Origin: Rhizobium sp. WSM4643
GTDB lineage: Bacteria; Pseudomonadota; Alphaproteobacteria; Rhizobiales; Rhizobiaceae
Assembly (NCBI RefSeq): GCF_025152745.1
Contig: NZ_CP104040.1
Span: 124,001-188,000 of the forward strand
Direction: 5' to 3'
DNA: 64,000 bases
Shown here: positions 1 to 64,000 of the stretch, piece after piece
How positions within the stretch are numbered: the stretch's first letter is position 1
Layout of the letters: each line of letters starts with the position of its first letter
The notes under the pieces: generated by a model
Database searches by the model: none
Seen by the model: only the letters and a program-made list of their open reading frames with translations
What the model was told of the DNA's origin: nothing
Made by a program: the position numbers and the translations under genes

Positions 1-2
1 GC

Positions 3-725
3 ACTCACATCTGGATCGAGCACTTTCTCGTCTATCTCGGTACGCTGGTCGGCATGGCCGGCCCCTTCGGCATGATCTATGCGCACGACATTCGCGACTG
101 GGCGCAACGGCAGCGAGACTGCCATGACCTCTATGCCCATCGGCGGTCTTTCTTCGTCGATGCCTTCTGGCAGATGCATTGCATTGTGGCGCTGGACCAT
201 CCGCCGCGTTTCGTCCTCGATGAGCGCGAGCGGCGCGACCGCTTCTATCGTTTCCTGGAGGCGACATGGATGGCGCAGCAGATTCCCTTGGGAGCAGCGC
301 TCTTTGCGCTCGGCGGACTGCCGTTTGTGGTCTGGGGTGTTGCCGTACGGATAACGGTGTCGCTGACCGGACACTGGCTGGTCGGTCATTTCGCGCATCG
401 GAGCGGCCATCAGGGCTGGAGTGTCGATGATGTCGCGGTACAGGGCTATAACCTGCCGCGTTTCGGGCTGGTGACCTTTGGCGAGAGCTTCCATGGCAAC
501 CATCACGCCTTTCCGGATTCGGCGCGGCTCGGCATCGAGCCGGGGCAGCTGGATCTCGGTTGGTATTTCATCCGGCTGCTGGCAAGGCTCGGCCTGGCTT
601 CGGCGATCAAGCTTCCACACACGATCGTGCCAAGGCGAGGGTTGAGACGCGTCAACGCAACCGAAACGGCGAGTGACAGTCTTCCGCCGCATCACGCATC
701 AGGTCACGCGGAATCTCGCCCGTGA
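3..725 (+). CDS. Fatty-acid (acyl-CoA type) desaturase, C-terminal part; gene begins before the window
   Basis: The reading frame is open from base 3, so the 5' end lies outside the window. Membrane desaturases of this family use a di-iron centre held by histidine clusters to introduce a double bond into acyl chains. Visible here are hydrophobic segments (AALFALGGLPFVVWGVAVRI), a histidine-rich stretch (GHFAHRSGHQGW) and the last histidine box, HGNHH, followed by AFPDSARLG, as in stearoyl-CoA-desaturase-like proteins of alphaproteobacteria. The first HxxxH box is missing because of the window edge. The C-terminal tail after IKLPHTIVPRRG looks unconserved. It converges on otsA with a short repeat remnant between them. 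The family call is firm; the exact substrate (phospholipid or acyl-CoA) cannot be told. Confidence 0.85.
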   Translation, partial: THIWIEHFLVYLGTLVGMAGPFGMIYAHDIRDWAQRQRDCHDLYAHRRSFFVDAFWQMHCIVALDHPPRFVLDERERRDRFYRFLEATWMAQQIPLGAALFALGGLPFVVWGVAVRITVSLTGHWLVGHFAHRSGHQGWSVDDVAVQGYNLPRFGLVTFGESFHGNHHAFPDSARLGIEPGQLDLGWYFIRLLARLGLASAIKLPHTIVPRRGLRRVNATETASDSLPPHHASGHAESRP

Positions 726-737
726 ATGCCTCCTCCT

Positions 738-800
738 TGTCGCAACGTCTCGATTCCCTCTTCTTCCCTCGGGTCCGAAGGACGGATCGGTGCCGACCGA
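738..800. repeat. Remnant of RIME-like intergenic repeat
   Basis: The words CTCGATTCCCTCTTCT and GGTCCGAAGGACGG recur in the larger repeat blocks at 30.7 kb, 36.6 kb and 8.3 kb. Here only a fragment survives, in the gap between the convergent desaturase and otsA genes. Confidence 0.5.
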
Positions 801-2216
801 TCAAGAGACGATCCGGGAATCACGCTCCGGTTGACGCTCGGGAGCAAGTACCAAGTCCCGCAGGAAGTTTTCGCACCAGAGTGAGACGTCGTGGGTTAGC
901 AGATGCTCCATCATCATGCTCCAGCGGTCGCGGCGCTCCTCCAGCGACATGGCAACGCCACGGGCGAGGGCATTGGCGGTGCCTTCGACATCGTAAGGAT
1001 TGACCAGCAGCGCACCCTTCAACTCGCGAGCCGCACCGGCGAAGCGCGACAGCACCAATACCCCCGGGCGATCGGGATCCTGGGCGGCGACATATTCCTT
1101 GGCGACGAGGTTCATGCCGTCGCGCAACGGCGTAACCAGCCCGATCGTCGCCAGGCGGTAGAGGCCGGCAAGCACGTTGCGGCTGATCGATCGGTTGACA
1201 TAGCGGATCGGCACCCAGTCGACCGTTCCAATGGCGCCGTTCACCCGGCCTGCCTGTTCGGCGACCATTTTTTGCATATGCTCGTATTCGGGAACCTCCG
1301 ATCGCGATTTCGGCGTGACCTGAAGATAGGTGACTTTGTTCTGGTAGCCAGGATTGCTGGTGAGGAAGCGTTCGAATGCTTCCAGCCGCTGAATGATGCC
1401 CTTCGAATAATCGAGGCGGTCGACCCCGATGATCATGGCCCGGCCTTCAATGCTGCGCCGGGTCTTCTGCACCATGATATTGTTTGCAGCTTTCTCGGCG
1501 AACTCGGCGAAGGCAGCGGTTTCGATCCCGATCGGATAGGCGCCGGCCTTAAATATCCGCCCATGGGAATCGAACAATCCATTTCCGAGGTCGTCGCCAA
1601 TTCCCTCCCGGCGCAGATATCCGGCAAAGTTCTGGAGGTCGTAGTCGGTCTGGAAGCCGACGAGATCGTAATGCGAGAGCCCGCGCATGATTTCCTCGTG
1701 GACGGGCATCGTGACGAGAATGTCAGCCGGCGGCCAGGGAATATGCAGGAAGAAGCCGATCCGGTTCTTCAGCCCCATTTGGCGCAGTTCCGCCGCCAGC
1801 GGAATGAGGTGGTAATCATGAACCCAGATGATGTCGTCCGGCTCGATCATCGGCGCTAGCCTGTGAGCGAAGAAACGGTTGACGCGGAAATATCCGGCCA
1901 TTTCCTTCCGGCCATATTCGGCGAGGTCCAGGCGATAATGGCAGATGGGCCAGAGAACCCGGTTTGCGAAGCCGCGATAATACTCCTCGACGTCGGTGTC
2001 GGTGAGATCGGTCAGCGCATAGGTGATGTTGCCCTTCCGCAGCTGCGACAGCGGGCCAGGTTCCCTGTCCCCGCTTGATTCTCCCGACCATCCCATCCAG
2101 ATGCCGCCACGCTCCTGCAGGGCTGCCTGCAGCGCGACGGCCAGGCCGCCGGCAGCGGCGCTCCCATCTTTGGCCGGCATGGGAACACGATTGGAAACGA
2201 CGACAAGACGGCTCAT
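801..2216 (-). CDS. otsA: Alpha,alpha-trehalose-6-phosphate synthase (UDP-forming)
   Basis: A GT20 glycosyltransferase that joins UDP-glucose and glucose-6-phosphate to make trehalose-6-phosphate, the first step of osmoprotectant trehalose synthesis in the cytoplasm. Motifs in order: [10 protein letters not shown] at the N-terminus, [33 protein letters not shown] and [16 protein letters not shown], all family hallmarks. Length is 471 aa, normal for OtsA. I chose the ATG at 2216 (MSRLVVV) because AAAGGAAG lies just upstream; an in-frame ATG at 2243 would add nine residues with no better ribosome site. No otsB phosphatase is adjacent. The upstream region (2217-2480) is AT-richer than its surroundings and presumably holds the promoter, but I saw no recognisable operator or GGAAC/CGTT stress promoter. 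Confidence 0.95.
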
Positions 2217-2514
2217 GAGCTTCCTTTGGTGAAGATGGGACATGAAACGCTGCGTGACGAGCGTGTTGAGACTTCTCCCGAACTTGAGCAGGGACCATGC
2301 AGCAAAGGCGCCGACTTCGACGCAGCCGACCCGGACGCGGGCGGCCCAAGGGGGAACAACGAACGGAGCATTTTCTGCACAGATTTTGCTTGAATCTAGG
2401 GCGATTCCCCCGAATTGAAAGAATTCATTCTACAATTTTTGATTAGAAGAACATTCAATCCGGTTTCGTACTGCACGTCCTTTCTTCATCGATGCCTTCT
2501 GGCAGATGCGGCCG

Positions 2515-2637
2515 GCACTTGACCGAGCCACGGGTCTCGACCCATCCTCCAGACCCCAAAGGGGTGAAGGGATATCCCGCAGCCTCTCGATTCCCTCTTC
2601 TCCCCAGCGGGGAGAAGGTGCCCGTAGGGCGGATGAG
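2515..2637. repeat. Left part of a RIME-like composite repeat, interrupted by the IS110 element
   Basis: It holds a hairpin of the form CTTCTCCCC-AGC-GGGGAGAAG followed by GTGCCCGTAGGGCGGATGAG, where the IS begins. The continuation of the repeat (GGGGCCGGCGAAGCCGG) resumes at 3810. The uninterrupted version of the same composite is at 17733-18035. The preceding stretch (about 2520-2560, GGGTCTCGACCC) belongs to another repeat module also seen at 8.3, 30.8 and 36.6 kb. Confidence 0.8.
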
Positions 2638-2652
2638 CATCTGTGTTTGGTG

Positions 2653-3606
2653 TCAAGGTGGATTTGGTGTCCAGATGCGGTTTTTGGTGATGAGGGTGTT
2701 TGCCAGGACGATGAGCTTTCTCATGACGGCGACGAGGACGACCTTATTGGGTTTTCCGACTTTCTTCAGCCTTGCGGCGAAGCGTGCGAGGTCCGGGTTG
2801 TGACGGGAGGCGGACAGGGCGGCCATGTAGATGGCGTTCCTGGGTGCTGGGCGTCCGCCCCTGATGGAGCGATGTCCGGCCCGCTCGCCACTTTCGCAGG
2901 CAATCGGCGCAAGGCCGGTCAGCATGGCGGCCTGCTTGCCGGAGCAGGCGCCAAGTTCGCAAAGGCCAGCGATCAGGCTTGCGGCGGTGACGGCTCCGAT
3001 GCCGGGAATGGAGATGAGGATGTCGAGGCGGCGGCGCATCTCGGGATCGGCGCAGATGCTGCGCTCGATCTCGGCGTCCAGTCTTGCGATATGGGTGTCG
3101 AGCGCGGCAAGCCGGCGCGTCAGTTCCTTGCGCAGGAAGGCGGTCACGGCCGTCTTCATCCGGTTGGACAGGGCGGTGCGTTCGCCATTGGCGGCAGATC
3201 GGGCATTGACCAGTTCCTGCAGGGCTTCCAGCGCTTGGTCCGGCGGTGGGGTCTGTGCGGGCTTGAGGGCTTCTCCCATGATGGCCAGAAACCGCGCATC
3301 GAGCCGATCGGTCTTGGCGAGAAAGCCGCAGGCTTTGGCAAACAGCCGGGCGCGCAGCGGGTCGACGACCGACACGTAAAAGCCATCGGCATGCAGCGAG
3401 CGCTGGACGGCGCGATGCCACTTGCCGGTCGCTTCCATGACGATACGCAGCGCCGAGCGCGGCATCTGGTCAAGCGCATCGAGCTCCCGCTTGAGGCGGC
3501 GCAGGCCGGCCGTGTCGTTGGTCACCCGAAAACTGCGGCCGAGAGGATGCAGATGAATGTCCAGCCACTCTTTACAGACATCGATGCCGACATAAACTGT
3601 CGCCAT
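2653..3606 (-). CDS. IS110-family (DEDD) transposase, copy 1
   Basis: A DEDD recombinase with a RuvC-like N-terminal domain and a C-terminal Transposase_20 domain carrying the catalytic serine region. Visible: YVGIDVCKEWLDIH (first Asp), EATGKWH (Glu), KTDRLDARFLA (DxxD), then the HhH-like ISIPGIGAVTAASLI and LTGLAPIACESG...HRSIRGGRPAPRNAIYMAALSAS. I chose the ATG at 3606 (MATVYVGID), which puts the first Asp at residue 9 as is usual. The frame stays open upstream to 3657 with possible starts GTG 3657 and ATG 3639, but that stretch overlaps the predicted donor-binding loop of the bridge RNA. No strong Shine-Dalgarno precedes 3606, so the start is less certain than the gene. The frame is intact and probably active. 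Confidence 0.93.
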   Translation of the reverse strand: MATVYVGIDVCKEWLDIHLHPLGRSFRVTNDTAGLRRLKRELDALDQMPRSALRIVMEATGKWHRAVQRSLHADGFYVSVVDPLRARLFAKACGFLAKTDRLDARFLAIMGEALKPAQTPPPDQALEALQELVNARSAANGERTALSNRMKTAVTAFLRKELTRRLAALDTHIARLDAEIERSICADPEMRRRLDILISIPGIGAVTAASLIAGLCELGACSGKQAAMLTGLAPIACESGERAGHRSIRGGRPAPRNAIYMAALSASRHNPDLARFAARLKKVGKPNKVVLVAVMRKLIVLANTLITKNRIWTPNPP

Positions 3607-3611
3607 CGCGG

Positions 3612-3806
3612 TGCGTTCGGACGATACCTTGCCTTGCATACGGGACCTGCTCCCCACTATCTGTTCAGGACAAACGCGAAGGACGGGCGGACCAGGCTCA
3701 TCCCCGGTTCACGCCAAGGGGGTTACGGTCCCGCCCGTCCGACCCCTGGGGGATGGCCATCCCCCAGGGGTCGCACCCATCATCAACGGATGCAGTTTGA
3801 ACATGC
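3612..3806 (-). ncRNA. Predicted bridge RNA of the IS110 element, copy 1
   Basis: Read on the minus strand, the non-coding 5' end of the IS folds by eye into three parts. (1) A hairpin from a perfect 34-bp palindrome at 3740-3773. (2) A stem pairing 3727-3740 with 3681-3693, enclosing a loop with CCCCCT (complement of 3717-3722) and GGATGAG (complement of 3697-3703); these match the left and right halves of the repeat target around the CT core, one in each strand sense. (3) A stem pairing 3671-3677 with 3613-3619 (one G-U), enclosing ACAGAT (3659-3664) and ATGCAAG (3633-3639), which match the right and left element ends. This is the target-loop/donor-loop layout known for the IS621 bridge RNA. 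The RNA ends are estimates. Confidence 0.8.
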
Positions 3807-3809
3807 AAG

Positions 3810-4055
3810 GGGGCCGGCGAAGCCGGTCTTTACGGGCTTCGACCGCGCTGGCATCGTCTCGACCGTGTTTAGGGCGCCTGCAGGATAGGATATGAGGTGA
3901 AGGATGTGCCGTGCGGCCCCCCTCATCCGCCTGCCGGCACCTTCTCCCCGAGGGGAGAAGAGCACATGCCGTGACCTCTCCGTTCCTCACTCGCCTCTCG
4001 CAGGGCACGTCCCCTCTCCCCGTCAGAACGGGGAGAGGGTTAGGGTGAGGGGCAA
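3810..4055. repeat. Right part of the interrupted RIME-like composite repeat
   Basis: It continues the repeat from 2637 across the IS: GGGGCCGGCGAAGCCGG, a variable middle containing CATCGTCTCGACCG, then the inverted end (GGCC-CCCC-TCATCCGCC at about 3915-3931) and a second CTTCTCCCC/GGGGAGAAG hairpin. The end at 4010-4055 (CCTCTCCCCGTCAGAACGGG) is another hairpin module also present at 19.2 kb. No gene lies in 3810-4065. Confidence 0.8.
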
Positions 4056-4065
4056 TCTGGACCGC

Positions 4066-5691
4066 TTACTTCGCAAGCTTCGCCAGTGCCGCAACCAGGC
4101 CCTGCGTCGAGGAGTCGTGCGATGCGGCGCTCTCCTTGCCCTCGACGACCGGCAGCAGGCCCGTCGCCAGTTCCTTGCCGAGCTCGACGCCCCACTGGTC
4201 GAAGGAGTTGATGCGGAAGAGCACGCCTTCGACGAAGACGCGGTGTTCGTAAAGCGCGATCAGCCGGCCGAGCGCATAAGGGGTCAGCTTGTCGTAGACG
4301 AAGGTGATCGACGGCCGGTTGCCGGTAAAGACCCGGTGCGGCGCGATGAAATCGGCCTTCTTGTCGTCCATGCCCTTGTCGGTCAGCTGCTTCTTGGCTT
4401 CTGCGAAGGTGCGTCCCTTCATCAGCGCTTCCGATTGGGCGAGAACATTGGAGATCAGCAGCTGGTGCTGGTGGCGCAGCTCGGGCTCGAAGGCGTTGGC
4501 GGCGATCATGAATTCGGCCGGGATGATGCTCGTGCCCTGATGGATGAGCTGGTAGAAGGCGTGCTGGCCGTTGGTGCCGGGCTCGCCCCAGACGACCGGG
4601 CCGGAATTGCCTTCGACCGGCGTGCCGTCGATGGTGACGCCCTTGCCGTTCGATTCCATGTCGAGCTGCTGCAGATAGGCCGGGAAGCGCGACAGGCGCT
4701 GGTCGTAGGGCAGGATGGCCCGGGTGGGGTAGCCGAGCACGTTGCGATGGTAGAAGCCGATCAGGCCAAGCAGCATCGGCAGGTTTTCGGTAACCGGCGC
4801 CTTACGGAAATGATTGTCGACGGCATGGGCGCCGTCGAGGAACTTGCCGAAATTGTCGGGGCCGACGGCGATCATCAGCGGCAGGCCGATCGCCGACCAG
4901 ATCGAGTAGCGGCCGCCGACCCAGTCCCAGAAGCCGAAGACGCGGGCGCTGTCGATGCCGAAGGCGGCAACCTTGTCGAGCGCCGTCGAGACGGCGGCGA
5001 AGTGGTGCTGCACGGCAGCTTCGCCGAGCGCCTTGGCGATGAAATTGCGCGCCGTCTGCGCATTGGTCATCGTCTCGACGGTGGTAAAGGTCTTCGAGGC
5101 GACGATGAACAGCGTCGTTTCCGGCTGCACCAGCTTCAGGATATCGGCGATATGGGCGCCGTCGATATTGGAGACGAAATGGGCGCGCGGGCCGTCGTGG
5201 AAAGGCGCAAGCGCCAGCGTTGCCATGACCGGGCCGAGATCCGAGCCGCCGATACCGATATTGACGACATCGGTGATCGCCTTGCCGGTGGCGCCGTTCA
5301 GCGTGCCGGAGCGGACGTCGTCGGCAAACTTGCCCATGGCGGCAAGCACCGCATTGACGTCGGGCATGACGTCCTTGCCGTCGACCAGCACCGGTGTGTT
5401 GGAGCGGTTGCGTAGCGCGGTGTGCAGAACGGCGCGATCCTCGGTGAAGTTGATCGCCTTGCCGGAGAACATTTCCTCGCGCTTCTTTTCGACGCCGCCT
5501 TCTTCGGCAAGCTTCACCAAGAGCTTGAGGATCTCGTCATTCACCGCCGTCTTGGAAAAATCCATCAGCAGGTCGTCAAGCCGGACGGAAAAACGCGAAA
5601 AGCGCTCGGAATCGGCGGCGAAGGCCGCACGGATATCGGTTGCCTTGGTGGCATCAGCAGTGCTTTTCAGCTGTTCGACGATGGCGTTCAT
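4066..5691 (-). CDS. pgi: Glucose-6-phosphate isomerase
   Basis: Interconverts glucose-6-phosphate and fructose-6-phosphate. In rhizobia, where the Entner-Doudoroff and pentose phosphate routes dominate sugar use, it mainly returns fructose-6-phosphate to glucose-6-phosphate. Length is 541 aa, normal for the long bacterial form. Motifs: [16 protein letters not shown] (phosphate loop), [17 protein letters not shown], and [20 protein letters not shown] with the family's active-site glutamate and histidine region. I chose the ATG at 5691 ([10 protein letters not shown]), which has AAAGGAG six to seven bases upstream; the frame is open further upstream without a ribosome site. It is transcribed alone, between the repeat block and fadD, and may be read from a promoter in 5692-5775. 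Confidence 0.97.
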
Positions 5692-5774
5692 GGGAGGCTC
5701 CTTTGGAGGCGGAAAGGTTGCGGAAACTATTCGCTTTCTCACCCGCAAATCAAGTTCAGCCACCTGCCGAAATG

Positions 5775-5808
5775 GAAAAAAGCCAGCCGCGGCGGAGCGG
5801 ATGGCTTT
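5775..5808 (-). terminator. Rho-independent terminator after fadD
   Basis: On the minus strand AAAGCCA-CCGC pairs with GCGG-TGGCTTT, with short bulges and a TTTTTT tail, about 20 bases after the fadD stop. It separates fadD from pgi. Confidence 0.8.
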
Positions 5809-5829
5809 AATTTCATCAGGTCGTCAAAT

Positions 5830-7530
5830 TCAGCCGCGCAGGTCCTTGCGCAGGATCTTGCCGACCGGCGACTTCGGCAGCTCGGTGCGGAATTCGATGA
5901 AGCGCGGGCGTTTGTAGTTGGTGAGGTTGGCGATGCAATGGGCTTTCACCTCGGCTTCCGTCAGGTTCGGATCCTTCCTGACGACGAAGAGCTTCACCGC
6001 CTCGCCCGAATGTCCGTCCGGCACGCCGATGGCCGCGGCCTCGAGGATGCCGGCATGCATGGCGGCGACTTCCTCGATCTCGTTCGGATAGACATTGAAG
6101 CCCGAGACCAGGATCATGTCCTTCTTGCGGTCGACGATCTTGGTGTAGCCGCGTTCGTCCATGAAACCCATGTCGCCCGTGCGGAAGTAGCCGTCCTCGG
6201 TCATCGCCCGCGCCGTCTCTTCCGGCTTCTGCCAGTAGCCGGCCATCACCTGCGGCCCGCGGATGCAGATCTCGCCGACCTGGCCGAGCGGCAGCGAATT
6301 GCCCTCCTCGTCGCGGATATCGAGGTCGGTGGAGGGAAGCGGCAGGCCGATCGTGCCGGTGAATTCGGGCGAATCGAAGCGGTTGGCGGTGGCAACGGGC
6401 GATGTCTCGGAAAGGCCGTAGCCTTCCGTCACCGCCGTGCCCGTCATCTTCAGCCAGCGTTCGGCGACCGGGCGCTGGACGGCCATGCCGCCGCCGAGCG
6501 ACATGATCAGCGAGGAAAAATCGAGCTTGGCGAAATCGGCATTGTTCATCAGCGCATTGAACAGCGTGTTGAGGCCGGGAAAGATATGCACTTTCGACTT
6601 TTCGAATTCCTTGACGAGACCGGGAATGTCGCGCGGATTGGCGATCAGGATATTGTGGGCGCCAAGCGACATGCCCATCAGCGAATTCACGGTCAGCGCA
6701 AAGATGTGGTAGAGCGGCAGGGCGCAGAGGAAATTCAGCACCTCCGGCTCCTTCTTGCACTCGAAGGCCGATCGAAGCCAAAGCGACAGTTGCGCCTTGT
6801 TGGCAAGCAGGTTCTCATGCGTCAGCACCGCGCCCTTGGCAACGCCCGTCGTGCCGCCGGTATATTGCAGGAAGGCGATATCGCTGCCAACAAGCGTAAC
6901 CGGCTGAAGCCCCTTTGCCGCCCCTTCGCGCAGCACCTGGCCGAAGCTTTTGTGCTGAGGGATCGACCAGGAGGGAACGAGCTTCTTCACCTTGCGCACG
7001 GCGAAATTGACGATCAGCCCCTTCGGCCCCAGCATTTCCCCGAGCGAGGTGACGACGACATGGCGAAGGTCGGTCTTGTTGAGGACCTGCTCCACCGTGC
7101 GGGCGAAATTCTCCAGCACGAAGATCGCCTTGGCGCCGGAATCCCGCAACTGGTGTTCGAGCTCGCGCGGCGTATAGAGCGGGTTGACGTTCACCACCAC
7201 GAGGCCGGCGCGCAGGATGGCGTAGGTCGCGATCGGATTCTGCAGCACATTCGGCATCATCACGGCGACGCGGTCGCCCTTTTGAAGGCCGGTGCTCTGC
7301 AGCCAGGCGGCGAGTTTGCGCGTATGGCTCTCCAGCTCGCGATAGCTCATCGCCTTGCCCATGCTGGAAAAGGCAGTCCGGTCGGCGTAACGGGCGCAGG
7401 ATTTTTCCAGCAGTTCGGCAAGCGAGACATATTCCAGCGGCGGAATCTCTGCCGGAACGACATCGGGATAGGCGGCAAGCCAGGGTTTGTCGGGCTTGGC
7501 TCCGTTCGGATGGACGGAAATTCTGTTCAT
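5830..7530 (-). CDS. fadD: Long-chain fatty-acid--CoA ligase
   Basis: An AMP-forming acyl-CoA synthetase that activates fatty acids to acyl-CoA with ATP, for beta-oxidation or lipid remodelling. Length is 566 aa, close to E. coli FadD (561). Motifs: LQYTGGTTGVAKGAVLTH (P-loop-like AMP-binding signature), SLGGGMAVQ, EGYGLSETSPVA, YFRTGDMGFMDERGYTKIVDRKKDMI and, at the C-terminus, KSPVGKILRKDLR with the catalytic lysine. I chose the ATG at 7530 (MNRISVHPNG), preceded by GGGAGAGAG; the frame runs open to 7878 but without family similarity. A TTGACGTAAACGTCAA palindrome at 7673-7688, about 145 bp upstream, is a candidate operator. Confidence 0.95.
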   Translation of the reverse strand: MNRISVHPNGAKPDKPWLAAYPDVVPAEIPPLEYVSLAELLEKSCARYADRTAFSSMGKAMSYRELESHTRKLAAWLQSTGLQKGDRVAVMMPNVLQNPIATYAILRAGLVVVNVNPLYTPRELEHQLRDSGAKAIFVLENFARTVEQVLNKTDLRHVVVTSLGEMLGPKGLIVNFAVRKVKKLVPSWSIPQHKSFGQVLREGAAKGLQPVTLVGSDIAFLQYTGGTTGVAKGAVLTHENLLANKAQLSLWLRSAFECKKEPEVLNFLCALPLYHIFALTVNSLMGMSLGAHNILIANPRDIPGLVKEFEKSKVHIFPGLNTLFNALMNNADFAKLDFSSLIMSLGGGMAVQRPVAERWLKMTGTAVTEGYGLSETSPVATANRFDSPEFTGTIGLPLPSTDLDIRDEEGNSLPLGQVGEICIRGPQVMAGYWQKPEETARAMTEDGYFRTGDMGFMDERGYTKIVDRKKDMILVSGFNVYPNEIEEVAAMHAGILEAAAIGVPDGHSGEAVKLFVVRKDPNLTEAEVKAHCIANLTNYKRPRFIEFRTELPKSPVGKILRKDLRG

Positions 7531-7672
7531 CTGTCTCTCTCCCTTGCCGCCGCCGCCGTCGCCGAGCCGGCAATCGACTGGCCCGCAATTGACTGGAAGA
7601 GTCCTCCATCTTCCAGTCCGGCAGCTTATGCCATTGCCTGAACGGTTCAAGCCGAATGAAGCTATACGAACC

Positions 7673-7688
7673 TTGACGTAAACGTCAA
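7673..7688. promoter_or_regulatory. ACGT-centred palindrome upstream of fadD (candidate operator)
   Basis: TTGACGT-AA-ACGTCAA is an inverted repeat with 7-bp arms in the divergent gap between fadD and the PRC-barrel gene. A related but longer-spaced repeat (ATTGACG...CGTCAAT, 43582-43605) lies just upstream of the nitronate monooxygenase gene. Palindromes of this kind are typical for MerR- and TetR-type regulators of fatty/branched-chain acid catabolism; the actual regulator is unknown. Confidence 0.5.
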
Positions 7689-7720
7689 CAATTGGACGCC
7701 GCGCCATCGTCGGGAGGTGG

Positions 7721-7745
7721 GGAACTTTGAATCCGCCATGACGTT
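7721..7745 (+). promoter_or_regulatory. EcfG (RpoE2)-type general stress promoter
   Basis: GGAAC (7721-7725), a 16-bp spacer and CGTT (7742-7745), which matches the GGAAC-N16/17-CGTT consensus of the alphaproteobacterial general stress sigma factor. It lies 44 bp upstream of the start codon of the PRC-barrel gene, a gene type often found in this regulon. Confidence 0.7.
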
Positions 7746-7789
7746 GATCTTGCATACTCACCATGAGGAACGCCAAAAGGAGGTGCACA

Positions 7790-8182
7790 ATGTTGAACCA
7801 GGATACTGACGCCACCCGCCGTGACCCGAATGTCAAGGACACGCATTCGCTGATTGCCAGCGACCGCGTCGAAGGCACCCGCGTTTATGGCGCCGATGGT
7901 AAGCATATCGGCTCGATCGAACGCCTGATTATCGGAAAGCTCGATGGCCGTGTCGCCTATGCCGTGCTGAGCTTCGGCGGCTTCCTGGGCATTGGTCACG
8001 ATCACTACCCGCTTCCCTGGGAAAAGCTGAACTACGACACCCAGCTGGATGGCTATCGCATCGACCTGACCAAGGAGCAGATCGAAGGCGCCCCGAGCTA
8101 TTCGGACGATGACGACACCTGGTACAACGACAATGGCCGCCGGGTCTATGACTACTACGGCGTGCCGCCCTACTGGAGGTAA
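7790..8182 (+). CDS. PRC-barrel domain protein, probable general stress protein
   Basis: A 130-aa soluble protein with one PRC-barrel domain, roughly residues 20-95 (SLIASDRVEGTRVYGADGKHIGSIERLIIGKLDGRVAYAVLSFGGFLGIGHDHYPLPW, split here only for reading), followed by an acidic and tyrosine-rich tail (SDDDDTWYNDNGRRVYDYYG). PRC barrels are small beta folds found in RimM, photosynthetic reaction centre H subunits and many stress proteins; no catalytic role is known for the stand-alone form. The ATG at 7790 was chosen because AAAGGAGGTG is seven bases upstream. An EcfG-type promoter precedes it and a terminator follows at 8205-8233, so it is a single-gene unit. Confidence 0.9.
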   Translation: MLNQDTDATRRDPNVKDTHSLIASDRVEGTRVYGADGKHIGSIERLIIGKLDGRVAYAVLSFGGFLGIGHDHYPLPWEKLNYDTQLDGYRIDLTKEQIEGAPSYSDDDDTWYNDNGRRVYDYYGVPPYWR

Positions 8183-8204
8183 CGTCGTCCGATAGGCCGA
8201 GTTG

Positions 8205-8233
8205 AAAGGGCTCCGCGGATGCGGGGCCTTTTT
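8205..8233 (+). terminator. Rho-independent terminator after the PRC-barrel gene
   Basis: AAAGGGCTCCGC, a GGAT loop, then GCGGGGCC (with a G-U pair) and TTTTT, 23 bases after the stop codon. Confidence 0.85.
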
Positions 8234-8278
8234 GGTGTTTGGTGACGATAGTTACCTCTTGTCGTCTGCGCCGACGAC

Positions 8279-8458
8279 TGCCCCTCACCCTAACCTACCA
8301 GGGTCGAGCCACTCGTCTCGACCCGTCCTTCGGACCCCCGTAAAAACGGGGAGAGGGGAAGTGCCCTGCGAGAGGCTGGCGGGGAACCGAGAGGCCGCGG
8401 CATATCCCCTTCGCCCCGCGAGCGGGGAGAAGGTGGCGGCAGCCGGATGAGGGGCTTT
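8279..8458. repeat. RIME-like repeat block
   Basis: Made of modules seen elsewhere: CTGCCCCTCACCCTAACC, a GGGTCGAG...CTCGACCC inverted module, CCGTAAAAACGGGGAGAGGGG, and a final GGGGAGAAGGTGGCGGCAGCCGGATGAGGGGC arm (degenerate copy of the IS target arm). It fills the gap between the convergent PRC-barrel and beta-mannosidase genes. Confidence 0.75.
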
Positions 8459-8459
8459 C

Positions 8460-10913
8460 CTAGCGCCCTGCGACAAGATCATTGGCCGACCGTAGCACTG
8501 TACCGATGACAATGTCATTGACCGAAATAACCTTTGCCGTCTTGACCGCAAACACATGGCTCTCTTCCGGCAGCAGCGTCACCAGCATCGTGTCGACGAC
8601 GGCATTCGGATCCAGTCGGTCGGCCATCAGGCAAAGTTCCTTGAGGAAGTTTTGCGCCGTCACTTTGACCTCATATCCGCCGTCGATCCCGACGACATCG
8701 ACCGTAAGCCGTGGTGCCGGCAAGGCAAGCTTGATATCCTCGACGAAATAGTGGAAGGCCCGCCTGTCGAGCATCTCAACGACGATGACCTCGTTCTTCG
8801 GTAAGCCAGGAGTGACGATATCCTCGGGCAGCGGAAATTCCTTTGCCTCGAAGCGGTCGCAGAGCAGGCGCCAGAATTCGAATTCGGCAAGCACGGTGCC
8901 ATCGAGCGTCAAGCGTTTGCCGCTGATCTTCGCCCGCCAGAACAGTGTTCGTTCATTGACCGCAACCGCCGCAAGTCCGCCGGCGCGCGGCTGGATCGTC
9001 AGCAGGCGCGGATCATAGGCTGCCTTCAGCGCATACCAGAGCGGCTTGCGGCGTCCGGCCGAATCGAGCGCTGCCCATGAGGTCACCGGCCAGCAATCGT
9101 TGAACTGCCAGACGACGGCGCCCTTGCAGATATTCCGATGCGAGCGCATGTGCTCGACGCCGAAGCGGATGGCGCGTGCCTGGTTGAGCTGGGTGGCGAA
9201 GTGCCAGTCGTCCATCGTCTTCGGCTCCGGCAGATGGCCGGACAGGCCGCCGATCAGCTTGTCATTGCCTTGGGTTGCCTTCTGATGGTGGAAGACGCCG
9301 TTCGATTGTGGCGTCAGTGGCGCGTCGTGCACGCTTTCTTCGATCGTCGCCCAGGCGGCCGGCGCCTGCCAGCCGAATTCGGAGCAGAAGCGCGGGATAT
9401 AATTGCGGTAGACCTCGTAGCCGACATCGTTCCACACGTCCCAGATATGTTTGCAGCCATGTGCGTCGGCATTGGGTTCGATCTCCATTGAGCCGGAATA
9501 GGGGCTGCCGGGATAATAGGGCCGGTCCGGATCGAGTTCGGCTGAGAGTTTCGGCAGCAGGTCGAGATAGTAGCCGAGCCCCCAGCTTTCGCCCGCCTTG
9601 ATGATCGGCCGCCAGCCCCATTCGTCGAAGCCCCAGATGTTCTCGTTATTGCCGTTCCAGAGGACGAGCGAAGCATGCGGCATCAGCCGCACGACATTGT
9701 CGCGCACCTCCGCCTCGACCTCGCTTCTGAGCGGCTCTTCCTCCGGATAGGCGGCGCAGGCAAAGAGGAAATCCTGCCAGACCAGCATGCCGGCCCGATC
9801 GCAGGCCTCATAGAATTCGTCGGTCTCGAAGATGCCGCCGCCCCAAACGCGCAGCATGTGGATATTGGCGGCTTTCGCCTCCTCGATCCGCGCGGCATAA
9901 CGCTCGGCCGTCACGCGCGGGGGAAAACAATCGTCCGGTATCCAGTTCGCCCCGCAGATGAAGAGCGGCACGTCATTGATGACGAAGGTAAAGGCTGACC
10001 CATGTTCGTCGGCCGACGTATCGAGCCGCAGGGAGCGGAAACCCAGCTCCCTTTCAAAGCCATCGAGCACATCGTCGCTGGCATCGTCGATCAGCCTGAG
10101 CGCCATCGGATAGAGCGGCTGGGCACCGAGATGGTGCGGCCACCAAAGCTGCGGCGAGGGCAGAACAAGCTCGAACGCGACCTCGTCTTCGCCAGGCCCG
10201 ATCGCCACTGTCGTCGTCACGCCGCCGATTGCGGCGACGAGTCTCAACGCCGTCTTGTCGCCATACCGCGCCAGCCGGGCATGGACCTTGACCAGCCCGT
10301 CGCCGCCGGCAAGCGTCGCCGACACCCTGGTTTCGGCAAGGCGTGCCCGGTCCCAGCTTTCCAGCCGGACCGGCTTCCAGAGGCCCGCCGTCACCAGCGT
10401 CGGCCCCCAGTCCCAGCCGAAATTGCAGGCCATCTTGCGCATCAGATTGCCCGGTCCCGGATAGTTGTTGGGACGGTAGCCGTAATGTTTTTCCATCTCC
10501 GCGCCATAGGCGTAGGCGGAGCGGAAGATGACCGTGAGTTCGTTGGCGCCGGATTTCAGCAATCCCGAAACATCGAAACGATAGGTGCGGTGCATGTTGA
10601 AGGTACGGCCGATCTCTTCGCCGTTGAGCGATATCACCGCAACCGTATCGAGCCCCTCGAAGACCAGTTCCTGCACCCTGGCATCGTCAGGCATCGCCTC
10701 GAAGCTGCAGCGATAGGTCCAGTCGGTCTTGCCGATCCAGTCGTTGGTGATCTCGTTGACGTCGATATAGGGATCGGGAATCAGCCGATTGGCGAGAAGG
10801 TCGAGATGCACGCAGCCCGGCACCGCCGCGGGGATTGCAGCCGGCAGCCCGGGCCTTGCTGTATCGTTACAGGAGAGCGTCCAGCCGGAATTGAGCGCAG
10901 TCTTTTCGATCAT
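8460..10913 (-). CDS. Beta-mannosidase, glycoside hydrolase family 2
   Basis: Hydrolyses terminal beta-1,4-linked mannose from mannans or mannosylated glycans. It has 817 aa, the usual size for bacterial GH2 beta-mannosidases, with a jelly-roll sugar-binding N-domain (from residue about 10; GWTLSCNDTARPGLP, VPGCVHLDLL), immunoglobulin-like domains, and a TIM barrel. WNGNNENIWGF carries the acid/base Glu and RFCSEFGWQ the nucleophile Glu. No signal peptide is seen, so it is probably cytoplasmic and acts on imported oligosaccharides. Start ATG at 10913 has CAGGAG upstream. No transporter is adjacent; it stands alone between a repeat block and gloA. Confidence 0.93.
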   Translation of the reverse strand: MIEKTALNSGWTLSCNDTARPGLPAAIPAAVPGCVHLDLLANRLIPDPYIDVNEITNDWIGKTDWTYRCSFEAMPDDARVQELVFEGLDTVAVISLNGEEIGRTFNMHRTYRFDVSGLLKSGANELTVIFRSAYAYGAEMEKHYGYRPNNYPGPGNLMRKMACNFGWDWGPTLVTAGLWKPVRLESWDRARLAETRVSATLAGGDGLVKVHARLARYGDKTALRLVAAIGGVTTTVAIGPGEDEVAFELVLPSPQLWWPHHLGAQPLYPMALRLIDDASDDVLDGFERELGFRSLRLDTSADEHGSAFTFVINDVPLFICGANWIPDDCFPPRVTAERYAARIEEAKAANIHMLRVWGGGIFETDEFYEACDRAGMLVWQDFLFACAAYPEEEPLRSEVEAEVRDNVVRLMPHASLVLWNGNNENIWGFDEWGWRPIIKAGESWGLGYYLDLLPKLSAELDPDRPYYPGSPYSGSMEIEPNADAHGCKHIWDVWNDVGYEVYRNYIPRFCSEFGWQAPAAWATIEESVHDAPLTPQSNGVFHHQKATQGNDKLIGGLSGHLPEPKTMDDWHFATQLNQARAIRFGVEHMRSHRNICKGAVVWQFNDCWPVTSWAALDSAGRRKPLWYALKAAYDPRLLTIQPRAGGLAAVAVNERTLFWRAKISGKRLTLDGTVLAEFEFWRLLCDRFEAKEFPLPEDIVTPGLPKNEVIVVEMLDRRAFHYFVEDIKLALPAPRLTVDVVGIDGGYEVKVTAQNFLKELCLMADRLDPNAVVDTMLVTLLPEESHVFAVKTAKVISVNDIVIGTVLRSANDLVAGR

Positions 10914-10993
10914 GGCGGGCTCCTGAATGATGCCGCTTGAAGCTGTGGGATTATCTAGGATTGGAACGTATCGGGCGTTCGGCGTCAGATGCC

Positions 10994-11389
10994 TCAGAGA
11001 AACCGGCCGTGGCGCTGCATCACCTCGATCTTGTAGCCATCGGGATCGCTGATGAAAAAGAACAGGCCGAAGAGCTTGCCGTCGCGGTTGAGCTCCACCA
11101 GTTCACCGGGCTTCAGCCCGAGCTTTGACAGCCGCTCGCGCTCGACCGCCACCTCTTCGACGGAGACGGCGAGATGGCCATAGGCATTGCCGGGATCGTA
11201 TGGCGCGGTCCGGCCCTTGTTGACGGTCAGTTCAAGCTCGAAGCCGGTCTCGGCATTGCTCATATAGATCAGCGTGAAGGTTTCGAAATCGACGCGGTCG
11301 GCGACCGAAAGACCGAATGCCCTCTCGTAGAATTCGACGGAGCGCGCCTCATCGAGAACGCGGATCATGGAGTGGATCATTTTCGCCAA
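10994..11389 (-). CDS. gloA: Lactoylglutathione lyase (glyoxalase I)
   Basis: Converts the glutathione-methylglyoxal hemithioacetal to S-lactoylglutathione, detoxifying methylglyoxal. It is a VOC-fold metalloenzyme. The four metal ligands are visible: His in MIHSMIRV, Glu in ETGFELELT, His in AYGHLAVSV and Glu in GYKIEVMQR. RSVEFYERAFGLSV is typical of the family. Start: a TTG at 11389 has GGGAGG five bases upstream and would give MAKMIHSM; the ATG at 11380 (MIHSM) lacks a well-placed ribosome site; a GTG at 11410 is also open. I favour 11389 but the difference is only three residues. Confidence 0.93.
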   Translation of the reverse strand: MAKMIHSMIRVLDEARSVEFYERAFGLSVADRVDFETFTLIYMSNAETGFELELTVNKGRTAPYDPGNAYGHLAVSVEEVAVERERLSKLGLKPGELVELNRDGKLFGLFFFISDPDGYKIEVMQRHGRFL

Positions 11390-11488
11390 GTCTGCCTCCC
11401 ATTCCACCACAGCGCCGCGCGTCTTTTTAGACGCGCAAAGGACGCTGTAGCACTTTGAATTGCTGCGGCAGTCTTGGTACCCGTCCTT

Positions 11489-12238
11489 TTACGCCGCGCG
11501 CAAGCCGATTCTTCGGGTAATCGCCGCTTCGACGAGACCCATGGCGTCATACATCAGCACCGCCATCAGGCCGACGATCAGGCCGCCCTGTAGGATGAAG
11601 GCGGTATTGTCGGAGATCAGCCCGGCGATGATGACCTCGCCGAGGCCCTTTGCCGCAACCGTCGAGCCGATCGTCGCCGTGCCGATATTGATGACGGTCG
11701 CGACCTTCAGCCCCTCGAGGATCAGCGGCAGGGCCAGCGGCAGCTCGACGCGAAACAGTCGCTGTGTGCCGTTCATGCCCATGCCGTCGGCAGCATCGAG
11801 AACCTGCGGCGAAACCTGCTTCAGCCCGGCGACGGTGTTTTCGAAGATCGGCAGCAGGCCGTAGAGAAAGAGCGCAATCAGCGTCGGCATGGCGCCGAAG
11901 CCGGTCGCGGGAACGGCGAGCGCCAGCACCGCGACCGGCGGAAAAGTCTGCCCGGCATTGGCGATGGCGCGCGACAGCGGTAGGAAGTCAGCCCCGCTTT
12001 CCCGCGTCACGAAGATGCCGCCGATAACGGCAAGCACGGCGCTGCCGACGATCGAGCCGATTACCAGCTGCAGATGGCCGGCGGCCAGCGAGGCAAGGCT
12101 GTTCTGCGTATAGACGGCGGGCGCATTGTTGCTGGTCAGCGGCGTGAGCACGAAGGAAAGCCACTCCGTCCTGAACAGCAGGATCAAGAGCAGGGCCAGC
12201 GCCGCCAGGCGGAAGAGATTGGCGACAACGAGTTTCAT
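11489..12238 (-). CDS. Quaternary-amine/glycine betaine ABC transporter permease (YehW-like)
   Basis: An inner-membrane permease of the OpuC/Yeh class, 249 aa (E. coli YehW is 243). Several hydrophobic helices and the binding-protein-dependent permease loop around DAADGMGMNGTQRLFRVELPLALPLILEGLK, which docks the ATPase, can be seen. Its start overlaps the stop of the ATPase gene by four bases (ATGA), so translation is coupled. It is the last gene of the four-gene operon osmF-yehY-yehX-yehW, all on the minus strand. Family members import glycine betaine, choline or related osmoprotectants; the true substrate here is unknown. Confidence 0.88.
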   Translation of the reverse strand: MKLVVANLFRLAALALLLILLFRTEWLSFVLTPLTSNNAPAVYTQNSLASLAAGHLQLVIGSIVGSAVLAVIGGIFVTRESGADFLPLSRAIANAGQTFPPVAVLALAVPATGFGAMPTLIALFLYGLLPIFENTVAGLKQVSPQVLDAADGMGMNGTQRLFRVELPLALPLILEGLKVATVINIGTATIGSTVAAKGLGEVIIAGLISDNTAFILQGGLIVGLMAVLMYDAMGLVEAAITRRIGLRAA

Positions 12239-13179
12239 GCCTTGCGGCCCAGTTCGAGAAGCCGCGTCATTGAGATCGATCCCACAGGCGCCTTTTGCGC
12301 ATCCTGCACCGCCGCCTCGTCGACCCCCTGCCAGATCATCTCAGCCAAAGCGTCGCGGAGACTGAGCGACTGCGGCAGGGCATATGCGAGACCGTTCTTG
12401 GCCGGCTCCATGCTTTCCTTCAGCGGCAGCAGCGACATCAGCTTCAGCGCCCGGTCGGAAGTGCCGGTCAATTGCTGCACGAAGGGATCGGCGGGTTCGG
12501 TGAGGATCTTTTCCGGCGTCGAGCATTGCAGCAACCTGCCCTCGCTCATCACTGCGATCTGGTTGCCGAGATGAAAGGCCTCGTCCATGTCGTGGGTGAC
12601 GAGAATGACCGTGGTGCCGAACTGCTTCTGGATCGCCAAAAGGTCGTCCTGCGCCTTGCCGCGGATGACCGGATCGAGCGCGCCGAAGGGCTCGTCCATC
12701 AACAGCAATTCCGGTTCGGCCGCCAGCGCCCGGGCGACGCCGACGCGCTGCTGCTGGCCGCCGGAGAGCTGGTGCGGATATTTGTCGGCAAATGTTGCCG
12801 GATCGAGGTTGAAGAGCCCGAGCAGTTCCTCGACCCGTTTGGCGATACGCGTCGAATCCCAATCGAGAAGCTGCGGCACCGTGGCGATATTCTGCGCCAC
12901 GGTGCGGTGCGGAAAAAGGCCGTGCCCCTGGATCGCATAGCCGATCTTGCGGCGAAGCTCGGTCACCTCAACATCCATCACGTTCTGCCCGCCGACGAAG
13001 ATTTCACCCTCGGTGATCGGCACCAGCCGGTTGATCATCCGCATCAGCGTCGATTTGCCGGAGCCCGACGTGCCGACGATGACGGTGATCTCACCCTTCT
13101 CGACGCTCATCGAAACGTTGTCGACGACAGTGGCCACGCCATAGCGCTTGGTGACGTTCCTGATCTCGATCATGGTCAT
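12235..13179 (-). CDS. Quaternary-amine ABC transporter ATP-binding protein (YehX-like)
   Basis: The ATPase of the osmoprotectant importer, 314 aa (YehX is 308). Walker A GTSGSGKST, the ABC signature [15 protein letters not shown] and Walker B ELLLMDEPFGALDP are complete, with the switch His in VILVTHDMDEAF. The C-terminal extension after residue 240 has no clear CBS pair, so ionic-strength sensing of the OpuA kind is not supported. It overlaps the permease genes on both sides by four bases, indicating a tightly coupled operon. MTMIEIRN offers two nearby ATG starts (13179 and 13173). Confidence 0.9.
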   Translation of the reverse strand: MTMIEIRNVTKRYGVATVVDNVSMSVEKGEITVIVGTSGSGKSTLMRMINRLVPITEGEIFVGGQNVMDVEVTELRRKIGYAIQGHGLFPHRTVAQNIATVPQLLDWDSTRIAKRVEELLGLFNLDPATFADKYPHQLSGGQQQRVGVARALAAEPELLLMDEPFGALDPVIRGKAQDDLLAIQKQFGTTVILVTHDMDEAFHLGNQIAVMSEGRLLQCSTPEKILTEPADPFVQQLTGTSDRALKLMSLLPLKESMEPAKNGLAYALPQSLSLRDALAEMIWQGVDEAAVQDAQKAPVGSISMTRLLELGRKA

Positions 13180-14345
13180 GCGGCAGATCCCCGGATGCTT
13201 TCGATGACCGCATCGAGGATGACGGCCGATGAGAAGGCGAAGAAGACGGTCGGCACGGCGCCGAGCAGGACGAGGTCCATGGCCGTCTGGCCGAGCCCTT
13301 GGAAGATGAAGATGCCGAAGCCGCCGCCGCCGATCAGCGCGGCGATCGTCACCATGCCGATCGCCTGCACCAGCACGATGCGGATGCCGGTGAGGATGAC
13401 GGGAAAGGCAAGCGGCATGTCGATGCCGGTCAGGATCTGCAAGCGCGTCAGCCCCATGCCGGCCGCAGCGTCCCGCACCGATGGATCGACGCCCTGAAGG
13501 CCGACGACGGTGTTGGCGACGATCGGCAGCAGCGAATAGAGCACGAGCGCGATCAAGGCAGGCGCCGTGCCGATGCCGCGAATGCCGATCGCGGCGGCGA
13601 GCGGCACATGGGTGGCGAGATAGCCGAGCGGCAGCATCAACAGGCCGAAGAGCGCCAGACTTGGGATCGTCTGGATGAGGCTGAGGCCCTGCAGCACGAT
13701 GGCGCGCAGCTTCGGCACCCAGAAGCAGAGGATGCCGAGCGGCAGGCCGAGAACAATGGCGATGGCAAGTGAGCCGAACGCCAAGAGCAGATGCGAGATC
13801 GCCTCCGTCTCGAACTGCGGAGCCCGCGTCGAGAATTCCTTCATGATCGAAAGGCTGTCGAGCAGGCCGGAGGAGAGCAAGATCAAGAGCAGCGTCGTAT
13901 AGGCGGCAAGGGCTGCGATCCGCATCCAGGGCGCCAGGCGGATCTTCACCAGCGCATCGGATATGACGAGGCCGATCACCGCAAACAGCACCCAGAAGCC
14001 GCCGCCGGGCGTCATGCGCGCCACCGTGCTGCCGGGCGGCGTTGCCGCGGTCGAGACGAGGCCGATCGCAACGATCAGCGCCGCAAGGCAGAGTGTGGCG
14101 ATGATAAGCCGCGCGATCGCATGGCGTAAGAACAGCGTGGCGAAGGCGGTGAGAAGGAGAAGCACGGTCAGGACGATGACGGAAGGCTGGGGAAGAAGCT
14201 GCATCAGCAGCATCGGCTTGCCGGCGGCGATGCGGTTTGCCTTCACATAGATGAAGGGCATCAGTGCAGTCGCCGCGATGCCGACGGCCACCAAAACCAC
14301 GCCGAGCCGGTCCAGCTTGCGGACCGCTAAGGTTTCTTCCATCAA
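13176..14345 (-). CDS. Quaternary-amine ABC transporter permease (YehY-like, long form)
   Basis: The second permease of the system, 389 aa (YehY is 385). It has an extra hydrophobic N-terminal half (three to four segments, e.g. VILTVLLLLTAFATLFLRHAI) before the conserved permease domain. The docking loop RDAAAGMGLTRLQILTGIDMPLAFPVILTGIRI is clear. The pairing of one long and one short permease is the feature that makes the whole operon OsmF/YehYXW-like rather than ProVWX-like. A GC-rich hairpin at 14393-14416 separates it from the upstream binding-protein gene. Confidence 0.88.
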   Translation of the reverse strand: MMEETLAVRKLDRLGVVLVAVGIAATALMPFIYVKANRIAAGKPMLLMQLLPQPSVIVLTVLLLLTAFATLFLRHAIARLIIATLCLAALIVAIGLVSTAATPPGSTVARMTPGGGFWVLFAVIGLVISDALVKIRLAPWMRIAALAAYTTLLLILLSSGLLDSLSIMKEFSTRAPQFETEAISHLLLAFGSLAIAIVLGLPLGILCFWVPKLRAIVLQGLSLIQTIPSLALFGLLMLPLGYLATHVPLAAAIGIRGIGTAPALIALVLYSLLPIVANTVVGLQGVDPSVRDAAAGMGLTRLQILTGIDMPLAFPVILTGIRIVLVQAIGMVTIAALIGGGGFGIFIFQGLGQTAMDLVLLGAVPTVFFAFSSAVILDAVIESIRGSAA

Positions 14346-14392
14346 ATCAACCCTGTCTGGCCAACATCAGCCCAACCTTATCAGCAAAGGAG

Positions 14393-14416
14393 GCTCCGCC
14401 CGCAATCGGGCGGAGC
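14393..14416 (-). promoter_or_regulatory. Intra-operon hairpin between the binding-protein and permease genes
   Basis: GCTCCGCCCG and CGGGCGGAGC form a perfect 10-bp stem with a 4-base loop, directly after the binding-protein stop and without a T-run. Such hairpins protect the upstream mRNA and give the binding protein a higher yield than the membrane parts. The same arrangement occurs at 22021-22053 and 49094-49124. Confidence 0.7.
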
Positions 14417-14425
14417 GGGCAATGG

Positions 14426-15334
14426 TTACTTCAGGAAGCCTTTTTCCTTGAGATAGGCTTCGGCGACGGACTTTGCCGGCTCGCCATCGACCTGGATCTT
14501 GGCATTGAGCTTACGCAATTCGTCGGCGGTCAGGCTCTTGAAGATCGGCGAGAGCACTTCCTCGATCTTCGGATTGGCCTTCAACACCTCTTCGCGGATG
14601 ATCGGCGTCGGGGCATAGACCTGCTGCACGTTCTTGTCGTCTTCGAGAACGGTCAGTTGGGCCGCTTCGATCGCGCCGTCGGTGCCGTAGACCATGGCGG
14701 TGTTGACGCCGTTCGTCTGGTCGGCGGCCGCCTTGATCGTTGCCGCCGTGTCGCCGCCGGAAAGAACGACCATCTGGTCGGGCTTCAGCTGGAAGCCGTA
14801 GGTCGTCTGGAAGGCGGGAAGCGCGCCGGCCGAATTGACGAATTCGGCAGAGGCGGCAAGCTTGGCGGCACCGCCGCCGGCAACCCATTTGCCGAAGTCC
14901 GTCAGGCTCTTCAGCTTGTTCGGGCCGGCGACGTCGCTGCGCACGGCGAGCGCCCAGGTGTTGTTGGCAGGCGACGGTGTCAGCCAGACGATCTTGTTGG
15001 CATCGTAATCGAGCTTCTTCGCCAACTCATAGCCCTGGTCGATGTTCTTCCACGCCGCGTCATCGGCCTTGTTGAAGAAAAAGCCGGCATTGCCGGTATA
15101 TTCGGGATAGATGTCGATTTCGCCTGATGTGATCGCCTTGCGCACCACAGGTGTCGCGCCAAGCGCGATGCGGTCCTGCGTCTTGATGCCGTTCGCTTCG
15201 AGAGCGAGCGCAATGACGTTGCCGAGCAGCGTGCCTTCCGTGTCGATCTTCGACGAGACGACGACGTCGGCGGCATGGGCCGCGCCCACCGCGAAGGCGG
15301 AGAGCGAAACGGCAAGTGCGAGTTTCTTCAGCAT
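14426..15334 (-). CDS. Quaternary-amine/glycine betaine ABC transporter substrate-binding protein (OsmF-like)
   Basis: Periplasmic binding protein of the OpuAC/OsmF class, 302 aa (E. coli OsmF is 305). It has a Sec signal peptide (MLKKLALAVSLSAFAVGAAHA, cut before ADVVVSSK). Mature features: SKIDTEGTLLGNVIALALEANGI, EYTGNAGFFF, WLTPSPANNTWALAVR and VYAPTPIIREEVL, all typical of this subfamily, which binds compatible solutes. The ATG at 15334 was chosen for AAGGGGA upstream and the clean signal peptide. First gene of the operon; the divergent LysR-like gene at 15705 is a possible regulator. Confidence 0.9.
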   Translation of the reverse strand: MLKKLALAVSLSAFAVGAAHAADVVVSSKIDTEGTLLGNVIALALEANGIKTQDRIALGATPVVRKAITSGEIDIYPEYTGNAGFFFNKADDAAWKNIDQGYELAKKLDYDANKIVWLTPSPANNTWALAVRSDVAGPNKLKSLTDFGKWVAGGGAAKLAASAEFVNSAGALPAFQTTYGFQLKPDQMVVLSGGDTAATIKAAADQTNGVNTAMVYGTDGAIEAAQLTVLEDDKNVQQVYAPTPIIREEVLKANPKIEEVLSPIFKSLTADELRKLNAKIQVDGEPAKSVAEAYLKEKGFLK

Positions 15335-15704
15335 GGAATATCCCCTTGTTAAACACCATTGAATGAGGCCCAAGCCCTTGGCGGAGGCTTGCGCGCAGGA
15401 AAATCCGCCGGCGAGGGCGGTGAGCCCGCCATCATGCCGGAATTGCGTGCGTGATGGAAATAGCGTGCATGCCCGAAAAATCGATGCAAGGCCCCTCCAG
15501 TATTTGCGGTCACGGCATGATTATCGCGGCGAATGCACCTCCGCGCGCGGAAACGCATTCCCTTTTCCAAGGCCGGCGCGATTTGTTTTTGTCCCCTTGC
15601 GTGTTTCCACGATATTCCCGGGCTCTGTTGCGGATTCCCGCCGCCCGGATTTTTCTATGATCGAATGATAGCCGGCCTCTCCGGAAGCAGGGATATCTTT
15701 TTTC
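15335..15704. other. Divergent promoter region, 370 bp, no gene
   Basis: It lies between the osmoprotectant operon (leftward) and the tandem-HTH LysR-like gene (rightward). It should hold both promoters. I saw no EcfG-type promoter and no clear symmetrical operator, only short GC-rich inverted words such as CGCCGGCG. Confidence 0.6.
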
Positions 15705-17003
15705 ATGAACACATCATATCGTCCGGTTTTTCCAGCGCTTTCCGGAGTTGACCGTTTGCATCTTGGTGCCCTGTTCATTGCAAGCCATGTCCTGACCTCC
15801 GGTTCGGTCCGCGAGACCGCGCGGCGCTTCCAGCTGTCGCCCTCCACCGTCTCGGCGGCAATCCATAATCTCGAGACCGAACTGGCGATGAAGCTGACGG
15901 AACGTGCCTCCGGCGAGCTGGCGACGCTGATTGCGAGCGGCAGGGTGCTGGAAGGCTTGGAGCCGATCATGGCTGCGATCGGTGAGCTCGGTCAATGGGC
16001 CGGTCACGACGGCGCCGGCGCCGAGATCGACGAGGCGTGGGCATCCCGCATTCCCGTCAAGATCGTCACCATGGAGCGTTTTCTGGAGGTTGCCGACCAA
16101 GGCAGCATCAACCGGGCCGCTCGCCGCCTGCGCCTCGGTCAGCCGCAGCTTTCGCTTCAGCTTGCCAATCTTGAGAAATTTATGAGCCATCGCCTGTTCG
16201 AGCGGCAGGCGCAGGGGTCGGTCCTGACGGAGGAGGGCAGGCGCGCCTACCTGATCTTCATGGCGATCAGCCAGGCGTGGAACGATCTCAAATCGTCGGC
16301 CGATGAGCGTTATCGGCGTACCGCCCGGTCGCTGCGCATCGGTTCGATCATCCCGACCGGATCGGAAAGCTGGGTGGCCCGCTGCCTGGGCACGCTGGTT
16401 TCGGAATGGAATCTGCGCCGCAACAACAACGCGATTTCGCTGGTCTCGATGACCGCCGACGATCTGCGCGAGGCGCTGAAGAGCGGCCGCATCGATGTCG
16501 CTATCCTGGATTCGGTCTTCGGGCTGGAAAACTTCCGCCATCGCGAATTGCTGCAGACCGACATGGTGGTGATCGCACCGCCTGATAGCGACGAGACCAG
16601 CGTCGCTGATCTCGTCGCCGGCCACCCGATCTGCATGCCGAGCCTGCGCACCGGCCTCGGCCATGCGGCCATGGCCTTCAACTATGAGCGCGCGCCAAAC
16701 CGGCGCCTGCGCGGCCAGGATATCACCGCGGCGGATTCGCTGCCTGTCATCGTCGACCTCGTCGCCAATCACGGTTACGTCTCCTTCCTCGGCCGGGTCA
16801 GCGCCATGCCGATCGCCGACAAGGTGCGTATCGTCGATCTCGACGAGCATCTGCCGATGTCTTATCACGTCGCCTTCAACCATCGCAAAGCCGCCGCCGA
16901 TGCCTGCACAATGATCATCGAGGCGGCGGCGAGAATTACGTCGGAATCCGTCGTACGAACCATAAGGCCGGCGGATGCCGGAGCCAGGGAGACTGCAGCG
17001 TGA
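15705..17003 (+). CDS. LysR-family transcriptional regulator with two tandem HTH domains
   Basis: A 432-aa DNA-binding regulator, about 130 aa longer than ordinary LysR proteins. There appear to be two winged-helix LysR N-domains: residues about 18-75 (LGALFIASHVLTSGSVRETA, RRFQLSPSTVSAAIHNLE) and about 118-178 (FLEVADQGSINRAARRLRLG, QPQLSLQLANLEKFMSHRLF). A periplasmic-binding-like effector domain follows (from about 200, RSLRIGSIIPTGSESW). It reads divergently from the osmoprotectant operon and its stop overlaps the GTG start of cutC by four bases, so it is cotranscribed with cutC. The effector is unknown. Start ATG 15705 has only a weak ribosome site (AGGGAT). Confidence 0.85.
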   Translation: MNTSYRPVFPALSGVDRLHLGALFIASHVLTSGSVRETARRFQLSPSTVSAAIHNLETELAMKLTERASGELATLIASGRVLEGLEPIMAAIGELGQWAGHDGAGAEIDEAWASRIPVKIVTMERFLEVADQGSINRAARRLRLGQPQLSLQLANLEKFMSHRLFERQAQGSVLTEEGRRAYLIFMAISQAWNDLKSSADERYRRTARSLRIGSIIPTGSESWVARCLGTLVSEWNLRRNNNAISLVSMTADDLREALKSGRIDVAILDSVFGLENFRHRELLQTDMVVIAPPDSDETSVADLVAGHPICMPSLRTGLGHAAMAFNYERAPNRRLRGQDITAADSLPVIVDLVANHGYVSFLGRVSAMPIADKVRIVDLDEHLPMSYHVAFNHRKAAADACTMIIEAAARITSESVVRTIRPADAGARETAA

Positions 17004-17725
17004 CGATCTTGCTTGAGGTATGCGTGGACAGCGCCGAGGGCCTCGCCGCCGCGATCGAAGGTGGCGCCGGGCGCATCGAACTCTGCTCGGCGCTGGAACT
17101 CGGCGGCTTGACGCCGCTGCCGAGCCTGATGCGGATCGCCGCCAGGGCCTCCATTCCGGTCTACGCGATGATCCGCCCCCACGCCGGCCCCTTCATCTTC
17201 GACGGGGCAGACGAGGAGGCGATGATGATCGATATCGATGCCGTGCGTGCCGCTGGCCTTGCCGGCGTCGTCATCGGCGCCAACCGGCCGGATGGTACGC
17301 TCGACATGCCGTTGATCCACCGTTTGAAGGTGCATGCGGCCGGCCTCGGCTCGACGCTGCATCGCGCTTTCGATCTGGTGCCGGATGCCGATCAGGCGCT
17401 GGAGCAGGCGATCGAACTCGGCTGCGAACGCATCTTGACCTCCGGCTGCGCGCTGAGGGCGGTAGACGGTCTCGACACGCTGAAGCGTATTTCGGCAAAG
17501 GCGGCCGGCCGCATCGCCATCATGCCCGGCAGCGGCATCCGCCCCGCCAATGTCGGCGAGATCTTGCAGGCGACCGGCGCCCGCGAGGTCCACGGTTCCT
17601 GCAGCTCGCCGGTCGAAAGCACCGATCCACGCGCCGTCGCCTTCGGCTTCGAGGCGAGGAGTATGAACAAGACGGATGTCGCTATTGTCAGGGAGATGCG
17701 CAGAGCGATTGAGGCGGCGGGTTAG
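17000..17725 (+). CDS. cutC: CutC family copper homeostasis protein
   Basis: A 241-aa TIM-barrel protein of the CutC family. Recognisable are LEVCVDSAEGLAAAIEGGAG, RIELCSALELGGLTPLPSLM, PVYAMIRPHAGPF, GANRPDGTLD, TLHRAFDLVPD, ILTSGCALRAVDGL and IMPGSGIRPANV. CutC was linked to copper tolerance in E. coli, but its enzymatic role is unresolved. The start is a GTG that overlaps the upstream regulator stop (GTGA), indicating translational coupling. A repeat block follows directly. Confidence 0.93.
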   Translation: MTILLEVCVDSAEGLAAAIEGGAGRIELCSALELGGLTPLPSLMRIAARASIPVYAMIRPHAGPFIFDGADEEAMMIDIDAVRAAGLAGVVIGANRPDGTLDMPLIHRLKVHAAGLGSTLHRAFDLVPDADQALEQAIELGCERILTSGCALRAVDGLDTLKRISAKAAGRIAIMPGSGIRPANVGEILQATGAREVHGSCSSPVESTDPRAVAFGFEARSMNKTDVAIVREMRRAIEAAG

Positions 17726-17732
17726 CCCGACT

Positions 17733-18035
17733 GCGGGAGAAGGGATATGCCGCAACATCTCGATTCCCTCTTCTCCCCAGCGGGGAGAAGGTGCCCGTAG
17801 GGCGGATGAGGGGGCCGGCGAAGCCGGTCTTTCCCAACTTCCATGCGGGGGTTCACCAGCTCGTGTTGTCTCAGGGCGTTGCAGTCGGCGTCGCGGGATA
17901 GGTTATGATGGGAGGGGTGGTGCCGTGTGGCCCCCTCATCCGCCTGCCGGCACCTTCTCCCCGAGGGGAGAAGAGGATATGCCGCGCCCTATCCGTTCCC
18001 CGCTCGCTCTCGCAAGGCACGCCCGGTAGGGTGAG
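17733..18035. repeat. RIME-like composite repeat, intact
   Basis: Hairpin CTTCTCCCC/GGGGAGAAG, arm GGCGGATGAGGGGGCC (17801-17816), GGCGAAGCCGGTCTTTCC, a variable middle of about 100 bp, then the inverted arm (17929-17944) and the second hairpin. It is the empty counterpart of the IS-interrupted composite at 2515-4055. Both arms carry an intact IS110 target motif. Confidence 0.85.
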
Positions 18036-18112
18036 GGGCAGCCACAAGCGCGAACCGGACAGCCGTGGTCTCGAACAGAACTCAGCCGCTTCTGATCGTT
18101 CCCGAAATTGCC

Positions 18113-19132
18113 CTAGCCACCAATACTGATCACAGCCTTGATCAGCCCGTTCTTCTCATGCGCCCAGCGCGCGAGATCGCGCGGTGCATCGGCAAGCGTC
18201 GTGCGGTGAGTGATGAGCTTGTCCACCGGCACCAGCCCTTTGACGATCGAATCCACCACATGCTCGAAATCGACGCGGGTGGCGTTGCGGCTGCCGATCA
18301 CCATCATCTCGCGCTTGTGGAATTCGGGATCGGAAAAGCGGATATCGTCCTTGACGACGCTGACCAGCACCAGTGCGCCGCCATGGGCGACGAAGGAGAA
18401 GGCCTTCTCCATCGAAGGGCCATAACCCGTCGCGTCGAAGACAACGTCGAAACCGTCGCCATTGGTCTTTTCCCGGACGGTCTCCGCTGTCGCCTCGTTG
18501 GCAACGATGCCGGAGGTGAAGCCGAAGCGCTCGGATGCCATCTGCAGCCGCTCCGCGCTGGTGTCGAGCAGCGTCACCTCATGGCCGGCGATGCGCGAGA
18601 AGATCGCCGCCCCAAGCCCGATCGGCCCGGCGCCGATCACGAGCGCCCGCGCTCCGGGGTCGGTCATCGAACGGCGCACCGCATGGGCGCCGATTGCCAG
18701 AAATTCGGTCGTCGCCGCCGCTTCGAGGCTTAAGCCCTTGGCGGCATAGAGGTTCTCGGCCGGAACCGAAATCTCCTCGCAGAAGGCGCCGTCGGTATGG
18801 ACGCCGAGCACCTTGATGTTGGTGCAGCAATTCGGCTTGCCCTGGCGGCAGGCGATACATTGCCCGCAGGAGAGATAGGGATTGACGATAACGGGACTGC
18901 CGACTGCGATAGTGACCCCGGCGCCCGCTTCCAACACCGTTGCCGAGATCTCATGCCCCATCACCCGGGGATATTCGAGGAAGGGATGTTTGCCCTCGAA
19001 GATGTGGTAATCGGTGCCGCAAATGCCGACATGGCTGACGGCAAGCCGCACCCAGCCGGCGGCGGGAGCCGCTGGCGAAGGACGCTCGACGATATCGAGC
19101 ACGCCGGGCTCCCGGCAAAGAACTGCTTTCAT
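18113..19132 (-). CDS. Zinc-dependent alcohol/polyol dehydrogenase (MDR family), last gene of the sugar operon
   Basis: A 339-aa medium-chain dehydrogenase. Catalytic zinc ligands are in GICGTDYH and GHE; the structural zinc site is LSCGQCIACRQGKPNCC; the NAD fold is in ALVIGAGPIGLGAAIF. It resembles the L-galactonate/L-idonate dehydrogenase branch (RspB, LgoD-like). By position after a deoxy-sugar-type operon it could oxidise the C4 hydroxyl of a 2-keto-3-deoxy sugar acid, but this is inference. A partial repeat block lies between it and the upstream permease gene, so it may be transcribed separately. The ribosome site before ATG 19132 is weak. Confidence 0.85.
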   Translation of the reverse strand: MKAVLCREPGVLDIVERPSPAAPAAGWVRLAVSHVGICGTDYHIFEGKHPFLEYPRVMGHEISATVLEAGAGVTIAVGSPVIVNPYLSCGQCIACRQGKPNCCTNIKVLGVHTDGAFCEEISVPAENLYAAKGLSLEAAATTEFLAIGAHAVRRSMTDPGARALVIGAGPIGLGAAIFSRIAGHEVTLLDTSAERLQMASERFGFTSGIVANEATAETVREKTNGDGFDVVFDATGYGPSMEKAFSFVAHGGALVLVSVVKDDIRFSDPEFHKREMMVIGSRNATRVDFEHVVDSIVKGLVPVDKLITHRTTLADAPRDLARWAHEKNGLIKAVISIGG

Positions 19133-19206
19133 GACGGGTCTCGCATTCTTCGAAAGGAGGAAGCCGGTTTGTCTGGCCGGCTCGCGCCGATGTGGCGCCG
19201 TATCGA

Positions 19207-19357
19207 AAACATCTGCCCCTCACCCTAGCCCTCTCCCCGTAAAAACGGGGAGAGGGGACGTGCCAAACGGGATGCTGGCGAGGGACGGAGAGGTTTGCGG
19301 CATATCCCCTTCTCCCTGTCAGAACGGGGAGAAGGTGCCGGCAGGCGGATGAGGGGC
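19207..19357. repeat. RIME-like repeat block
   Basis: CCTCTCCCCGTAAAAACGGGGAGAGG hairpin (spanning about 19230-19258) followed by CTTCTCCCTGTCAGAACGGGGAGAAG and GGCAGGCGGATGAGGGGC. It sits inside the sugar operon, between the permease and the dehydrogenase genes. The target arm has only four G and lacks the final CC, so it is a degenerate IS110 site. Confidence 0.75.
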
Positions 19358-19400
19358 AGGCGGCGCTCTCCCGGGCAGACGCCGATCTCCCGCTCGCCGC

Positions 19401-20375
19401 TCAATTGCTCCGGCGGCGGCGCAGCTGGTCGAAGAACACGATCACGATGATCAGCAGACCGGTGATGATGCGCTGCCAGAAGGAATTGACGTTCAGAAGG
19501 TTCGCGCCGTTGTTGATGGTGGCGAGAATGAAGGCGCCGATCAGCGGGCCATGCACCGAGCCGACCGCGCCGAACAGGCTGGTGCCGCCGATGACCGACG
19601 AGGCGATCGCCTGCAGTTCCCAGCCGTCGGCCTGCGTCGCATTGCCGATCGCGATGCGCGAGGCAAGCAGCACGCCGACGAAGGCGGCGAAGGAGGCAGA
19701 CAGGATATAGGCAAGATAGATCATACCCTTGACGTTGACGCCGGAAAGGCGCGCCGCTTCGGCATTCGAGCCGACCGCAAAGAGATAGCGGCCCCAGCGG
19801 CTCAGATGCAGAAAGATGAAGGAGGGAACCGCCACCAGGATGACCATCCAGAACAGGCTGGGAATACTGAGCAGATCGGCGCGGGCGAAATTGCTGAAAC
19901 CCTCATTGGTGATGCTGATCGTCGAGCCGTTGGTGATCAGCAGGCCGATGCCGCGCAGCGATGTCAGCGTTGCCAGCGTGATGATGAATGGCGGCAGGCC
20001 CATATGCACGATGCCGAAGCCATGGAAGCCGCCGATCGCCACGCCCATGAGCAGCGTCAGCACGATCGCCGCCCAGAGCGGCACGCCCGCCTGTAGCAGC
20101 CAGGCGATGATGACGGTGCAAAAACCGACGATGGCGCCGACCGAAAGGTCGATGCCGGCGGTGATGATGACGAAGGTCTGGCCAAGCGAGAGAATTGCCG
20201 TCATCGCACCCTGACGCAGCAGGTTGGAGATGTTGAGCGGCGTCCAGAAGCTGACGGTAAAGATGCCGAGCAAGACCCAGAGGAAGAGCAGCAGGCCGAT
20301 CAGCGTCAGGCCGAACAGGATGTTCATTTTCCGGCGCGGCGGCGGCGCGACGATTTCGGTGGGGGTAGCAGTCAT
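19401..20375 (-). CDS. Sugar ABC transporter permease (RbsC-like)
   Basis: A 324-aa inner-membrane permease of the ribose/fucose/xylose importer class (CUT2). About nine hydrophobic helices; the family motifs GQTFVIITAGIDLSVGAIVGF and NGANLLNVNSFWQRIITGLLIIVIV are evident. In CUT2 systems one permease gene serves as homodimer with an RbsA-type double ATPase, which is the next gene upstream. ATG 20375 has GAGGGAGAAAA upstream. Part of the operon running from 26440 to 18113. Confidence 0.92.
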   Translation of the reverse strand: MTATPTEIVAPPPRRKMNILFGLTLIGLLLFLWVLLGIFTVSFWTPLNISNLLRQGAMTAILSLGQTFVIITAGIDLSVGAIVGFCTVIIAWLLQAGVPLWAAIVLTLLMGVAIGGFHGFGIVHMGLPPFIITLATLTSLRGIGLLITNGSTISITNEGFSNFARADLLSIPSLFWMVILVAVPSFIFLHLSRWGRYLFAVGSNAEAARLSGVNVKGMIYLAYILSASFAAFVGVLLASRIAIGNATQADGWELQAIASSVIGGTSLFGAVGSVHGPLIGAFILATINNGANLLNVNSFWQRIITGLLIIVIVFFDQLRRRRSN

Positions 20376-20402
20376 GAATTTTCTCCCTCTTATTCTTTTG
20401 GC

Positions 20403-21956
20403 TCAGACGCCGATCGCTTCGCTGAGCACTTCTTCATGCGTCGCCGCGTGGAAATCATGGCTGGCGACGATTTTGCCGGCGCGGAAGACGTGCAGCCGGT
20501 CGGCCAGTTCGTAGACCTCAGGCAGATAGGAGGAGATCAGGATGATGCCGGCGCCCTCCTTCAGAAGCTTGGCGAAGAGCCGGTAGATTTCCGCCTTGGT
20601 GCCGACATCGACGCCGACGGTAGGCTCGTCGAAGATGAAAAGCCTTGCGCCATGGCTCAGCCACTTGCCGATGACGATCTTCTGCTGATTGCCGCCCGAC
20701 ATGCTGGAGGCCGGAACGCGCCGGCTCGGCGTCTTGATGCTGAGATTGCGGATCTGCCTGTCGGCATTGGCCGATTCGCGCGTGTGATTGATCACCGGCC
20801 CGTGGCTCAGCCGCCCGAACACCGGCAGATTGATGTTGAGGCCGATCGACAGGTTGAGGCAAAGTCCCTGGTCGCGCCGGCTTTCCGGCGCCAGCGCAAT
20901 GCCAAGCTCCATCGCCGTGCGTTCGTTGCGGATATCGACAGGCTTGCCCATCCATTGGACATCGCCTGATGTCGTCGGCTGGCGGCCGTAGAGCCCGAGC
21001 GCGAATTCGCTGCGCCCGGCGCCGATCAGGCCATAGAGCCCGACGATCTGTCCTGCCTTGACGCTCAGCGATACGTCTTCGAAACCCGGGCCACTCAGGC
21101 CGTTGACCTGGACGATCGTCTCGCCGATCGCAATCTCTTCCTTGTGGTAGATCTGTTCGATCGAGCGGTTGATCATCAGTGCGATCAGTTCGGCGTCGTT
21201 GGTCTCGCCGATCAGGCGCGTGCCGACATGCGTGCCGTCGCGCAGCACCGAGACACGGTCGGCAAGCTCGAACACTTCCTCCATGCGGTGGCTGATATAG
21301 ACGATGGTGACGCCTTCGCCCTGCAGGCGGCGGATCAGCTTGAAAAGCTGCGCCGATTCCTGACGTGTGAGATAGGCTGTGGGTTCGTCGAAGATCAAAA
21401 ACTGCGTGCCGCGCATGGCCGCGCGCGCCGTCGCCACCAGCTGCTGCTGGCCAATCGTCAGCGAACTCAACAGCGCTCCTGCCGGAAGGCCGAAGCCGAG
21501 ATCGTCGAGCACGGCCTGCGCCATCTTCACCATCTGCTTCTTGCGCATCAGACCGTAGCGGTTGACCTCGTCGCCGAGGAAGAGGTTGGCGGCAACGGTC
21601 AGGTGCCGGCAGAGCACGACTTCCTGGTGAACGGCGTTGATGCCGCGCGCGATTGCCTCGTTCGGCGTCGACAGCGCTACCGGCTGGCCGCACCACAGCA
21701 CCTCGCCGGCCGTGCGGGTGATGACGCCTGTCAGCAATTTGATGAGGGTGGATTTGCCGGCGCCGTTTTCCCCGACGATGGCGTGGATTTCGCCGGCGAG
21801 AAAGGTCAGCGTCGCTGGCTTCAGCGCCTGCACATGACCGTAATTCTTCTGCAAGCCCTTGAGTTCAAGGATAGGCGATCCGGCGGGAATTCGATTGGCT
21901 TCTTTCAGCGTGGCGCTGTCATCATGGCGATGACTGACCTCTTCCAGTCCGATCAT
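20403..21956 (-). CDS. Sugar ABC transporter ATP-binding protein (RbsA-like, two ATPase domains)
   Basis: A 517-aa CUT2 ATPase with two nucleotide-binding domains. The first is complete: Walker A GENGAGKST, Q-loop, signature-like SLTIGQQQLVATARA, and LIFDEPTAYL. The second has MSGGNQQKIVIGKWL and LFIFDEPTVGVDVG, with a degenerate Walker A (GLIGAGRSE), as is normal for RbsA-type proteins. I chose ATG 21956 (MIGLEEVSHRH) because AAGGAGGAGAGG is upstream. Its length is usual (about 500 aa). Confidence 0.93.
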   Translation of the reverse strand: MIGLEEVSHRHDDSATLKEANRIPAGSPILELKGLQKNYGHVQALKPATLTFLAGEIHAIVGENGAGKSTLIKLLTGVITRTAGEVLWCGQPVALSTPNEAIARGINAVHQEVVLCRHLTVAANLFLGDEVNRYGLMRKKQMVKMAQAVLDDLGFGLPAGALLSSLTIGQQQLVATARAAMRGTQFLIFDEPTAYLTRQESAQLFKLIRRLQGEGVTIVYISHRMEEVFELADRVSVLRDGTHVGTRLIGETNDAELIALMINRSIEQIYHKEEIAIGETIVQVNGLSGPGFEDVSLSVKAGQIVGLYGLIGAGRSEFALGLYGRQPTTSGDVQWMGKPVDIRNERTAMELGIALAPESRRDQGLCLNLSIGLNINLPVFGRLSHGPVINHTRESANADRQIRNLSIKTPSRRVPASSMSGGNQQKIVIGKWLSHGARLFIFDEPTVGVDVGTKAEIYRLFAKLLKEGAGIILISSYLPEVYELADRLHVFRAGKIVASHDFHAATHEEVLSEAIGV

Positions 21957-22020
21957 GGGACCTCTCCTCCTTATGTCGCGTCTGCTCTCCATCCAGCGCA
22001 AAACATAGCACGGATGGAAA

Positions 22021-22053
22021 AGGCCGCGCCGGTTTTTGAATCCGGCGCGGCCT
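22021..22053 (-). promoter_or_regulatory. Intra-operon hairpin after the sugar-binding-protein gene
   Basis: AGGCCGCGCCGG and CCGGCGCGGCCT form a perfect 12-bp stem with a 9-base loop, followed on the minus strand by a short CCTTTTCC. It begins 11 bases after the binding-protein stop and probably acts as partial terminator and 3' mRNA protector, setting a higher yield of the binding protein. Confidence 0.75.
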
Positions 22054-22064
22054 GTCTGTCTTCG

Positions 22065-23054
22065 TTACTTGATCTTCGGGTTCAGCAGCGCGTCGATCTT
22101 CGGATCGGCCATAGTCGCCTTGGTGACGAGGTTTGCGCCGGTATCCACATTTGCCGGGACCTTCTCGCCCTTGGAGACGGCAAGAGCGGTCTTGATACCG
22201 TCATAACCCATGCGATAGGGGTCCTGAACGACGAGACCCGCAATCGCACCATCCTTGAGGAAGCCGACCGTCTTGTCGTCGCTGTCGAAGCCGATGACCT
22301 TGATCTTGTCGCCGAGCTTGTTTTCAGCGATCGCCTGGCCGACGCCCTGTGCCATGATCAGGTTCGAGGCGAAGATACCGACGAGGTTCGGGTTTGCCGT
22401 GATCAGGTCGGTCATCATGTTGAGGCCGGTCGTTGCCTGGCCATCACCATACTTGTCGGCAATGACCTTCAGGCCCGGATGTTTGGTCTTCACCTGATCC
22501 AGGAAGCCTTCGCGGCGCTGTTCCAGCGAGCCGACGCCCGGAAGATTGGTAAGGATGACGACTTCGCCCTCTTCCTTGCCGGTCATTCCCTTGATGGCGG
22601 CAGCCAGACCATCGGCTGCGATGCGGCCGCCCTGAACGTTGTCGGTCGTCAGGAACGACTTGAACGCCTTGGAGTCGGCGCCGGAGTCGATGCCGATGAT
22701 CGGAACCGACTTGGCCGCTTCATCGATCGGCTTGCCGAGCGCCTTGAATTCGGTCGGCGAAATGACGATGGCGGCCGGCTTGCCGGCAACGGCGTTCTCC
22801 AGAATGCTGATCTGGCCGTTGATGTCGGATTCGGCCTGTGCGCCGAGTTCCGGCACCTTGACGCCGAGATCCTTGCCGGCCTTGCGGGCGCCCGCCAGAA
22901 CGATCTGCCAGTAGAACGACGTCGTGTCCTTGACGATGATCGGGATCGTCACATCGGCGGCAAACGACGGTGCCGGCATCGCCGTGGCGATAACTGCGGC
23001 ACCTGCGAGCGCGGTAAAGGCGCGGCGGGACAGAAGGGATTTCACGATACTCAT
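22065..23054 (-). CDS. Sugar ABC transporter substrate-binding protein (RbsB-like)
   Basis: A 329-aa periplasmic binding protein of the ribose-type family (Peripla_BP_4). Signal peptide MSIVKSLLSRRAFTALAGAA...PSFAADV with a twin Arg (SRRAF), so Sec or Tat export are both possible. Mature features: TSFYWQIVLAGARKAGKDL, IGIDSGADSKAF, LTTDNVQGGRIAAD, IFASNLIMAQGVGQAI and VIGFDSDDKTV, typical of pentose/deoxyhexose binders. I chose ATG 23054 because GAGAGGAGAACC precedes it; the frame is open to 23219 but the extra part is not protein-like. A TTTTTATCGATAAAAA palindrome sits 65 bp upstream, so an internal promoter is likely. Confidence 0.92.
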   Translation of the reverse strand: MSIVKSLLSRRAFTALAGAAVIATAMPAPSFAADVTIPIIVKDTTSFYWQIVLAGARKAGKDLGVKVPELGAQAESDINGQISILENAVAGKPAAIVISPTEFKALGKPIDEAAKSVPIIGIDSGADSKAFKSFLTTDNVQGGRIAADGLAAAIKGMTGKEEGEVVILTNLPGVGSLEQRREGFLDQVKTKHPGLKVIADKYGDGQATTGLNMMTDLITANPNLVGIFASNLIMAQGVGQAIAENKLGDKIKVIGFDSDDKTVGFLKDGAIAGLVVQDPYRMGYDGIKTALAVSKGEKVPANVDTGANLVTKATMADPKIDALLNPKIK

Positions 23055-23118
23055 AAGGGTTCTCCTCTCAGGGTGCGTTCTCCTCCAAATAAATCGGCCG
23101 CTGAACGCAGGCGGACGA

Positions 23119-23141
23119 TTTTTATCGATAAAAAACATTTG
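23119..23141. promoter_or_regulatory. Candidate GntR operator before the binding-protein gene
   Basis: TTTTTATCGATAAAAA is a perfect 16-bp palindrome followed by ACATTTG. A similar word, TTTTTTATCTACAATAAACA plus TTTTC, lies at 26608-26631 in the gap between the dehydratase gene and the gntR gene. The shared spacing suggests one regulator acting at both promoters. Confidence 0.55.
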
Positions 23142-23262
23142 CCGATTGAAGCTAGCCGAGGCGCAATCAAATTGCAAGAGCGCCAAACCGGCTTTTTTTC
23201 TTTGGTAAACTCCCGCCAAGCAACTGATTTTATTTCAATACCGCGATACCCTAAAATAGGGA

Positions 23263-23709
23263 TCAGGCTTGATCGACCTCGTGCGGATGGACGACGCCCT
23301 TTTTCAAAATCAGGTTGCCGTACAGCCGGAATTCCGTCGTCGCGACGATATAGGCGGCCTTGCGGGCCATCGCGTAGAAAGCAAAGCGTTCGACCGGCAC
23401 GATGCGGAAATCGCCGGCGCGACGCGTCACGATCTCCTGGAACTCGGCGCAGACCTCGGGCATCGCATCGGGATCGCCGACCACCTCCATCCGCCACACC
23501 GCTTCCGGCACGAAAGTGTCGAGCGGCATATGGGTCAGGATGGCCTCGGCCATCGCGGTGGCGCTGACGCCGTCGGCGCGGATGACCGGCGGGCCCATCG
23601 AGCCCGAGGGAAAATTGGCGTCCGATATGACGATGTCGTCGCCATGTCCCATGGTCTTCAGCGCATGGAGCAGGTCGGGGCCAAGCAGCGGATGAATACC
23701 CTTGAGCAT
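23263..23709 (-). CDS. RbsD/FucU family sugar mutarotase (FucU-like)
   Basis: A 148-aa cytoplasmic mutarotase that interconverts alpha and beta forms of a sugar, typically L-fucose (FucU) or ribose/pyranose-furanose forms (RbsD). Visible motifs: MLKGIHPLLGPDLLHALKTM, GHGDDIVISDANFP, MPLDTFVPEAVWRMEV, ERFAFYAMARKAAYIVATTE and LYGNLILKKGVV; these follow the FucU rather than RbsD pattern by eye. It sits 11 bp after the aldo-keto reductase gene with AGGAGAG upstream. Its presence is one of the main arguments for a fucose-type substrate of the operon. Confidence 0.92.
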   Translation of the reverse strand: MLKGIHPLLGPDLLHALKTMGHGDDIVISDANFPSGSMGPPVIRADGVSATAMAEAILTHMPLDTFVPEAVWRMEVVGDPDAMPEVCAEFQEIVTRRAGDFRIVPVERFAFYAMARKAAYIVATTEFRLYGNLILKKGVVHPHEVDQA

Positions 23710-23720
23710 ATAATCTCTCC

Positions 23721-24743
23721 TCAGACTCGGACGGCTTCGGCGCCGAGCGGCGGCGCGACCAGCGTATAGGGTTCGAATTCGGCATAGATCTCGTCGGCAA
23801 GCGGCGGCTCGACGATCTCCATGTTGCGCGTCAGGCTCGACGGCTTGGCTGTGCCGATCAGCACCGATGCGACGATCGCCTCACGCAGCGGAAATTGCAG
23901 GGCGGGAGCAGCGAGCGGCACCCCGTGGCGTTTGGCGATCGCCTCCATCGCGCCGACCTTGGCAAGCACGTCGTCATCGGCCGGCATATAGTCGAAATGC
24001 GAACCCGGCACCGGGCCGGTGGCGAGAATGCCGGAGTTGAAGACACCGCCGACGACGAGCGAGGTGCCCTTCTCTCGGCAGAGCGGCAGCAGTTCGGCGA
24101 CGGCCGAGCGGTCGAGCAGCGTGTAGCGGCCGGCCATCAGGATGCAGTCGAGATCGGAATGGCGCATGACGTCGAGGCAGACGGGTACTTCGTTGACGCC
24201 GAGGCCGAAGGCGGAGATCGCGCCAGACGACTTGAGTTCCTCCAGCGCCTTCACGCCGGAATCGAGAAACTGTTTCTGGTGGACCGCATTCTTCGCCGCG
24301 CCATGGGTATAGACGCCGAGATCGTGCACATAGAGAATATCGATGCGGTTGAGGCCGAGGCGCGCATAGCTGAACTCGACCGAGCGCATGATGCCGTCAT
24401 AGGAATAGTCGTAATCGGCATCGAAGGAGAGAGGATTGACATAGCTGTAGTCGGGCACGGTGCCGGTCGGCACCGGCCGAAGCAGCCGGCCGACCTTGGT
24501 GGAAAGCACGTAACTGCCATCCGGCTGGTCGCGCAGGAAATCGCCGACCCGCCGCTCGGCAAGGCCGAGCCCATACCAGGGCGCCACGTCGAAATAGCGG
24601 ATGCCGCTGTCCCAAGCCGCCTGCAGCGTCTCCATTGCCTGCTCGCGCGGGCAGTCGCGGTAGAGACCGCCGAGTGCGGCCGCACCGAAACTGATTTCAG
24701 TCACCTCCAGCTTGGTCTTGCCGATCCGTCTCGTCTTCATCAT
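23721..24743 (-). CDS. Aldo-keto reductase, likely L-fucose / D-threo-aldose 1-dehydrogenase
   Basis: A 340-aa AKR. The catalytic tetrad is present: Asp and Tyr in YFDVAPWYGLGLAERRVG, Lys in VLSTKVGRLLRP, and His in ILYVHDLGVYTHG. The sequence pattern (SFGAAALGGLYR, KVGRLLRPVPTGTVPDYSY, VGGVFNSGILATG) is that of the bacterial L-fucose/D-arabinose (D-threo-aldose) dehydrogenase group, which oxidises C1 to the lactone. With the FucU-like and UxaA-like neighbours this gives the first step of an oxidative pathway. ATGATG start with GAGGAGGA upstream. A tandem 54-bp repeat separates it from the dehydratase gene. Confidence 0.9.
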   Translation of the reverse strand: MMKTRRIGKTKLEVTEISFGAAALGGLYRDCPREQAMETLQAAWDSGIRYFDVAPWYGLGLAERRVGDFLRDQPDGSYVLSTKVGRLLRPVPTGTVPDYSYVNPLSFDADYDYSYDGIMRSVEFSYARLGLNRIDILYVHDLGVYTHGAAKNAVHQKQFLDSGVKALEELKSSGAISAFGLGVNEVPVCLDVMRHSDLDCILMAGRYTLLDRSAVAELLPLCREKGTSLVVGGVFNSGILATGPVPGSHFDYMPADDDVLAKVGAMEAIAKRHGVPLAAPALQFPLREAIVASVLIGTAKPSSLTRNMEIVEPPLADEIYAEFEPYTLVAPPLGAEAVRV

Positions 24744-24775
24744 TCCTCCTCACGAAGAAGCTGAACTATTTGGAG

Positions 24776-24927
24776 CAATCCCAGGAAAAGTGTGAAGCGG
24801 TTTTCCGTCCGGGATTGCGTACTTCAAATCAATCCCAGGAAAAGTGTGAAGCGGTTTTCCGACCGGGATTGCGTACTTCAAATCAATCCCGGGAAAAGTG
24901 TGAAGCGGTTTTCCCAGGAATTGCGTA
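24776..24927. repeat. Three tandem copies of a 54-bp palindromic repeat
   Basis: Units start at 24776, 24830 and 24884, exactly 54 bp apart; the third is shortened at the end. Each has the form CAATCCC-GGAAAA-GTGTGAAGCGG-TTTTCC-GGGATTG, so it folds as a hairpin with two nested arms. Related single copies occur at 26455-26503 and 37985-38020 (the AAA-ctGTGAGCGGTTTT motif). The array lies within the operon, between the dehydratase and aldo-keto reductase genes. Confidence 0.85.
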
Positions 24928-24937
24928 AAAACAAAGA

Positions 24938-26440
24938 TTATAGCGTCGCACCAAGATGCCACGGCACGAATTCATTGTCGCCGTAGCCGAAGATCTCGCT
25001 CTTGGTCTTCTTGCCCGAGGCGGTATCGACGATCAGATCGAAGATCTCGCGGCCCTTGCCGCTGATCGTCGCGTCGCCCGTGGCGATCGTGCCGCAATCG
25101 ATGTCCATATCCTCTTCCATCGAGGCATAGAGCGCCGAATTGCTGGAAAGCTTCAGCGACGGCGCCGGCCGGCAACCGAAGCAACTGCCGCGGCCAGTGG
25201 TAAAGGCGATCATATTTGCCCCGCCCGCCACCTGCCCGGTCGCCGAAACCGGGTCGTAGCCTGGTGTGTCCATGAAGACGAGGCCGGGGGCCGTGACACG
25301 CTCGGCGTAACCATAGACCGCGGTCAGCGGCGAGCGCCCACCCTTGGCGACCGCGCCGAGCGACTTTTCGAGGATGGTCGTCAGCCCGCCGCGCTTGTTG
25401 CCCGGCGACGGGTTGTTGTCGAGCGAGGCGCCGTGCAGGGCGACATAGTCCTCCCACCAGGCGATTTTCTCGTCGAGCTTCTTTGCCACCTCGTCGCTGA
25501 CGGCGCGGCTGCGTAGGAGGTGTTCTGCACCATAGATTTCCGAAGTCTCCGACAGGATCGCCGTGCCGCCGGCCGCCGCCAGCAGGTCGGCCGCGACACC
25601 CAGCGCCGGATTGGCGGTGATGCCGGAAAAGCCGTCAGAGCCGCCGCATTGCAGGCCGATGATGATCTCGCCGATCGACATCGGCACGCGTTTTTCCTTG
25701 CCGACATCGGCGGCGATTTCGCGCAGCATGCCCATGGCGCGCTCGACCGCGCGGCGCGAACCGCCGGCATCCTGGATGTTGAAATGCCGCTTCGAGGCGC
25801 CCGCCCCACTCTGACCGTAGAGCGTCAGCTGGTTGACCTCGCAGCCGAGGCCGATCATCAGCACGCCGCCGAAATTCACATGTCTTGTGTAGCCGGCGAG
25901 CGTCCGGTGCAGCACGTTCATGCCGTCGCCGGTCGAGCTCATGCCGCAGCCCTGGTCGTGCACGATCGGCACAAAACCGTCGATGCCTTCATAATGCGGC
26001 AGGATCGTCCGATTGGCCTCGTCGGCGATGGCCCGACAGACCGTGGTGGAACAGTTCACGCTGGCGATGATGCCGATATAGTTGCGTGTCGCCGCCCGTC
26101 CGTCGGCGCGACGATAGCCCATGAAGGTGCGCCCCACGTCGTCGACCGTCGCCGCTTCCGGCGCCGAATTGGCGGTCGCCGCCAGCCGGTCGTTTTCGAA
26201 ATGCAGGTTGTGGCTGTGCACATGGTCGCCGGCCTTGACCTCGGCCGTGGTGCGGCCGATTGCCTGCCCGTATTTCACCACGGGTGACTCGAGCGGAATA
26301 TCCGCTATCGCCACCTTATGGCCGGGGTCGATCTTCTCACGGGTCTGAATGCCGGCAACCGTCGAACCCGGCGCGATTGCCGCCGTTGCGACCGCGACAT
26401 TGTCGCCAGCCGAAAGGATGATCCAAGGCAGTTTGTCCAA
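24938..26440 (-). CDS. UxaA-family sugar-acid dehydratase (altronate dehydratase-like)
   Basis: A 500-aa protein with an N-terminal SAF domain (residues about 10-90; NVAVATAAIAPGSTVAG) and a UxaA/GarD catalytic part (from about 110; GYRRADGRAATRNYIGIIASV, NCSTTVCRAIADEA, IVHDQGCGMSSTGDGM, NFGGVLMIGLGCEVNQ, GLQCGGSDGFSGITANPALG, FTTGRGSCFGCRPAPSLKLSSN). Family members remove water from altronate, galactarate or similar acids using iron. In this operon it is a candidate L-fuconate dehydratase instead of the enolase-type enzyme. The start is probably TTG 26440, with GGGAGATAGA upstream. It is the first gene of the operon, divergent from gntR. Confidence 0.88.
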   Translation of the reverse strand: MDKLPWIILSAGDNVAVATAAIAPGSTVAGIQTREKIDPGHKVAIADIPLESPVVKYGQAIGRTTAEVKAGDHVHSHNLHFENDRLAATANSAPEAATVDDVGRTFMGYRRADGRAATRNYIGIIASVNCSTTVCRAIADEANRTILPHYEGIDGFVPIVHDQGCGMSSTGDGMNVLHRTLAGYTRHVNFGGVLMIGLGCEVNQLTLYGQSGAGASKRHFNIQDAGGSRRAVERAMGMLREIAADVGKEKRVPMSIGEIIIGLQCGGSDGFSGITANPALGVAADLLAAAGGTAILSETSEIYGAEHLLRSRAVSDEVAKKLDEKIAWWEDYVALHGASLDNNPSPGNKRGGLTTILEKSLGAVAKGGRSPLTAVYGYAERVTAPGLVFMDTPGYDPVSATGQVAGGANMIAFTTGRGSCFGCRPAPSLKLSSNSALYASMEEDMDIDCGTIATGDATISGKGREIFDLIVDTASGKKTKSEIFGYGDNEFVPWHLGATL

Positions 26441-26454
26441 GTCTCTATCTCCCT

Positions 26455-26566
26455 AGAGCATGATGCCGAAAAGTGTCAGCGATTTCGGACGACTTCATGC
26501 TCTAACTCTTTAATTTAGAACAGGATTCAGATTTTCAGGCCATCCCACCTAAAATCATCCTGTTCT
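26455..26566. repeat. Two adjacent palindromic intergenic repeats
   Basis: The first has arms AGAGCATGA (26455-26463) and TCATGCTCT (26495-26503) with inner CCGAAA/TTTCGG; the second has arms AGAACAGGAT (26517-26526) and ATCCTGTTCT (26557-26566). Both are extragenic repeats of a type common in rhizobia. They lie close to the start of the dehydratase gene, so they would be in its 5' leader. Confidence 0.8.
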
Positions 26567-26607
26567 AGCGAAACGCTCGCTGCATCGGCGAATGCGCATT
26601 GATTTTG

Positions 26608-26631
26608 TTTTTTATCTACAATAAACATTTT
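26608..26631. promoter_or_regulatory. Candidate operator in the gntR/dehydratase divergent region
   Basis: An AT-rich word of the form TTTTTTATC-taca-ATAAACATTTT. It aligns with the palindrome-containing word at 23119-23141 (TTTTTATC-gata-AAAAACATTT) over about 20 positions. It lies 78 bp before the gntR start and 170 bp from the dehydratase start. Confidence 0.5.
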
Positions 26632-26708
26632 CAAGTCAACGGGAATATTGATCCTGTGGACGAGGGAGGCAATGAGCCGCAGGCGACCGGAACTAAGCTA
26701 AAGGTCGT

Positions 26709-27680
26709 TTGAACAAGCCCCGGTCTGTTCTGCCCTGCTTTGAAGCGGGCGACGGCCACGAGGGCGGAAAGCGGGGTCTGGTGGCAAGGCAGAATACGGT
26801 TTTCAAGGAAGCCTACAACAGGTATGCCGCAGCGCTGCGCAGGGATAGCGCACTGCCCTCGGAGCCGGAGATCGCCGCCCAGCTCGGCGTCAGCCGCTCG
26901 ACGGCGCGCGCCATCCTGACGCGGCTCAGCGAAGAAGGCATCATCCGCTGGAACAAGCGCCAGAAGATCGTGCTGCGCCAACCCACCGACCATGACCTCT
27001 TTCCCTCCGAAGAAACCGACTCTCTCCATGATATCATCGAGCGCAGCTTCATGCAGCGCATCCTTGCCGATGATGCCGCCCCCGGCATGCAGATCAACGA
27101 GCTGGAGCTCGCCCGCGAAATCGGCACCGGCACAACAAGCGTGCGCGAATTCCTGATCCGCTTCTCCCGCTTCGGCCTCATCGAGAAACGGCCGAACAGC
27201 CACTGGACGCTCAAAGGCTTCACCCGCGAATTCGCCCTCGAACTTGCCGATGTGCGCGAGATGTTCGAGCTGCATTCCGCCGCCGAATTCGGCCGGCTTC
27301 CCAGGGATAATCAGAGCTGGGCCGATCTTGCCACTATCCGCGACGAACATCACACCATGCTTGCCGACATCAACCACCGCTTCAAGGATTTTTCCGTTCT
27401 CGACGAGCGCTTCCACTTGCTGATCCACCGCGCCTCGAAGAACCGCTTCATCGCCGATTTCTACGACGCCATCGCCATCGTCTTCCACTATCACTACCAG
27501 TGGAACAAGACCGCCGCCCGCGCGCGCAATGAGCGAGCCATCCACGAACATCTGGATTATATCGCAGCGCTGGAATCCGGCGATCAGGCGGCGATCGAAA
27601 CCGCCTGCCGCGCGCATCTGCATTCCGCCCGCCAGACCCTGCTGCAATCCCTGCCGCAGATCGCGACGGAGAGCGCGTGA
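26709..27680 (+). CDS. GntR-family (FCD-type) transcriptional regulator of the sugar operon
   Basis: A regulator with a winged-helix N-domain (KEAYNRYAAALRRDSALPSE, PEIAAQLGVSRSTARAILTR) and an alpha-helical ligand domain with FCD-like features (LADVREMFELHSAAEFG, FSVLDERFHLLIHRAS, FHYHYQW and HLDYIAALESGDQAAIETAC, whose Asp/His residues usually bind a metal or acid). There may be a second short HTH-like segment around residues 110-160 (RSFMQRILADDAAPGMQI, ELAREIGTGTTSVREFL). It is divergent from the dehydratase gene and most likely represses the operon until a pathway acid is present. The start is uncertain: TTG 26709 with AAAGG four bases upstream, or GTG 26781 (MARQNTVFKEAY). Confidence 0.87.
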   Translation: MNKPRSVLPCFEAGDGHEGGKRGLVARQNTVFKEAYNRYAAALRRDSALPSEPEIAAQLGVSRSTARAILTRLSEEGIIRWNKRQKIVLRQPTDHDLFPSEETDSLHDIIERSFMQRILADDAAPGMQINELELAREIGTGTTSVREFLIRFSRFGLIEKRPNSHWTLKGFTREFALELADVREMFELHSAAEFGRLPRDNQSWADLATIRDEHHTMLADINHRFKDFSVLDERFHLLIHRASKNRFIADFYDAIAIVFHYHYQWNKTAARARNERAIHEHLDYIAALESGDQAAIETACRAHLHSARQTLLQSLPQIATESA

Positions 27681-27692
27681 GGGGAGCCCACC

Positions 27693-27713
27693 ATGAAACA
27701 TTTCGGTATGTAA
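27693..27713 (+). other. Six-codon open frame with ribosome site before the ABC transporter gene
   Basis: GGGGAGCCCACC precedes ATG, giving M-K-H-F-G-M-stop, 15 bases before the start of the ABC protein gene, which itself has no good ribosome site. It may be a chance frame or a short upstream peptide coupling translation. Confidence 0.25.
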
Positions 27714-27728
27714 GCCGTTATCGCTGGC

Positions 27729-29735
27729 ATGGCCGACGCTAAACTCAATCCGACATCGGTCGACGGTACCGAACCGCACGGTGCCGATAAGACACGCCAG
27801 GAGACGGCATCGGCTGTCGAGGTCGGGCCGCCGCCCAATGTCACTGAACCCGATCCGGAGTTGACGCCTGAGGAGGCTGAGCAGGCGCGCAAGCGGTATT
27901 TGCTCAAGCGCTTCTGGATTAGCGCGCGCCGTTACTGGGGTCGTCGCGGTGACAGGTTTGCCTGGCCGTGCTCGATCGGGCTGCTGGCGATGATCTGCAT
28001 GAATGTCGGCTTCCAGTATGGGATCAATCGCTGGAACCGCGGGATATTCGACGCCATAGAGCGACATGATGCCGGCACTGTCTATTACCTCAGCGGCGTC
28101 TTCGTGCCGCTCGTGCTCGGAAGCGTCATCCTGGTCACCGCACAAGTCTATGTCCGCATGATGATCCAGCGCCGCTGGCGTTCCTGGCTCGCGACCGCAG
28201 TCATCGCGCGCTGGCTTGCAAACGGCCGATATTATCAGCTGAACCTCATCGGCGGCGATCACAAGAACCCCGAGGCGCGCATCTCGGAGGATCTGAGGAT
28301 TGCTACCGAATCCCCCGTCGATTTCATCGCCGGTGTCATCGCTGCATTTCTCTCGGCCTCGACCTTCATCGTGGTGCTGTGGACGATTGGCGGTGCTTTG
28401 ACGCTGCCGATCGGGGCGGCAACCATCACCATCCCTGGCTTTCTCGTCGTGACCGCGGTCCTGTACGCGGTGATCACCTCAAGCGTGATCGCGGTGATCG
28501 GCCGTCATTTCGTGCAGGTCTCCGAGGTCAAGAACCAGGTAGAGGCCGAATTTCGCTACACGCTGACGCATGTGCGGGAAAACGGCGAGAGCATCGCGCT
28601 TCTCGGCGGCGAGGAGGAGGAACGCAACGACCTCGACAAGACCTTTCGCAATGTGCTGAAGCAATGGGCGCTGCTGGCCCGCCAGCACATGCGCACGACA
28701 TTTGTCTCGCACGGGTCGATGCTGATTGCGCCCGTCGTGCCGGTCCTGCTTTGCGCGCCGAAATTTCTCGAAGGCAGCATGACGCTGGGAGAGGTCATGC
28801 AGGCGGCCTCAGCCTTCGCCATCGTCCAGAACGCCTTCGGATGGCTTGTTGATAATTACCCGCGTCTTGCCGATTGGAATGCCTGCGCGCGGCGCGTCGC
28901 TTCGCTGATGATGTCGCTCGACGGGCTGGAGCGTGCCGAACAGAGCGATTCGCTCGGGCGCATCAAGCATGGTGAAACCGAAGGCGAGGCGATGCTCAGC
29001 CTCAACGATCTCTCCGTGTCGCTAGACGACGGCACCGCCGTGGTCACGGAAACCCGGGTCGAGATCGAGCCCGGCGAGCGGGTGCTCGTCGCCGGTGAAT
29101 CCGGGTCGGGCAAGAGCACGCTGGTGCGGGCCATCTCAGGTCTCTGGCCGTGGGGCGGCGGCAGCGTCGATTTCCGCGCCGACAGGCGATTGTTCATGTT
29201 GCCGCAACGGCCCTATATCCCTTCCGGGACGCTTGGCCGTGCCGTCGCCTATCCAGGCGCCGCCGATAGCTGGCCGCTGGATGAGATCAAGTCGGCCCTC
29301 GACAAGGTGGGACTGGATTATCTGAAGGACAGGATCGAGGAAGAGGCGCCGTGGGACCAGACCTTGTCGGGCGGCGAAAAGCAGCGGCTCGCCTTTGCGC
29401 GTCTCCTGCTGCACCAACCCGATATCATCGTGCTGGATGAAGCAACCTCGGCACTCGATGAGAAGAGCCAGGACAAGATGATGCAGATGGTGATCGATGA
29501 ATTGCCTGAGGTCACCATCATCAGCGTCGCGCATCGCGCCGAGCTGGAAGCCTTTCATAGCCGCAAGATCACGCTCGAGCGGCGCGAGGGCGGCGCAAAG
29601 CTGGTCAGCGATATCGATCTTATCAAGCGCACGAGAAAACCGAACCTGCTGTCACGCGTTCTGGAGAACCGCCGCTCCCCACCGAAAGGCAGCACGACCG
29701 CGAGCAATGCGCCGCAGCCTCAGAACGGAAAATGA
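27729..29735 (+). CDS. SbmA/BacA-related ABC transporter, fused permease and ATPase
   Basis: A 668-aa inner-membrane protein. After a hydrophilic, proline/glutamate-rich N-tail (about 60 residues) come about six hydrophobic segments (residues 75-340) of the SbmA/BacA-like membrane fold (FQYGINRWNRGIFDAIERHD, RWRSWLATAVIARWLANGRY and PEARISEDLRIATESPVDF are typical) and a C-terminal ATPase: GESGSGKST, LSGGEKQRLAFARLL, DIIVLDEATSALDE. Homologues (YddA, ExsE type) are linked to peptide, vitamin B12 or very-long-chain lipid transport; BacA proper lacks the ATPase. The substrate here is unknown. The start ATG 27729 has a weak ribosome site; it follows gntR by 48 bp. Confidence 0.9.
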   Translation: MADAKLNPTSVDGTEPHGADKTRQETASAVEVGPPPNVTEPDPELTPEEAEQARKRYLLKRFWISARRYWGRRGDRFAWPCSIGLLAMICMNVGFQYGINRWNRGIFDAIERHDAGTVYYLSGVFVPLVLGSVILVTAQVYVRMMIQRRWRSWLATAVIARWLANGRYYQLNLIGGDHKNPEARISEDLRIATESPVDFIAGVIAAFLSASTFIVVLWTIGGALTLPIGAATITIPGFLVVTAVLYAVITSSVIAVIGRHFVQVSEVKNQVEAEFRYTLTHVRENGESIALLGGEEEERNDLDKTFRNVLKQWALLARQHMRTTFVSHGSMLIAPVVPVLLCAPKFLEGSMTLGEVMQAASAFAIVQNAFGWLVDNYPRLADWNACARRVASLMMSLDGLERAEQSDSLGRIKHGETEGEAMLSLNDLSVSLDDGTAVVTETRVEIEPGERVLVAGESGSGKSTLVRAISGLWPWGGGSVDFRADRRLFMLPQRPYIPSGTLGRAVAYPGAADSWPLDEIKSALDKVGLDYLKDRIEEEAPWDQTLSGGEKQRLAFARLLLHQPDIIVLDEATSALDEKSQDKMMQMVIDELPEVTIISVAHRAELEAFHSRKITLERREGGAKLVSDIDLIKRTRKPNLLSRVLENRRSPPKGSTTASNAPQPQNGK

Positions 29736-29757
29736 AGTCGGCTTGGTCACAAAATCA

Positions 29758-30216
29758 TCAATCGCGCAGCGGAGACTCCGCGCTTGCAATCTGATCCAGA
29801 TTTTCGATCAGCCGCTTGAGCAGATCGACAAGTTGTCCCGCTTCCGCATCTGTGAAGCCGGTCAATGCCTCACGATTGCCCCGGAACAAGGCTATGATTG
29901 CCTCAGGCATGCGTTCCTGCGCGGTTTTCGTCAGCACGATGCGGCTGCTGCGACCGTCAGCCGGGTCGGGCGTGCGCTCGATCAGGCCATCCCTCTCCAT
30001 GCGTGCGAGCATCTGCGCCATCGGCGGTTGCTCGACCCTGGCAAAGCGGGCGAGGTCGCGCTGCGTGCTGGCCTTGCCATCTTGCAGCGCTACCAGGACG
30101 GGCAACTGGCCGACACCGAAGCCGAGCGGTTTAAGGCGTGACTCGCTGAGGCGGATAAACCCCCGCGCCGCAAGACTGATGAGATGCCCCGGCGTTGAAA
30201 GCGCGTCTTCATTCAT
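29758..30216 (-). CDS. MarR-family transcriptional regulator
   Basis: A 152-aa winged-helix repressor. The HTH region is STQRDLARFARVEQPPMAQM followed by LARMERDGLIERTPDPADGR (wing with the DPxDGR motif) and VLTKTAQERM. The start ATG 30216 (MNEDALST) has AGGGGGAC upstream. It is divergent from a SnoaL-like gene; the gap holds an overlapping palindrome ATATGTACATAT/TACATATGTA at 30253-30267, the likely operator for both genes. It converges with the ABC gene, whose stop is 22 bp away. Confidence 0.92.
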   Translation of the reverse strand: MNEDALSTPGHLISLAARGFIRLSESRLKPLGFGVGQLPVLVALQDGKASTQRDLARFARVEQPPMAQMLARMERDGLIERTPDPADGRSSRIVLTKTAQERMPEAIIALFRGNREALTGFTDAEAGQLVDLLKRLIENLDQIASAESPLRD

Positions 30217-30252
30217 TTCCGTCCCCCTTGCCTGCGCTTGACCGCGAGATAT

Positions 30253-30267
30253 ATATGTACATATGTA
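30253..30267. promoter_or_regulatory. Candidate MarR operator
   Basis: Two overlapping perfect palindromes, ATATGTACATAT (30253-30264) and TACATATGTA (30258-30267), in the 126-bp divergent gap, 37 bp before marR and 76 bp before the SnoaL-like gene. Confidence 0.6.
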
Positions 30268-30342
30268 TCTTGATGTGCGGCGTGAGACAATGTCATTTCG
30301 ATGCCGCCCAGCAAATAGTTCAATCTCCATTGAGGAAACGAC

Positions 30343-30735
30343 ATGTCTAAAAATGACGTCGAAATGATCAAGCGCATCTATGCCAGCTTCAATGCCAGAG
30401 ACATTGACGCTGTCCTGGCCGTTCTTTCCGATGATGTCGCCTGGGCCAACGGCATGGAGGGCGGCCATATCAATGGCCGTGAGGCCGTGCGCGACTATTG
30501 GACACGCCAGTGGGCTGTCATTAGTCCCCACGTCGAGCCGGTCGCATTTGAAGAAACGCCAGATGGCGCCGTCGCTGTCGAGGTAATCCAGTCGGTCTTT
30601 GACCTCGATGGCCGGCCACTGGAAAATCAAAGTCATGGCCTGAAGGACAAGACCGTGACGCATGTCTTTCGCATGCAAGGCGACAAGATCGTCCGCTTCG
30701 ATATCCGGGATGCCTTCGGCAGCGGAGCGGTCTGA
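30343..30735 (+). CDS. SnoaL-like / NTF2-fold protein
   Basis: A 130-aa protein of the SnoaL-like polyketide cyclase/NTF2 fold. Features: MIKRIYASFNARDIDAVLAV, LSDDVAWANGMEGGHINGRE, AVRDYWTRQWAVISPHVEP, THVFRMQGDKIVRFDIRD. The fold forms a small cone-shaped pocket used by isomerases, hydratases and binding proteins; the reaction cannot be told from sequence. It is divergent from a MarR gene and probably controlled by it, which suggests a role in handling a small aromatic or oxidative compound. Confidence 0.85.
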   Translation: MSKNDVEMIKRIYASFNARDIDAVLAVLSDDVAWANGMEGGHINGREAVRDYWTRQWAVISPHVEPVAFEETPDGAVAVEVIQSVFDLDGRPLENQSHGLKDKTVTHVFRMQGDKIVRFDIRDAFGSGAV

Positions 30736-30749
30736 TCCTGATCGAGGAG

Positions 30750-31040
30750 GCTCCCTCTTCTCCCCAGCGGGGGTCCGAAGGACGGGTCGAGACACGTGGC
30801 TCGACCCAGGTGGGGTGGCCCGCAGGGTCGGATGAGCGACACACGGCACACTATTCATTGCCCTTCGCTCGCGCTCAGCGCATTCGCGGCCTTGCCGCTT
30901 ACCCCCTCATCGCCTCGCTATCGCTCCGGCACCGACCGGGGTCGAGCCACAGGTCTCGACCCGTCCTTCGGACCCCCGCTGGGGAGAAGAGGACAGTGGC
31001 CGCACCTTCGTCCCCTTCCTGCGGGCACCGTGCGGCCAGG
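30750..31040. repeat. RIME-like repeat block
   Basis: It contains GGGTCCGAAGGACGGGTCGAG, CACGTGGCTCGACCC, GGGTCGGATGAGCG, CCCTTCGCTCGCGCT, TCGCCTCGCTATCGCTCCGGCAC and a final CCCCGCTGGGGAGAAGAGGACAGTGG. The same order of modules appears at 36600-36850. No gene is seen in 30736-31057. Confidence 0.8.
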
Positions 31041-31057
31041 ACCGAGCCACCAAGGGC

Positions 31058-31549
31058 TCAGCGGTCCAGCCAGGCGGCGAGTCCATCAAGCGTCTGCAGC
31101 CCGTACTCCACCGCGCCGAAGCCGATGACCACCTGACGCCGCTTGGCGCTGGGGTGGAGCTGGCGCATGGTCAGCACCGTCTTGCCGTCGGCCTGCTCGT
31201 CGAAGGTCACCGTGGCGCGGAAACGGTCGGGGTCGTCGGGGTCGGGCGTGCCATAGTCCATCACGATCCGCTCGTTCGGCACGATCTCCAGAAAGCGCAT
31301 GAGGTTCGGGAAGCGTTGCTGCTTTCCCTCGAACACACCCACCATGTCGAACCGCCAGACCCCGCCCTCGCGGATATCGGCTTCGTGGGTCTCGATGCTG
31401 AGGCCGGCCGGGCCGTACCATTCGCCAAGCGCCTTGGGGTCCATCCAGGCGGCAAAGACCTTGTCGCGTGGGTGGTTGAGCAGCTTCACCAGCACGATTT
31501 CGCGGTCGAGCGACCATGTCTCAAACAGGTTTGCCATGTCCTTCGTCAT
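31058..31549 (-). CDS. SRPBCC (AHSA1-type) protein, paired with ArsR
   Basis: A 163-aa START-like protein of the AHSA1 subgroup. Typical: DREIVLVKLLNHPRDKVFAAWMDPKALGEWYGP, ETHEADIREGGVWRFDM, LMRFLEIVPNERIVMDYGTP, ATVTFDEQADGKTVLTMRQL and YGLQTLDGLAAWLDR. Such proteins bind hydrophobic ligands in a deep cavity and are very often encoded next to an ArsR regulator, as here. Its 5' end overlaps the arsR gene by 29 bases, so translation is coupled. The start may be ATG 31549 or ATG 31537 (MANLFET). Confidence 0.9.
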   Translation of the reverse strand: MTKDMANLFETWSLDREIVLVKLLNHPRDKVFAAWMDPKALGEWYGPAGLSIETHEADIREGGVWRFDMVGVFEGKQQRFPNLMRFLEIVPNERIVMDYGTPDPDDPDRFRATVTFDEQADGKTVLTMRQLHPSAKRRQVVIGFGAVEYGLQTLDGLAAWLDR

Positions 31550-31877
31550 CCTCTTCGGTTTTGTCCAGGTAGACTTCGAGCCGATCCAGCCGCTCGGTCC
31601 AGCGCCGGCGCTCCGATATCATCCAGTCCGCCGCCTCGTCGAAACGCGCCTGCACCAGCCGGCACCAGCGGCTGCGCCCGCGCTTCTCGCTGGCGATCAG
31701 CCCGCAATCTTCCAGCACCCTGAGATGCTGGGCGAAGGAGGGCAGCGCCATGTCGAAAGGCTCGGCGAGCGCGCTGACCGGCAACTCGCCTTCGACCAGC
31801 CGCGACACCACGGCGCGGCGGGTCGGGTCGCTGAGAGCGTGAAAGGCGAGATCGAGGGGGGTCGAATGGTAAGGCAT
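31521..31877 (-). CDS. ArsR-family transcriptional regulator (first ArsR/SRPBCC pair)
   Basis: A 118-aa winged-helix protein. LDLAFHALSDPTRRAVVSRL, EGELPVSALAEPFDMALPSF, AQHLRVLEDCGLIASEKRGR and SRWCRLVQARFDEAADWM match the ArsR subgroup that precedes SRPBCC genes; the metal-binding Cys pair of true ArsR proteins is absent, so it is likely not a metal sensor. The start codon itself lies in the word TGCCTTACCATTC, which recurs twice upstream, suggesting autoregulation. Confidence 0.92.
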   Translation of the reverse strand: MPYHSTPLDLAFHALSDPTRRAVVSRLVEGELPVSALAEPFDMALPSFAQHLRVLEDCGLIASEKRGRSRWCRLVQARFDEAADWMISERRRWTERLDRLEVYLDKTEEDDEGHGKPV

Positions 31878-31973
31878 ATCAATCCGTAAATTGGTCGGGG
31901 GCGGCGGTCAAGGATAAAAAGGTACTTGCCTTAGTATTCGGCTCGAAATATGAAGGTAGTTGCCTTAGTGTTC
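31864..31973. promoter_or_regulatory. Three copies of TGCCTTAnnRTTC around the arsR start (candidate operators)
   Basis: Plus-strand copies at 31927-31939 (TGCCTTAGTATTC) and 31961-31973 (TGCCTTAGTGTTC), 34 bp apart, and a minus-strand copy at 31864-31876 (TGCCTTACCATTC) overlapping the arsR start codon. They lie in the divergent gap between arsR and the RibD-like reductase gene. Confidence 0.55.
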
Positions 31974-32025
31974 AGCCCCGAATGCAGGAGCCGCTGTGGC
32001 GCAACACCTTTCAAGGAGGACTCCA

Positions 32026-32679
32026 ATGGCAGTTCGTGTCGATCTCATGATCTCGCTCGATGGTTTCGCGACAACAACGGACCAGACGCCCGAAAGCCCG
32101 TTCGGCGAGGACTGGCCGCGTCTCGCCGGCGCCTATGCGGCAACGCGAACCTTCCGCGAGCGCGTGCTCAAGGATACGACGGGAGCAGGGATCACAGGTG
32201 TCGACGACGAATATGCGAAGGAATATTTCGAGAATGTGGGCGCCGAGATCATGGGTGCCGGCATGTTCGGACTGCACAACTTTCCCGACGATCCGAACTG
32301 GCGCGGCTGGTGGGGCGACGAGCCACCGTTCGGGTGTCCGGTCTTCGTTCTCACCCACAAGCCGCGGCCCTCCATCGAGATGGCCGGCGGGACGACGTTC
32401 CACTTCCTCAATACCACCTCTGATGATGCGCTCCAGCAGGCCGTGAGGGTCGCAAACGGCAAGGATGTGAGGATAGGCGGTGGCCCCTCGGTCGTTCGCG
32501 GCTATCTCAAAGCCGGCCTTGTCGACCGCCTTCATGTTGCCATCACGCCGATTTTGCTCGGGCGCGGCATCCGCCTGTGGGACGACCTGCGCGGCCTGGA
32601 AGCCGGCTGCACCGTCAAGACCGAAACGTCACCGAGCGGCACCATCCACCTCACTTTCCAACGCCAGCCACCAAGCTGA
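32026..32679 (+). CDS. Dihydrofolate-reductase-like (RibD C-terminal) protein
   Basis: A 217-aa protein of the RibD_C/DHFR-like fold. MAVRVDLMISLDGFATTTDQ at the start, then MGAGMFGLHNFPDDPNW, VFVLTHKPRPSIEMAGGTTF, VANGKDVRIGGGPSVVRGYL, LVDRLHVAITPILLGRGIRL are typical of stand-alone members, which bind NADPH but whose substrate is mostly unknown. I chose ATG 32026 because AAGGAGG is eight bases upstream. It sits between two ArsR/SRPBCC pairs, a frequent neighbourhood for this family. Confidence 0.9.
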   Translation: MAVRVDLMISLDGFATTTDQTPESPFGEDWPRLAGAYAATRTFRERVLKDTTGAGITGVDDEYAKEYFENVGAEIMGAGMFGLHNFPDDPNWRGWWGDEPPFGCPVFVLTHKPRPSIEMAGGTTFHFLNTTSDDALQQAVRVANGKDVRIGGGPSVVRGYLKAGLVDRLHVAITPILLGRGIRLWDDLRGLEAGCTVKTETSPSGTIHLTFQRQPPS

Positions 32680-32722
32680 GGCCGATTTCCGCCCTTGCAT
32701 GACGCCGATCCGCGTGCTAGAT

Positions 32723-32742
32723 ACTGAACCAGATGGTTCAGT
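32723..32742. promoter_or_regulatory. Palindromic operator overlapping the start codon of the second arsR
   Basis: ACTGAACCA and TGGTTCAGT are perfect 9-bp arms separated by GA; the ATG start (32733-32735) lies in the centre. This is the expected position for tight autorepression of an ArsR/SRPBCC operon. Confidence 0.75.
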
Positions 32743-33095
32743 TTTCGACAGCTCGCCTTGATGCTTCCTTTGCCGCGCTCTCGGACGCCACGCGACGCGG
32801 CGTTCTGGAGCAGCTCGGCAGTGCGGATGCTTCGATCACGGAGCTTGCAGAGACGTTCCACATGAGCCTCACGGGCATGAAGAAGCACGTCAGTCTCCTG
32901 GAGCAGGCGGGACTGGTGACGACGGAGAAGGTCGGGCGAGTGCGGACCTGCAGGCTGGGCTCACGCGGGCTCGAGGAGGAGGCGGCCTGGATCGAGGCGC
33001 GCCGCCAGATCTGGAACGCACGCTTCGATGCGCTGGATGAAGTGGTCGAGGCGCTGAAACGGAGGGAGAAAATCGATGGGAGACAGAGTGAGTAA
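32733..33095 (+). CDS. ArsR-family transcriptional regulator (second ArsR/SRPBCC pair)
   Basis: A 120-aa winged-helix protein: RLDASFAALSDATRRGVLEQ, LGSADASITELAETFHMSLT, GMKKHVSLLEQAGLVTTEKV, GRVRTCRLGSRGLEEEAAWI. Like the first ArsR it lacks the metal-binding Cys motif. There is no Shine-Dalgarno; the ATG is inside the operator palindrome, so translation may start from a short or nearly leaderless transcript. It overlaps the following SRPBCC gene by 20 bases. Confidence 0.92.
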   Translation: MVQFSTARLDASFAALSDATRRGVLEQLGSADASITELAETFHMSLTGMKKHVSLLEQAGLVTTEKVGRVRTCRLGSRGLEEEAAWIEARRQIWNARFDALDEVVEALKRREKIDGRQSE

Positions 33096-33570
33096 CGGCC
33101 GCACGGCGGTCGAACGGAGATCCGAGCTTGAACTCGTGGTGACGCGCACCTTCGACGCCCCGGTTCGCCTCGTATTCGACGCGTGGACCAAGCCCGAATT
33201 GTTCAAGCTGTGGTGGGCGCCGAAGTCGATGGGCGTGCCGATCCTTTCCTGCGAGATGGATGTTCGCACCGGGGGCAGCTATCGCATCGCGTTCGGACGC
33301 GACGCCTCGGACGCCATGGCCTTCTTCGGCAAGTATCTCGACGTGTCGCCGCCATCGCGCCTCGTCTGGACCAATGACGAAGGCGGGGAGGAGGGCGCCG
33401 TCACCACGGTGACCTTCGAGGAAGAGGACGGCAGGACGCTGCTGGTCCTGCAGGAACTCTATCCCTCGAAGGAAGCGCTCGACCAGGCTTTCGTCGGCAT
33501 GGAGGACGCGCTGCCCGAGCAGTTCGAGCAGTTGGATGAACTTCTCGTCACGCTCAGTGCGAGCGTGTGA
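33076..33570 (+). CDS. SRPBCC (AHSA1-type) protein, second pair
   Basis: A 164-aa START-like protein: LELVVTRTFDAPVRLVFDAW, TKPELFKLWWAPKSMGVPIL, CEMDVRTGGSYRIAFGRDAS, MAFFGKYLDVSPPSRLVWTN, ALDQAFVGMEDALPEQFEQL. The start ATG 33076 has AGGGAGAAAATCG upstream inside the arsR gene. The two SRPBCC proteins of this locus are clearly distinct from each other rather than a fresh duplication. Confidence 0.9.
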   Translation: MGDRVSNGRTAVERRSELELVVTRTFDAPVRLVFDAWTKPELFKLWWAPKSMGVPILSCEMDVRTGGSYRIAFGRDASDAMAFFGKYLDVSPPSRLVWTNDEGGEEGAVTTVTFEEEDGRTLLVLQELYPSKEALDQAFVGMEDALPEQFEQLDELLVTLSASV

Positions 33571-33590
33571 CAGTCCGCCTTCGAAACGGC

Positions 33591-34325
33591 TTAGACCGCT
33601 CGAACTTCGGCAAGCCGCTTGACTGCGTAATCGTCTGGCCAGCAGACGGCTGCTTCCCATGCGGCTGAGGCTTGCGCGGCCATGTCATGTGCGCCGTCGT
33701 CGAGATCGGCAGCGTTGCCGGGCAGCACCAGGTCAAGGTCGGGGACGTCGACATGGGACTCATCCCAGTCGATCAACGCGACCCGATCTGCAGTCATGCG
33801 GACGTTGGCAGGGCTGTTGGGATTGCCGTGGACAACGCACGTCGGACGGCCGATGAGCCGCGCCCACGCTGCTCGACATCGAATAACGGCCTCAAGCGGC
33901 ATCGCGGCAAGGTTGATCCTCGTTCCGGTCTCAGTATGCAGGAGGTCGGTCGACGATCGCCAGCCCGGGCGCTGCGGCCAACCCTGCGTCAGCCGATGCA
34001 GCTCGCGCAGTGTGTCGGCGACGCGACGCCAGTCGGAGCCGGTCTCGGGTGGTCCGCCCTCCATGTATTTCATCACCACCAGCCCGTCCACGAACAGCCG
34101 GCCGTCAGTCGTCGGGATCGGTACCGGAACCGTCATGCCTTCACGGCCGAGGTATTGGAGCAGCTCGGCTTCCCATGCGAGGTCAGCGTCGCTCCTGGAG
34201 CCGAGACGAGCGACCGCGATCTGCCCGTGGACGCGAACGCTCCACACGTCGTTGGCAACTCCACCCGTGAGCGGTTCGATGCGAACCGCGTCTTCACCCC
34301 ATTGCCCGAGTGCTTCCCATCCCAT
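33591..34325 (-). CDS. Aminoglycoside-phosphotransferase-like (APH family) protein with altered catalytic motif
   Basis: A 244-aa protein of the APH/choline kinase fold. N-lobe: IEPLTGGVANDVWSVRVHGQ and IAVARLGSRSDADLAWEAEL; hinge MKYMEGG; C-lobe motif VVHGNPNSPANVRM and metal motif VALIDWDES. The usual Brenner motif is HGDxxxxN; here the catalytic Asp position is Asn (HGN), while the later Asn and the metal-binding Asp are kept. The protein may be a weak kinase or a binding protein. Resistance to an antibiotic should not be assumed. It converges with the second SRPBCC gene, 20 bp apart. Confidence 0.8.
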   Translation of the reverse strand: MGWEALGQWGEDAVRIEPLTGGVANDVWSVRVHGQIAVARLGSRSDADLAWEAELLQYLGREGMTVPVPIPTTDGRLFVDGLVVMKYMEGGPPETGSDWRRVADTLRELHRLTQGWPQRPGWRSSTDLLHTETGTRINLAAMPLEAVIRCRAAWARLIGRPTCVVHGNPNSPANVRMTADRVALIDWDESHVDVPDLDLVLPGNAADLDDGAHDMAAQASAAWEAAVCWPDDYAVKRLAEVRAV

Positions 34326-34441
34326 TGGCGATACCTTTGACGGCCATGATTAAATTGACGGAAGAAATAGAAAAAGTTTACGACGCCACAAAGGCCGTTG
34401 GCGGCTGGCGCGAAGCTGCCGTTGGTAGCAACCCGAACGCC

Positions 34442-36472
34442 TCAACCTCTCTCCTGCGTCCTCCGGCTTTCCCCAACCAACTCCCATAGATCGACCTTCT
34501 CAGCGCGCCCCTTGACCTGCGCCAGGCCCAGCGAGCGAAGTTCGAAGCGGGTGCCGACAGCATCGTGGATGGCGGCGCTCACCAGGATCGAGGTGTTGAA
34601 TTCCTTGTTCAATCCTTCGAGCCGTGAGGCAACATTGATCGTATCTCCCATGGCCGTGTACTGCTGGCGCGAAATCGCTCCGAAACTGCCGACGACCGCC
34701 GGGCCGGTGTGCAATCCAAATCGGGTGACGAGCGCGGGACGGCCATTCCGGCGGTTGGCTTCATTCAACTCTTCGACCGCCGCTTTCATGGCAAGCGCAC
34801 AGCGGCAGCCGTTTTCGGCATGGCTGGCATCTGGAACTGGGGCGTTCCACATGACGAAAATGGAATCGCCGAGATATTGCACGACAGTGCCGCCATGGCG
34901 CTCGGCGATGGTGTTCAAGAGTTCGAAATAGGCCGACAGCGTGTCCACAACCTCCTCGGGCGAATGCTGCTCGGAGATGGTGGTGAAGTCCCTGATGTCG
35001 GTGAAGAGCACGGTCACATCCTGCCGCTGCGCCTTGGCGACCGCTCGCCCTTCGGGATTGACGATCCTTCTCACGACTTCACGCGGAACATAGAGGGCAA
35101 ACTGGCTGATGGCATGGCGGCTTGCCGCCAGCGCGCTTGCCAGCGTGTTGATCTCCGATATCCAGGAGTGGGAGACACCTTTCTCGCCGACGTCGAGGTC
35201 GCCGATCCTGCGCGCCTCGTCGGCCAGCCGATAGAGGGAGCGGCTGACCATGCGCGACAGCAGCACCGAGGCAGCGACACCCGCGAACACGAAGGCGCTG
35301 GCAATCAGGAGATTGTGCAGGAGCAGCCGATTGGCCTCAGCCACCAGATCTTCCAGAGGCACGACGATTGCGGCGACGCTTCCCTTGAACAGACCGGACA
35401 CGCCGACGGGGGCGATCTGCAGGATCTGGCGTTCGCCATCGAGATCGATCCGCGCCACGCCGCCATTGGCAAAGGCGGGATCGCGCCTGAGCCTCGCCAC
35501 CGTTTCCAGGCTCGTGTCGTAACAGTCTGTCGTCGTATCGACGGCAACGGCGCCATCGGCATTTTTCGACCATATGCCGAGAAGCCTTTCCATGGTCGCC
35601 GGGTCGGAATGGGCGATCAGATCATCGGCATCGTCGATGATGTAGGCGCGCGCCCGCGGCGAAATCTCCTGCGTGTCCAGCAGGCGACTGATGGTCTGCA
35701 GGTGAATGTTGATGCCGACGACCACCTGACCATTGTCCCGCATCGGGGCTGCGATCGTCAGCGTCGGAACCTTGAGCGTTCCGGTGACATAGGGCCCAAC
35801 AGACACCGGCACGCCGTGCTGAACGGCGGATTGATACCACGGCCGTTGCCTGGGGTCGAAGAATGCATAGTCGATTTCCCGCTCGCCGATCGGCTTTGCA
35901 TCCCTGTCGAGAAACCGCAGCGTCGAGGTGACATCAGCACCTTGTCTGCCGGCGATCGTCCTGATCGCGAAAGCCGTACCGTCGGGCGCCGCCAGCGTCT
36001 GGCGAACATCCCGCCTTTCGGTGTTGATGACCTGCAGGTACGAACCGTCGGGGTAGCCGGTGTAGATGCTCGTCGCGTTGGGGACGTTGCGCAGGATCTC
36101 CAGGAAGAATTGCTGTTTTGCCGCGATATCCTGCGGCGGCGGGGAGGCGAGCAGCGGCAGGGTCGATGCCAGTGCGACCGCCTCGGTGCCGCCCTGCAGC
36201 GTATTGCGGTATCCCTCGATCAGCCGCAGGCTCATCTCGCGCATCTGCTGCACGCCGGCGCTGACTGCAGCATTGCTTCCCTGCCTGAACGCCAACCAGA
36301 TGATCGGCGTCGACGTGCAAAGCAGCGATGCGACGACGAGGACGCCGAGGTGCAGTCTCAGGGGTTTGGACCAGAGCACGAGATATCCCTCGAAATGCGG
36401 ACACATTTCAGCAGCCGTGCAGGAATGAGCGTCCCCAACGATGGCAGCTAACTGCTTTTTGGGAATTTGCAC
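34442..36472 (-). CDS. Membrane-bound class III adenylate/guanylate cyclase with periplasmic Cache-type sensor and HAMP
   Basis: About 676 aa. Order: N-terminal transmembrane helix (LHLGVLVVASLLCTSTPIIW, about residue 40-60), a long periplasmic sensor (about 65-385) with Cache-like YTGYPDGSYLQVIN and DPRQRPWYQSAVQHG, second helix (LLIASAFVFAGVAASVLL), HAMP, and a C-terminal cyclase domain: VTVLFTDIRDFTTISEQHSP (metal Asp pair), GGTVVQYLGDSIFVMWNAP (second metal Asp), RFGLHTGPAVVGSFGA, AMGDTINVASRLEGLN. It is likely to make cAMP in response to an extracellular small ligand. Rhizobia carry many such cyclases. The start is unclear: GTG 36472 or ATG 36406 (MCPHFEGY), neither with a good ribosome site. 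Confidence 0.9.
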   Translation of the reverse strand: MQIPKKQLAAIVGDAHSCTAAEMCPHFEGYLVLWSKPLRLHLGVLVVASLLCTSTPIIWLAFRQGSNAAVSAGVQQMREMSLRLIEGYRNTLQGGTEAVALASTLPLLASPPPQDIAAKQQFFLEILRNVPNATSIYTGYPDGSYLQVINTERRDVRQTLAAPDGTAFAIRTIAGRQGADVTSTLRFLDRDAKPIGEREIDYAFFDPRQRPWYQSAVQHGVPVSVGPYVTGTLKVPTLTIAAPMRDNGQVVVGINIHLQTISRLLDTQEISPRARAYIIDDADDLIAHSDPATMERLLGIWSKNADGAVAVDTTTDCYDTSLETVARLRRDPAFANGGVARIDLDGERQILQIAPVGVSGLFKGSVAAIVVPLEDLVAEANRLLLHNLLIASAFVFAGVAASVLLSRMVSRSLYRLADEARRIGDLDVGEKGVSHSWISEINTLASALAASRHAISQFALYVPREVVRRIVNPEGRAVAKAQRQDVTVLFTDIRDFTTISEQHSPEEVVDTLSAYFELLNTIAERHGGTVVQYLGDSIFVMWNAPVPDASHAENGCRCALAMKAAVEELNEANRRNGRPALVTRFGLHTGPAVVGSFGAISRQQYTAMGDTINVASRLEGLNKEFNTSILVSAAIHDAVGTRFELRSLGLAQVKGRAEKVDLWELVGESRRTQERG

Positions 36473-36599
36473 AAGGCAGTCATGGGAGTGCCTCGGCGCT
36501 GCTGAGTTCGCTGGCTATGGCTGCTGCGGATGTTTGTTTGTGGCGGATATCGGATTCCCCGCGCCGCTTGCGCACGGCGCGGAGATGCTATCCGGTTGA

Positions 36600-36850
36600 T
36601 GACTGGCGAGGCGGCTTGGCTCCCTCTTCTCCCCTCGGGGGTCCGGAGGACGGGTCGAGACACGTGGCTCGACCCGGTCGGTGGCCCGCAGGGTCGGATG
36701 AAGGGGGCGGCACGGCACGCCGTTGATTGCCCTTCGCTTACGCTCCGGGCATTCGCGGCTCTGCCGCTCACCCCTTTATCGCCTCGCTATCGCTCCGGCA
36801 CTTCTCCCCGTTGGGGAGAAGAGGACAGTGGTAGCGCTTTCGCCATACTT
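36600..36850. repeat. RIME-like repeat block
   Basis: Same module order as 30750-31040: CTTCTCCCCTCGGGGGTCCG, GACGGGTCGAGACACGTGG, GGGTCGGATGAAGGGGGCGG, CCCTTCGCTTACGCTCCGGG, TCGCCTCGCTATCGCTCCGG, CTTCTCCCCGTTGGGGAGAAG, GAGGACAGTGG. The remaining bases of 36473-37076 show no gene; a short hairpin CCGCGCCGCTTGCGCACGGC lies near 36560. Confidence 0.8.
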
Positions 36851-37076
36851 TCTGCCGGGCAGGGGTAGGCGAGACCTGCGGTCAGGCGGATGATGGGCGT
36901 GCTGATCTCACCGGCAGCAGCGGCGTTCATATCTTCTCGGCCCAAAGCTGCCGCCGGATTGCAGCAATCGTGGCATTTGCCGCGCAATGGCGCTTATTTC
37001 CATTGAATCCCGCCATCAGTGGCCCATAGTGTCGGCATTCCCGGCTCTGCCGGTTGGCGCATGGGGGAGGCGGGGC

Positions 37077-37922
37077 ATGTCAGCAAATCTCGACGATATC
37101 CGTAACCAGCAGCGAGAGACCTGGGACAAGTTTTCGGCCGGCTGGAAGAAATGGGACAGTCTGGTTCTCGGTTGGCTCGCGCCGTTTGGCGACGCCATGC
37201 TTCGGTCCGCCAATCTCTCCAGCGGCTTCAGCGTGCTCGACATAGCCGCCGGCACTGGCGAACCCGGGCTGACGGCGGCCGCCGCAATCCCCGACGGTCA
37301 GGTTGTCGTCACCGATCTCTCGGAAAATATGCTGACTGCCGCCGCCGAAAATGCGGCCAGGCGTGGCCTCAAAAACTTCAAAACTCAATTATGCGATGCG
37401 GGCGCGTTGCCTTTTGCCGATGCCAGTTTCGACGCCGTCCTCTGCCGGTTCCGGTTCATGTTCTTCCCGGATATCGCTGCCGCCGCCAGGGAGATGGCGC
37501 GCGTGGCAAAGCCCGGTGCGCGCGTCTGCGCCGCAGTCTGGAGCGCGCCTGCCAAAAATCCATGGGCGACCACGGTCATGGGCACGATCGCCCGCCACGT
37601 GGAAATGCCCCCGCCGCCGCCCGGTTCTCCGGGCCTGTTCCGCTGCGCGGCGGAAGGCATGATGGCCGAGACCTTCAAAGAGGCGGGCCTTGTCGATGTC
37701 GCCGAGGAAGAGATGTCGGCGATGATGGTGCACGATGCCCCGGAGCGCTACTGGGACTTCATGACCGAGATCGCCGCGCCTGTGGTCGCCGGACTATCCA
37801 GGGCCGATGCGGCAACACGGGAGAAAATCCGCCGCGAGGTCCTGGAGCTGGCGCTACAATCCGTCAGCGATGGAAAGGTTCACCTTCGCTCAACGGCAAC
37901 TGTGATCACAGGCACGCGATAG
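37077..37922 (+). CDS. Class I SAM-dependent methyltransferase
   Basis: A 281-aa cytoplasmic methyltransferase (Methyltransf_11/UbiE-like). Motif I is VLDIAAGTGEPGLTAAAA; then VVVTDLSENMLTAAAENAAR, LCDAGALPFADASFDAVLCR and MARVAKPGARVCAAVWSAP. The C-terminal cap (EMSAMMVHDAPERYWDFMTE) is typical of those acting on small lipophilic substrates. I chose ATG 37077 because GGGGAGGCGGGG is upstream; the frame is open to 36987 with no such site. No partner gene indicates the substrate. Confidence 0.88.
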   Translation: MSANLDDIRNQQRETWDKFSAGWKKWDSLVLGWLAPFGDAMLRSANLSSGFSVLDIAAGTGEPGLTAAAAIPDGQVVVTDLSENMLTAAAENAARRGLKNFKTQLCDAGALPFADASFDAVLCRFRFMFFPDIAAAAREMARVAKPGARVCAAVWSAPAKNPWATTVMGTIARHVEMPPPPPGSPGLFRCAAEGMMAETFKEAGLVDVAEEEMSAMMVHDAPERYWDFMTEIAAPVVAGLSRADAATREKIRREVLELALQSVSDGKVHLRSTATVITGTR

Positions 37923-37984
37923 GTTGCTGCAGATTTCCTTGAATCGGAATCGCTGCGCCTTGTCGCGCGCCGCCGAGCCTAACG

Positions 37985-38060
37985 CCTGTCGCGCAAAACT
38001 GTGAGCGGTTTTGCAAAAAACGACATCCATAAAAACAAAGACCTAAAGAGCAAGGAGCGA
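37985..38060. repeat. Single copy of the GTGAGCGGTTTT palindromic repeat
   Basis: GCGCAAAAC-TGTGAGC-GGTTTTGC forms a hairpin; the sequence ATAAAAACAAAGACC after it resembles the end of the 54-bp array at 24776-24927 (GTAAAAACAAAGATT). It fills most of the 169-bp gap between convergent genes. Confidence 0.65.
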
Positions 38061-38091
38061 ATCTGAAAGATTGCGCGAAGGGCTGCACCCC

Positions 38092-38652
38092 TCAGGCGCG
38101 GCAAGCCACAACGTGATCCCGTATTGCCGCAGCACTTTCCAAAGGCGACCTGAACGTCACATCCAACGTCAGCGCGTGTGGGTGCGGGATATCAAGAACC
38201 ACGGCCTGTTGGCTTCGGCTCCTCGACGTCTCGACGTCGGTGGTTTTCGAATGGTCGCGCCGTGCGGGGGACGAAATGCGACGCGCCAATTCTTCTTCGG
38301 CACAAAGCAATCTCACCGGGACGAAGACCGCGGCGCGCTGTGTGGCGGCGTCAACGAACTGTTGGTACGTCCGCGCGCTCCGCTCATCGCCTTCGACACC
38401 GGCATGGGTGAAGATGAAATTCGCCGACGGGCCGCTATAGGCGGTGATCGCATCCAGCACGGCCTGCCGGACCCTTGCAGTATACTCCCAGATGCCCTTC
38501 GGCAGCGGAGCGTCCTCGTCGAGAAGGCGCAAGATCGGATTGTTGAACCAGTGATTATCAACGATCTTTGCTGATATAAGCGACCCGAGTTCTCGAGCGA
38601 TCGTCAGTTTCCCGACGCCCGGAAACCCCAAGAGCAAAACGAAAACACACAT
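38092..38652 (-). CDS. P-loop AAA-type nucleoside/shikimate-kinase-like protein
   Basis: A 186-aa protein beginning with a P-loop: MCVFVLLLGFPGVGKLTIAR. Later parts: IVDNHWFNNPILRLLDEDAP, IFTHAGVEGDERSARTYQQF, FVPVRLLCAEEELARRISSP. The arrangement is that of small uncharacterised kinases related to shikimate/gluconate kinases (AAA_33-like). Substrate unknown. The ATG at 38652 was chosen because the P-loop follows directly; upstream residues to 38733 look non-coding and overlap the neighbouring gene. Base usage near the 3' end is less GC-rich than that of the core genes. Confidence 0.75.
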   Translation of the reverse strand: MCVFVLLLGFPGVGKLTIARELGSLISAKIVDNHWFNNPILRLLDEDAPLPKGIWEYTARVRQAVLDAITAYSGPSANFIFTHAGVEGDERSARTYQQFVDAATQRAAVFVPVRLLCAEEELARRISSPARRDHSKTTDVETSRSRSQQAVVLDIPHPHALTLDVTFRSPLESAAAIRDHVVACRA

Positions 38653-38714
38653 CGTCCGGCAACTCTCCCACACAATCCACTGGTAACAACGCAGCGCAGA
38701 ACATTGTCTGGAAT

Positions 38715-39155
38715 CTACCAGAATTTCCACCATGGACGCTTTGGATCGGGAGGCATCGAAGGCTCGGGCGCGAGTATGGCTTTCATCACGATCATCTCGC
38801 CATCATGGTCATAATATTCTCCCTCTTCTCCCTGGACTTTGGCTTCGAGAGATTGGGCGATAAGCCACATTTTCCGACGGATTTCTTGATCAGGATTTTT
38901 GACAACGATGTTGTCTTCGCTCCACCAAAGCCATGCGGCGTTTTCCCGATTTTCGCCGCGGGAGTATCCTTTCCACACGCATATGCCCGCCTGTTCCACC
39001 CGTAAAACACCCCCGTCGGCGGCGGGAGTTTCGGCAAAACCGTCATGCTGAATTTCGGGATCATTGGCAACGTACTCGAGCCATTCGTCGAGAGCGATCG
39101 ATGGAGACGCATCGAACCAATTTGCCTTGCGAGTAATGTGAAGATCGTAACCCAT
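38715..39155 (-). CDS. Hypothetical protein, MGYDLHITRK family
   Basis: A 146-aa soluble protein starting MGYDLHITRKANWFDASPSI and ending KRPWWKFW. It is acidic (GEEGEYYDHDGE), rich in Trp and has no signal peptide or membrane segment. Similar stand-alone proteins of this opening motif are widespread in proteobacteria and unassigned; some immunity proteins of contact toxins look alike in size and composition, but no toxin gene is next to it here. Its codon use is less GC-biased than that of the surrounding genes, suggesting acquisition. Function unknown. Confidence 0.75.
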   Translation of the reverse strand: MGYDLHITRKANWFDASPSIALDEWLEYVANDPEIQHDGFAETPAADGGVLRVEQAGICVWKGYSRGENRENAAWLWWSEDNIVVKNPDQEIRRKMWLIAQSLEAKVQGEEGEYYDHDGEMIVMKAILAPEPSMPPDPKRPWWKFW

Positions 39156-39196
39156 CAGAGCCTATTACCTAAGTCGCGCCGAACGGTTGAACCGCG

Positions 39197-40687
39197 TTAA
39201 TGCGAAGCCGCCTCGCTTGCGACAGCCGCCCCCTCACGCTTCTGGCCATGACCGACCGGGATCAGCCAGGTGGTGAAGAAGGTCAGCACCGCGACGACGA
39301 CGACGCCCCAGAAGCTCCAATGCAGGGCCGCATTGAAGATGGCGCGGATCGCCGGGTCGGCGGCGAGCGCCGAAAGCCCGGTCGGCTGGTTCAGCGCCTC
39401 ATGCAGGCCCGCCGCCGCCTCGCCGCTTGCATAATGGTTGATGCCGGCATTGAGGATGGCGCCGAGCACGGTGGCGCCGAGCGTATTGCCGAGGCTGCGG
39501 GAAAAGATGATCGACGCCGTGGCGCTGCCGCGCATCGACCATTCGACGCTCTCCTGCACCAAGACGATGCTGGTGAGGCTGATGAGACCCATGCCGAAGC
39601 CCATGAAAAACGAGCCGGCGCCGGCAACGACCGGCGAACTGTCAGGGGTCAGGAACAACAGGAAACAGGCGCCGAAGGGAAACATCAGGCTGCCGACGCG
39701 CAAGGTGCGGCGGATGCCGAAGGCCTTGTAGAAGCGGCCGGAGAGGATCACCGCCAGGGGCCAGCCGACGACGAGCATGGTGAGCGTGAAGCCTGCGACA
39801 ACAGGCGAACGGCCGAGCACGCCCTGCACATAGATCGGCAGGATTGTCGAAAGCCCGATCAGCGCCATGCCGGCCAGCAGCGTTGCCGCATTGCTGGTCG
39901 CAATCAGCCTTCGGCTCCAGAGCGGGATCGAAATGATCGGTTCCGGCGCCCGCTTCTCCTGGGCGAGAAAGAAAAGGCCGGCGACCACGAAGACGGCGAA
40001 GAGCGGAATCAAGATCCAGGCGCTGGCATCGGTTTCCGTCAGCATGATGAGAAGCGCGACGATCGAGATCGAAAACAGCGTCGCTCCGAGGTAATCGATC
40101 TTGGCCTGCTTGTGGGCCACGTCCTCCTTCAGGAAGATCATGAAGGCGATGATCGAGATGATGCCGATCGGCAGGTTGATCCAGAAGATCCAGGCCCAGG
40201 AGATGTTGTCGACGATGATGCCGCCGGCCAGCGGCCCGACGACCGCCGATGTCGCCCAGACGGTCGCCATGAAGCCCTGAACGCGGCCGCGCTCCTCGAG
40301 CTTGAAGAGATCGCCGATGATCGTCGTCGTCACCGGCTGGATGGCGCCGGCGCCGAGCCCCTGCAGCAGCCGGAACAGCACCAGCGACATCATCGACCAG
40401 GCAAGCCCGCAGAGCAAAGAGCCGACGAGGAAGATCAGGATGCCGCCGATCAGCACCGGCTTGCGCCCGAAAATATCGGAAAGCTTGCCGTAGATGACCG
40501 TGGTGGTCGACTGCGCCAGCAGGAAGGCCGAAAACACCCAGCTGTAATAGGAAAAGCCGCCAAGCTGCCCGACGATGCGCGGCATCGCGGTCGCCACGAT
40601 CGTCGCCTCGATCGCCACCATGAAGGTCGCGAGCATGATGGTGGCGACGATAAGCACGCGGTTCGAGCGTTGCGCTGCATTCGACAT
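39197..40687 (-). CDS. MFS drug-efflux transporter, DHA2 (EmrB/QacA) family
   Basis: A 496-aa inner-membrane protein with about 14 hydrophobic segments. Family motifs: ATFMVAIEATIVATAMPRIV (motif D1-like), YGKLSDIFGRKPVLIGG (motif A), GLGAGAIQPVTTTIIGDLF (motif C region) and WAWIFWINLPIGIISIIAF. Such pumps exchange protons for hydrophobic toxic compounds; no EmrA-type partner is adjacent. I chose ATG 40687 (MSNAAQRSNR), with AGAGGATC upstream; the frame is open to 40819 without a ribosome site. It is monocistronic. Confidence 0.93.
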   Translation of the reverse strand: MSNAAQRSNRVLIVATIMLATFMVAIEATIVATAMPRIVGQLGGFSYYSWVFSAFLLAQSTTTVIYGKLSDIFGRKPVLIGGILIFLVGSLLCGLAWSMMSLVLFRLLQGLGAGAIQPVTTTIIGDLFKLEERGRVQGFMATVWATSAVVGPLAGGIIVDNISWAWIFWINLPIGIISIIAFMIFLKEDVAHKQAKIDYLGATLFSISIVALLIMLTETDASAWILIPLFAVFVVAGLFFLAQEKRAPEPIISIPLWSRRLIATSNAATLLAGMALIGLSTILPIYVQGVLGRSPVVAGFTLTMLVVGWPLAVILSGRFYKAFGIRRTLRVGSLMFPFGACFLLFLTPDSSPVVAGAGSFFMGFGMGLISLTSIVLVQESVEWSMRGSATASIIFSRSLGNTLGATVLGAILNAGINHYASGEAAAGLHEALNQPTGLSALAADPAIRAIFNAALHWSFWGVVVVAVLTFFTTWLIPVGHGQKREGAAVASEAASH

Positions 40688-40878
40688 GACGATCCTCTTC
40701 GGGTGCTCCGCAGATGCCGGAAATATCGGCAGGCTGGCTTTGGTGTGGGGCGATGCGCCGCTTGCGGAGTGATGTGGCTCTTTTACGTCTTCAGGGACGA
40801 ACGGTAAAGCAGGCCGCAACCGGTTTCTGACGGCAGCGATCCTTTTCGCGCGATGTCAGGGACGTTTCGGTCGAAAGC

Positions 40879-40909
40879 GAAGGCCCGGGCTGAGCGACGC
40901 CGGGCCTTC
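40879..40909 (-). terminator. Hairpin terminator after the Gly/Ser-rich protein gene
   Basis: GAAGGCCCGG and CCGGGCCTTC form a perfect 10-bp stem with an 11-base loop. The tail on the minus strand (GCTTTCG) is only partly T-rich, so efficiency is uncertain. Confidence 0.6.
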
Positions 40910-40957
40910 ATTCTGTCGGAGGGTAGGCGAACAATCGCTCTATCCTCATCGCGGGCC

Positions 40958-41362
40958 TCATCGCGGGCACGCATCGCCGACCGAGCTGTTATCCGTGCCC
41001 GTGCCGGCCGCTCCCGCGCAACCCGGCGTCTGCTGCAGGTTGGGATTGACCCCGCCGGGATTGATCGTGCTGCGGCCGCTATTGAGATTGACGCCGCCAT
41101 TGCCGGTCGTGCTGCCGGTGGTGCCGGGATCGGTGCCGACAGAACCGGTGCCAACAGACCCGGTACCCGTTGCACCGCCGCCGACAGAACCAGTGCCCGC
41201 CGATCCGGCGCCGGCGGAACCGGCGCCCGAACTCCCCGATCCGCCGATAATCGGCGCCACCGAAAGCCGCCCATTGGCATCCGCACCTCCGGCCGTCTGC
41301 GCCATGGCCGAACCGGCCAGGCCGATCGAAAGCAATGATATCGCGATGAACTTGCAGGACAT
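40958..41362 (-). CDS. Secreted Gly/Ser/Thr-rich low-complexity protein
   Basis: A 134-aa protein with a clear signal peptide (MSCKFIAISLLSIGLAGSAMAQ), then a low-complexity region of GS, GTGSVG and GSAGAGSAG repeats (residues about 45-90), and a short C-terminal part with Asn and two Cys (PGCAGAAGTGTDNSSVGDAC). The start ATG 41362 has GGAGGAAATC upstream. It has no recognised domain. The repeats suggest a flexible extracellular or cell-surface linker protein. Function unknown. Confidence 0.7.
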   Translation of the reverse strand: MSCKFIAISLLSIGLAGSAMAQTAGGADANGRLSVAPIIGGSGSSGAGSAGAGSAGTGSVGGGATGTGSVGTGSVGTDPGTTGSTTGNGGVNLNSGRSTINPGGVNPNLQQTPGCAGAAGTGTDNSSVGDACPR

Positions 41363-41374
41363 GATTTCCTCCAT

Positions 41375-41733
41375 GCTTGTTGTCTCAGGGGAGGAAACCG
41401 GTACGGGGGTGGCATTGTTCCTGTCGTAGTTGCGGTTTTCACGGTCGTTTGATTGGGACAGATAACGGCCTGGGCGACTACTGGACCTGTATCTCCATGA
41501 TGGGCAGAAAAGCCGGCTGTCGAGGCTCGAAATTTTGTTTGAAGCCAGATCGGCCGCAGCGTGAGAATTGTTCGGACCGTGCTGGCTATGCAGATCGGCG
41601 CTCGTCCTCGCGCTTATGTGGACCGGTCAGCGGCGCAGGGCGCAACCCCGCCATCATTTGAGAGCTGACTTGACATATCGCCTCAAAGCTTCATGGAGAA
41701 GCAGTAGTGAGAGCATGCCGAATCCACCCACTG
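41375..41733. other. 359-bp region without a convincing gene
   Basis: It contains only short overlapping frames without ribosome sites. G+C is lower than in neighbouring genes. It is flanked by two divergently unrelated minus-strand secreted-protein genes. I see no repeat or operator in it. Confidence 0.5.
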
Positions 41734-42207
41734 TTATTCGTCATCCATCAAATGAAACTCCCGTGCCGCCTGAGGGCAGAGAAGCCTGAATTGCTCGATC
41801 AGCGGCGGCATCCCCGAAGCGCACGAAACGTCTGAATTCTCTGGTAATGGGAAAGTGACGCTCACCGGTTTTCCGGCAGAGGGTTCGAAGGAGAGGGTGC
41901 CTTCGCTGCAATTGGCGGTGGAACGGAAAGTGTCTTTCCCATTCTCTTTTGTGTACATCGCCACGCACTGCTTGACGGTAAGTTTGCCGCCATGGGCTGT
42001 TGTCTCCCATCCCGGGTCTCGCTTGCAATATTCCTGGAAGTCGGCGCGAGTGAGCTTGCCTGTGATAACGGCAGTGCTTGAATCGGTGCCGGTCCTGCTG
42101 ACGAGCGTTCCGTTCCATCCAGCACACGAGGCGAGAGGGAAGTCTGCTGCCTGCGCAGCGGATAGGGTAAATGTGAAAAGCGCGATGCTTAAAAGCGATG
42201 TCTTCAT
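41734..42207 (-). CDS. Hypothetical exported protein
   Basis: A 157-aa protein with a signal peptide (MKTSLLSIALFTFTLSAAQA, cut before ADFPL) and six cysteines in the mature part (SCAGW, EYCKRD, KQCVAM, NCSEG, SCASG, LLCPQ), which could form three disulfides in the periplasm. TAG-GAGGATCC precedes ATG 42207. No domain recognised. The composition is less GC-rich than average here. Function unknown. Confidence 0.72.
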   Translation of the reverse strand: MKTSLLSIALFTFTLSAAQAADFPLASCAGWNGTLVSRTGTDSSTAVITGKLTRADFQEYCKRDPGWETTAHGGKLTVKQCVAMYTKENGKDTFRSTANCSEGTLSFEPSAGKPVSVTFPLPENSDVSCASGMPPLIEQFRLLCPQAAREFHLMDDE

Positions 42208-42409
42208 GGATCCTCCTAATCGCTAACCTGTTCTCGTTCGATCGGCATTGGTCGCGCATATGTAGATGAAGGGCAGCCAGCCCCTTGAGTGAAGCAGCTC
42301 TCAAACTGTTGAAGCTTTGCCGGCCGAGTGGCCAAAAGCAGTCTATAGGATGGATTCAGACTTTTAAGAGAGGCTTAAAATATAGATTTTCAGCACGCGA
42401 TTAAAGAAA

Positions 42410-42485
42410 TGGTGCCGCTTGCAGGACTCGAACCTGCGACCCCATCATTACGAATGATGTGCTCTACCACCTGAGCTAAAGCGGC
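42410..42485 (-). tRNA. tRNA-Thr (anticodon CGU)
   Basis: On the minus strand the gene begins GCCGCTTTAGCTCAGGTGG, has an anticodon stem CATCA/TGATG with loop TTCGTAA (anticodon CGT), a T-arm GCAGGTTCGAGTCCTGC and an encoded CCA end. All arms pair. It reads ACG codons. Confidence 0.97.
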
Positions 42486-42607
42486 CCCTCGCGGCCGAAG
42501 CATGCGGCCTGCGATTTGCATGGCGCTGATACAGGCATTGATCGAAGAATTCAAGCACCCTGTCATGGCTTTGGCAAAAAAGAGGGGAGGGGCCAAGAAG
42601 GCGCGCC

Positions 42608-43567
42608 TCAGAGCGACAGCCGGGCGCGCGCCGCCCTGTATTCGGCCTCCAGCCGGTCGACGAGTTTGGCCACCGGCTCGACCGCCTTGATGGCGCTGAT
42701 GCCCTGGCCGCTGCCCCAGATGTCCTTCCAGGCCTTGGCGCCGCCGACAGCCTGCTCGAAATCCATCTTCGACGGATCGGCTAAGGGGAGATTGTCGGGG
42801 TCCATGCCGGCGGCGAGGATCGAGGGCTTCAAATAGTTGCCGTGTATGCCGGTGAAATAGTTGGAATAGACGATATCGCCAGCGGCGCCTTCGACGATCG
42901 CCTGCTTGTAGGCGTCCGCGGCGCGCGCCTCTTGCGTGGCGATGAAGGGCGAGCCGATATAGGCCATGTCGGCGCCCATCGCTTCTGCGGCGAGGATGGC
43001 GCCGCCGGTGGCGATGGCGCCGGCCAGCAGCAGCGGCCCGTCGAACCATTCGCGGATTTCCTGGACAAGGGCAAAAGGAGAAAGCGTGCCGGCATGGCCG
43101 CCGGCGCCGGCGGCAACTGCGATCAACCCGTCGGCTCCCTTGCGGATCGCCGAATGGGCGTGGCGGTTGTTGATGATGTCATGCAGCACAATGCCGCCAT
43201 AGGAGTGCACGGCGGCATTGACCTCGGGCACGGCGCCGAGCGAGGAGATGACGATCGGCACCTTGTATTTGACGCAGAGCGTAAGGTCATGCTCCAGCCG
43301 CTTGTTCGACATATGGACGATCTGGTTGACGGCAAAGGGGGCGGCCGGCCGCTCCGGATGGGCGGCGTCGTGGCGGGCAAGCTCCTCGGTAATCTCGGCC
43401 AGCCATTCGTCGAGCTGGCTTTCCGGCCGGGCGTTCAGTGCCGGAAACGCCCCGACGATGCCTGCCTTGCATTGCGCCAGCGTCAGCGCCGGATGCGAGA
43501 TGATGAACAGCGGCGAGCCGATGACCGGCAGTCTCAATCTGTCCTTCAGGATCGGGGGCAGGGTCAT
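42608..43567 (-). CDS. Nitronate monooxygenase / 2-nitropropane dioxygenase family
   Basis: A 319-aa FMN-dependent TIM-barrel enzyme. RLPVIGSPLFIISHPALTLA and GIVGAFPALNARP at the N-terminus, ICSxLG-like PIVISSLGAVPEVNAAVHSY, GADGLIAVAAGAGGHAGTLS (FMN phosphate loop), and GGAILAAEAMGADMAYIGSP are family features. Members oxidise alkyl nitronates such as propionate-3-nitronate, or act as enoyl reductases. It is a single gene; ATTGACG...CGTCAAT, a palindrome 15-38 bp upstream, is related to the one before fadD and hints at shared control with fatty-acid activation. Confidence 0.92.
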   Translation of the reverse strand: MTLPPILKDRLRLPVIGSPLFIISHPALTLAQCKAGIVGAFPALNARPESQLDEWLAEITEELARHDAAHPERPAAPFAVNQIVHMSNKRLEHDLTLCVKYKVPIVISSLGAVPEVNAAVHSYGGIVLHDIINNRHAHSAIRKGADGLIAVAAGAGGHAGTLSPFALVQEIREWFDGPLLLAGAIATGGAILAAEAMGADMAYIGSPFIATQEARAADAYKQAIVEGAAGDIVYSNYFTGIHGNYLKPSILAAGMDPDNLPLADPSKMDFEQAVGGAKAWKDIWGSGQGISAIKAVEPVAKLVDRLEAEYRAARARLSL

Positions 43568-43581
43568 GGTTCATCGCTTCC

Positions 43582-43605
43582 ATTGACGCTTACGAAAACG
43601 TCAAT
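43582..43605. promoter_or_regulatory. ATTGACG/CGTCAAT inverted repeat before the nitronate monooxygenase gene
   Basis: Arms ATTGACG (43582-43588) and CGTCAAT (43599-43605) flank CTTACGAAAA. The inner TTACG gives extra half-sites. It resembles the fadD palindrome at 7673-7688 in its half-sites but not its spacing. Confidence 0.45.
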
Positions 43606-43855
43606 CTCATAACAGAGTTGAAAAGGCTGTAAAAGAGCGGCTGCCATGCCTTCGTCGATTTCAGCCGGAATATATACGTCCGAGAAAGCTCATATAATAA
43701 GGCCCGCAAGCAGTGAAACCTGCCAACTATCCCCGCCGATCAACTGCGGCCCGCCCTCGCAAGGCTTGCGGTTTGCCGCACTTGCCGCTACCGAATTTTG
43801 ATGGAGAACGGCGGGGATTGCAGTCCGATGCCGAATTCAAGGTGAAGGACTTGAC

Positions 43856-45052
43856 GTGAGCGGATTAGAAACGGCCATCAGAACTGCGCTCGAAAATTCC
43901 GATCGCGATAATCCGGAGGTTCGAGCGAGGATCTATCAGTCGGCCCGCCAGGCGCTGGAAGCCGGCCTGCGCAAGCAGGATATCACCGACACCGAGGTCG
44001 TCGCCCATCACCGCCATCGCCTGGAAAGCACCATCCACGCCATCGAAGGCGAGGAGCGCGAGCGCCTTCACCCCCGCCAGAGGCCGCCTGAAGTGCCCGT
44101 GCCGCCGGTCGTGGAAATGCCGGCGCCGCCGGTTCCGCGCGGTGAAGTGGCCGATATCGACAGCCTTATCGATAGTCCCGTGCCCGCAGGCGAAACCCGC
44201 ACTCCCGAGGTGGCCTTCAGCCGCGGCGACGAGTCCAGCCTCCATGACGTGCATGCCGGCAATGCCGATCACCTGGCTGCCGCCCCCGTCGGCGAGGAGC
44301 GGCTTGCCCGGGGTCAGCGCGCCACCAATATGGATTTCCGCCCGGAGCGGGCGGCAGGCCGCCGCAAGCCGCGCAAGTTTTTTTCGAGGCTGCTCGTCTG
44401 GTGCGTCCTGCTCGCCTTCATCGGCATCGGCGCCTGGTGGGCACATACATCGGGCCTGCTGATGACGGCGGCCGAGCGCGACACCAGCGTTGCCAATCCG
44501 CCGGCAAGCACCCAGCCCGAGGATTTCACCGGCAATGACAACAGCGGGAATGCGGGCTCTCACACCGATGAGCCGGTGACCATCGATCCGCAGAACAGTT
44601 TCTCGGCCGATTGGATCCCGCTGTTCAAGCCTGAGGACGCCGACAAGATTCAAAGCGGCCCGCGGGCCCGCATCGAAAAAATCGACGAGAATGATGGCCC
44701 CGCCGTCCGGCTGATTTCCGAAAGCGGTGCAGCCGATGGCAATGTCTCGATCAGCGTTCCCCCTTCGGTGCTGCAGCAGTTGGCCGGCAAATCCTCGACG
44801 ATCGCGCTGACGCTGCAGTCGACCAGCGACGAGCCGACCCAGGTCACCGTCGAGTGCAATTTCCAGACACTCGGCAATTGCGCCCGCCATCGCTTCAACG
44901 TCACCCGGGAAAAGTCGGATGCGCTGCTGCAGGTGAAGTTCGACCGCTCGCTGGCGCCGAATTCGCCGGGCACGCTGACGATCAACAGCGATCTCGACGG
45001 CAAGGCGCGCGGCATCAACCTCTTCGCCATCCGCATCCTGCCGGGGCAGTAA
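43856..45052 (+). CDS. Conserved hypothetical protein with one transmembrane helix
   Basis: A 398-aa protein. Cytoplasmic N-part (residues 1-180): a helical region (LETAIRTALENSDRDNPEVR, ARIYQSARQALEAGLRKQDI) and a Pro-rich segment (RPPEVPVPPVVEMPAPPVP); one transmembrane helix at about 183-203 (LLVWCVLLAFIGIGAWWAHT); then a periplasmic domain (about 235-398) that looks like a beta-sandwich (IPLFKPEDADKIQSGPRARI, STIALTLQSTSDEPTQVTVE, GINLFAIRILPG). The last domain resembles carbohydrate-binding-like folds in spacing, but no family is assigned. The GTG start at 43856 has GAAGGAC upstream. Probably an envelope protein; function unknown. Confidence 0.8.
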   Translation: MSGLETAIRTALENSDRDNPEVRARIYQSARQALEAGLRKQDITDTEVVAHHRHRLESTIHAIEGEERERLHPRQRPPEVPVPPVVEMPAPPVPRGEVADIDSLIDSPVPAGETRTPEVAFSRGDESSLHDVHAGNADHLAAAPVGEERLARGQRATNMDFRPERAAGRRKPRKFFSRLLVWCVLLAFIGIGAWWAHTSGLLMTAAERDTSVANPPASTQPEDFTGNDNSGNAGSHTDEPVTIDPQNSFSADWIPLFKPEDADKIQSGPRARIEKIDENDGPAVRLISESGAADGNVSISVPPSVLQQLAGKSSTIALTLQSTSDEPTQVTVECNFQTLGNCARHRFNVTREKSDALLQVKFDRSLAPNSPGTLTINSDLDGKARGINLFAIRILPGQ

Positions 45053-45088
45053 GGCGGCCTGCCGTTCAGCCGCCGCTATTTTAGAAGG

Positions 45089-45970
45089 CTATTTCAGGAA
45101 GCCAGCCCCTGAGCCGATGATCTCCTCGTCGACCGTGCCGAGCGCCTGTTTGTCCTTGCCCTTATAATCCATCCTGTTCAGCATGTGGCGGATGAGTTCG
45201 AGGCGCGCCCGCCGCTTGTCATTGCCGTGGATTACCGTCCAGGGCGCGAAATCCGTATGGGTTTCTTTGAGCATCCGGTTGCGCTTGTCGCTGTAATCGT
45301 CCCATTTCGTCAGCGCCGCGATGTCCATCGACGACAGTTTCCAGACCTTCAGCGGATCATGCCGGCGATCGTGGAAACGCTTCAACTGCATCTCGCGGCC
45401 GATATCGAGATAGAATTTGAAGAAGAAGATGCCCTCGTGGGCGATGATCTTTTCGAGCTGCGGCGCCTGTTTGAGGAAATCCTCATATTGCTGCGGCGTG
45501 CAGAAGCCCATGACCGGCTCGACGCCGGCGCGGTTATACCAGGAGCGGTCGAACAGCACGAATTCGCCTGATGTCGGAAACTGCGCGACATAGCGCTGGA
45601 AATACCATTGCCCTTGCTCGCGGTCGGTCGGCTTGGTCAGCGCCACGACCCGCGCCAGGCGTGGGTTCATATTCGCCGAGGAGGCCGAAATCGCGCCGCC
45701 CTTGCCGGCAGCATCCCGCCCTTCGAACAGCGCCATCACCCGCTTGCCGGTTGCCTGCAGCCAGAACTGCACCTTGACCAGTTCGATCTGCAGCTTTTGC
45801 AGCTGCTCCAGATAGTCCTCTTCCTTGAGCTTCTTCTTGTGGGGAAAGTCGCCGGATTCCAGCGCGCGTTCGTCCACCCAGGCCGGCAGGGTGGGATCGT
45901 CGACATCGAAGATGCGCTTCTTTCCGCGGATCTCCAGCTCCACGGCCCTGTTTTCGACCTTCTCGTCCAT
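45089..45970 (-). CDS. ppk2: Polyphosphate kinase 2
   Basis: A 293-aa PPK2-family (class I-like) kinase that uses polyphosphate to phosphorylate nucleoside diphosphates (or the reverse). P-loop [15 protein letters not shown], Walker B-like [20 protein letters not shown], lid [18 protein letters not shown] (approximate), and [20 protein letters not shown] with the substrate Arg residues. ATG 45970 ([10 protein letters not shown]) was chosen because GAGGAGGACC precedes it. It diverges from phoR and lies in the phosphate region, which fits a role in phosphate storage. No Pho box is evident in the short gap. Confidence 0.93.
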
Positions 45971-46116
45971 ATGGTCCTCCTCAGCCTGGTTGTTCTCTTT
46001 CTGCAGGCGAACATAGTTACCGTTGAAAATCAAATCTTTCACGGGCGGCCGATCATTTTTCGTGGGTTTCGGCTGCGGCCTTTCGCTTGAGGTGCGGCCA
46101 CCCGAAAACTTCTGTC

Positions 46117-47436
46117 ATGAATTGCCGCTATCAGGCAGAGTTCATTATAGAGAAAAACGAATCGACGCCGCGAGGGCACTTGCCAGACGAAACTCCGTGG
46201 AGAAAAAGCCTGTTGGCGCGCATAAGGCGCGAACGGCCGGTGCTGCTTGCGGCGATCCTCAGCGCTCTCGCCGCGCTTGCCGCCGGCATGAACAAGTGGG
46301 TTGTGCTTGTCCTGCTGCTTGTGATGATCCTCACCGCGCTTTTCAATGAGGCGCCGGTCATCGAGGCCGAACCGGCCCTGCCGATGGAGATCGAGCCCGA
46401 GGCGCCGCCAAGCCGCTTGCCGGAGGTTTCCGCCACGCTCTCCGGCCTCGATATCCCGGTCATGGTGTTGTCGGACGACGCCTCGGTGCTCTTCCAGAAC
46501 CGCGCTGCCGAGAAAGCTTTTGGCGAAGTGGCGCTCGGCGCCCATATATCGGCCCGTATGCGCTCGCCCGGCGTTCTCGACATGGTGCGCGAAACCATCG
46601 CCACCAACGCGCCGAACCAGATAGAGCATGCCGAGCGGCTGCCCTCCGAGCGCGTCTATATCGTCCGCAGCGCGCCCATAGAATTCGCGGCCGATGACGG
46701 CCCGCGTGAGCGCTATTTCATCCTCTCCTTCCGCGATATATCGGAGGTCCGCCGCATCGATCGCATGCGGTCGGATTTCGTCGCCAATGCCAGCCACGAG
46801 CTGCGCACGCCGCTTGCCTCGCTGCGCGGCTTCATCGAAACCATCCAGGGGCCGCGAAGAAACGATCTGAAGGCGCAGGCGCGTTTTCTCAACATCATGC
46901 TCGACCAGACGACGCGCATGAGCCGGTTGGTCGACGACCTGCTGTCGCTCTCCCGCCTGGAGCTGAAATCGCACATCGCCCCGGATGAGAAGGTCGATCT
47001 GGTGCCGCTGCTCGGCCATGTCAGAGATGCGCTGGTGCCGCTGGCAAAGGATGTCGGCGTCGTCATCAACCTGCATCTGCCCGACGGCAAGGTCGAGGTG
47101 CTCGGAGACCGCGACGAGCTTGTCCAAGTCTTCGAGAACCTGATGGAAAACGCCTGCAAATACGGCCAGGAGGGCGAGGTCGTCGATGTCTGGCTGAAGA
47201 ACGGCACCGGCCAGCCGGTCGAGGTCAGCATCGTCGACAAGGGCCCAGGCATTCCGGCCGAGCATGTGCCGCGCCTGACGGAGCGCTTCTATCGCGTCAG
47301 CATCGAGGACAGCCGCTCGAAAAAGGGCACCGGCCTCGGCCTTGCCATCGTCAAACACATCCTCACCCGCCACCGGGCACGGCTGATCGTCAAGTCGGAA
47401 GTCGGCAAGGGCACCGATTTTACGGTGCGGTTCTGA
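46117..47436 (+). CDS. phoR: Phosphate regulon sensor histidine kinase PhoR
   Basis: A 439-aa membrane histidine kinase that controls PhoB according to phosphate supply through PstSCAB/PhoU. Two hydrophobic segments near the N-terminus (PVLLAAILSALAALAAGM, WVVLVLLLVMILTALF), a PAS-like domain (about 110-210; DIPVMVLSDDASVLFQNRAA), the DHp H-box DFVANASHELRTPLASLRGF, and ATPase boxes N (ENLMENACKYG), G1 (DKGPGIPAEHV), G2 (KKGTGLGLAIVKH). The start is uncertain: ATG 46117 (MNCRYQAEF) overlaps the word CTGTCAT, and another start at 46087 is open. A repeat block separates it from pstS. Confidence 0.95.
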   Translation: MNCRYQAEFIIEKNESTPRGHLPDETPWRKSLLARIRRERPVLLAAILSALAALAAGMNKWVVLVLLLVMILTALFNEAPVIEAEPALPMEIEPEAPPSRLPEVSATLSGLDIPVMVLSDDASVLFQNRAAEKAFGEVALGAHISARMRSPGVLDMVRETIATNAPNQIEHAERLPSERVYIVRSAPIEFAADDGPRERYFILSFRDISEVRRIDRMRSDFVANASHELRTPLASLRGFIETIQGPRRNDLKAQARFLNIMLDQTTRMSRLVDDLLSLSRLELKSHIAPDEKVDLVPLLGHVRDALVPLAKDVGVVINLHLPDGKVEVLGDRDELVQVFENLMENACKYGQEGEVVDVWLKNGTGQPVEVSIVDKGPGIPAEHVPRLTERFYRVSIEDSRSKKGTGLGLAIVKHILTRHRARLIVKSEVGKGTDFTVRF

Positions 47437-47454
47437 CGCAATGCTCTATGAGAA

Positions 47455-47725
47455 CTGGGCGGGGAACGGAGAGGTCGCGGCATGTCCTCTTCTCCCCTCG
47501 GGGAGAAGGTGCCGGCAGGCGGATGAGGGGGCCGCACGGCAGACCTCTCACGCAATTCACCTATCCCGCCACGCCTGCCCAAGGGCCTTGACGATGGTCG
47601 AGGCGACGCCTGCACGGTTCACGGGTTATTGGAAAGACCGGCTTCGCCGGCCCCCTCATCCGCCCTACGGGCACCTTCTCCCCGCTGGGGAGAAGAGGGA
47701 ATCGAGATGCCCCCGCCATGTACCT
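47455..47725. repeat. RIME-like composite repeat, intact, between phoR and pstS
   Basis: Left hairpin CTTCTCCCCTCGGGGAGAAG, arm at 47518-47533 (GGCGGATGAGGGGGCC), a middle of about 115 bp including GACGATGGTCGAGGCGACG, ACCGGCTTCGCCGG, inverted arm at 47649-47664 and the right hairpin CTTCTCCCCGCTGGGGAGAAG. Same design as at 17.7, 54.6 and 60.5 kb. Confidence 0.85.
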
Positions 47726-47916
47726 CCGCCGGCCCCAAATCACCGCGGAACAACGTTAATGAAACGGCGGAAGCGGAAAGCCGCCGCCTCACTGCCCGTT
47801 TCTGCTGTGCGGCTGGTTTTTACAACGCGAGGTGGACTGACCACCGAACTTTGCCGGTCGCCCGACATGATCGATCGGTCAATTCAGAATACTGTATTAC
47901 AAATCAACAGCTTAAC

Positions 47917-47934
47917 CTGTCACAAATGTTTCAC
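47917..47934 (+). promoter_or_regulatory. Pho box upstream of pstS
   Basis: CTGTCAC-AAAT-GTTTCAC, two 7-bp PhoB half-sites at the canonical 11-bp spacing. It lies 118 bp before pstS; a promoter -10 would fall near 47945-47965. Confidence 0.85.
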
Positions 47935-47969
47935 GGCTTTGACATAAAAGGACGGTGCATAAAGCGCTA

Positions 47970-48013
47970 AGAGAGTCTCGCCGATGAAAAAAGGCATGCG
48001 AGGGCCTCTCTAA
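47970..48013 (+). promoter_or_regulatory. pstS leader hairpin with a nine-codon frame
   Basis: AGAGAG-CTCGC pairs with GCGAG-CTCTCT around a loop rich in A. The loop and right arm hold ATG AAA AAA GGC ... TAA (47984-48013), a nine-codon frame with only a weak GAGAG ribosome site. It may be a structural leader; translation is doubtful. Confidence 0.4.
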
Positions 48014-48051
48014 GGCCGCACTCACACAAGCCCAAATACCGGGAGATTTAC

Positions 48052-49086
48052 ATGAACACCTTCAAGCTCACCGTTGCCGCGCTCGCTGCAACTGCTGCTT
48101 TCGCTGGCGCTGCCGTCGCCCGCGACCAGATTCAGATCGCTGGTTCGTCCACCGTCCTGCCTTACGCAAAGATCGTTGCCGAGTCCTTCGGCGAAACCTT
48201 CACCAACTTCAAGACGCCGGTCGTTGAATCCGGCGGCACGGGCGCTGGTCTGAAGGAATTCTGCAAGGGTGTTGGTGAAGACACTATCGACATTGCGAAC
48301 GCTTCGCGTCCGATCAACAAGAACGAAGCCGAAGCCTGCAAGGCCGCCGGCGTAACCGACATCCAGGAAGTCAAGATCGGCTACGACGGCATCGTCTTCG
48401 CAACCGACGCTTCCAACCCTGACGTCGCTTATGTTCCCGCCGACATCTACAAGGCCCTCGCAGCCCAGGTCGTCGTTGACGGCAAGCTTGTCGCCAATCC
48501 GTACAAGAAGTGGTCGGAAGTCAACCCGAAGCTTCCGGCTGTTGATATCGCCGTCTACATCCCGGGCGAAAAGCACGGCACCCGCGAAGTCTTCGAACAG
48601 AACGTGCTCGCCGCCGGCTGCAAGGCCTCTGGCGCAATCGACGTCATCGCCAAGGAAATCGCCGACAAGGCTGCCCAGGGCAAGGCCTGCGTCGCAGTCC
48701 GTAAGGACGGCGTTGCAGTCGACATCGACGGCGACTATCCGGAAACCCTCGCACGCATCGCCGCCAACAAGACCGGCGTCGGCGTATTCGGCCTTTCCTT
48801 CTACGAAAACAATGCCGACAAGCTCAAGGTTGCGAGCATGAGCGGTATCGTTCCGTCCACCGAAACGATCGCGAACGGCACCTACCCGGTTTCCCGCCCG
48901 CTGTTCTTCTACGTCAAGAAGGCACATCTCGGCGCCGTTCCTGGCCTGAAGGAATACGTCAACTTCTTCGTATCCGACCAGATGATCGGCCCTGACGGTC
49001 CGCTCGCCGAATACGGCCTCGTTGCCGCTCCGGATGCTGAACGCGACGCCATCCGCAAGGACGTCGAAGCCGGCAAGTCCATGTAA
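48052..49086 (+). CDS. pstS: Phosphate ABC transporter, phosphate-binding protein PstS
   Basis: The periplasmic phosphate receptor of the high-affinity Pst system, 344 aa. Signal peptide MNTFKLTVAALAATAAFAGAA, then IQIAGSSTVLPYAKIVAESF, VVESGGTGAGLKEFCKGVGE and DIANASRPINKNEAEACKAA, the phosphate loops of the family. ATG 48052 has CCGGGAGATTTAC upstream. Codon choice is noticeably uniform (AAG, AAC, GAA, ATC), as in highly expressed genes, unlike the neighbours. A strong hairpin follows the stop at 49094-49124. Confidence 0.97.
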   Translation: MNTFKLTVAALAATAAFAGAAVARDQIQIAGSSTVLPYAKIVAESFGETFTNFKTPVVESGGTGAGLKEFCKGVGEDTIDIANASRPINKNEAEACKAAGVTDIQEVKIGYDGIVFATDASNPDVAYVPADIYKALAAQVVVDGKLVANPYKKWSEVNPKLPAVDIAVYIPGEKHGTREVFEQNVLAAGCKASGAIDVIAKEIADKAAQGKACVAVRKDGVAVDIDGDYPETLARIAANKTGVGVFGLSFYENNADKLKVASMSGIVPSTETIANGTYPVSRPLFFYVKKAHLGAVPGLKEYVNFFVSDQMIGPDGPLAEYGLVAAPDAERDAIRKDVEAGKSM

Positions 49087-49093
49087 TCACTTT

Positions 49094-49124
49094 GCCGGCG
49101 CGGCGCCTTTCAGCCCGCGCCGGC
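49094..49124 (+). promoter_or_regulatory. Hairpin after pstS
   Basis: GCCGGCGCGG and CCGCGCCGGC form a perfect 10-bp stem. It has no T-run, so it likely protects the pstS mRNA 3' end and reduces read-through into pstC. Confidence 0.75.
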
Positions 49125-49254
49125 ATTGTCTATGTCCCTGCGCGCCGGCGGTTCTGGAGCTGCAGGGTTGGAATTCCTTCTCCGTGATTGAAGCCGAAGG
49201 CAGGCTGATGAAGCTGCCGGGCTTTTTGGGGCTATGGGCCTGGGGACGTATCGA

Positions 49255-50736
49255 ATGAGCACATCCATCATACTTTTGTGCCTTGGGGTGATCGGCGCCG
49301 CCGCCTATCTGGTCGCGCGCAGCCGGGCCACGGCGCTTGCCGGAGGCCGATCCTCCGCTTTACATTCACGGCCAGCCTATTACGGCGCCTATGCGGCGAT
49401 CTGGGCGGTTCTTCCCGCCCTCATCGTCCTCTGCCTCTGGCTCTCCATCAGCCCCGGCATCATCCAGTCCTCGGTTCGCGGTGCTTTCCCTGACGACATC
49501 AAGGCGCAAGTCTCGGTCGAGCAGGATCTTGGCTATTCGACGGTGGCGACGGTCGCCCGCGGCCTGACGATGCTGACCTCGGATGAAACTGCTGCGGTCG
49601 GCAACGATCCGGCTGCCCTGCAGGCCAAGCTCCTCGAAAAGGGTGTGCCGCTTGCCAGCCAGCCGCTGCCTTACATGCTCGACGCCGCCAAAAAGCTCAA
49701 TGCCCTGAGCATGACGAGCCGCATCGCCATGACGGCTGTTGTCTTCGCTCTCGCCATTGCTGGCGCCTTCTATGCGCTGCGCTCCATTGCTCCGCGCTTC
49801 CGCGCCCGCAACCGGGTCGAGCGCGTCATGCTCTGGGGCCTGCTGCTCGCCTCCTCGATCGCCATTCTGACGACGATCGGCATCGTGTTCTCCATGCTGT
49901 CGGAAGCCGCCCGCTTCTTTGCCGCCGTCCCCGCCATGGATTTCTTCTTCGGCACCGTCTGGGATCCGCGCTTTGCCGGCGCCGGCAGCTCGTCCTTCGG
50001 TCAGTTCGGCCTCATCCCGCTGCTGCTCGGAACGATCTATATTGGCCTGGTCGCCATGCTGGTCGCCGTGCCGGTCGGCCTCTTCGCCGCCATCTACATG
50101 GCCGAATACGCCTCGCCGAAGTTGCGCGGGGTCGCCAAGCCGCTGCTTGAAGTGCTCGCCGGCATTCCGACGATCGTCTATGGCTTCTTCGCGCTCGTCA
50201 CCGTCGGTCCGTTCCTGCGCGATTTCTCCGCCCAGATTAGCGGCCTTCTGTCCGGCAATTACAGCAATTTCATCCAGGCGCAGAGCGTTCTGACGGCCGG
50301 CATCGTCATGGGCATCATGCTGATTCCCTACGTGTCTTCGCTGTCGGACGACATTATCACCGCCGTGCCCCGATCGCTGCGTGACGGTTCGCTCGGTCTT
50401 GGTGCCACACGCTCCGAAACCATCAAGAAAGTGGTCTTGCCCGCAGCCCTCCCCGGCATCGTCGGCGCACTGCTGATGACAGCCTCGCGGGCCATCGGCG
50501 AAACCATGATCGTCGTGCTGGCCGCCGGTGTCGCCGCCCGCATTCAGATCAATCCCTTCGAGCCGATGACGACGGTGACCGTCAAGATCGTCAACCAGCT
50601 GACCGGCGACCTCGAGTTCACCTCGCCGCAGACGCTGGTTGCCTTTGCCCTTGGCATCACGCTGTTCTGCATCACGCTTTGCCTCAATATCTATGCGCTC
50701 TACATCGTGCGCAAATACCGGGAGCAGTACGAATGA
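49255..50736 (+). CDS. pstC: Phosphate ABC transporter permease PstC
   Basis: An inner-membrane permease, 493 aa, longer than the E. coli form (319) because of an N-terminal extension with extra hydrophobic segments and a periplasmic loop, as in other alphaproteobacteria. The conserved permease part starts near residue 260 (GLIPLLLGTIYIGLVAMLVA, AIYMAEYASPKLRGVAKPLL, VPRSLRDGSLGLGATRSETI, ASRAIGETMIVVLAAG). I chose ATG 49255 (MSTSIILL), with GGGGACG upstream. Its stop overlaps the pstA start. Confidence 0.93.
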   Translation: MSTSIILLCLGVIGAAAYLVARSRATALAGGRSSALHSRPAYYGAYAAIWAVLPALIVLCLWLSISPGIIQSSVRGAFPDDIKAQVSVEQDLGYSTVATVARGLTMLTSDETAAVGNDPAALQAKLLEKGVPLASQPLPYMLDAAKKLNALSMTSRIAMTAVVFALAIAGAFYALRSIAPRFRARNRVERVMLWGLLLASSIAILTTIGIVFSMLSEAARFFAAVPAMDFFFGTVWDPRFAGAGSSSFGQFGLIPLLLGTIYIGLVAMLVAVPVGLFAAIYMAEYASPKLRGVAKPLLEVLAGIPTIVYGFFALVTVGPFLRDFSAQISGLLSGNYSNFIQAQSVLTAGIVMGIMLIPYVSSLSDDIITAVPRSLRDGSLGLGATRSETIKKVVLPAALPGIVGALLMTASRAIGETMIVVLAAGVAARIQINPFEPMTTVTVKIVNQLTGDLEFTSPQTLVAFALGITLFCITLCLNIYALYIVRKYREQYE

Positions 50737-52055
50737 CGGATATTGTTTCTCCCACATCAGGCGTCACCGTTTCCACGGCGCCCGCGCGCCGCGATATCGG
50801 TATCAAGCGCCGCTATGCCGCCGAGCGCCGGTTCCAGGCCTATGGCATCGCCGCCATCACCTTCGGTCTCGTCTTCCTCTTCATCCTGCTGTGGACGGTG
50901 ATCGGCAAAGGCTATACCGCCTTCCAGCAGACGGCGATCACCCTGCCGATCGAGTTTTCCGAGAAGACGATCGACCCGAACAACAAGCGTGCGACCGACC
51001 CTTCGGTGCTGATCGCCGCCAACTATCCGGTTCTCCTGCGTGACGCGATCGTCAAGCAGCTGAACATCAATGCCTCGAGCCGTCCCGACGTGCGCGATGC
51101 ATCCGCCATGCTGTCGAAGAGCGCTCCGATTCAACTGCGCGATATGGTGATCGCCGATCCGTCGATCATCGGCAAGACGGTCGACGTCACCCTGCTCGCC
51201 GACGCCAATGTCGACAGCGCCAGCAAGGGCCAGATCGATCTCTCGGTCGATGAGAAGAACCGCAAGGTCAACGACAAGCAGGTTGCATGGATGAACGAGC
51301 TGAAGGCGAGCGGCGCTCTCCACAAGCAGTTCAACACCGGCCTTTTCGTCAACGGCAATTCCAGCCGTCCGGAGGCCGCAGGCCTGGGCGTCGCCCTGAT
51401 CGGCTCACTCTACCTGATGCTGATCGTCCTCGTGCTCGCACTGCCGATCGGCGTCGCCGCCTCGATCTATCTCGAGGAGTTCGCGCCGAAGAACAAGCTG
51501 ACGGACCTGATCGAGGTCAACATCAACAACCTCGCCGCGGTTCCTTCCATCGTCTACGGCCTGCTCGGTCTTTCCGTCTTCATCAACTTCATCGGCCTGC
51601 CGCGCTCGGCTTCGTTGGTCGGTGGCCTGGTGCTGACGCTGATGACCCTGCCGACGATCATCATCGCCACGCGTGCGGCTCTGCGCGCCGTGCCGCCGTC
51701 GATCCGCGCCGCAGCGCTCGGCCTCGGCGCGTCGAAGATGCAGATGGTGTTCCACCATGTTCTGCCGCTCGCCATGCCCGGCATCCTCACCGGCACGATC
51801 ATCGGCCTGGCGCATGCGCTCGGCGAAACCGCGCCGCTGCTCCTGATCGGCATGGTCGCCTTCGTCGCCAACGCACCGACGACACCGCTCGATCCCTCGA
51901 CGGCTCTGCCCGTACAGGTCTATATGTGGGCCAACGAGGCCGAACGTGCCTTCGTTGAGCGTACTTCGGGTGCCATCATCGTCCTGCTCCTGTTCCTGAT
52001 CGTCATGAACATGGGCGCCATCCTCTTGCGTCGTCGCTTCGAGCGCCGCTGGTAA
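50733..52055 (+). CDS. pstA: Phosphate ABC transporter permease PstA
   Basis: The second Pst permease, 440 aa, again with an extended N-terminal periplasmic part (about 70-225) before the conserved domain (GLGVALIGSLYLMLIVLVLA, SIYLEEFAPKNKLTDLIEVN, IRAAALGLGASKMQMVFHHV, GLAHALGETAPLLLIGMVAF). The ATG at 50733 overlaps the pstC stop (ATGA), indicating translational coupling; GAGCAG is upstream. The frame is open to 50679 but that part lies inside pstC. Confidence 0.94.
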   Translation: MTDIVSPTSGVTVSTAPARRDIGIKRRYAAERRFQAYGIAAITFGLVFLFILLWTVIGKGYTAFQQTAITLPIEFSEKTIDPNNKRATDPSVLIAANYPVLLRDAIVKQLNINASSRPDVRDASAMLSKSAPIQLRDMVIADPSIIGKTVDVTLLADANVDSASKGQIDLSVDEKNRKVNDKQVAWMNELKASGALHKQFNTGLFVNGNSSRPEAAGLGVALIGSLYLMLIVLVLALPIGVAASIYLEEFAPKNKLTDLIEVNINNLAAVPSIVYGLLGLSVFINFIGLPRSASLVGGLVLTLMTLPTIIIATRAALRAVPPSIRAAALGLGASKMQMVFHHVLPLAMPGILTGTIIGLAHALGETAPLLLIGMVAFVANAPTTPLDPSTALPVQVYMWANEAERAFVERTSGAIIVLLLFLIVMNMGAILLRRRFERRW

Positions 52056-52070
52056 ACGGAGTTAAACATC

Positions 52071-52886
52071 ATGAACATGTTGACGGAAGCTGCAGTTGAA
52101 AAGGCGCTGGATCGCAAGATGAGCAACGTCCCGTATAAGATGATCGGAAAGGAAGTCTCGGTTTACTATGGCGAGAAGCGCGCGCTTTTCGATGTGAACC
52201 TGAACGTCCGCGAAAACACCGTAACCGCCCTGATCGGCCCGTCCGGCTGCGGCAAGTCGACCTTCCTGCGGTGCCTCAACCGCATGAACGACACGATCGA
52301 CGGCTGCCGCGTCACCGGCAAGATCACGCTTGATACCGACGATATCTATGATCCCGATATCGACGTCGTCGAACTTCGCGCCCGCGTCGGCATGGTCTTC
52401 CAGAAGCCGAACCCGTTCCCGAAGACGATCTACGAAAACGTCTCCTACGGCCCGCGCATCCATGGCCTTGCCAAGTCGAAGGCCGACCTCGACCAGATCG
52501 TCGAGACCAGCCTGCAGCGCGCCGGTCTCTGGAACGAAGTCAAGGACCGCGTGCATGAATCCGGCACCGGCCTGTCCGGCGGTCAGCAGCAGCGCCTCTG
52601 CATTGCCCGTGCCGTCGCCGTCAGCCCTGAGGTCATCCTCATGGACGAGCCCTGCTCGGCGCTCGACCCGATCGCCACCGCCAAGGTCGAGGAACTGATC
52701 CACGAGCTGCGCGAGAATTACACGATCGTCATCGTCACCCACTCCATGCAGCAGGCCGCGCGTGTCTCGCAGCGCACCGCCATGTTCCACCTTGGCAATC
52801 TTGTCGAGGAAAACGACACCGACAAGATGTTCACCAATCCCGACGACCCGCGCACCCAGGACTACATCATGGGTCGTTTCGGCTGA
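52071..52886 (+). CDS. pstB: Phosphate ABC transporter ATP-binding protein PstB
   Basis: The Pst ATPase, 271 aa. Walker [21 protein letters not shown], the PstB-specific [20 protein letters not shown], signature [17 protein letters not shown], Walker [14 protein letters not shown] and switch [15 protein letters not shown]. It also takes part in signalling phosphate sufficiency to PhoR. It follows pstA by 15 bp and precedes phoU by 44 bp. Confidence 0.97.
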
Positions 52887-52930
52887 TTTTGGCGACACCA
52901 AGCCTTCCCGTTATTCGAGGATAAAGCCCC

Positions 52931-53644
52931 ATGGCATCGACACATATTTATTCTGCCTATGATGATGATCTGAAGTTCCTGTCCAGGCGGATTTCCGAAA
53001 TGGGCGGTCTGGCCGAGCAGATGGTCGCCGAATCCGTCCGGGCGCTCGTCAATGGCGATACCGCGCTGGCGCAGAAGGTCATCTCCGACGACGTGATCCT
53101 CGATCACGCCGAACGCGAAATCGGCGACAAGGCGATCGTCACCATTGCCCGCCGTCAGCCGATGGCTGCGGACCTGCGCGAAATCATGGGTTCGATCCGC
53201 ATCGCCGCCGATCTCGAACGCGTCGGCGACCTCGGCAAGAACACTGCCAAGCGCGTCATCGCCGTCCAAAGCACCGGCGTTCCCCGCAAGCTCGCCCGCG
53301 GCCTTGAGCATCTGTCCGAGCTGGCGCTCGTCCAGCTCAAGGAAGTGCTCGACGTCTACACCAATCGTTCCGCCGACAAGGCGAATGCGATCCGCGAACG
53401 CGACAACGAGATCGACGCGATGTACACCTCGCTGTTCCGCGAGCTCCTGACCTACATGATGGAAGATCCGCGCAACATCACCAGCTGCACGCATCTTCTC
53501 TTCTGCGCCAAGAACATCGAGCGCATCGGCGACCACGCCACCAACATCGCCGAAACGATCTTTTACATGACGACAGGCGCGCAGCCGGAAGGCGACCGTC
53601 CGAAGGACGACAGCGCCAACACCGTCGGCGCGGTCACGGAATAA
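52931..53644 (+). CDS. phoU: Phosphate transport system regulatory protein PhoU
   Basis: A 237-aa helical protein with two three-helix PhoU domains. The metal-binding motifs are present in each (VILDHAEREIGDKAIVTIAR; EIDAMYTSLFRELLTYMMED; ERIGDHATNIAE). PhoU links the Pst transporter to PhoR, keeping the regulon off when phosphate is available. ATG 52931 follows GAGGATAAAGCCCC. A hairpin at 53681-53700 follows. Confidence 0.96.
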   Translation: MASTHIYSAYDDDLKFLSRRISEMGGLAEQMVAESVRALVNGDTALAQKVISDDVILDHAEREIGDKAIVTIARRQPMAADLREIMGSIRIAADLERVGDLGKNTAKRVIAVQSTGVPRKLARGLEHLSELALVQLKEVLDVYTNRSADKANAIRERDNEIDAMYTSLFRELLTYMMEDPRNITSCTHLLFCAKNIERIGDHATNIAETIFYMTTGAQPEGDRPKDDSANTVGAVTE

Positions 53645-53680
53645 CCGCCCGGGCCAGTCGCCCGGACCAGTCAATTGCGT

Positions 53681-53700
53681 GCGCGCCCGTCCGGGCGCGC
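53681..53700 (+). terminator. Hairpin between phoU and phoB
   Basis: GCGCGCCCG and CGGGCGCGC form a perfect 9-bp stem with a 2-base centre, followed by AAAGAGG without a T-run. It may lower read-through from the pst operon into phoB. Confidence 0.5.
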
Positions 53701-53791
53701 AAAGAGGTCGCAGCCAATTTCTGAATTTGCGCAGGATGCATTGCTTAAATCACCCCCGGTTTAAGGATCGTGCGCGAGGAGACCGATACGC

Positions 53792-54475
53792 ATGATCCCG
53801 AGAGTTGCAGTTGTTGAAGACGAGGAAGCCCTCAGCGTGCTCCTTCGCTACAATCTCGAAGCGGAAGGCTTCGAGGTCGATACCATCCTTCGTGGCGACG
53901 AAGCCGAAATGCGGCTTCAGGAGCGCACGCCAGATCTTCTTATCCTCGATTGGATGCTGCCCGGGGTCTCCGGCATCGAGCTCTGCCGGCGGCTGCGCAT
54001 GCGGCCGGAAACCGAGCGCCTGCCGATTATCATGCTGACGGCGCGCGGCGAAGAGAGCGAGCGTGTCCGCGGATTGTCGACGGGCGCCGACGACTATGTC
54101 GTCAAGCCCTTCTCGACCCCCGAACTCGTTGCCCGCGTCAAGGCGATGCTGCGCCGCGCCCGTCCCGAGGTGCTGTCGACAGTGCTGAAATGCGGTGACA
54201 TCGAGCTCGACCGCGAGACCCATCGCGTCCATCGCAAGACCCGTGAAGTCCGCCTCGGCCCCACCGAATTCCGCCTGCTGGAATTCCTGATGTCGTCGCC
54301 GGGCCGGGTCTTCTCCCGCTCGCAGCTGTTGGATGGCGTCTGGGGCCACGATATCTATGTCGACGAGCGCACCGTCGACGTCCATGTCGGCCGCCTGCGC
54401 AAGGCGCTGAATTTCTCCAACATGCAAGACGTCATCCGCACCGTCCGCGGCGCCGGCTATTCGATGGAAGCCTGA
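53792..54475 (+). CDS. phoB: Phosphate regulon response regulator PhoB
   Basis: A 227-aa OmpR-type response regulator. Receiver domain: acidic pair in VVEDEEAL, phospho-acceptor Asp in DLLILDWMLPG, conserved Lys in DDYVVKPFSTPEL. DNA-binding winged helix in the C-terminal half (LGPTEFRLLEFLMSSPGRVF, SRSQLLDGVWGHDIYVDERT, VDVHVGRLRKALN). It binds Pho boxes such as that at 47917-47934. The ATG at 53792 follows GAGGAGACCGATACGC. It is 147 bp from phoU and may have an additional promoter. Confidence 0.97.
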   Translation: MIPRVAVVEDEEALSVLLRYNLEAEGFEVDTILRGDEAEMRLQERTPDLLILDWMLPGVSGIELCRRLRMRPETERLPIIMLTARGEESERVRGLSTGADDYVVKPFSTPELVARVKAMLRRARPEVLSTVLKCGDIELDRETHRVHRKTREVRLGPTEFRLLEFLMSSPGRVFSRSQLLDGVWGHDIYVDERTVDVHVGRLRKALNFSNMQDVIRTVRGAGYSMEA

Positions 54476-54519
54476 GGGCTTTCGTTCTGGTTGCTGACAA
54501 GGTCGCTCGTGCTAATGTC

Positions 54520-54930
54520 CTAGCCTACCGGGGTCGAGCCACTCGTCTCGACCTGTCCTCCGGACCACCCCGTAAACGGGGCGAAGGGACGTGCCCTGCG
54601 AAAGGGTTGGTGGGGACGGAGAAGGTTGCGGCATAATCTCTTCTCCCCTCGGGGAGAAGGTGCCGGCAGGCGGATGAGGGGGCCACACGGCACACTCTTT
54701 CCGTAATGACCTACCCCATATGCCGACGGCAGCGGCCCGAACGCGGTCGAAGCCCGCATGGGTTTTGAAGAAAGACCGGCTCCCCCGGCCCCCTCATCCG
54801 CCCTACGGGCACCTTCTCCCCGAGGGGAGAAGAGGGAATCGAGATGTTGCGGCATGTCCCTTCGCCCCGTTGAGAACAGAAGGAAGGGTCGAGACCCATG
54901 ACTCGACCCTGGTTGGTGGCGGCAGCCGAT
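54520..54930. repeat. RIME-like composite repeat plus flanking modules
   Basis: GGGTCGAGCCACTCGTCTCG module, hairpin CTTCTCCCCTCGGGGAGAAG, arm at 54669-54684, variable middle, inverted arm at 54787-54802, hairpin CTTCTCCCCGAGGGGAGAAG, then a GGGTCGAG/CTCGACCC module. Both arms are intact IS110 target motifs. No gene lies in 54476-55039. Confidence 0.85.
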
Positions 54931-54987
54931 GAGGACAAATCGGCGTGCTCAACGAGCTGAACGCCCGACAGCTTCCATCCGTGCATA

Positions 54988-55015
54988 AGAAAACGGGCCA
55001 CTCGGCCCGTTTTCT
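54988..55015 (-). terminator. Rho-independent terminator after gcrA
   Basis: AGAAAACGGGCC and GGCCCGTTTTCT are perfect 12-bp arms with a 4-base loop, so it has a U-run in either direction. It lies 24 bases after the gcrA stop. Confidence 0.9.
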
Positions 55016-55039
55016 GCATTCTAACGATGGTCAGCCCGC

Positions 55040-55573
55040 TCAGCTGGCCCGCGCTGCCGCCCGGCGGCGTTCGTTGACCGGCTGGTAGGCAAGCTTCTGG
55101 TGATAGCCGCAATAAGGCGAATTGTCGGGGGATTCGCAGCCGCAGAAATGGAAGTCGTCCTTCAGCGGATCGCCGACCGGCCACTTGCAGGTGCGTTCGG
55201 TCAGCTCCGTCAGGCCGAGGCGTCGCGAAATCGGCACCACCACATTGCCTCTCGGCACGTATTCCATTTCCTCGATCGTTTCGATCTCGATCTCTTCCTT
55301 CAGCATGGTCGCGCCCTGCTGGCGGGTAACGGTGCGGGTGGTGACCCGTGAGGCGTAGTTCGGCGCGCGCGGCGCCGAGGTATTGCGCTTCGGCGTTCGC
55401 GCCGCGGTGTTGGTGCCGCCGGCCTTGGCACGGCCGGGAAGGCACAGCCGGTGCACTTTGCCGATGACCGCGTTTCTGCTGACCCCGCCAAGCTGCGCAG
55501 CGATCTGGCTGGCGCTCAGTCCTTCGGCCCAAAGTTTCTTGAGTTTCTCGACCCGCTCGTCTGTCCAGTTCAT
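55040..55573 (-). CDS. gcrA: GcrA cell cycle regulator
   Basis: A 177-aa sigma-70 cofactor unique to alphaproteobacteria that activates cell-cycle promoters bearing GANTC sites methylated by CcrM. The N-terminal DNA-binding helix-turn-helix is MNWTDERVEKLKKLWAEGLS, ASQIAAQLGGVSRNAVIGKV, HRLCLPGRAK; a variable linker follows; the C-terminal sigma-binding part is LGLTELTERTCKWPVGDPLK, FHFCGCESPDNSPYCGYHQK, with CGC...YC cysteines. I chose ATG 55573 because GGAGACAGGG precedes it and it starts with the canonical MNWTDERV. Four GANTC sites are clustered upstream. Confidence 0.97.
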   Translation of the reverse strand: MNWTDERVEKLKKLWAEGLSASQIAAQLGGVSRNAVIGKVHRLCLPGRAKAGGTNTAARTPKRNTSAPRAPNYASRVTTRTVTRQQGATMLKEEIEIETIEEMEYVPRGNVVVPISRRLGLTELTERTCKWPVGDPLKDDFHFCGCESPDNSPYCGYHQKLAYQPVNERRRAAARAS

Positions 55574-55718
55574 GCCCTGTCTCCACCTTCTGCGTTGGTG
55601 ATGGCAGAATCCCTCACCGTTGTCCCGGGAGCTCCGAAACAAGAAACGCTTGATCAATTTTGGTGACTAGTTCCGCCGCATGCAGTCTAGTAATTGATCT
55701 TTAACCTAGTGTGAGCCT

Positions 55719-55755
55719 GACTCCGTGACAAGAGTCGCATGAATCCGGATGAATC
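55719..55755. promoter_or_regulatory. GANTC cluster in the gcrA/argD divergent region
   Basis: GACTC 55719-55723, GAGTC 55732-55736, GAATC 55741-55745 and GAATC 55751-55755. Further sites lie at 55607-55611 and 55958-55962. The cluster is about 146-182 bp upstream of gcrA. These are CcrM methylation sites and potential GcrA-dependent control sites. Confidence 0.75.
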
Positions 55756-55993
55756 GAATTCGTAGTTTTCCCCAACTTGCTGCCCCTGCGTGTCATTTCT
55801 GCAATAATGCCTGTTGATGACTGGAAATGCCGCTGTACACTCTTGCTGCATACGCTAAGGGCGCCGTTTTGTTGACATTGCAGCGCGAAAAGGAAATAGT
55901 GCCACTCGCCGCCGCAAGGCGGCATTTTTGATTTTTCGGGCCTGGTTTCCTTAGCCGGAGTCATTGCCCGGCAACTTTGATGGAGATCGCGCC

Positions 55994-57193
55994 ATGGCTG
56001 AAGCCGCGCCGCTTTATGACACCTATTCTCGTGCCCCGCTGCGGTTCGAGCGAGGTGAGGGCGTATGGCTGATCACCGAAAGCGGCGAGCGATATCTCGA
56101 TTTCGGCGCCGGCGTCGCCGTCACCTCCGTCGGCCACAGCAATCCGCATGTTGTCGGCGCGCTGAAGGAGCAGGCCGACAAGGTTTGGCACCTGTCGAAC
56201 ATCTATGAGATCCCCGGCCAGGAGCGTCTGGCAAAACGGCTGACGGACGCCACCTTCGCCGACAAGGTGTTCTTCACCAATTCGGGCGCCGAGGCGCTCG
56301 AATGCGCGATCAAGACGGCGCGCCGCTATCAGTTTTCCAAGGGTCATCCCGAGCGCTTCCATATCATCACGTTCGAAGGCGCCTTCCACGGACGGACGCT
56401 GGCGACGATCGCCGCCGGCGGCCAGGAAAAATATCTGGAAGGCTTCGGCCCGAAGGCGCCGGGTTTCGATCAGGTTGCTTTCGGCGACATCGAAGCGGTT
56501 CGCGCCGCGATCACCGATGCTACGGCCGCCATCCTCATCGAGCCGGTGCAGGGCGAGGGCGGCGTGCGCCCTGCCACCAACGAGTTCATGAAGGCGCTTC
56601 GCCAGCTCTGCGACGAGAACGGCCTGCTGTTGATCCTCGACGAGGTCCAGACCGGCGTCGGCCGCACCGGCAAGCTCTTCGCCCATGAATGGTCGGGTAT
56701 CACGCCCGATATCATGGCTGTCGCCAAGGGCATCGGCGGCGGGTTCCCGCTCGGCGCCTGCCTTGCCACGTCGGAGGCCGCCTCCGGCATGAAGGCCGGC
56801 ACGCATGGCTCGACCTATGGCGGCAATCCGCTTGCCATGGCCGTCGGCAGCGCCGTGCTCGACATCATCCTTGCCGATGGCTTCCTCCAGCATGTGCGCG
56901 ACGTAGCGCTTGTCTTCCGCCAGGGCCTCGCTTCGCTGAAGGATCGTTATCCCGATGTGATCGAGGATATCAGAGGCGAGGGCCTTTTGCTCGGCATCAA
57001 GGCCGCCGTTCCCTCAGCCGAACTGCTGCAGGCGATCCGCGCCGCCCATCTGCTCGGCGTGCCTGCCGGCGACAACGTCATCCGCCTTCTTCCGCCGCTC
57101 GTGGTCACTGCCGAGGAAGCCCGCGAGGGTCTGGCCCGCGTCGAGCGCGCCGCCGAGAGCATTCGCGCCTCCAAGGTCAAGAAGACGGCTTGA
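55994..57193 (+). CDS. argD: Acetylornithine aminotransferase
   Basis: A PLP-dependent class III aminotransferase, 399 aa, that makes N-acetylornithine in arginine synthesis (and may act on succinyldiaminopimelate). [72 protein letters not shown] and the PLP lysine in [19 protein letters not shown] are all present. I chose ATG 55994 ([11 protein letters not shown]) because GGAGATCGCGCC precedes it; ten extra in-frame codons exist upstream. It is followed after 39 bp by argF. Confidence 0.96.
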
Positions 57194-57232
57194 AGAGATT
57201 GCCGCCTTCGGGCGCAGCACAGGTAAGAAGAC

Positions 57233-58147
57233 ATGAGCCCTAAACATTTCCTAGATCTTTCGGCGGTCACATCAGCCGATCTCAGAACCATCATGAACGA
57301 TGCGCTTTCCCGCAAGCAGGCGTTCAAGGCAGGCCAGGGTGATAAGCCGCTCGCCGGCAAGATGCTGGCGATGATCTTCGAGAAGCCGTCGACGCGCACC
57401 CGCGTCTCCTTCGACGTCGGCATGCGCCAGCTCGGCGGCGAAACACTCTTTCTGTCCGGCACCGAGATGCAGCTTGGCCGCGCCGAGACGATCGGCGACA
57501 CCGCCAAGGTGCTGTCGCGCTATGTCGATGCGATCATGATCCGCACCACCGAGCATTCGCGGCTGGTCGAGCTCGCCGAGCACGCGACCGTGCCTGTGAT
57601 CAATGCGCTGACGGATGACACCCATCCCTGCCAGATCATGGCCGATATCATGACCTTCGAAGAGCACCGCGGCCCGATCAAGGGCAAGACCATCGCCTGG
57701 ACCGGCGACGGCAACAATGTGCTGCATTCGCTGGTCGAGGGTGCCGCGCGCTTCGGCTACCGCATGAACATGGCCGTACCCCTTGGCTCGGAGCCAAAGG
57801 ATCACTATCTGAACTGGGCCCGCAATGAGGGCGCCGAAATCATGCTTTGCCATGATGCCGACCGTGCGGTCGCCGGCGTCGATTGCGTGGTGACCGATAC
57901 CTGGGTCTCCATGAATCAGGAACATCGGGCCCGGGGTCACAATGTCTTCCAGCCTTATCAGGTCAACGCGGCCTTGATGGCCAAAGCCGGCAATGATGCA
58001 TTGTTCATGCATTGCCTGCCCGCCCATCGCGGTGAGGAAGTGACGGACGAAGTGATCGACGGTCCGCAATCCGTGGTCTTCGATGAGGCGGAAAACCGTC
58101 TTCATGCGCAGAAGTCGATTCTTGCTTGGTGCCTGGGCGCGATCTGA
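57233..58147 (+). CDS. argF: Ornithine carbamoyltransferase
   Basis: Makes citrulline from ornithine and carbamoyl phosphate; 304 aa. Carbamoyl-phosphate motif [23 protein letters not shown] in [15 protein letters not shown], ornithine-binding [11 protein letters not shown], and the catalytic [19 protein letters not shown] with the conserved Cys. The start follows GTAAGAAGAC. It forms an arginine operon with argD; hslO follows. Confidence 0.97.
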
Positions 58148-58160
58148 ACCATAATCGGAC

Positions 58161-58183
58161 GTCGCGAGTCACAAACTCGCGAC
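58161..58183 (+). promoter_or_regulatory. Hairpin between argF and hslO
   Basis: GTCGCGAGT and ACTCGCGAC form a perfect 9-bp stem with a CACAA loop, 14 bases after the argF stop. No T-run, so it is more likely an attenuating or mRNA-protecting stem than a full terminator. The loop side also contains a GAGTC site. Confidence 0.6.
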
Positions 58184-58238
58184 CGCGCGAGCGGCGGGCA
58201 CGCTGGCCCATCGCTCTGGAAAGTAGGAGTGAAAAGCC

Positions 58239-59231
58239 ATGGCAGAAGCTGCAGCCGCCCTCGGCCAGTTTGATTTCGCCGGCGATGACCATGTCGTCCC
58301 CTTCCAGGTGGAGGGGCTGGATGTGCGTGGTCGCGCCGTCCAGCTCGGCCCGATGCTCGATGCGATCCTCGAGCGCCATCATTATCCCGCACCCGTTGCT
58401 CGGCTGCTTGCCGAAGTCGTCGTGCTGACGGTGCTGCTCGGCACCTCGCTGAAGTTCGACGGTAAGTTCACGGTGCAGACCAAGGGCGACGGCCCGGTCG
58501 ATCTTCTCGTCGCCGATTTCTCGACGCCGGAAAATGTCCGCGCCTATGCCCGTTTCGATCGGGCGCTGCTCAACAAGGCGATCGAGTCAGGCGAAACCGA
58601 GCCGGAGCAATTGCTCGGCAGGGGCGTGCTCGCCTTTACCATCGACCAGGGCAAGTTCAGCCAGCCCTATCAGGGCATCGTTCCGCTCGACGGCACGACG
58701 CTTGAAGAAATTGCCGGCGTCTATTTCCGCCAGTCGGAGCAGATCCCGACGCGCGTCCGCCTTGCCGCGGCCGAGCTCTTCGATCGTGACGATGCCGGCA
58801 AGCCGCGCCATCGCTGGCGGGCAGGCGGCCTCGTCGCCCAATTCCTGCCGGAAGCGCCGGAGCGGATGCGCCAGCCGGATCTCCACGGCGGCGACGGCGA
58901 CACCGGCAGCCGCCCGCACGGCGAGGACGACGCCTGGCTCGAAGCGCGTTCGCTGGTCGAGACCATCGATGCCGATGAACTCACCGATCCGCTTGTCGGT
59001 ACCGAGCGGCTGCTGTTTCGCCTGTTCCACGAGCGTGGCGTCCGCGTCTACGAACCGCGCGCCGTCTTCGACCGCTGCAGCTGCTCGCGCGACAAGATCA
59101 AGGGCGTGCTGAAGGGCTTTTCGGCCGAGGAGATCGAAGCCAGCCAGGAAAACGGCGAAATCGCCGTAACCTGCGAATTCTGCTCGACCACCTACCGCTT
59201 CGAGCCGGCCGAGCTTCAGCCGGCCGAATAG
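58239..59231 (+). CDS. hslO: Redox-regulated chaperone Hsp33
   Basis: A 330-aa cytoplasmic holdase activated by oxidation. The N-terminal domain shows VVLTVLLGTSLKFDGKFTVQ, DGPVDLLVADFS and GVLAFTIDQG; the zinc-binding cysteine switch is FDRCSCSRDKIKGVL (CxC) plus VTCEFCSTTYRF (CxxC). It is somewhat longer than E. coli Hsp33 (292) because of an insertion (HGGDGDTGSRPHGEDDAWLE). Position after argDF is usual in rhizobia. Confidence 0.95.
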   Translation: MAEAAAALGQFDFAGDDHVVPFQVEGLDVRGRAVQLGPMLDAILERHHYPAPVARLLAEVVVLTVLLGTSLKFDGKFTVQTKGDGPVDLLVADFSTPENVRAYARFDRALLNKAIESGETEPEQLLGRGVLAFTIDQGKFSQPYQGIVPLDGTTLEEIAGVYFRQSEQIPTRVRLAAAELFDRDDAGKPRHRWRAGGLVAQFLPEAPERMRQPDLHGGDGDTGSRPHGEDDAWLEARSLVETIDADELTDPLVGTERLLFRLFHERGVRVYEPRAVFDRCSCSRDKIKGVLKGFSAEEIEASQENGEIAVTCEFCSTTYRFEPAELQPAE

Positions 59232-59254
59232 GCTTGATTCGCGCGAATGGTGCC

Positions 59255-59303
59255 CCAAGTCCCTTCTCCCCAGCGGGGAGAAGGTGCCCGTAGGGCGGAT
59301 GAG
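59255..59303. repeat. Left part of a RIME-like composite interrupted by IS copy 2
   Basis: CTTCTCCCCAGCGGGGAGAAG hairpin and GTGCCCGTAGGGCGGATGAG, then the IS. The composite resumes at 60476. Confidence 0.85.
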
Positions 59304-59318
59304 CATCTGTGTTTGGTG

Positions 59319-60272
59319 TCAAGGTGGATTTGGTGTCCAGATGCGGTTTTTGGTGATGAGGGTGTTTGCCAGGACGATGAGCTTTCTCATGACGGCGACG
59401 AGGACGACCTTATTGGGTTTTCCGACTTTCTTCAGCCTTGCGGCGAAGCGTGCGAGGTCCGGGTTGTGACGGGAGGCGGACAGGGCGGCCATGTAGATGG
59501 CGTTCCTGGGTGCTGGGCGTCCGCCCCTGATGGAGCGATGTCCGGCCCGCTCGCCACTTTCGCAGGCAATCGGCGCAAGACCGGTCAGCATGGCGGCCTG
59601 CTTGCCGGAGCAGGCGCCAAGTTCGCAAAGGCCAACGATCAGGCTTGCGGCGGTGACGGCTCCGATGCCGGGAATGGAGATGAGGATGTCGAGGCGGCGG
59701 CGCATCTCGGGATCGGCGCAGATGCTGCGCTCGATCTCGGCGTCCAGTCTTGCGATATGGGTGTCGAGCGCGGCAAGCCGGCGCGTCAGTTCCTTGCGCA
59801 GGAAGGCGGTCACGGCCGTCTTCATCCGGTTGGACAGGGCGGTGCGTTCACCATTGGCGGCAGATCGGGCATTGACCAGTTCCTGCAGGGTTTCCAGCGC
59901 TTGGTCCGGCGGTGGGGTCTGTGCGGGCTTGAGGGCTTCTCCCATGATGGCCAGAAACCGCGCATCGAGCCGATCGGTCTTGGCGAGAAAGCCGCAGGCT
60001 TTGGCAAACAGCCGGGCGCGCAGCGGGTCGACGACCGACACGTAAAAGCCATCGGCATGCAGCGAGCGCTGGACGGCGCGATGCCACTTGCCGGTCGCTT
60101 CCATGACGATACGCAGCGCCGAGCGCGGCATCTGGTCAAGCGCATCGAGCTCCCGCTTGAGGCGGCGCAGGCCGGCCGTGTCGTTGGTCACCCGAAAACT
60201 GCGGCCGAGAGGATGCAGATGAATGTCCAGCCACTCTTTACAGACATCGATGCCGACATAAACTGTCGCCAT
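59319..60272 (-). CDS. IS110-family (DEDD) transposase, copy 2
   Basis: Same protein as copy 1 except for two residues: Ala to Thr in ALETLQELVNARS and Ala to Val in AASLIVGLCELG. All DEDD and C-terminal motifs are intact. The start is taken at ATG 60272 for the same reasons as in copy 1, with alternatives at 60305 and 60323. Confidence 0.93.
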   Translation of the reverse strand: MATVYVGIDVCKEWLDIHLHPLGRSFRVTNDTAGLRRLKRELDALDQMPRSALRIVMEATGKWHRAVQRSLHADGFYVSVVDPLRARLFAKACGFLAKTDRLDARFLAIMGEALKPAQTPPPDQALETLQELVNARSAANGERTALSNRMKTAVTAFLRKELTRRLAALDTHIARLDAEIERSICADPEMRRRLDILISIPGIGAVTAASLIVGLCELGACSGKQAAMLTGLAPIACESGERAGHRSIRGGRPAPRNAIYMAALSASRHNPDLARFAARLKKVGKPNKVVLVAVMRKLIVLANTLITKNRIWTPNPP

Positions 60273-60277
60273 CGCGG

Positions 60278-60472
60278 TGCGTTCGGACGATACCTTGCCT
60301 TGCATACGGGACCTGCTCCCCACTATCTGTTCAGGACAAACGCGAAGGACGGGCGGACCAGGCTCATCCCCGGTTCACGCCAAGGGGGTTACGGTCCCGC
60401 CCGTCCGACCCCTGGGGGATGGCCATCCCCCAGGGGTCGCACCCATCATCAACGGATGCAGTTTGAACATGC
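60278..60472 (-). ncRNA. Predicted bridge RNA of the IS110 element, copy 2
   Basis: The segment is identical to that of copy 1: palindromic hairpin at 60406-60439, target loop with CCCCCT (60383-60388) and GGATGAG (60363-60369), donor loop with ACAGAT (60325-60330) and ATGCAAG (60299-60305). Both copies therefore address the same target. Confidence 0.8.
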
Positions 60473-60475
60473 AAG

Positions 60476-60705
60476 GGGGCCACACGGCACATCCTTCACG
60501 TAAAACCTATTCCGGTACTCCGGCGGCAACGCCAGTTCCCGCCGCCCTGAACATGGTCGAGACGATGTCATCGCGGCCGAAACCTGCATGGATGTCGTTG
60601 GAAAGACCGGCTTCGCCGGCCCCCTCATCCGCCCTACGGGCACCTTCTCCCCGCTGGGGAGAAGAGGGAGTCGAGATGTTGCGGCATCTCCCTTCGCCCC
60701 GGGCG
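60476..60705. repeat. Right part of the RIME-like composite interrupted by IS copy 2
   Basis: GGGCCACACGGCACATCC, a middle with GAACATGGTCGAGACGATG, AAGACCGGCTTCGCCGG, inverted arm with an intact target motif at 60618-60633, and hairpin CTTCTCCCCGCTGGGGAGAAG. No gene lies between the IS and apaG. Confidence 0.85.
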
Positions 60706-60762
60706 TCGAAGACGTCTCAGAAACGTGGCGCTGACGGAAAATGACCTCTCAATTGTTGCGCC

Positions 60763-61155
60763 TCAGTTAAGCACGCGCAGCAGCCCAGGCGAATCCAGCG
60801 AGAAGGCGGGGATGTTGACATCGAACATCTCTCCTTCGTCCGTTTCCATCTGGTAATGGCCGAACATCAGCCCTGAGGGCGTATCGAGCGGGCAGCCGGA
60901 AGAATATTCGTAGGTGTCGCCGGGGCCGAGCCGCGGCTGTTCGCCGACAACGCCGGGACCGGTCACCTCGTCCACCTGGCCGTTCTGGTCGGTGATGTTC
61001 CAGTAACGATTGACCAGCCGAACGGCTATGTTGGAATTGTTGCTGATGACGATCCGGTAACCCCAGACATAGCGATCGTCTTCCGGATCGGATTGCTCCT
61101 CCAGATAGAACGGCTCGACGACGACTTCGATCTCTCTTGTGAGGGCGCGATACAT
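60763..61155 (-). CDS. apaG: ApaG protein
   Basis: A 130-aa single-domain fibronectin-III-like protein. [97 protein letters not shown] are family features. ApaG affects magnesium/cobalt efflux phenotypes in Salmonella; its molecular role is not settled. I chose ATG 61155 with AAGGTG six bases upstream; the frame extends to TTG 61173. Two tandem palindromes lie 180-215 bp upstream. Confidence 0.95.
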
Positions 61156-61335
61156 GCCTTGCACCTTAATCAAGATATGTTACCCGTATCTTATAAGAGG
61201 CTTTGTCCGTCAAGAAACGGAACAGTTATCATCGCTGAAACGGCTGTGATCCGAAAGGTTTTCGATCGTTAAGCCTAATCGTCAGTGTTAATTCCGCTTC
61301 GGAACGCCGCGGCGGACGAACTTGTTCCCCCCGGT

Positions 61336-61370
61336 CTCACCTTGGTGAGATCTGGCCTCACCTTGGTGAG
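61336..61370. repeat. Two CTCACCTTGGTGAG palindromes 21 bp apart
   Basis: Identical 14-bp inverted repeats at 61336-61349 and 61357-61370, repeat period 21 bp (two helical turns). They lie 45 bp downstream of the metZ stop and about 180 bp upstream of apaG. Together they can also fold as one long imperfect hairpin. No T-run follows. The rest of 61174-61414 shows no gene. Confidence 0.8.
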
Positions 61371-61414
61371 GACCGGCCGGACCCCGCGTGATATCCGGCC
61401 GTTATGACTGCCGA

Positions 61415-62599
61415 TCAGGCCGAGACCTTGGCAAGCGCCCGCGCGAAATCCTCGATCAAGTCGTCGGTATCCTCGATACCGGCCGAAAGGCGGACCGTTC
61501 CAGGCGAGATACCGAGTTCGGCGCGCGCCTCTTCCGTCAGGTTCTTGTGCGTCGTCGTCGCCGGATGGGTGATCAGGCTCTTGCTGTCGCCGAGATTGTT
61601 GGAAATCTTGACGATCTCGAGCGCATTCTGCAGCGCAAAGGCCGCATCCTTGCCGCCCTTCAGCTCGAAGGCGACCAGCGTCGAGCCGCCGGTCATCTGC
61701 TTGGCGATGATATCGGCCTGCGGATGGTCCTTGCGGCCGGGATAGATCACCTTGGCGACCTTGCCTTGCTCGGCCAGGAAATCGGCGATCTTCGCCGCAT
61801 TCTCGGTCTGCTGGCGCACGCGCAGCGGCAGCGTCTCGATGCCCTTCAACAGCGTCCAGGCATTGAAAGGCGACATCGCCGGGCCGGTATGGCGGAAATA
61901 GTCGTGTAGGTTCTCGTCGATCCATTCCTTGTCGGAAAGCACGACGCCGCCGAGGCAGCGGCCCTGGCCGTCAATATGCTTGGTGGCGGAATAGACGACG
62001 ATATGGGCGCCGAGTTCCAGCGGCTTCTGGAAGAGCGGCGTCGCAAAGACGTTGTCGACGACGACCTTGGCGCCGATCTGGTTGGCGAGCTTGGCGACGC
62101 CTGCGATATCGATCACTTCGAGCGTCGGGTTGGTCGGGCTTTCCAGGAAGAACACCTTGGTCTTTGGCGTGATCGCCTTTTCCCAGTTCGCCAGATCCCG
62201 GCCGTCGATCAGCGTGCAGTCGATGCCGTATTTCGGCGCCAACGTCTCGACGACCCAGCGGCACGAACCGAAGAGGGCGCGGGCGGCGACGATATGATCG
62301 CCTGATTTCAGCTGGCAGAGGATTGCCGCGGTGACGGCGGCCATGCCGGAAGCGGTGGCGCGGGCGTCTTCGGCGCCTTCGAGCATGCACATGCGCTTTT
62401 CGAACATGTCGTTGGTCGGGCTGCCGTAGCGGGCGTAGATGAAGCCCTCCGTCTCGCCTTTGAAGCGGGCTTCGGCCGCCTCCGATGTCTCGTAAACGAA
62501 GCCTTGGGTGAGATAGATTGCCTCGGACGTCTCGCCATATTGCGAACGCAGCGTGCCACCGTGGACGAGTTGGGTTGCCGGGCGCCAGGTCTTGCTCAT
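61415..62599 (-). CDS. metZ: O-succinylhomoserine sulfhydrylase
   Basis: A PLP enzyme of the Cys/Met metabolism family, 394 aa, that makes homocysteine from O-succinyl- (or O-acetyl-) homoserine and sulfide. RYGSPTNDMFEKRMCMLEGA, ATASGMAAVTAAILCQLKSG, PTNPTLEVIDIAGVAKLA, VVDNVFATPLFQKPL, VYSATKHIDGQGRCLGGVVL (PLP lysine) and RLSAGIEDTDDLIEDF are visible. I chose ATG 62599 (MSKTWRPAT) with GAAGGTGATGG upstream. It is controlled by the SAM-II riboswitch in its leader, so expression should fall when S-adenosylmethionine is plentiful. Confidence 0.96.
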   Translation of the reverse strand: MSKTWRPATQLVHGGTLRSQYGETSEAIYLTQGFVYETSEAAEARFKGETEGFIYARYGSPTNDMFEKRMCMLEGAEDARATASGMAAVTAAILCQLKSGDHIVAARALFGSCRWVVETLAPKYGIDCTLIDGRDLANWEKAITPKTKVFFLESPTNPTLEVIDIAGVAKLANQIGAKVVVDNVFATPLFQKPLELGAHIVVYSATKHIDGQGRCLGGVVLSDKEWIDENLHDYFRHTGPAMSPFNAWTLLKGIETLPLRVRQQTENAAKIADFLAEQGKVAKVIYPGRKDHPQADIIAKQMTGGSTLVAFELKGGKDAAFALQNALEIVKISNNLGDSKSLITHPATTTHKNLTEEARAELGISPGTVRLSAGIEDTDDLIEDFARALAKVSA

Positions 62600-62616
62600 G
62601 CCATCACCTTCACATA

Positions 62617-62647
62617 ACAAAAAAACCGGTCGCAAAAGCAGACCGGT
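62617..62647 (-). terminator. Leader terminator between the SAM-II riboswitch and metZ
   Basis: On the minus strand ACCGGTC, a TGCTTTTGC loop, GACCGGT and a run of T. The left arm can pair instead with GACCGGG (62654-62660) to form a competing hairpin at 62641-62660. Confidence 0.85.
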
Positions 62648-62656
62648 TTCAACCCG

Positions 62657-62715
62657 GTCTTTTTAGCCACTTGTTTAACGTGGCTGCAAGCCGACCGGCC
62701 AAATCACCACGGGAT
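62657..62715 (-). ncRNA. SAM-II riboswitch (metA motif)
   Basis: Minus-strand landmarks in order: CGTGGTGATTTGGCC, GGTCGGCTTGCAGCCACG, TTAAACAA, GTGGCTAAAAAG. These are the conserved blocks of the SAM-II pseudoknot, which binds S-adenosylmethionine. It lies 58-116 bp before the metZ start, the standard position in alphaproteobacteria, and is followed by a terminator. Confidence 0.95.
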
Positions 62716-62793
62716 AATTCTGCAATACTGCTGTTAGCTGCTTGCGTCAATTCCCCGAGTTTGGTTTTGTCGGCGGCAAATGATGGATGAGGC

Positions 62794-63888
62794 ATGATGG
62801 CTCGCGAAACGGGAATTCTGGCGGATCGCGCGATCTCCGCGCTGTTCGAAACGGGGCGTCTGATCTCCGAACGGGAGCTGGACCGCGACCAGATCCAGCC
62901 GGCAAGCCTCGACCTGCGCTTGGGCGCCAAGGCTTTTCGCGTGCGCGCCAGCTTCATGCCCGGCCCCTCGCACCTGGTTGCCGACAAGCTCGACCGGCTG
63001 AGCCTGCATGTGATCGACCTCTCCGAGGGGGCGGTGCTCGAAACCGGCTGCGTCTATATCGTGCCGCTGATGGAGAGCCTGGCCCTGCCGGCCGACATGT
63101 CGGCCTCGGCCAATCCGAAGAGCTCGACCGGGCGCCTCGATATCTTCACCCGCGTCATCACCGATTACGCCCAGGAATTCGACAAGATCCCGGCAGGCTA
63201 TTCCGGCCCGCTCTATCTCGAAATCAGCCCGCGCACCTTCCCGATCGTCGTGCGCCGCGGCTCGCGCCTGTCGCAGATCCGTTTCCGCGTCGGTCAGGCC
63301 CTGCTCGGCGAGCCCGAACTGTTGAAGCTGCATGAAAGCGAGACGCTGGTGGCCAGCAAGCTGCCCAACGTATCAGGCGGCGGCATCGCCCTGTCGATCG
63401 ACCTCGCCGGGGACAAGGACGGCCTGATCGGCTATCGCGGCAAACATCACACCGCCGTCGTCGATGTCGACAAGAAGGCCGAGCACGACCTCTTCGATTT
63501 CTGGGAACCGCTCCACAGCCGCGGCCGCAACGAGCTGATCCTCGATCCCGACGAGTTCTATATCCTCGTCTCGCGCGAGGCCGTGCACGTGCCGCCGGAT
63601 TATGCCGCCGAGATGACTCCGTTCGATCCGCTGGTCGGCGAATTCCGCGTCCATTATGCCGGCTTCTTCGATCCGGGCTTCGGCCACGCGCCTGCCGGCG
63701 GACGCGGCAGCCGCGCCGTGCTCGAAGTCCGCAGCCACGAAGTGCCCTTCATCCTCGAAGACGGCCAGATCGTCGGCCGCCTCGTCTACGAACACATGCA
63801 GGAAAAGCCCGCAAGCCTCTACGGCTCCGGCCTCGGCTCCAACTACCAGGCCCAGGGCCTCAAACTCTCGAAGCACTTCCGCATCTGA
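62794..63888 (+). CDS. dcd: 2'-deoxycytidine 5'-triphosphate deaminase, double-length form
   Basis: A 364-aa member of the DCD/dUTPase superfamily, about twice the length of E. coli Dcd (193). The N-terminal half has DRDQIQPASLDLRLGAKAFR, MESLALPADMSASANPKSST, GRLDIFTRVITDYAQEFDKI and RRGSRLSQIRF, which match the Dcd trimer core; the C-terminal half (from about 195) repeats the fold (GIGYRGKH-like GLIGYRGKHHTAVVDVD, FYILVSREAVHVPPDYAAEM, FRVHYAGFFDPGFG). Such proteins in alphaproteobacteria are annotated as dCTP deaminases (dCTP to dUTP), but activity of this long form is less studied. Start: ATGATG at 62794/62797 with GGATGAGGC upstream. Confidence 0.88.
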   Translation: MMARETGILADRAISALFETGRLISERELDRDQIQPASLDLRLGAKAFRVRASFMPGPSHLVADKLDRLSLHVIDLSEGAVLETGCVYIVPLMESLALPADMSASANPKSSTGRLDIFTRVITDYAQEFDKIPAGYSGPLYLEISPRTFPIVVRRGSRLSQIRFRVGQALLGEPELLKLHESETLVASKLPNVSGGGIALSIDLAGDKDGLIGYRGKHHTAVVDVDKKAEHDLFDFWEPLHSRGRNELILDPDEFYILVSREAVHVPPDYAAEMTPFDPLVGEFRVHYAGFFDPGFGHAPAGGRGSRAVLEVRSHEVPFILEDGQIVGRLVYEHMQEKPASLYGSGLGSNYQAQGLKLSKHFRI

Positions 63889-63947
63889 AGCGTTGCGTCA
63901 GGCGCGACTTGACAGCGGCCCCTATCTGTTGGAAATCTCGCTTCATC

Positions 63948-64000
63948 GCGGGTGTAGCTCAATGGTAGAGCAGCAGCTTCCCAAGCTGAATACGAGGGTT
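63948..64000 (+). tRNA. tRNA-Gly (anticodon CCC), cut by the window end
   Basis: GCGGGTGTAGCTCAATGGTA with D-arm, then an anticodon arm with loop TTCCCAA (anticodon CCC); the T-arm begins with GAGGGTT at the edge. A TTGACA hexamer lies at 63909-63914, about 34 bp upstream. Confidence 0.9.

Follow-up and report, generated by a model that had tools for sequence, protein, structure and literature searches.

A Rhizobium IS110-group element very likely guided by a bridge RNA whose right donor guide likely carries the recombinase start codon

Bridge-RNA guidance has been known as a kind of mechanism since 2024. The papers cited below were available in part, and what is said of them refers to those parts. 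IS621 combines a DEDD/serine recombinase with a bridge RNA in the left end of the element, in which a left target guide (LTG), a right target guide (RTG), a left donor guide (LDG) and a right donor guide (RDG) follow one another in this order; it has a CT core, a REP target and a junction promoter, the last described in PMC11208160 (PMC11208160, PMC11208158). The element reported here resembles IS621 in each of these respects, its own bridge RNA and promoter being predicted ones. In the seekRNA systems ISEc11 and ISEc21, an RNA from the non-coding region of the IS selects the target, and natural reprogramming has been reported (PMC11187229). All four copies (4/4) of ISRm19, an IS110 family element of Sinorhizobium meliloti, are reported to lie in REP sequences (PMC1525189); we liken it to the present element by this reported location and not by its sequence. 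In ISPpu9, as here, the start region of the transposase is buried in RNA structure, but this has been attributed to regulation with two small RNAs, and an overlap with a guide is not described in the available part of that paper (PMC8450116). The closest named element among the matches listed is ISMno29 from Methylobacterium nodulans (53% protein identity), which shares both the RNA anatomy and the overlap of the RDG with an AUG.

Here, we analyse a window of 64,000 nucleotides from Rhizobium sp. WSM4643, meaning the whole stretch of DNA, to which all positions refer. It contains two copies of an IS110 element, the first of which is described by the following features.

2638-3809, minus strand: IS110 element, 1172 bp with one CT core counted, delimited by its junctions and copies
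59304-60475, minus strand: second copy of the same IS110 element
3808-3809, minus strand: left CT core
2636-2637, minus strand: right CT core
2653-3639, minus strand: DEDD/serine recombinase frame, 328 amino acids from the AUG inside the RDG or 317 from a later ATG at 3606

The right end is short, with 15 nt 3' of the stop codon, and the predicted RNA lies in the long left end. By this arrangement the element belongs to the IS110 group and not to IS1111, in which, as far as the available sources describe it, the RNA is usually found downstream of the gene. The protein is an IS110 family recombinase by its domains and residues: it contains PF01548 (DEDD) and PF02371, scores 201 bits against a cutoff of 140 with NCBIfam NF033542 (IS110 family RNA-guided transposase), and matches the solved IS621 recombinase with an E value of 5.5e-34 and 35% identity over 309 positions. 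Its residues D9, E58, D100, D103 and S239 are invariant in six aligned proteins and align with D11, E60, D102, D105 and S241 of IS621, the catalytic roles of which have been described (PMC11208158).

The original prediction that this element is an RNA-guided recombinase of the IS621 type is supported by its copies, an empty site, the targets of its relatives, the IS110 domains and the IS621 alignment, and we consider bridge-RNA guidance of the element very likely. With high confidence, we propose the following course of events as a whole, in which excision, transcription, RNA binding and catalysis are modelled on IS621. The element would be excised as a circle, the joined ends of which would form a sigma70-like promoter, and this circle-junction promoter would transcribe the left end. 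The transcript would form a 5' stem-loop and two internal loops. One of these, the target-binding loop, would pair with CCCC-CT-CATCC, which ends an abundant rhizobial repeat, on both of its strands; the other, the donor-binding loop, would pair with ACAGATG-CT-TGCAT at the circle junction. Target and donor would then be joined at the CT core by the DEDD/serine recombinase, and the sharing of the RDG with the start codon would limit recombinase production.

The insertion sites can be read from the copies. Ten full-length copies with 99-100% identity are present in the own genome; the core CT is preceded by CCCC in 10/10, and the right flank after the core is CATCC in 7/10 and CATCT in 3/10. 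Other copies had been expected to sit where the guide loops point, and all ten lie at CCCC-CT-CATC[C/T] and none at an unrelated site. The second copy in the window has the same target as the first, CCCC-CT-CATCC. An empty orthologous site was sought for one copy, L007, with its joined flanks as the query against 60 genomes of the genus, the own genome included. Positions 1-240 of the joined flanks were matched uninterrupted at 88-91% in two of the 60 (G039 and G011), and a third full-span match was weaker (G023, 73%). The G039 site reads CCCC-CT-CATCC with a single CT, whereas the filled site carries CT at both ends; in G011, GGCCCC is absent from the alignment. For copy 1, positions 15-105 of the 105 of its joined flanks were matched by uninterrupted genomic repeats at up to 97%. 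Two further stretches of the own genome (L011 and L012) are about 65% identical to part of the element. The left end of L021, a copy of the element that is otherwise 99% identical, reads CTCGCATG in place of CTTGCATG.

The intact target 11-mer CCCCCTCATCC occurs at 69 sites in the own genome, compared with one for the reversed control, and bridge-RNA guidance offers an explanation of how the element finds these abundant repeats. Target 11-mers often occur in inverted pairs about 100-150 bp apart, both at window positions 3915-3960 and elsewhere in the own genome, from which the target looks like one end of a larger inverted-repeat element. It might be supposed that repeat structure or simple homology between element end and repeat drives insertion, the guide words being coincidence, and the right flanks of the ten own copies do resemble the repeat. 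Three other loci (L023, L136 and L162), however, carry CTCATCCC, and their right flanks are without the ACCTTCTCCCC of the repeat in the bases shown. Together with the shuffles and the relatives considered below, this makes such an explanation extremely improbable.

The left end is resolved into the parts of a bridge RNA and of a predicted junction promoter as follows.

3604-3793, minus strand: predicted bridge RNA, both ends estimated from the positions of the junction promoter and of the outer stem of the donor loop
3773-3793, minus strand: additional 5' hairpin, predicted in the alignment of relatives
3741-3772, minus strand: 5' stem-loop of 14 bp, 12 of the 14 pairs changed on both sides
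3681-3740, minus strand: target-binding loop with its closing stem
3717-3722, minus strand: LTG, CCCCCU
3697-3703, minus strand: RTG, GGAUGAG
3671-3677, minus strand: 5' strand of the outer donor-loop stem, GCGUUUG, pairing with 3613-3619
3659-3664, minus strand: LDG, ACAGAU
3642-3655, minus strand: inner hairpin of the donor loop, GGGGAGCAGGUCCC, including GGGGAG, which we read as Shine-Dalgarno-like
3633-3639, minus strand: RDG, AUGCAAG
3613-3619, minus strand: 3' strand of the outer donor-loop stem, CGAACGC, which falls within the recombinase frame
3800-3805, minus strand: -10-like CATGTT; joining of the ends in the circle places it 17 bp from the -35
2651-2656, minus strand: -35-like TTGACA in the circle-junction promoter; the recombinase stop codon overlaps it

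A 5' stem-loop and two stem-enclosed internal loops are present, as for a bridge RNA, the donor-loop stem having the least support. The parts, the junctions, the stem covariation and the guide-target concordance are direct readings of the sequence. The RNA had originally been placed at 3806-3612; its likely extent has shifted to about 3793-3604, and the extra predicted 5' hairpin distinguishes it from IS621. The earlier description of a folded, non-coding 5' part holds for the fold, which has a z-score of -4.34 with 0/200 shuffles equally stable, but not for the 3' part of the segment, which is probably not non-coding because the likely start codon of the recombinase lies within the RDG.

The two stem-enclosed loops contain the four guide words in the order originally given. 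The LTG is identical to the top strand on the left side of the target with the CT included, the RTG is the complement of CTCATCC, the LDG corresponds to the right end (AC)ACAGAT, and the RDG is the complement of CTTGCAT. On the donor side the RDG matches at 7/7 bases; the match of the LDG to the right end, as predicted, is confirmed for six donor bases but not for the core, where ACAGAU-AGU stands against ACAGAT-GCT, and the permutations described below covered the target guides only. The agreement of all four words had been held improbable by chance. When the 168-nt segment was dinucleotide-shuffled 200,000 times, with the words already known at the time of the test, no shuffle held all four; the single words (LTG, RTG, LDG and RDG) occurred in 40,061, 4,515, 3,034 and 772 shuffles, respectively. 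CCCCCT by itself is weak evidence, being contained in 20% of the shuffles; this frequency favours coincidence for that one word, and the four-word result argues against it for the set.

At gathering scores, Rfam gave no family in the left end, and a covariance model was therefore built from 18 left-end sequences. In their alignment (17 distinct), 18 of 42 pairs show changes on both sides and 95.4% of the cells are paired. None of 500 shuffles was as high on any of five covariation measures, a result that overstates significance because the sequences are related; likewise, the fold is favoured over slid controls because the structure was derived from the same alignment. For the outer donor-loop stem, 131/20,000 shuffles reached the level of the own pairings, so that this stem inside the frame appears moderately supported. 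The model scan took in 100 of 164 loci, and a further scan took in the window and 99 loci, of 194. At E<=0.01 the model matched 81/100 loci, leaving 19/100 without a match; 13 of the 81 are training sequences or near copies, outside of which 68/87 loci matched. Among 397 genomes of the order, 17 had a match, the own genome included. The bridge RNA of IS621 itself was found by the model weakly (9.6 bits, E 0.033) but at the correct place. Two loci, L120 and L174, each have two bridge-RNA matches on opposite strands about 180 bp apart, which suggests a pair of IS110 copies in divergent or convergent orientation.

A sigma70-like promoter is predicted across the joined right and left ends. In 44/44 distinct joined junctions, TTGA is present and a -10-like hexamer stands 17 bases after its hexamer, with three to five of the six consensus bases. 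Much of the -10 region and of the RDG is set by the donor-word patterns used to find the element ends; the TTGA, the frame and the target match are the only features independent of these patterns.

Relatives of the element came from the best 80 of 159 loci of a genome-contig scan, plus genome, plasmid and model searches. The ends were located by the donor words only (left end, LDG, RDG and right end), and pattern detection led from 90 candidates through 84 rows and 56 unique insertions to 44 distinct target loops, 18 of type A and 26 of type B. Elements with other donor words (e.g. L172, L063, L065 and L181) stand outside the concordance count; also not among the rows are L021 and L080, missed by the patterns, and L149, L027, L032 and L161, which are degraded or incomplete. 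Over the 44 loops, the mean guide-target match was 6.25 of 8 on the left and 6.66 on the right, against 4.91 and 5.35 when shuffled, and 0/20,000 shuffles were as high for either guide; each score is that of the highest fit at any position within the loop region, and the shuffles leave relatedness in place. Type B alone gave 0/20,000 on both sides, and type A alone 5/20,000 on the left and 0/20,000 on the right. The own target ranked first or tied in 23/44 loops and strictly first in 11/44, in part because targets are shared among many relatives.

Individual relatives illustrate the correspondence. ISMno29 differs from the window element in its target, CTCCCT-CT-TTCCC, which is matched by its own LTG (8/8) and RTG (7/8). 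The target CATCTC-CT-CATTT of L085, from a Methylocystaceae MAG, is fitted at 7/8 by both guides. Besides these two, clear fits (left and right, of 8) are those of L094 (7, 7), L059 (7, 8) and L128 (7, 8). On one side, good fits of 8/8 were found for the right guide CTCTCCCG of L166, for the left guide TCTTGC-CT of L168 and for the left guide of L148. There are exceptions. The fit is poor (<=5 of 8) on both sides in L053 (5, 4) and L095 (5, 5), on the left in L070, L103, L106, L133, L162, L164 and L169, and on the right in L097, L127, L148 and L186. The best left fit lies away from the guide position in L084, L106, L162, L164 and L169; the left guide of L084 differs from its own target at three places, and the left end of L169 is duplicated in tandem (CTTGCATATTGGATAGG twice), making the left target ambiguous, with a left fit of 4 for the end used. 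With these exceptions, natural relatives with altered target loops have correspondingly altered targets, and the target loop covaries with the target across the clade, pairing with both target strands being predicted. That relatives with other targets mostly have matching guides again argues against coincidence. L172, an IS110 element of the same genus with a recombinase about 37% identical, has the word GGAUGAG in the target loop and is inserted at CTCATCC; it looks to be in the same kind of repeat, by shared or converged targeting.

The structured left end could instead be only a 5' untranslated region hiding the ribosome site, with the protein picking the target. A structured 5' UTR burying the ribosome site has been reported for ISPpu9 (PMC8450116), and the inner hairpin of the donor loop here covers GGGGAG and adjoins the AUG of the RDG. 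However, the guide words change together with the targets over the 44 distinct loops, and separate words match target and donor, which leaves this account very improbable; translation control may be a second function of the same RNA.

Within the bridge-RNA interpretation, the AUG of the RDG AUGCAAG is likely the start codon of the recombinase. Among 23 distinct RNAs scoring above 100 bits, training members of the model included, 22 hold ATGCAAG at the RDG, the exception being L149 without the AUG, and 21 of these 22 open in frame into the catalytic G-x-D motif; L161 stops after 21 codons. This recount came from model matches, and the 18 distinct type A frames had been found with a pattern requiring [AG]TGCAAGG. 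In ten of the 18, no second ATG precedes the catalytic motif, and the deposited annotations of L160, L162, L163 and L164 begin at the RDG AUG. In L083, L085 and L168 the left end has drifted to CTTGTAT while the RDG is still AUGCAAG (a G-T wobble), as expected if the start codon holds the RDG.

Alternatively, the bridge RNA is real but the AUG of its RDG is unused; translation would start at the later ATG (3606), and the upstream frame would be a by-product of RNA conservation. The window element does have this second in-frame ATG 11 codons on, and from the corresponding position 22/26 distinct type B frames fail to reach the catalytic motif. Against this, 7/18 distinct type A frames lack any further ATG, GTG or TTG ahead of the motif, five of them being full length (322-328 amino acids) and two broken (L026 and L052). 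We judge the later start unlikely, though less readily dismissed than a role for the left end as a leader alone.

In this respect the element departs from IS621. There, according to the available parts of the papers, pairing by the RDG is discontiguous (nine nucleotides over seven bases), whereas the RDG of the window element is contiguous and begins with AUG; the 177-nt bridge RNA of IS621 ends immediately before the annotated start codon, whereas here the AUG of the RDG opens the recombinase frame. By our own mapping, which uses L195 and the available part of PMC11208158, nucleotides 1-177 of the IS621 bridge RNA correspond to 306-482 of L195, and the annotated CDS runs from 483.

If the RDG is also the start codon, it would be difficult for a single transcript to fold as a bridge RNA while it is being translated. 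By analogy with ISPpu9, folding of the guide may hide the start region, so that guide and message would compete on one transcript. A broader proposal, plausible and still somewhat doubtful, is that bridge RNA and recombinase mRNA would form one interlocked molecule in this alphaproteobacterial clade: with the RDG as start codon and the closing stem of the donor loop in the first codons, a transcript would serve as either guide or message, which would limit transposition and fix the donor guide to a coding word while leaving the target guides free. If true, the overlap would give a transposon a simple means of playing guide off against message.

A literature search joining IS110, Rhizobium and bridge RNA found nothing, and no description of a guide/start-codon overlap was found in the available parts of the IS110 bridge-RNA literature searched. 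The overlap looks new within that literature; the data of PMC11208160 may already contain such cases because its pipeline takes in 50 bp of 5' coding sequence. With the present analysis, a system of genome-engineering interest gains a clade of bridge-RNA elements that are naturally reprogrammed and have recombinases of about 317-328 amino acids, together with paired sets of guides and targets for testing pairing rules. Elsewhere in the window, an alphaproteobacterial SAM riboswitch lies at 62642-62720 on the minus strand (82.7 bits).
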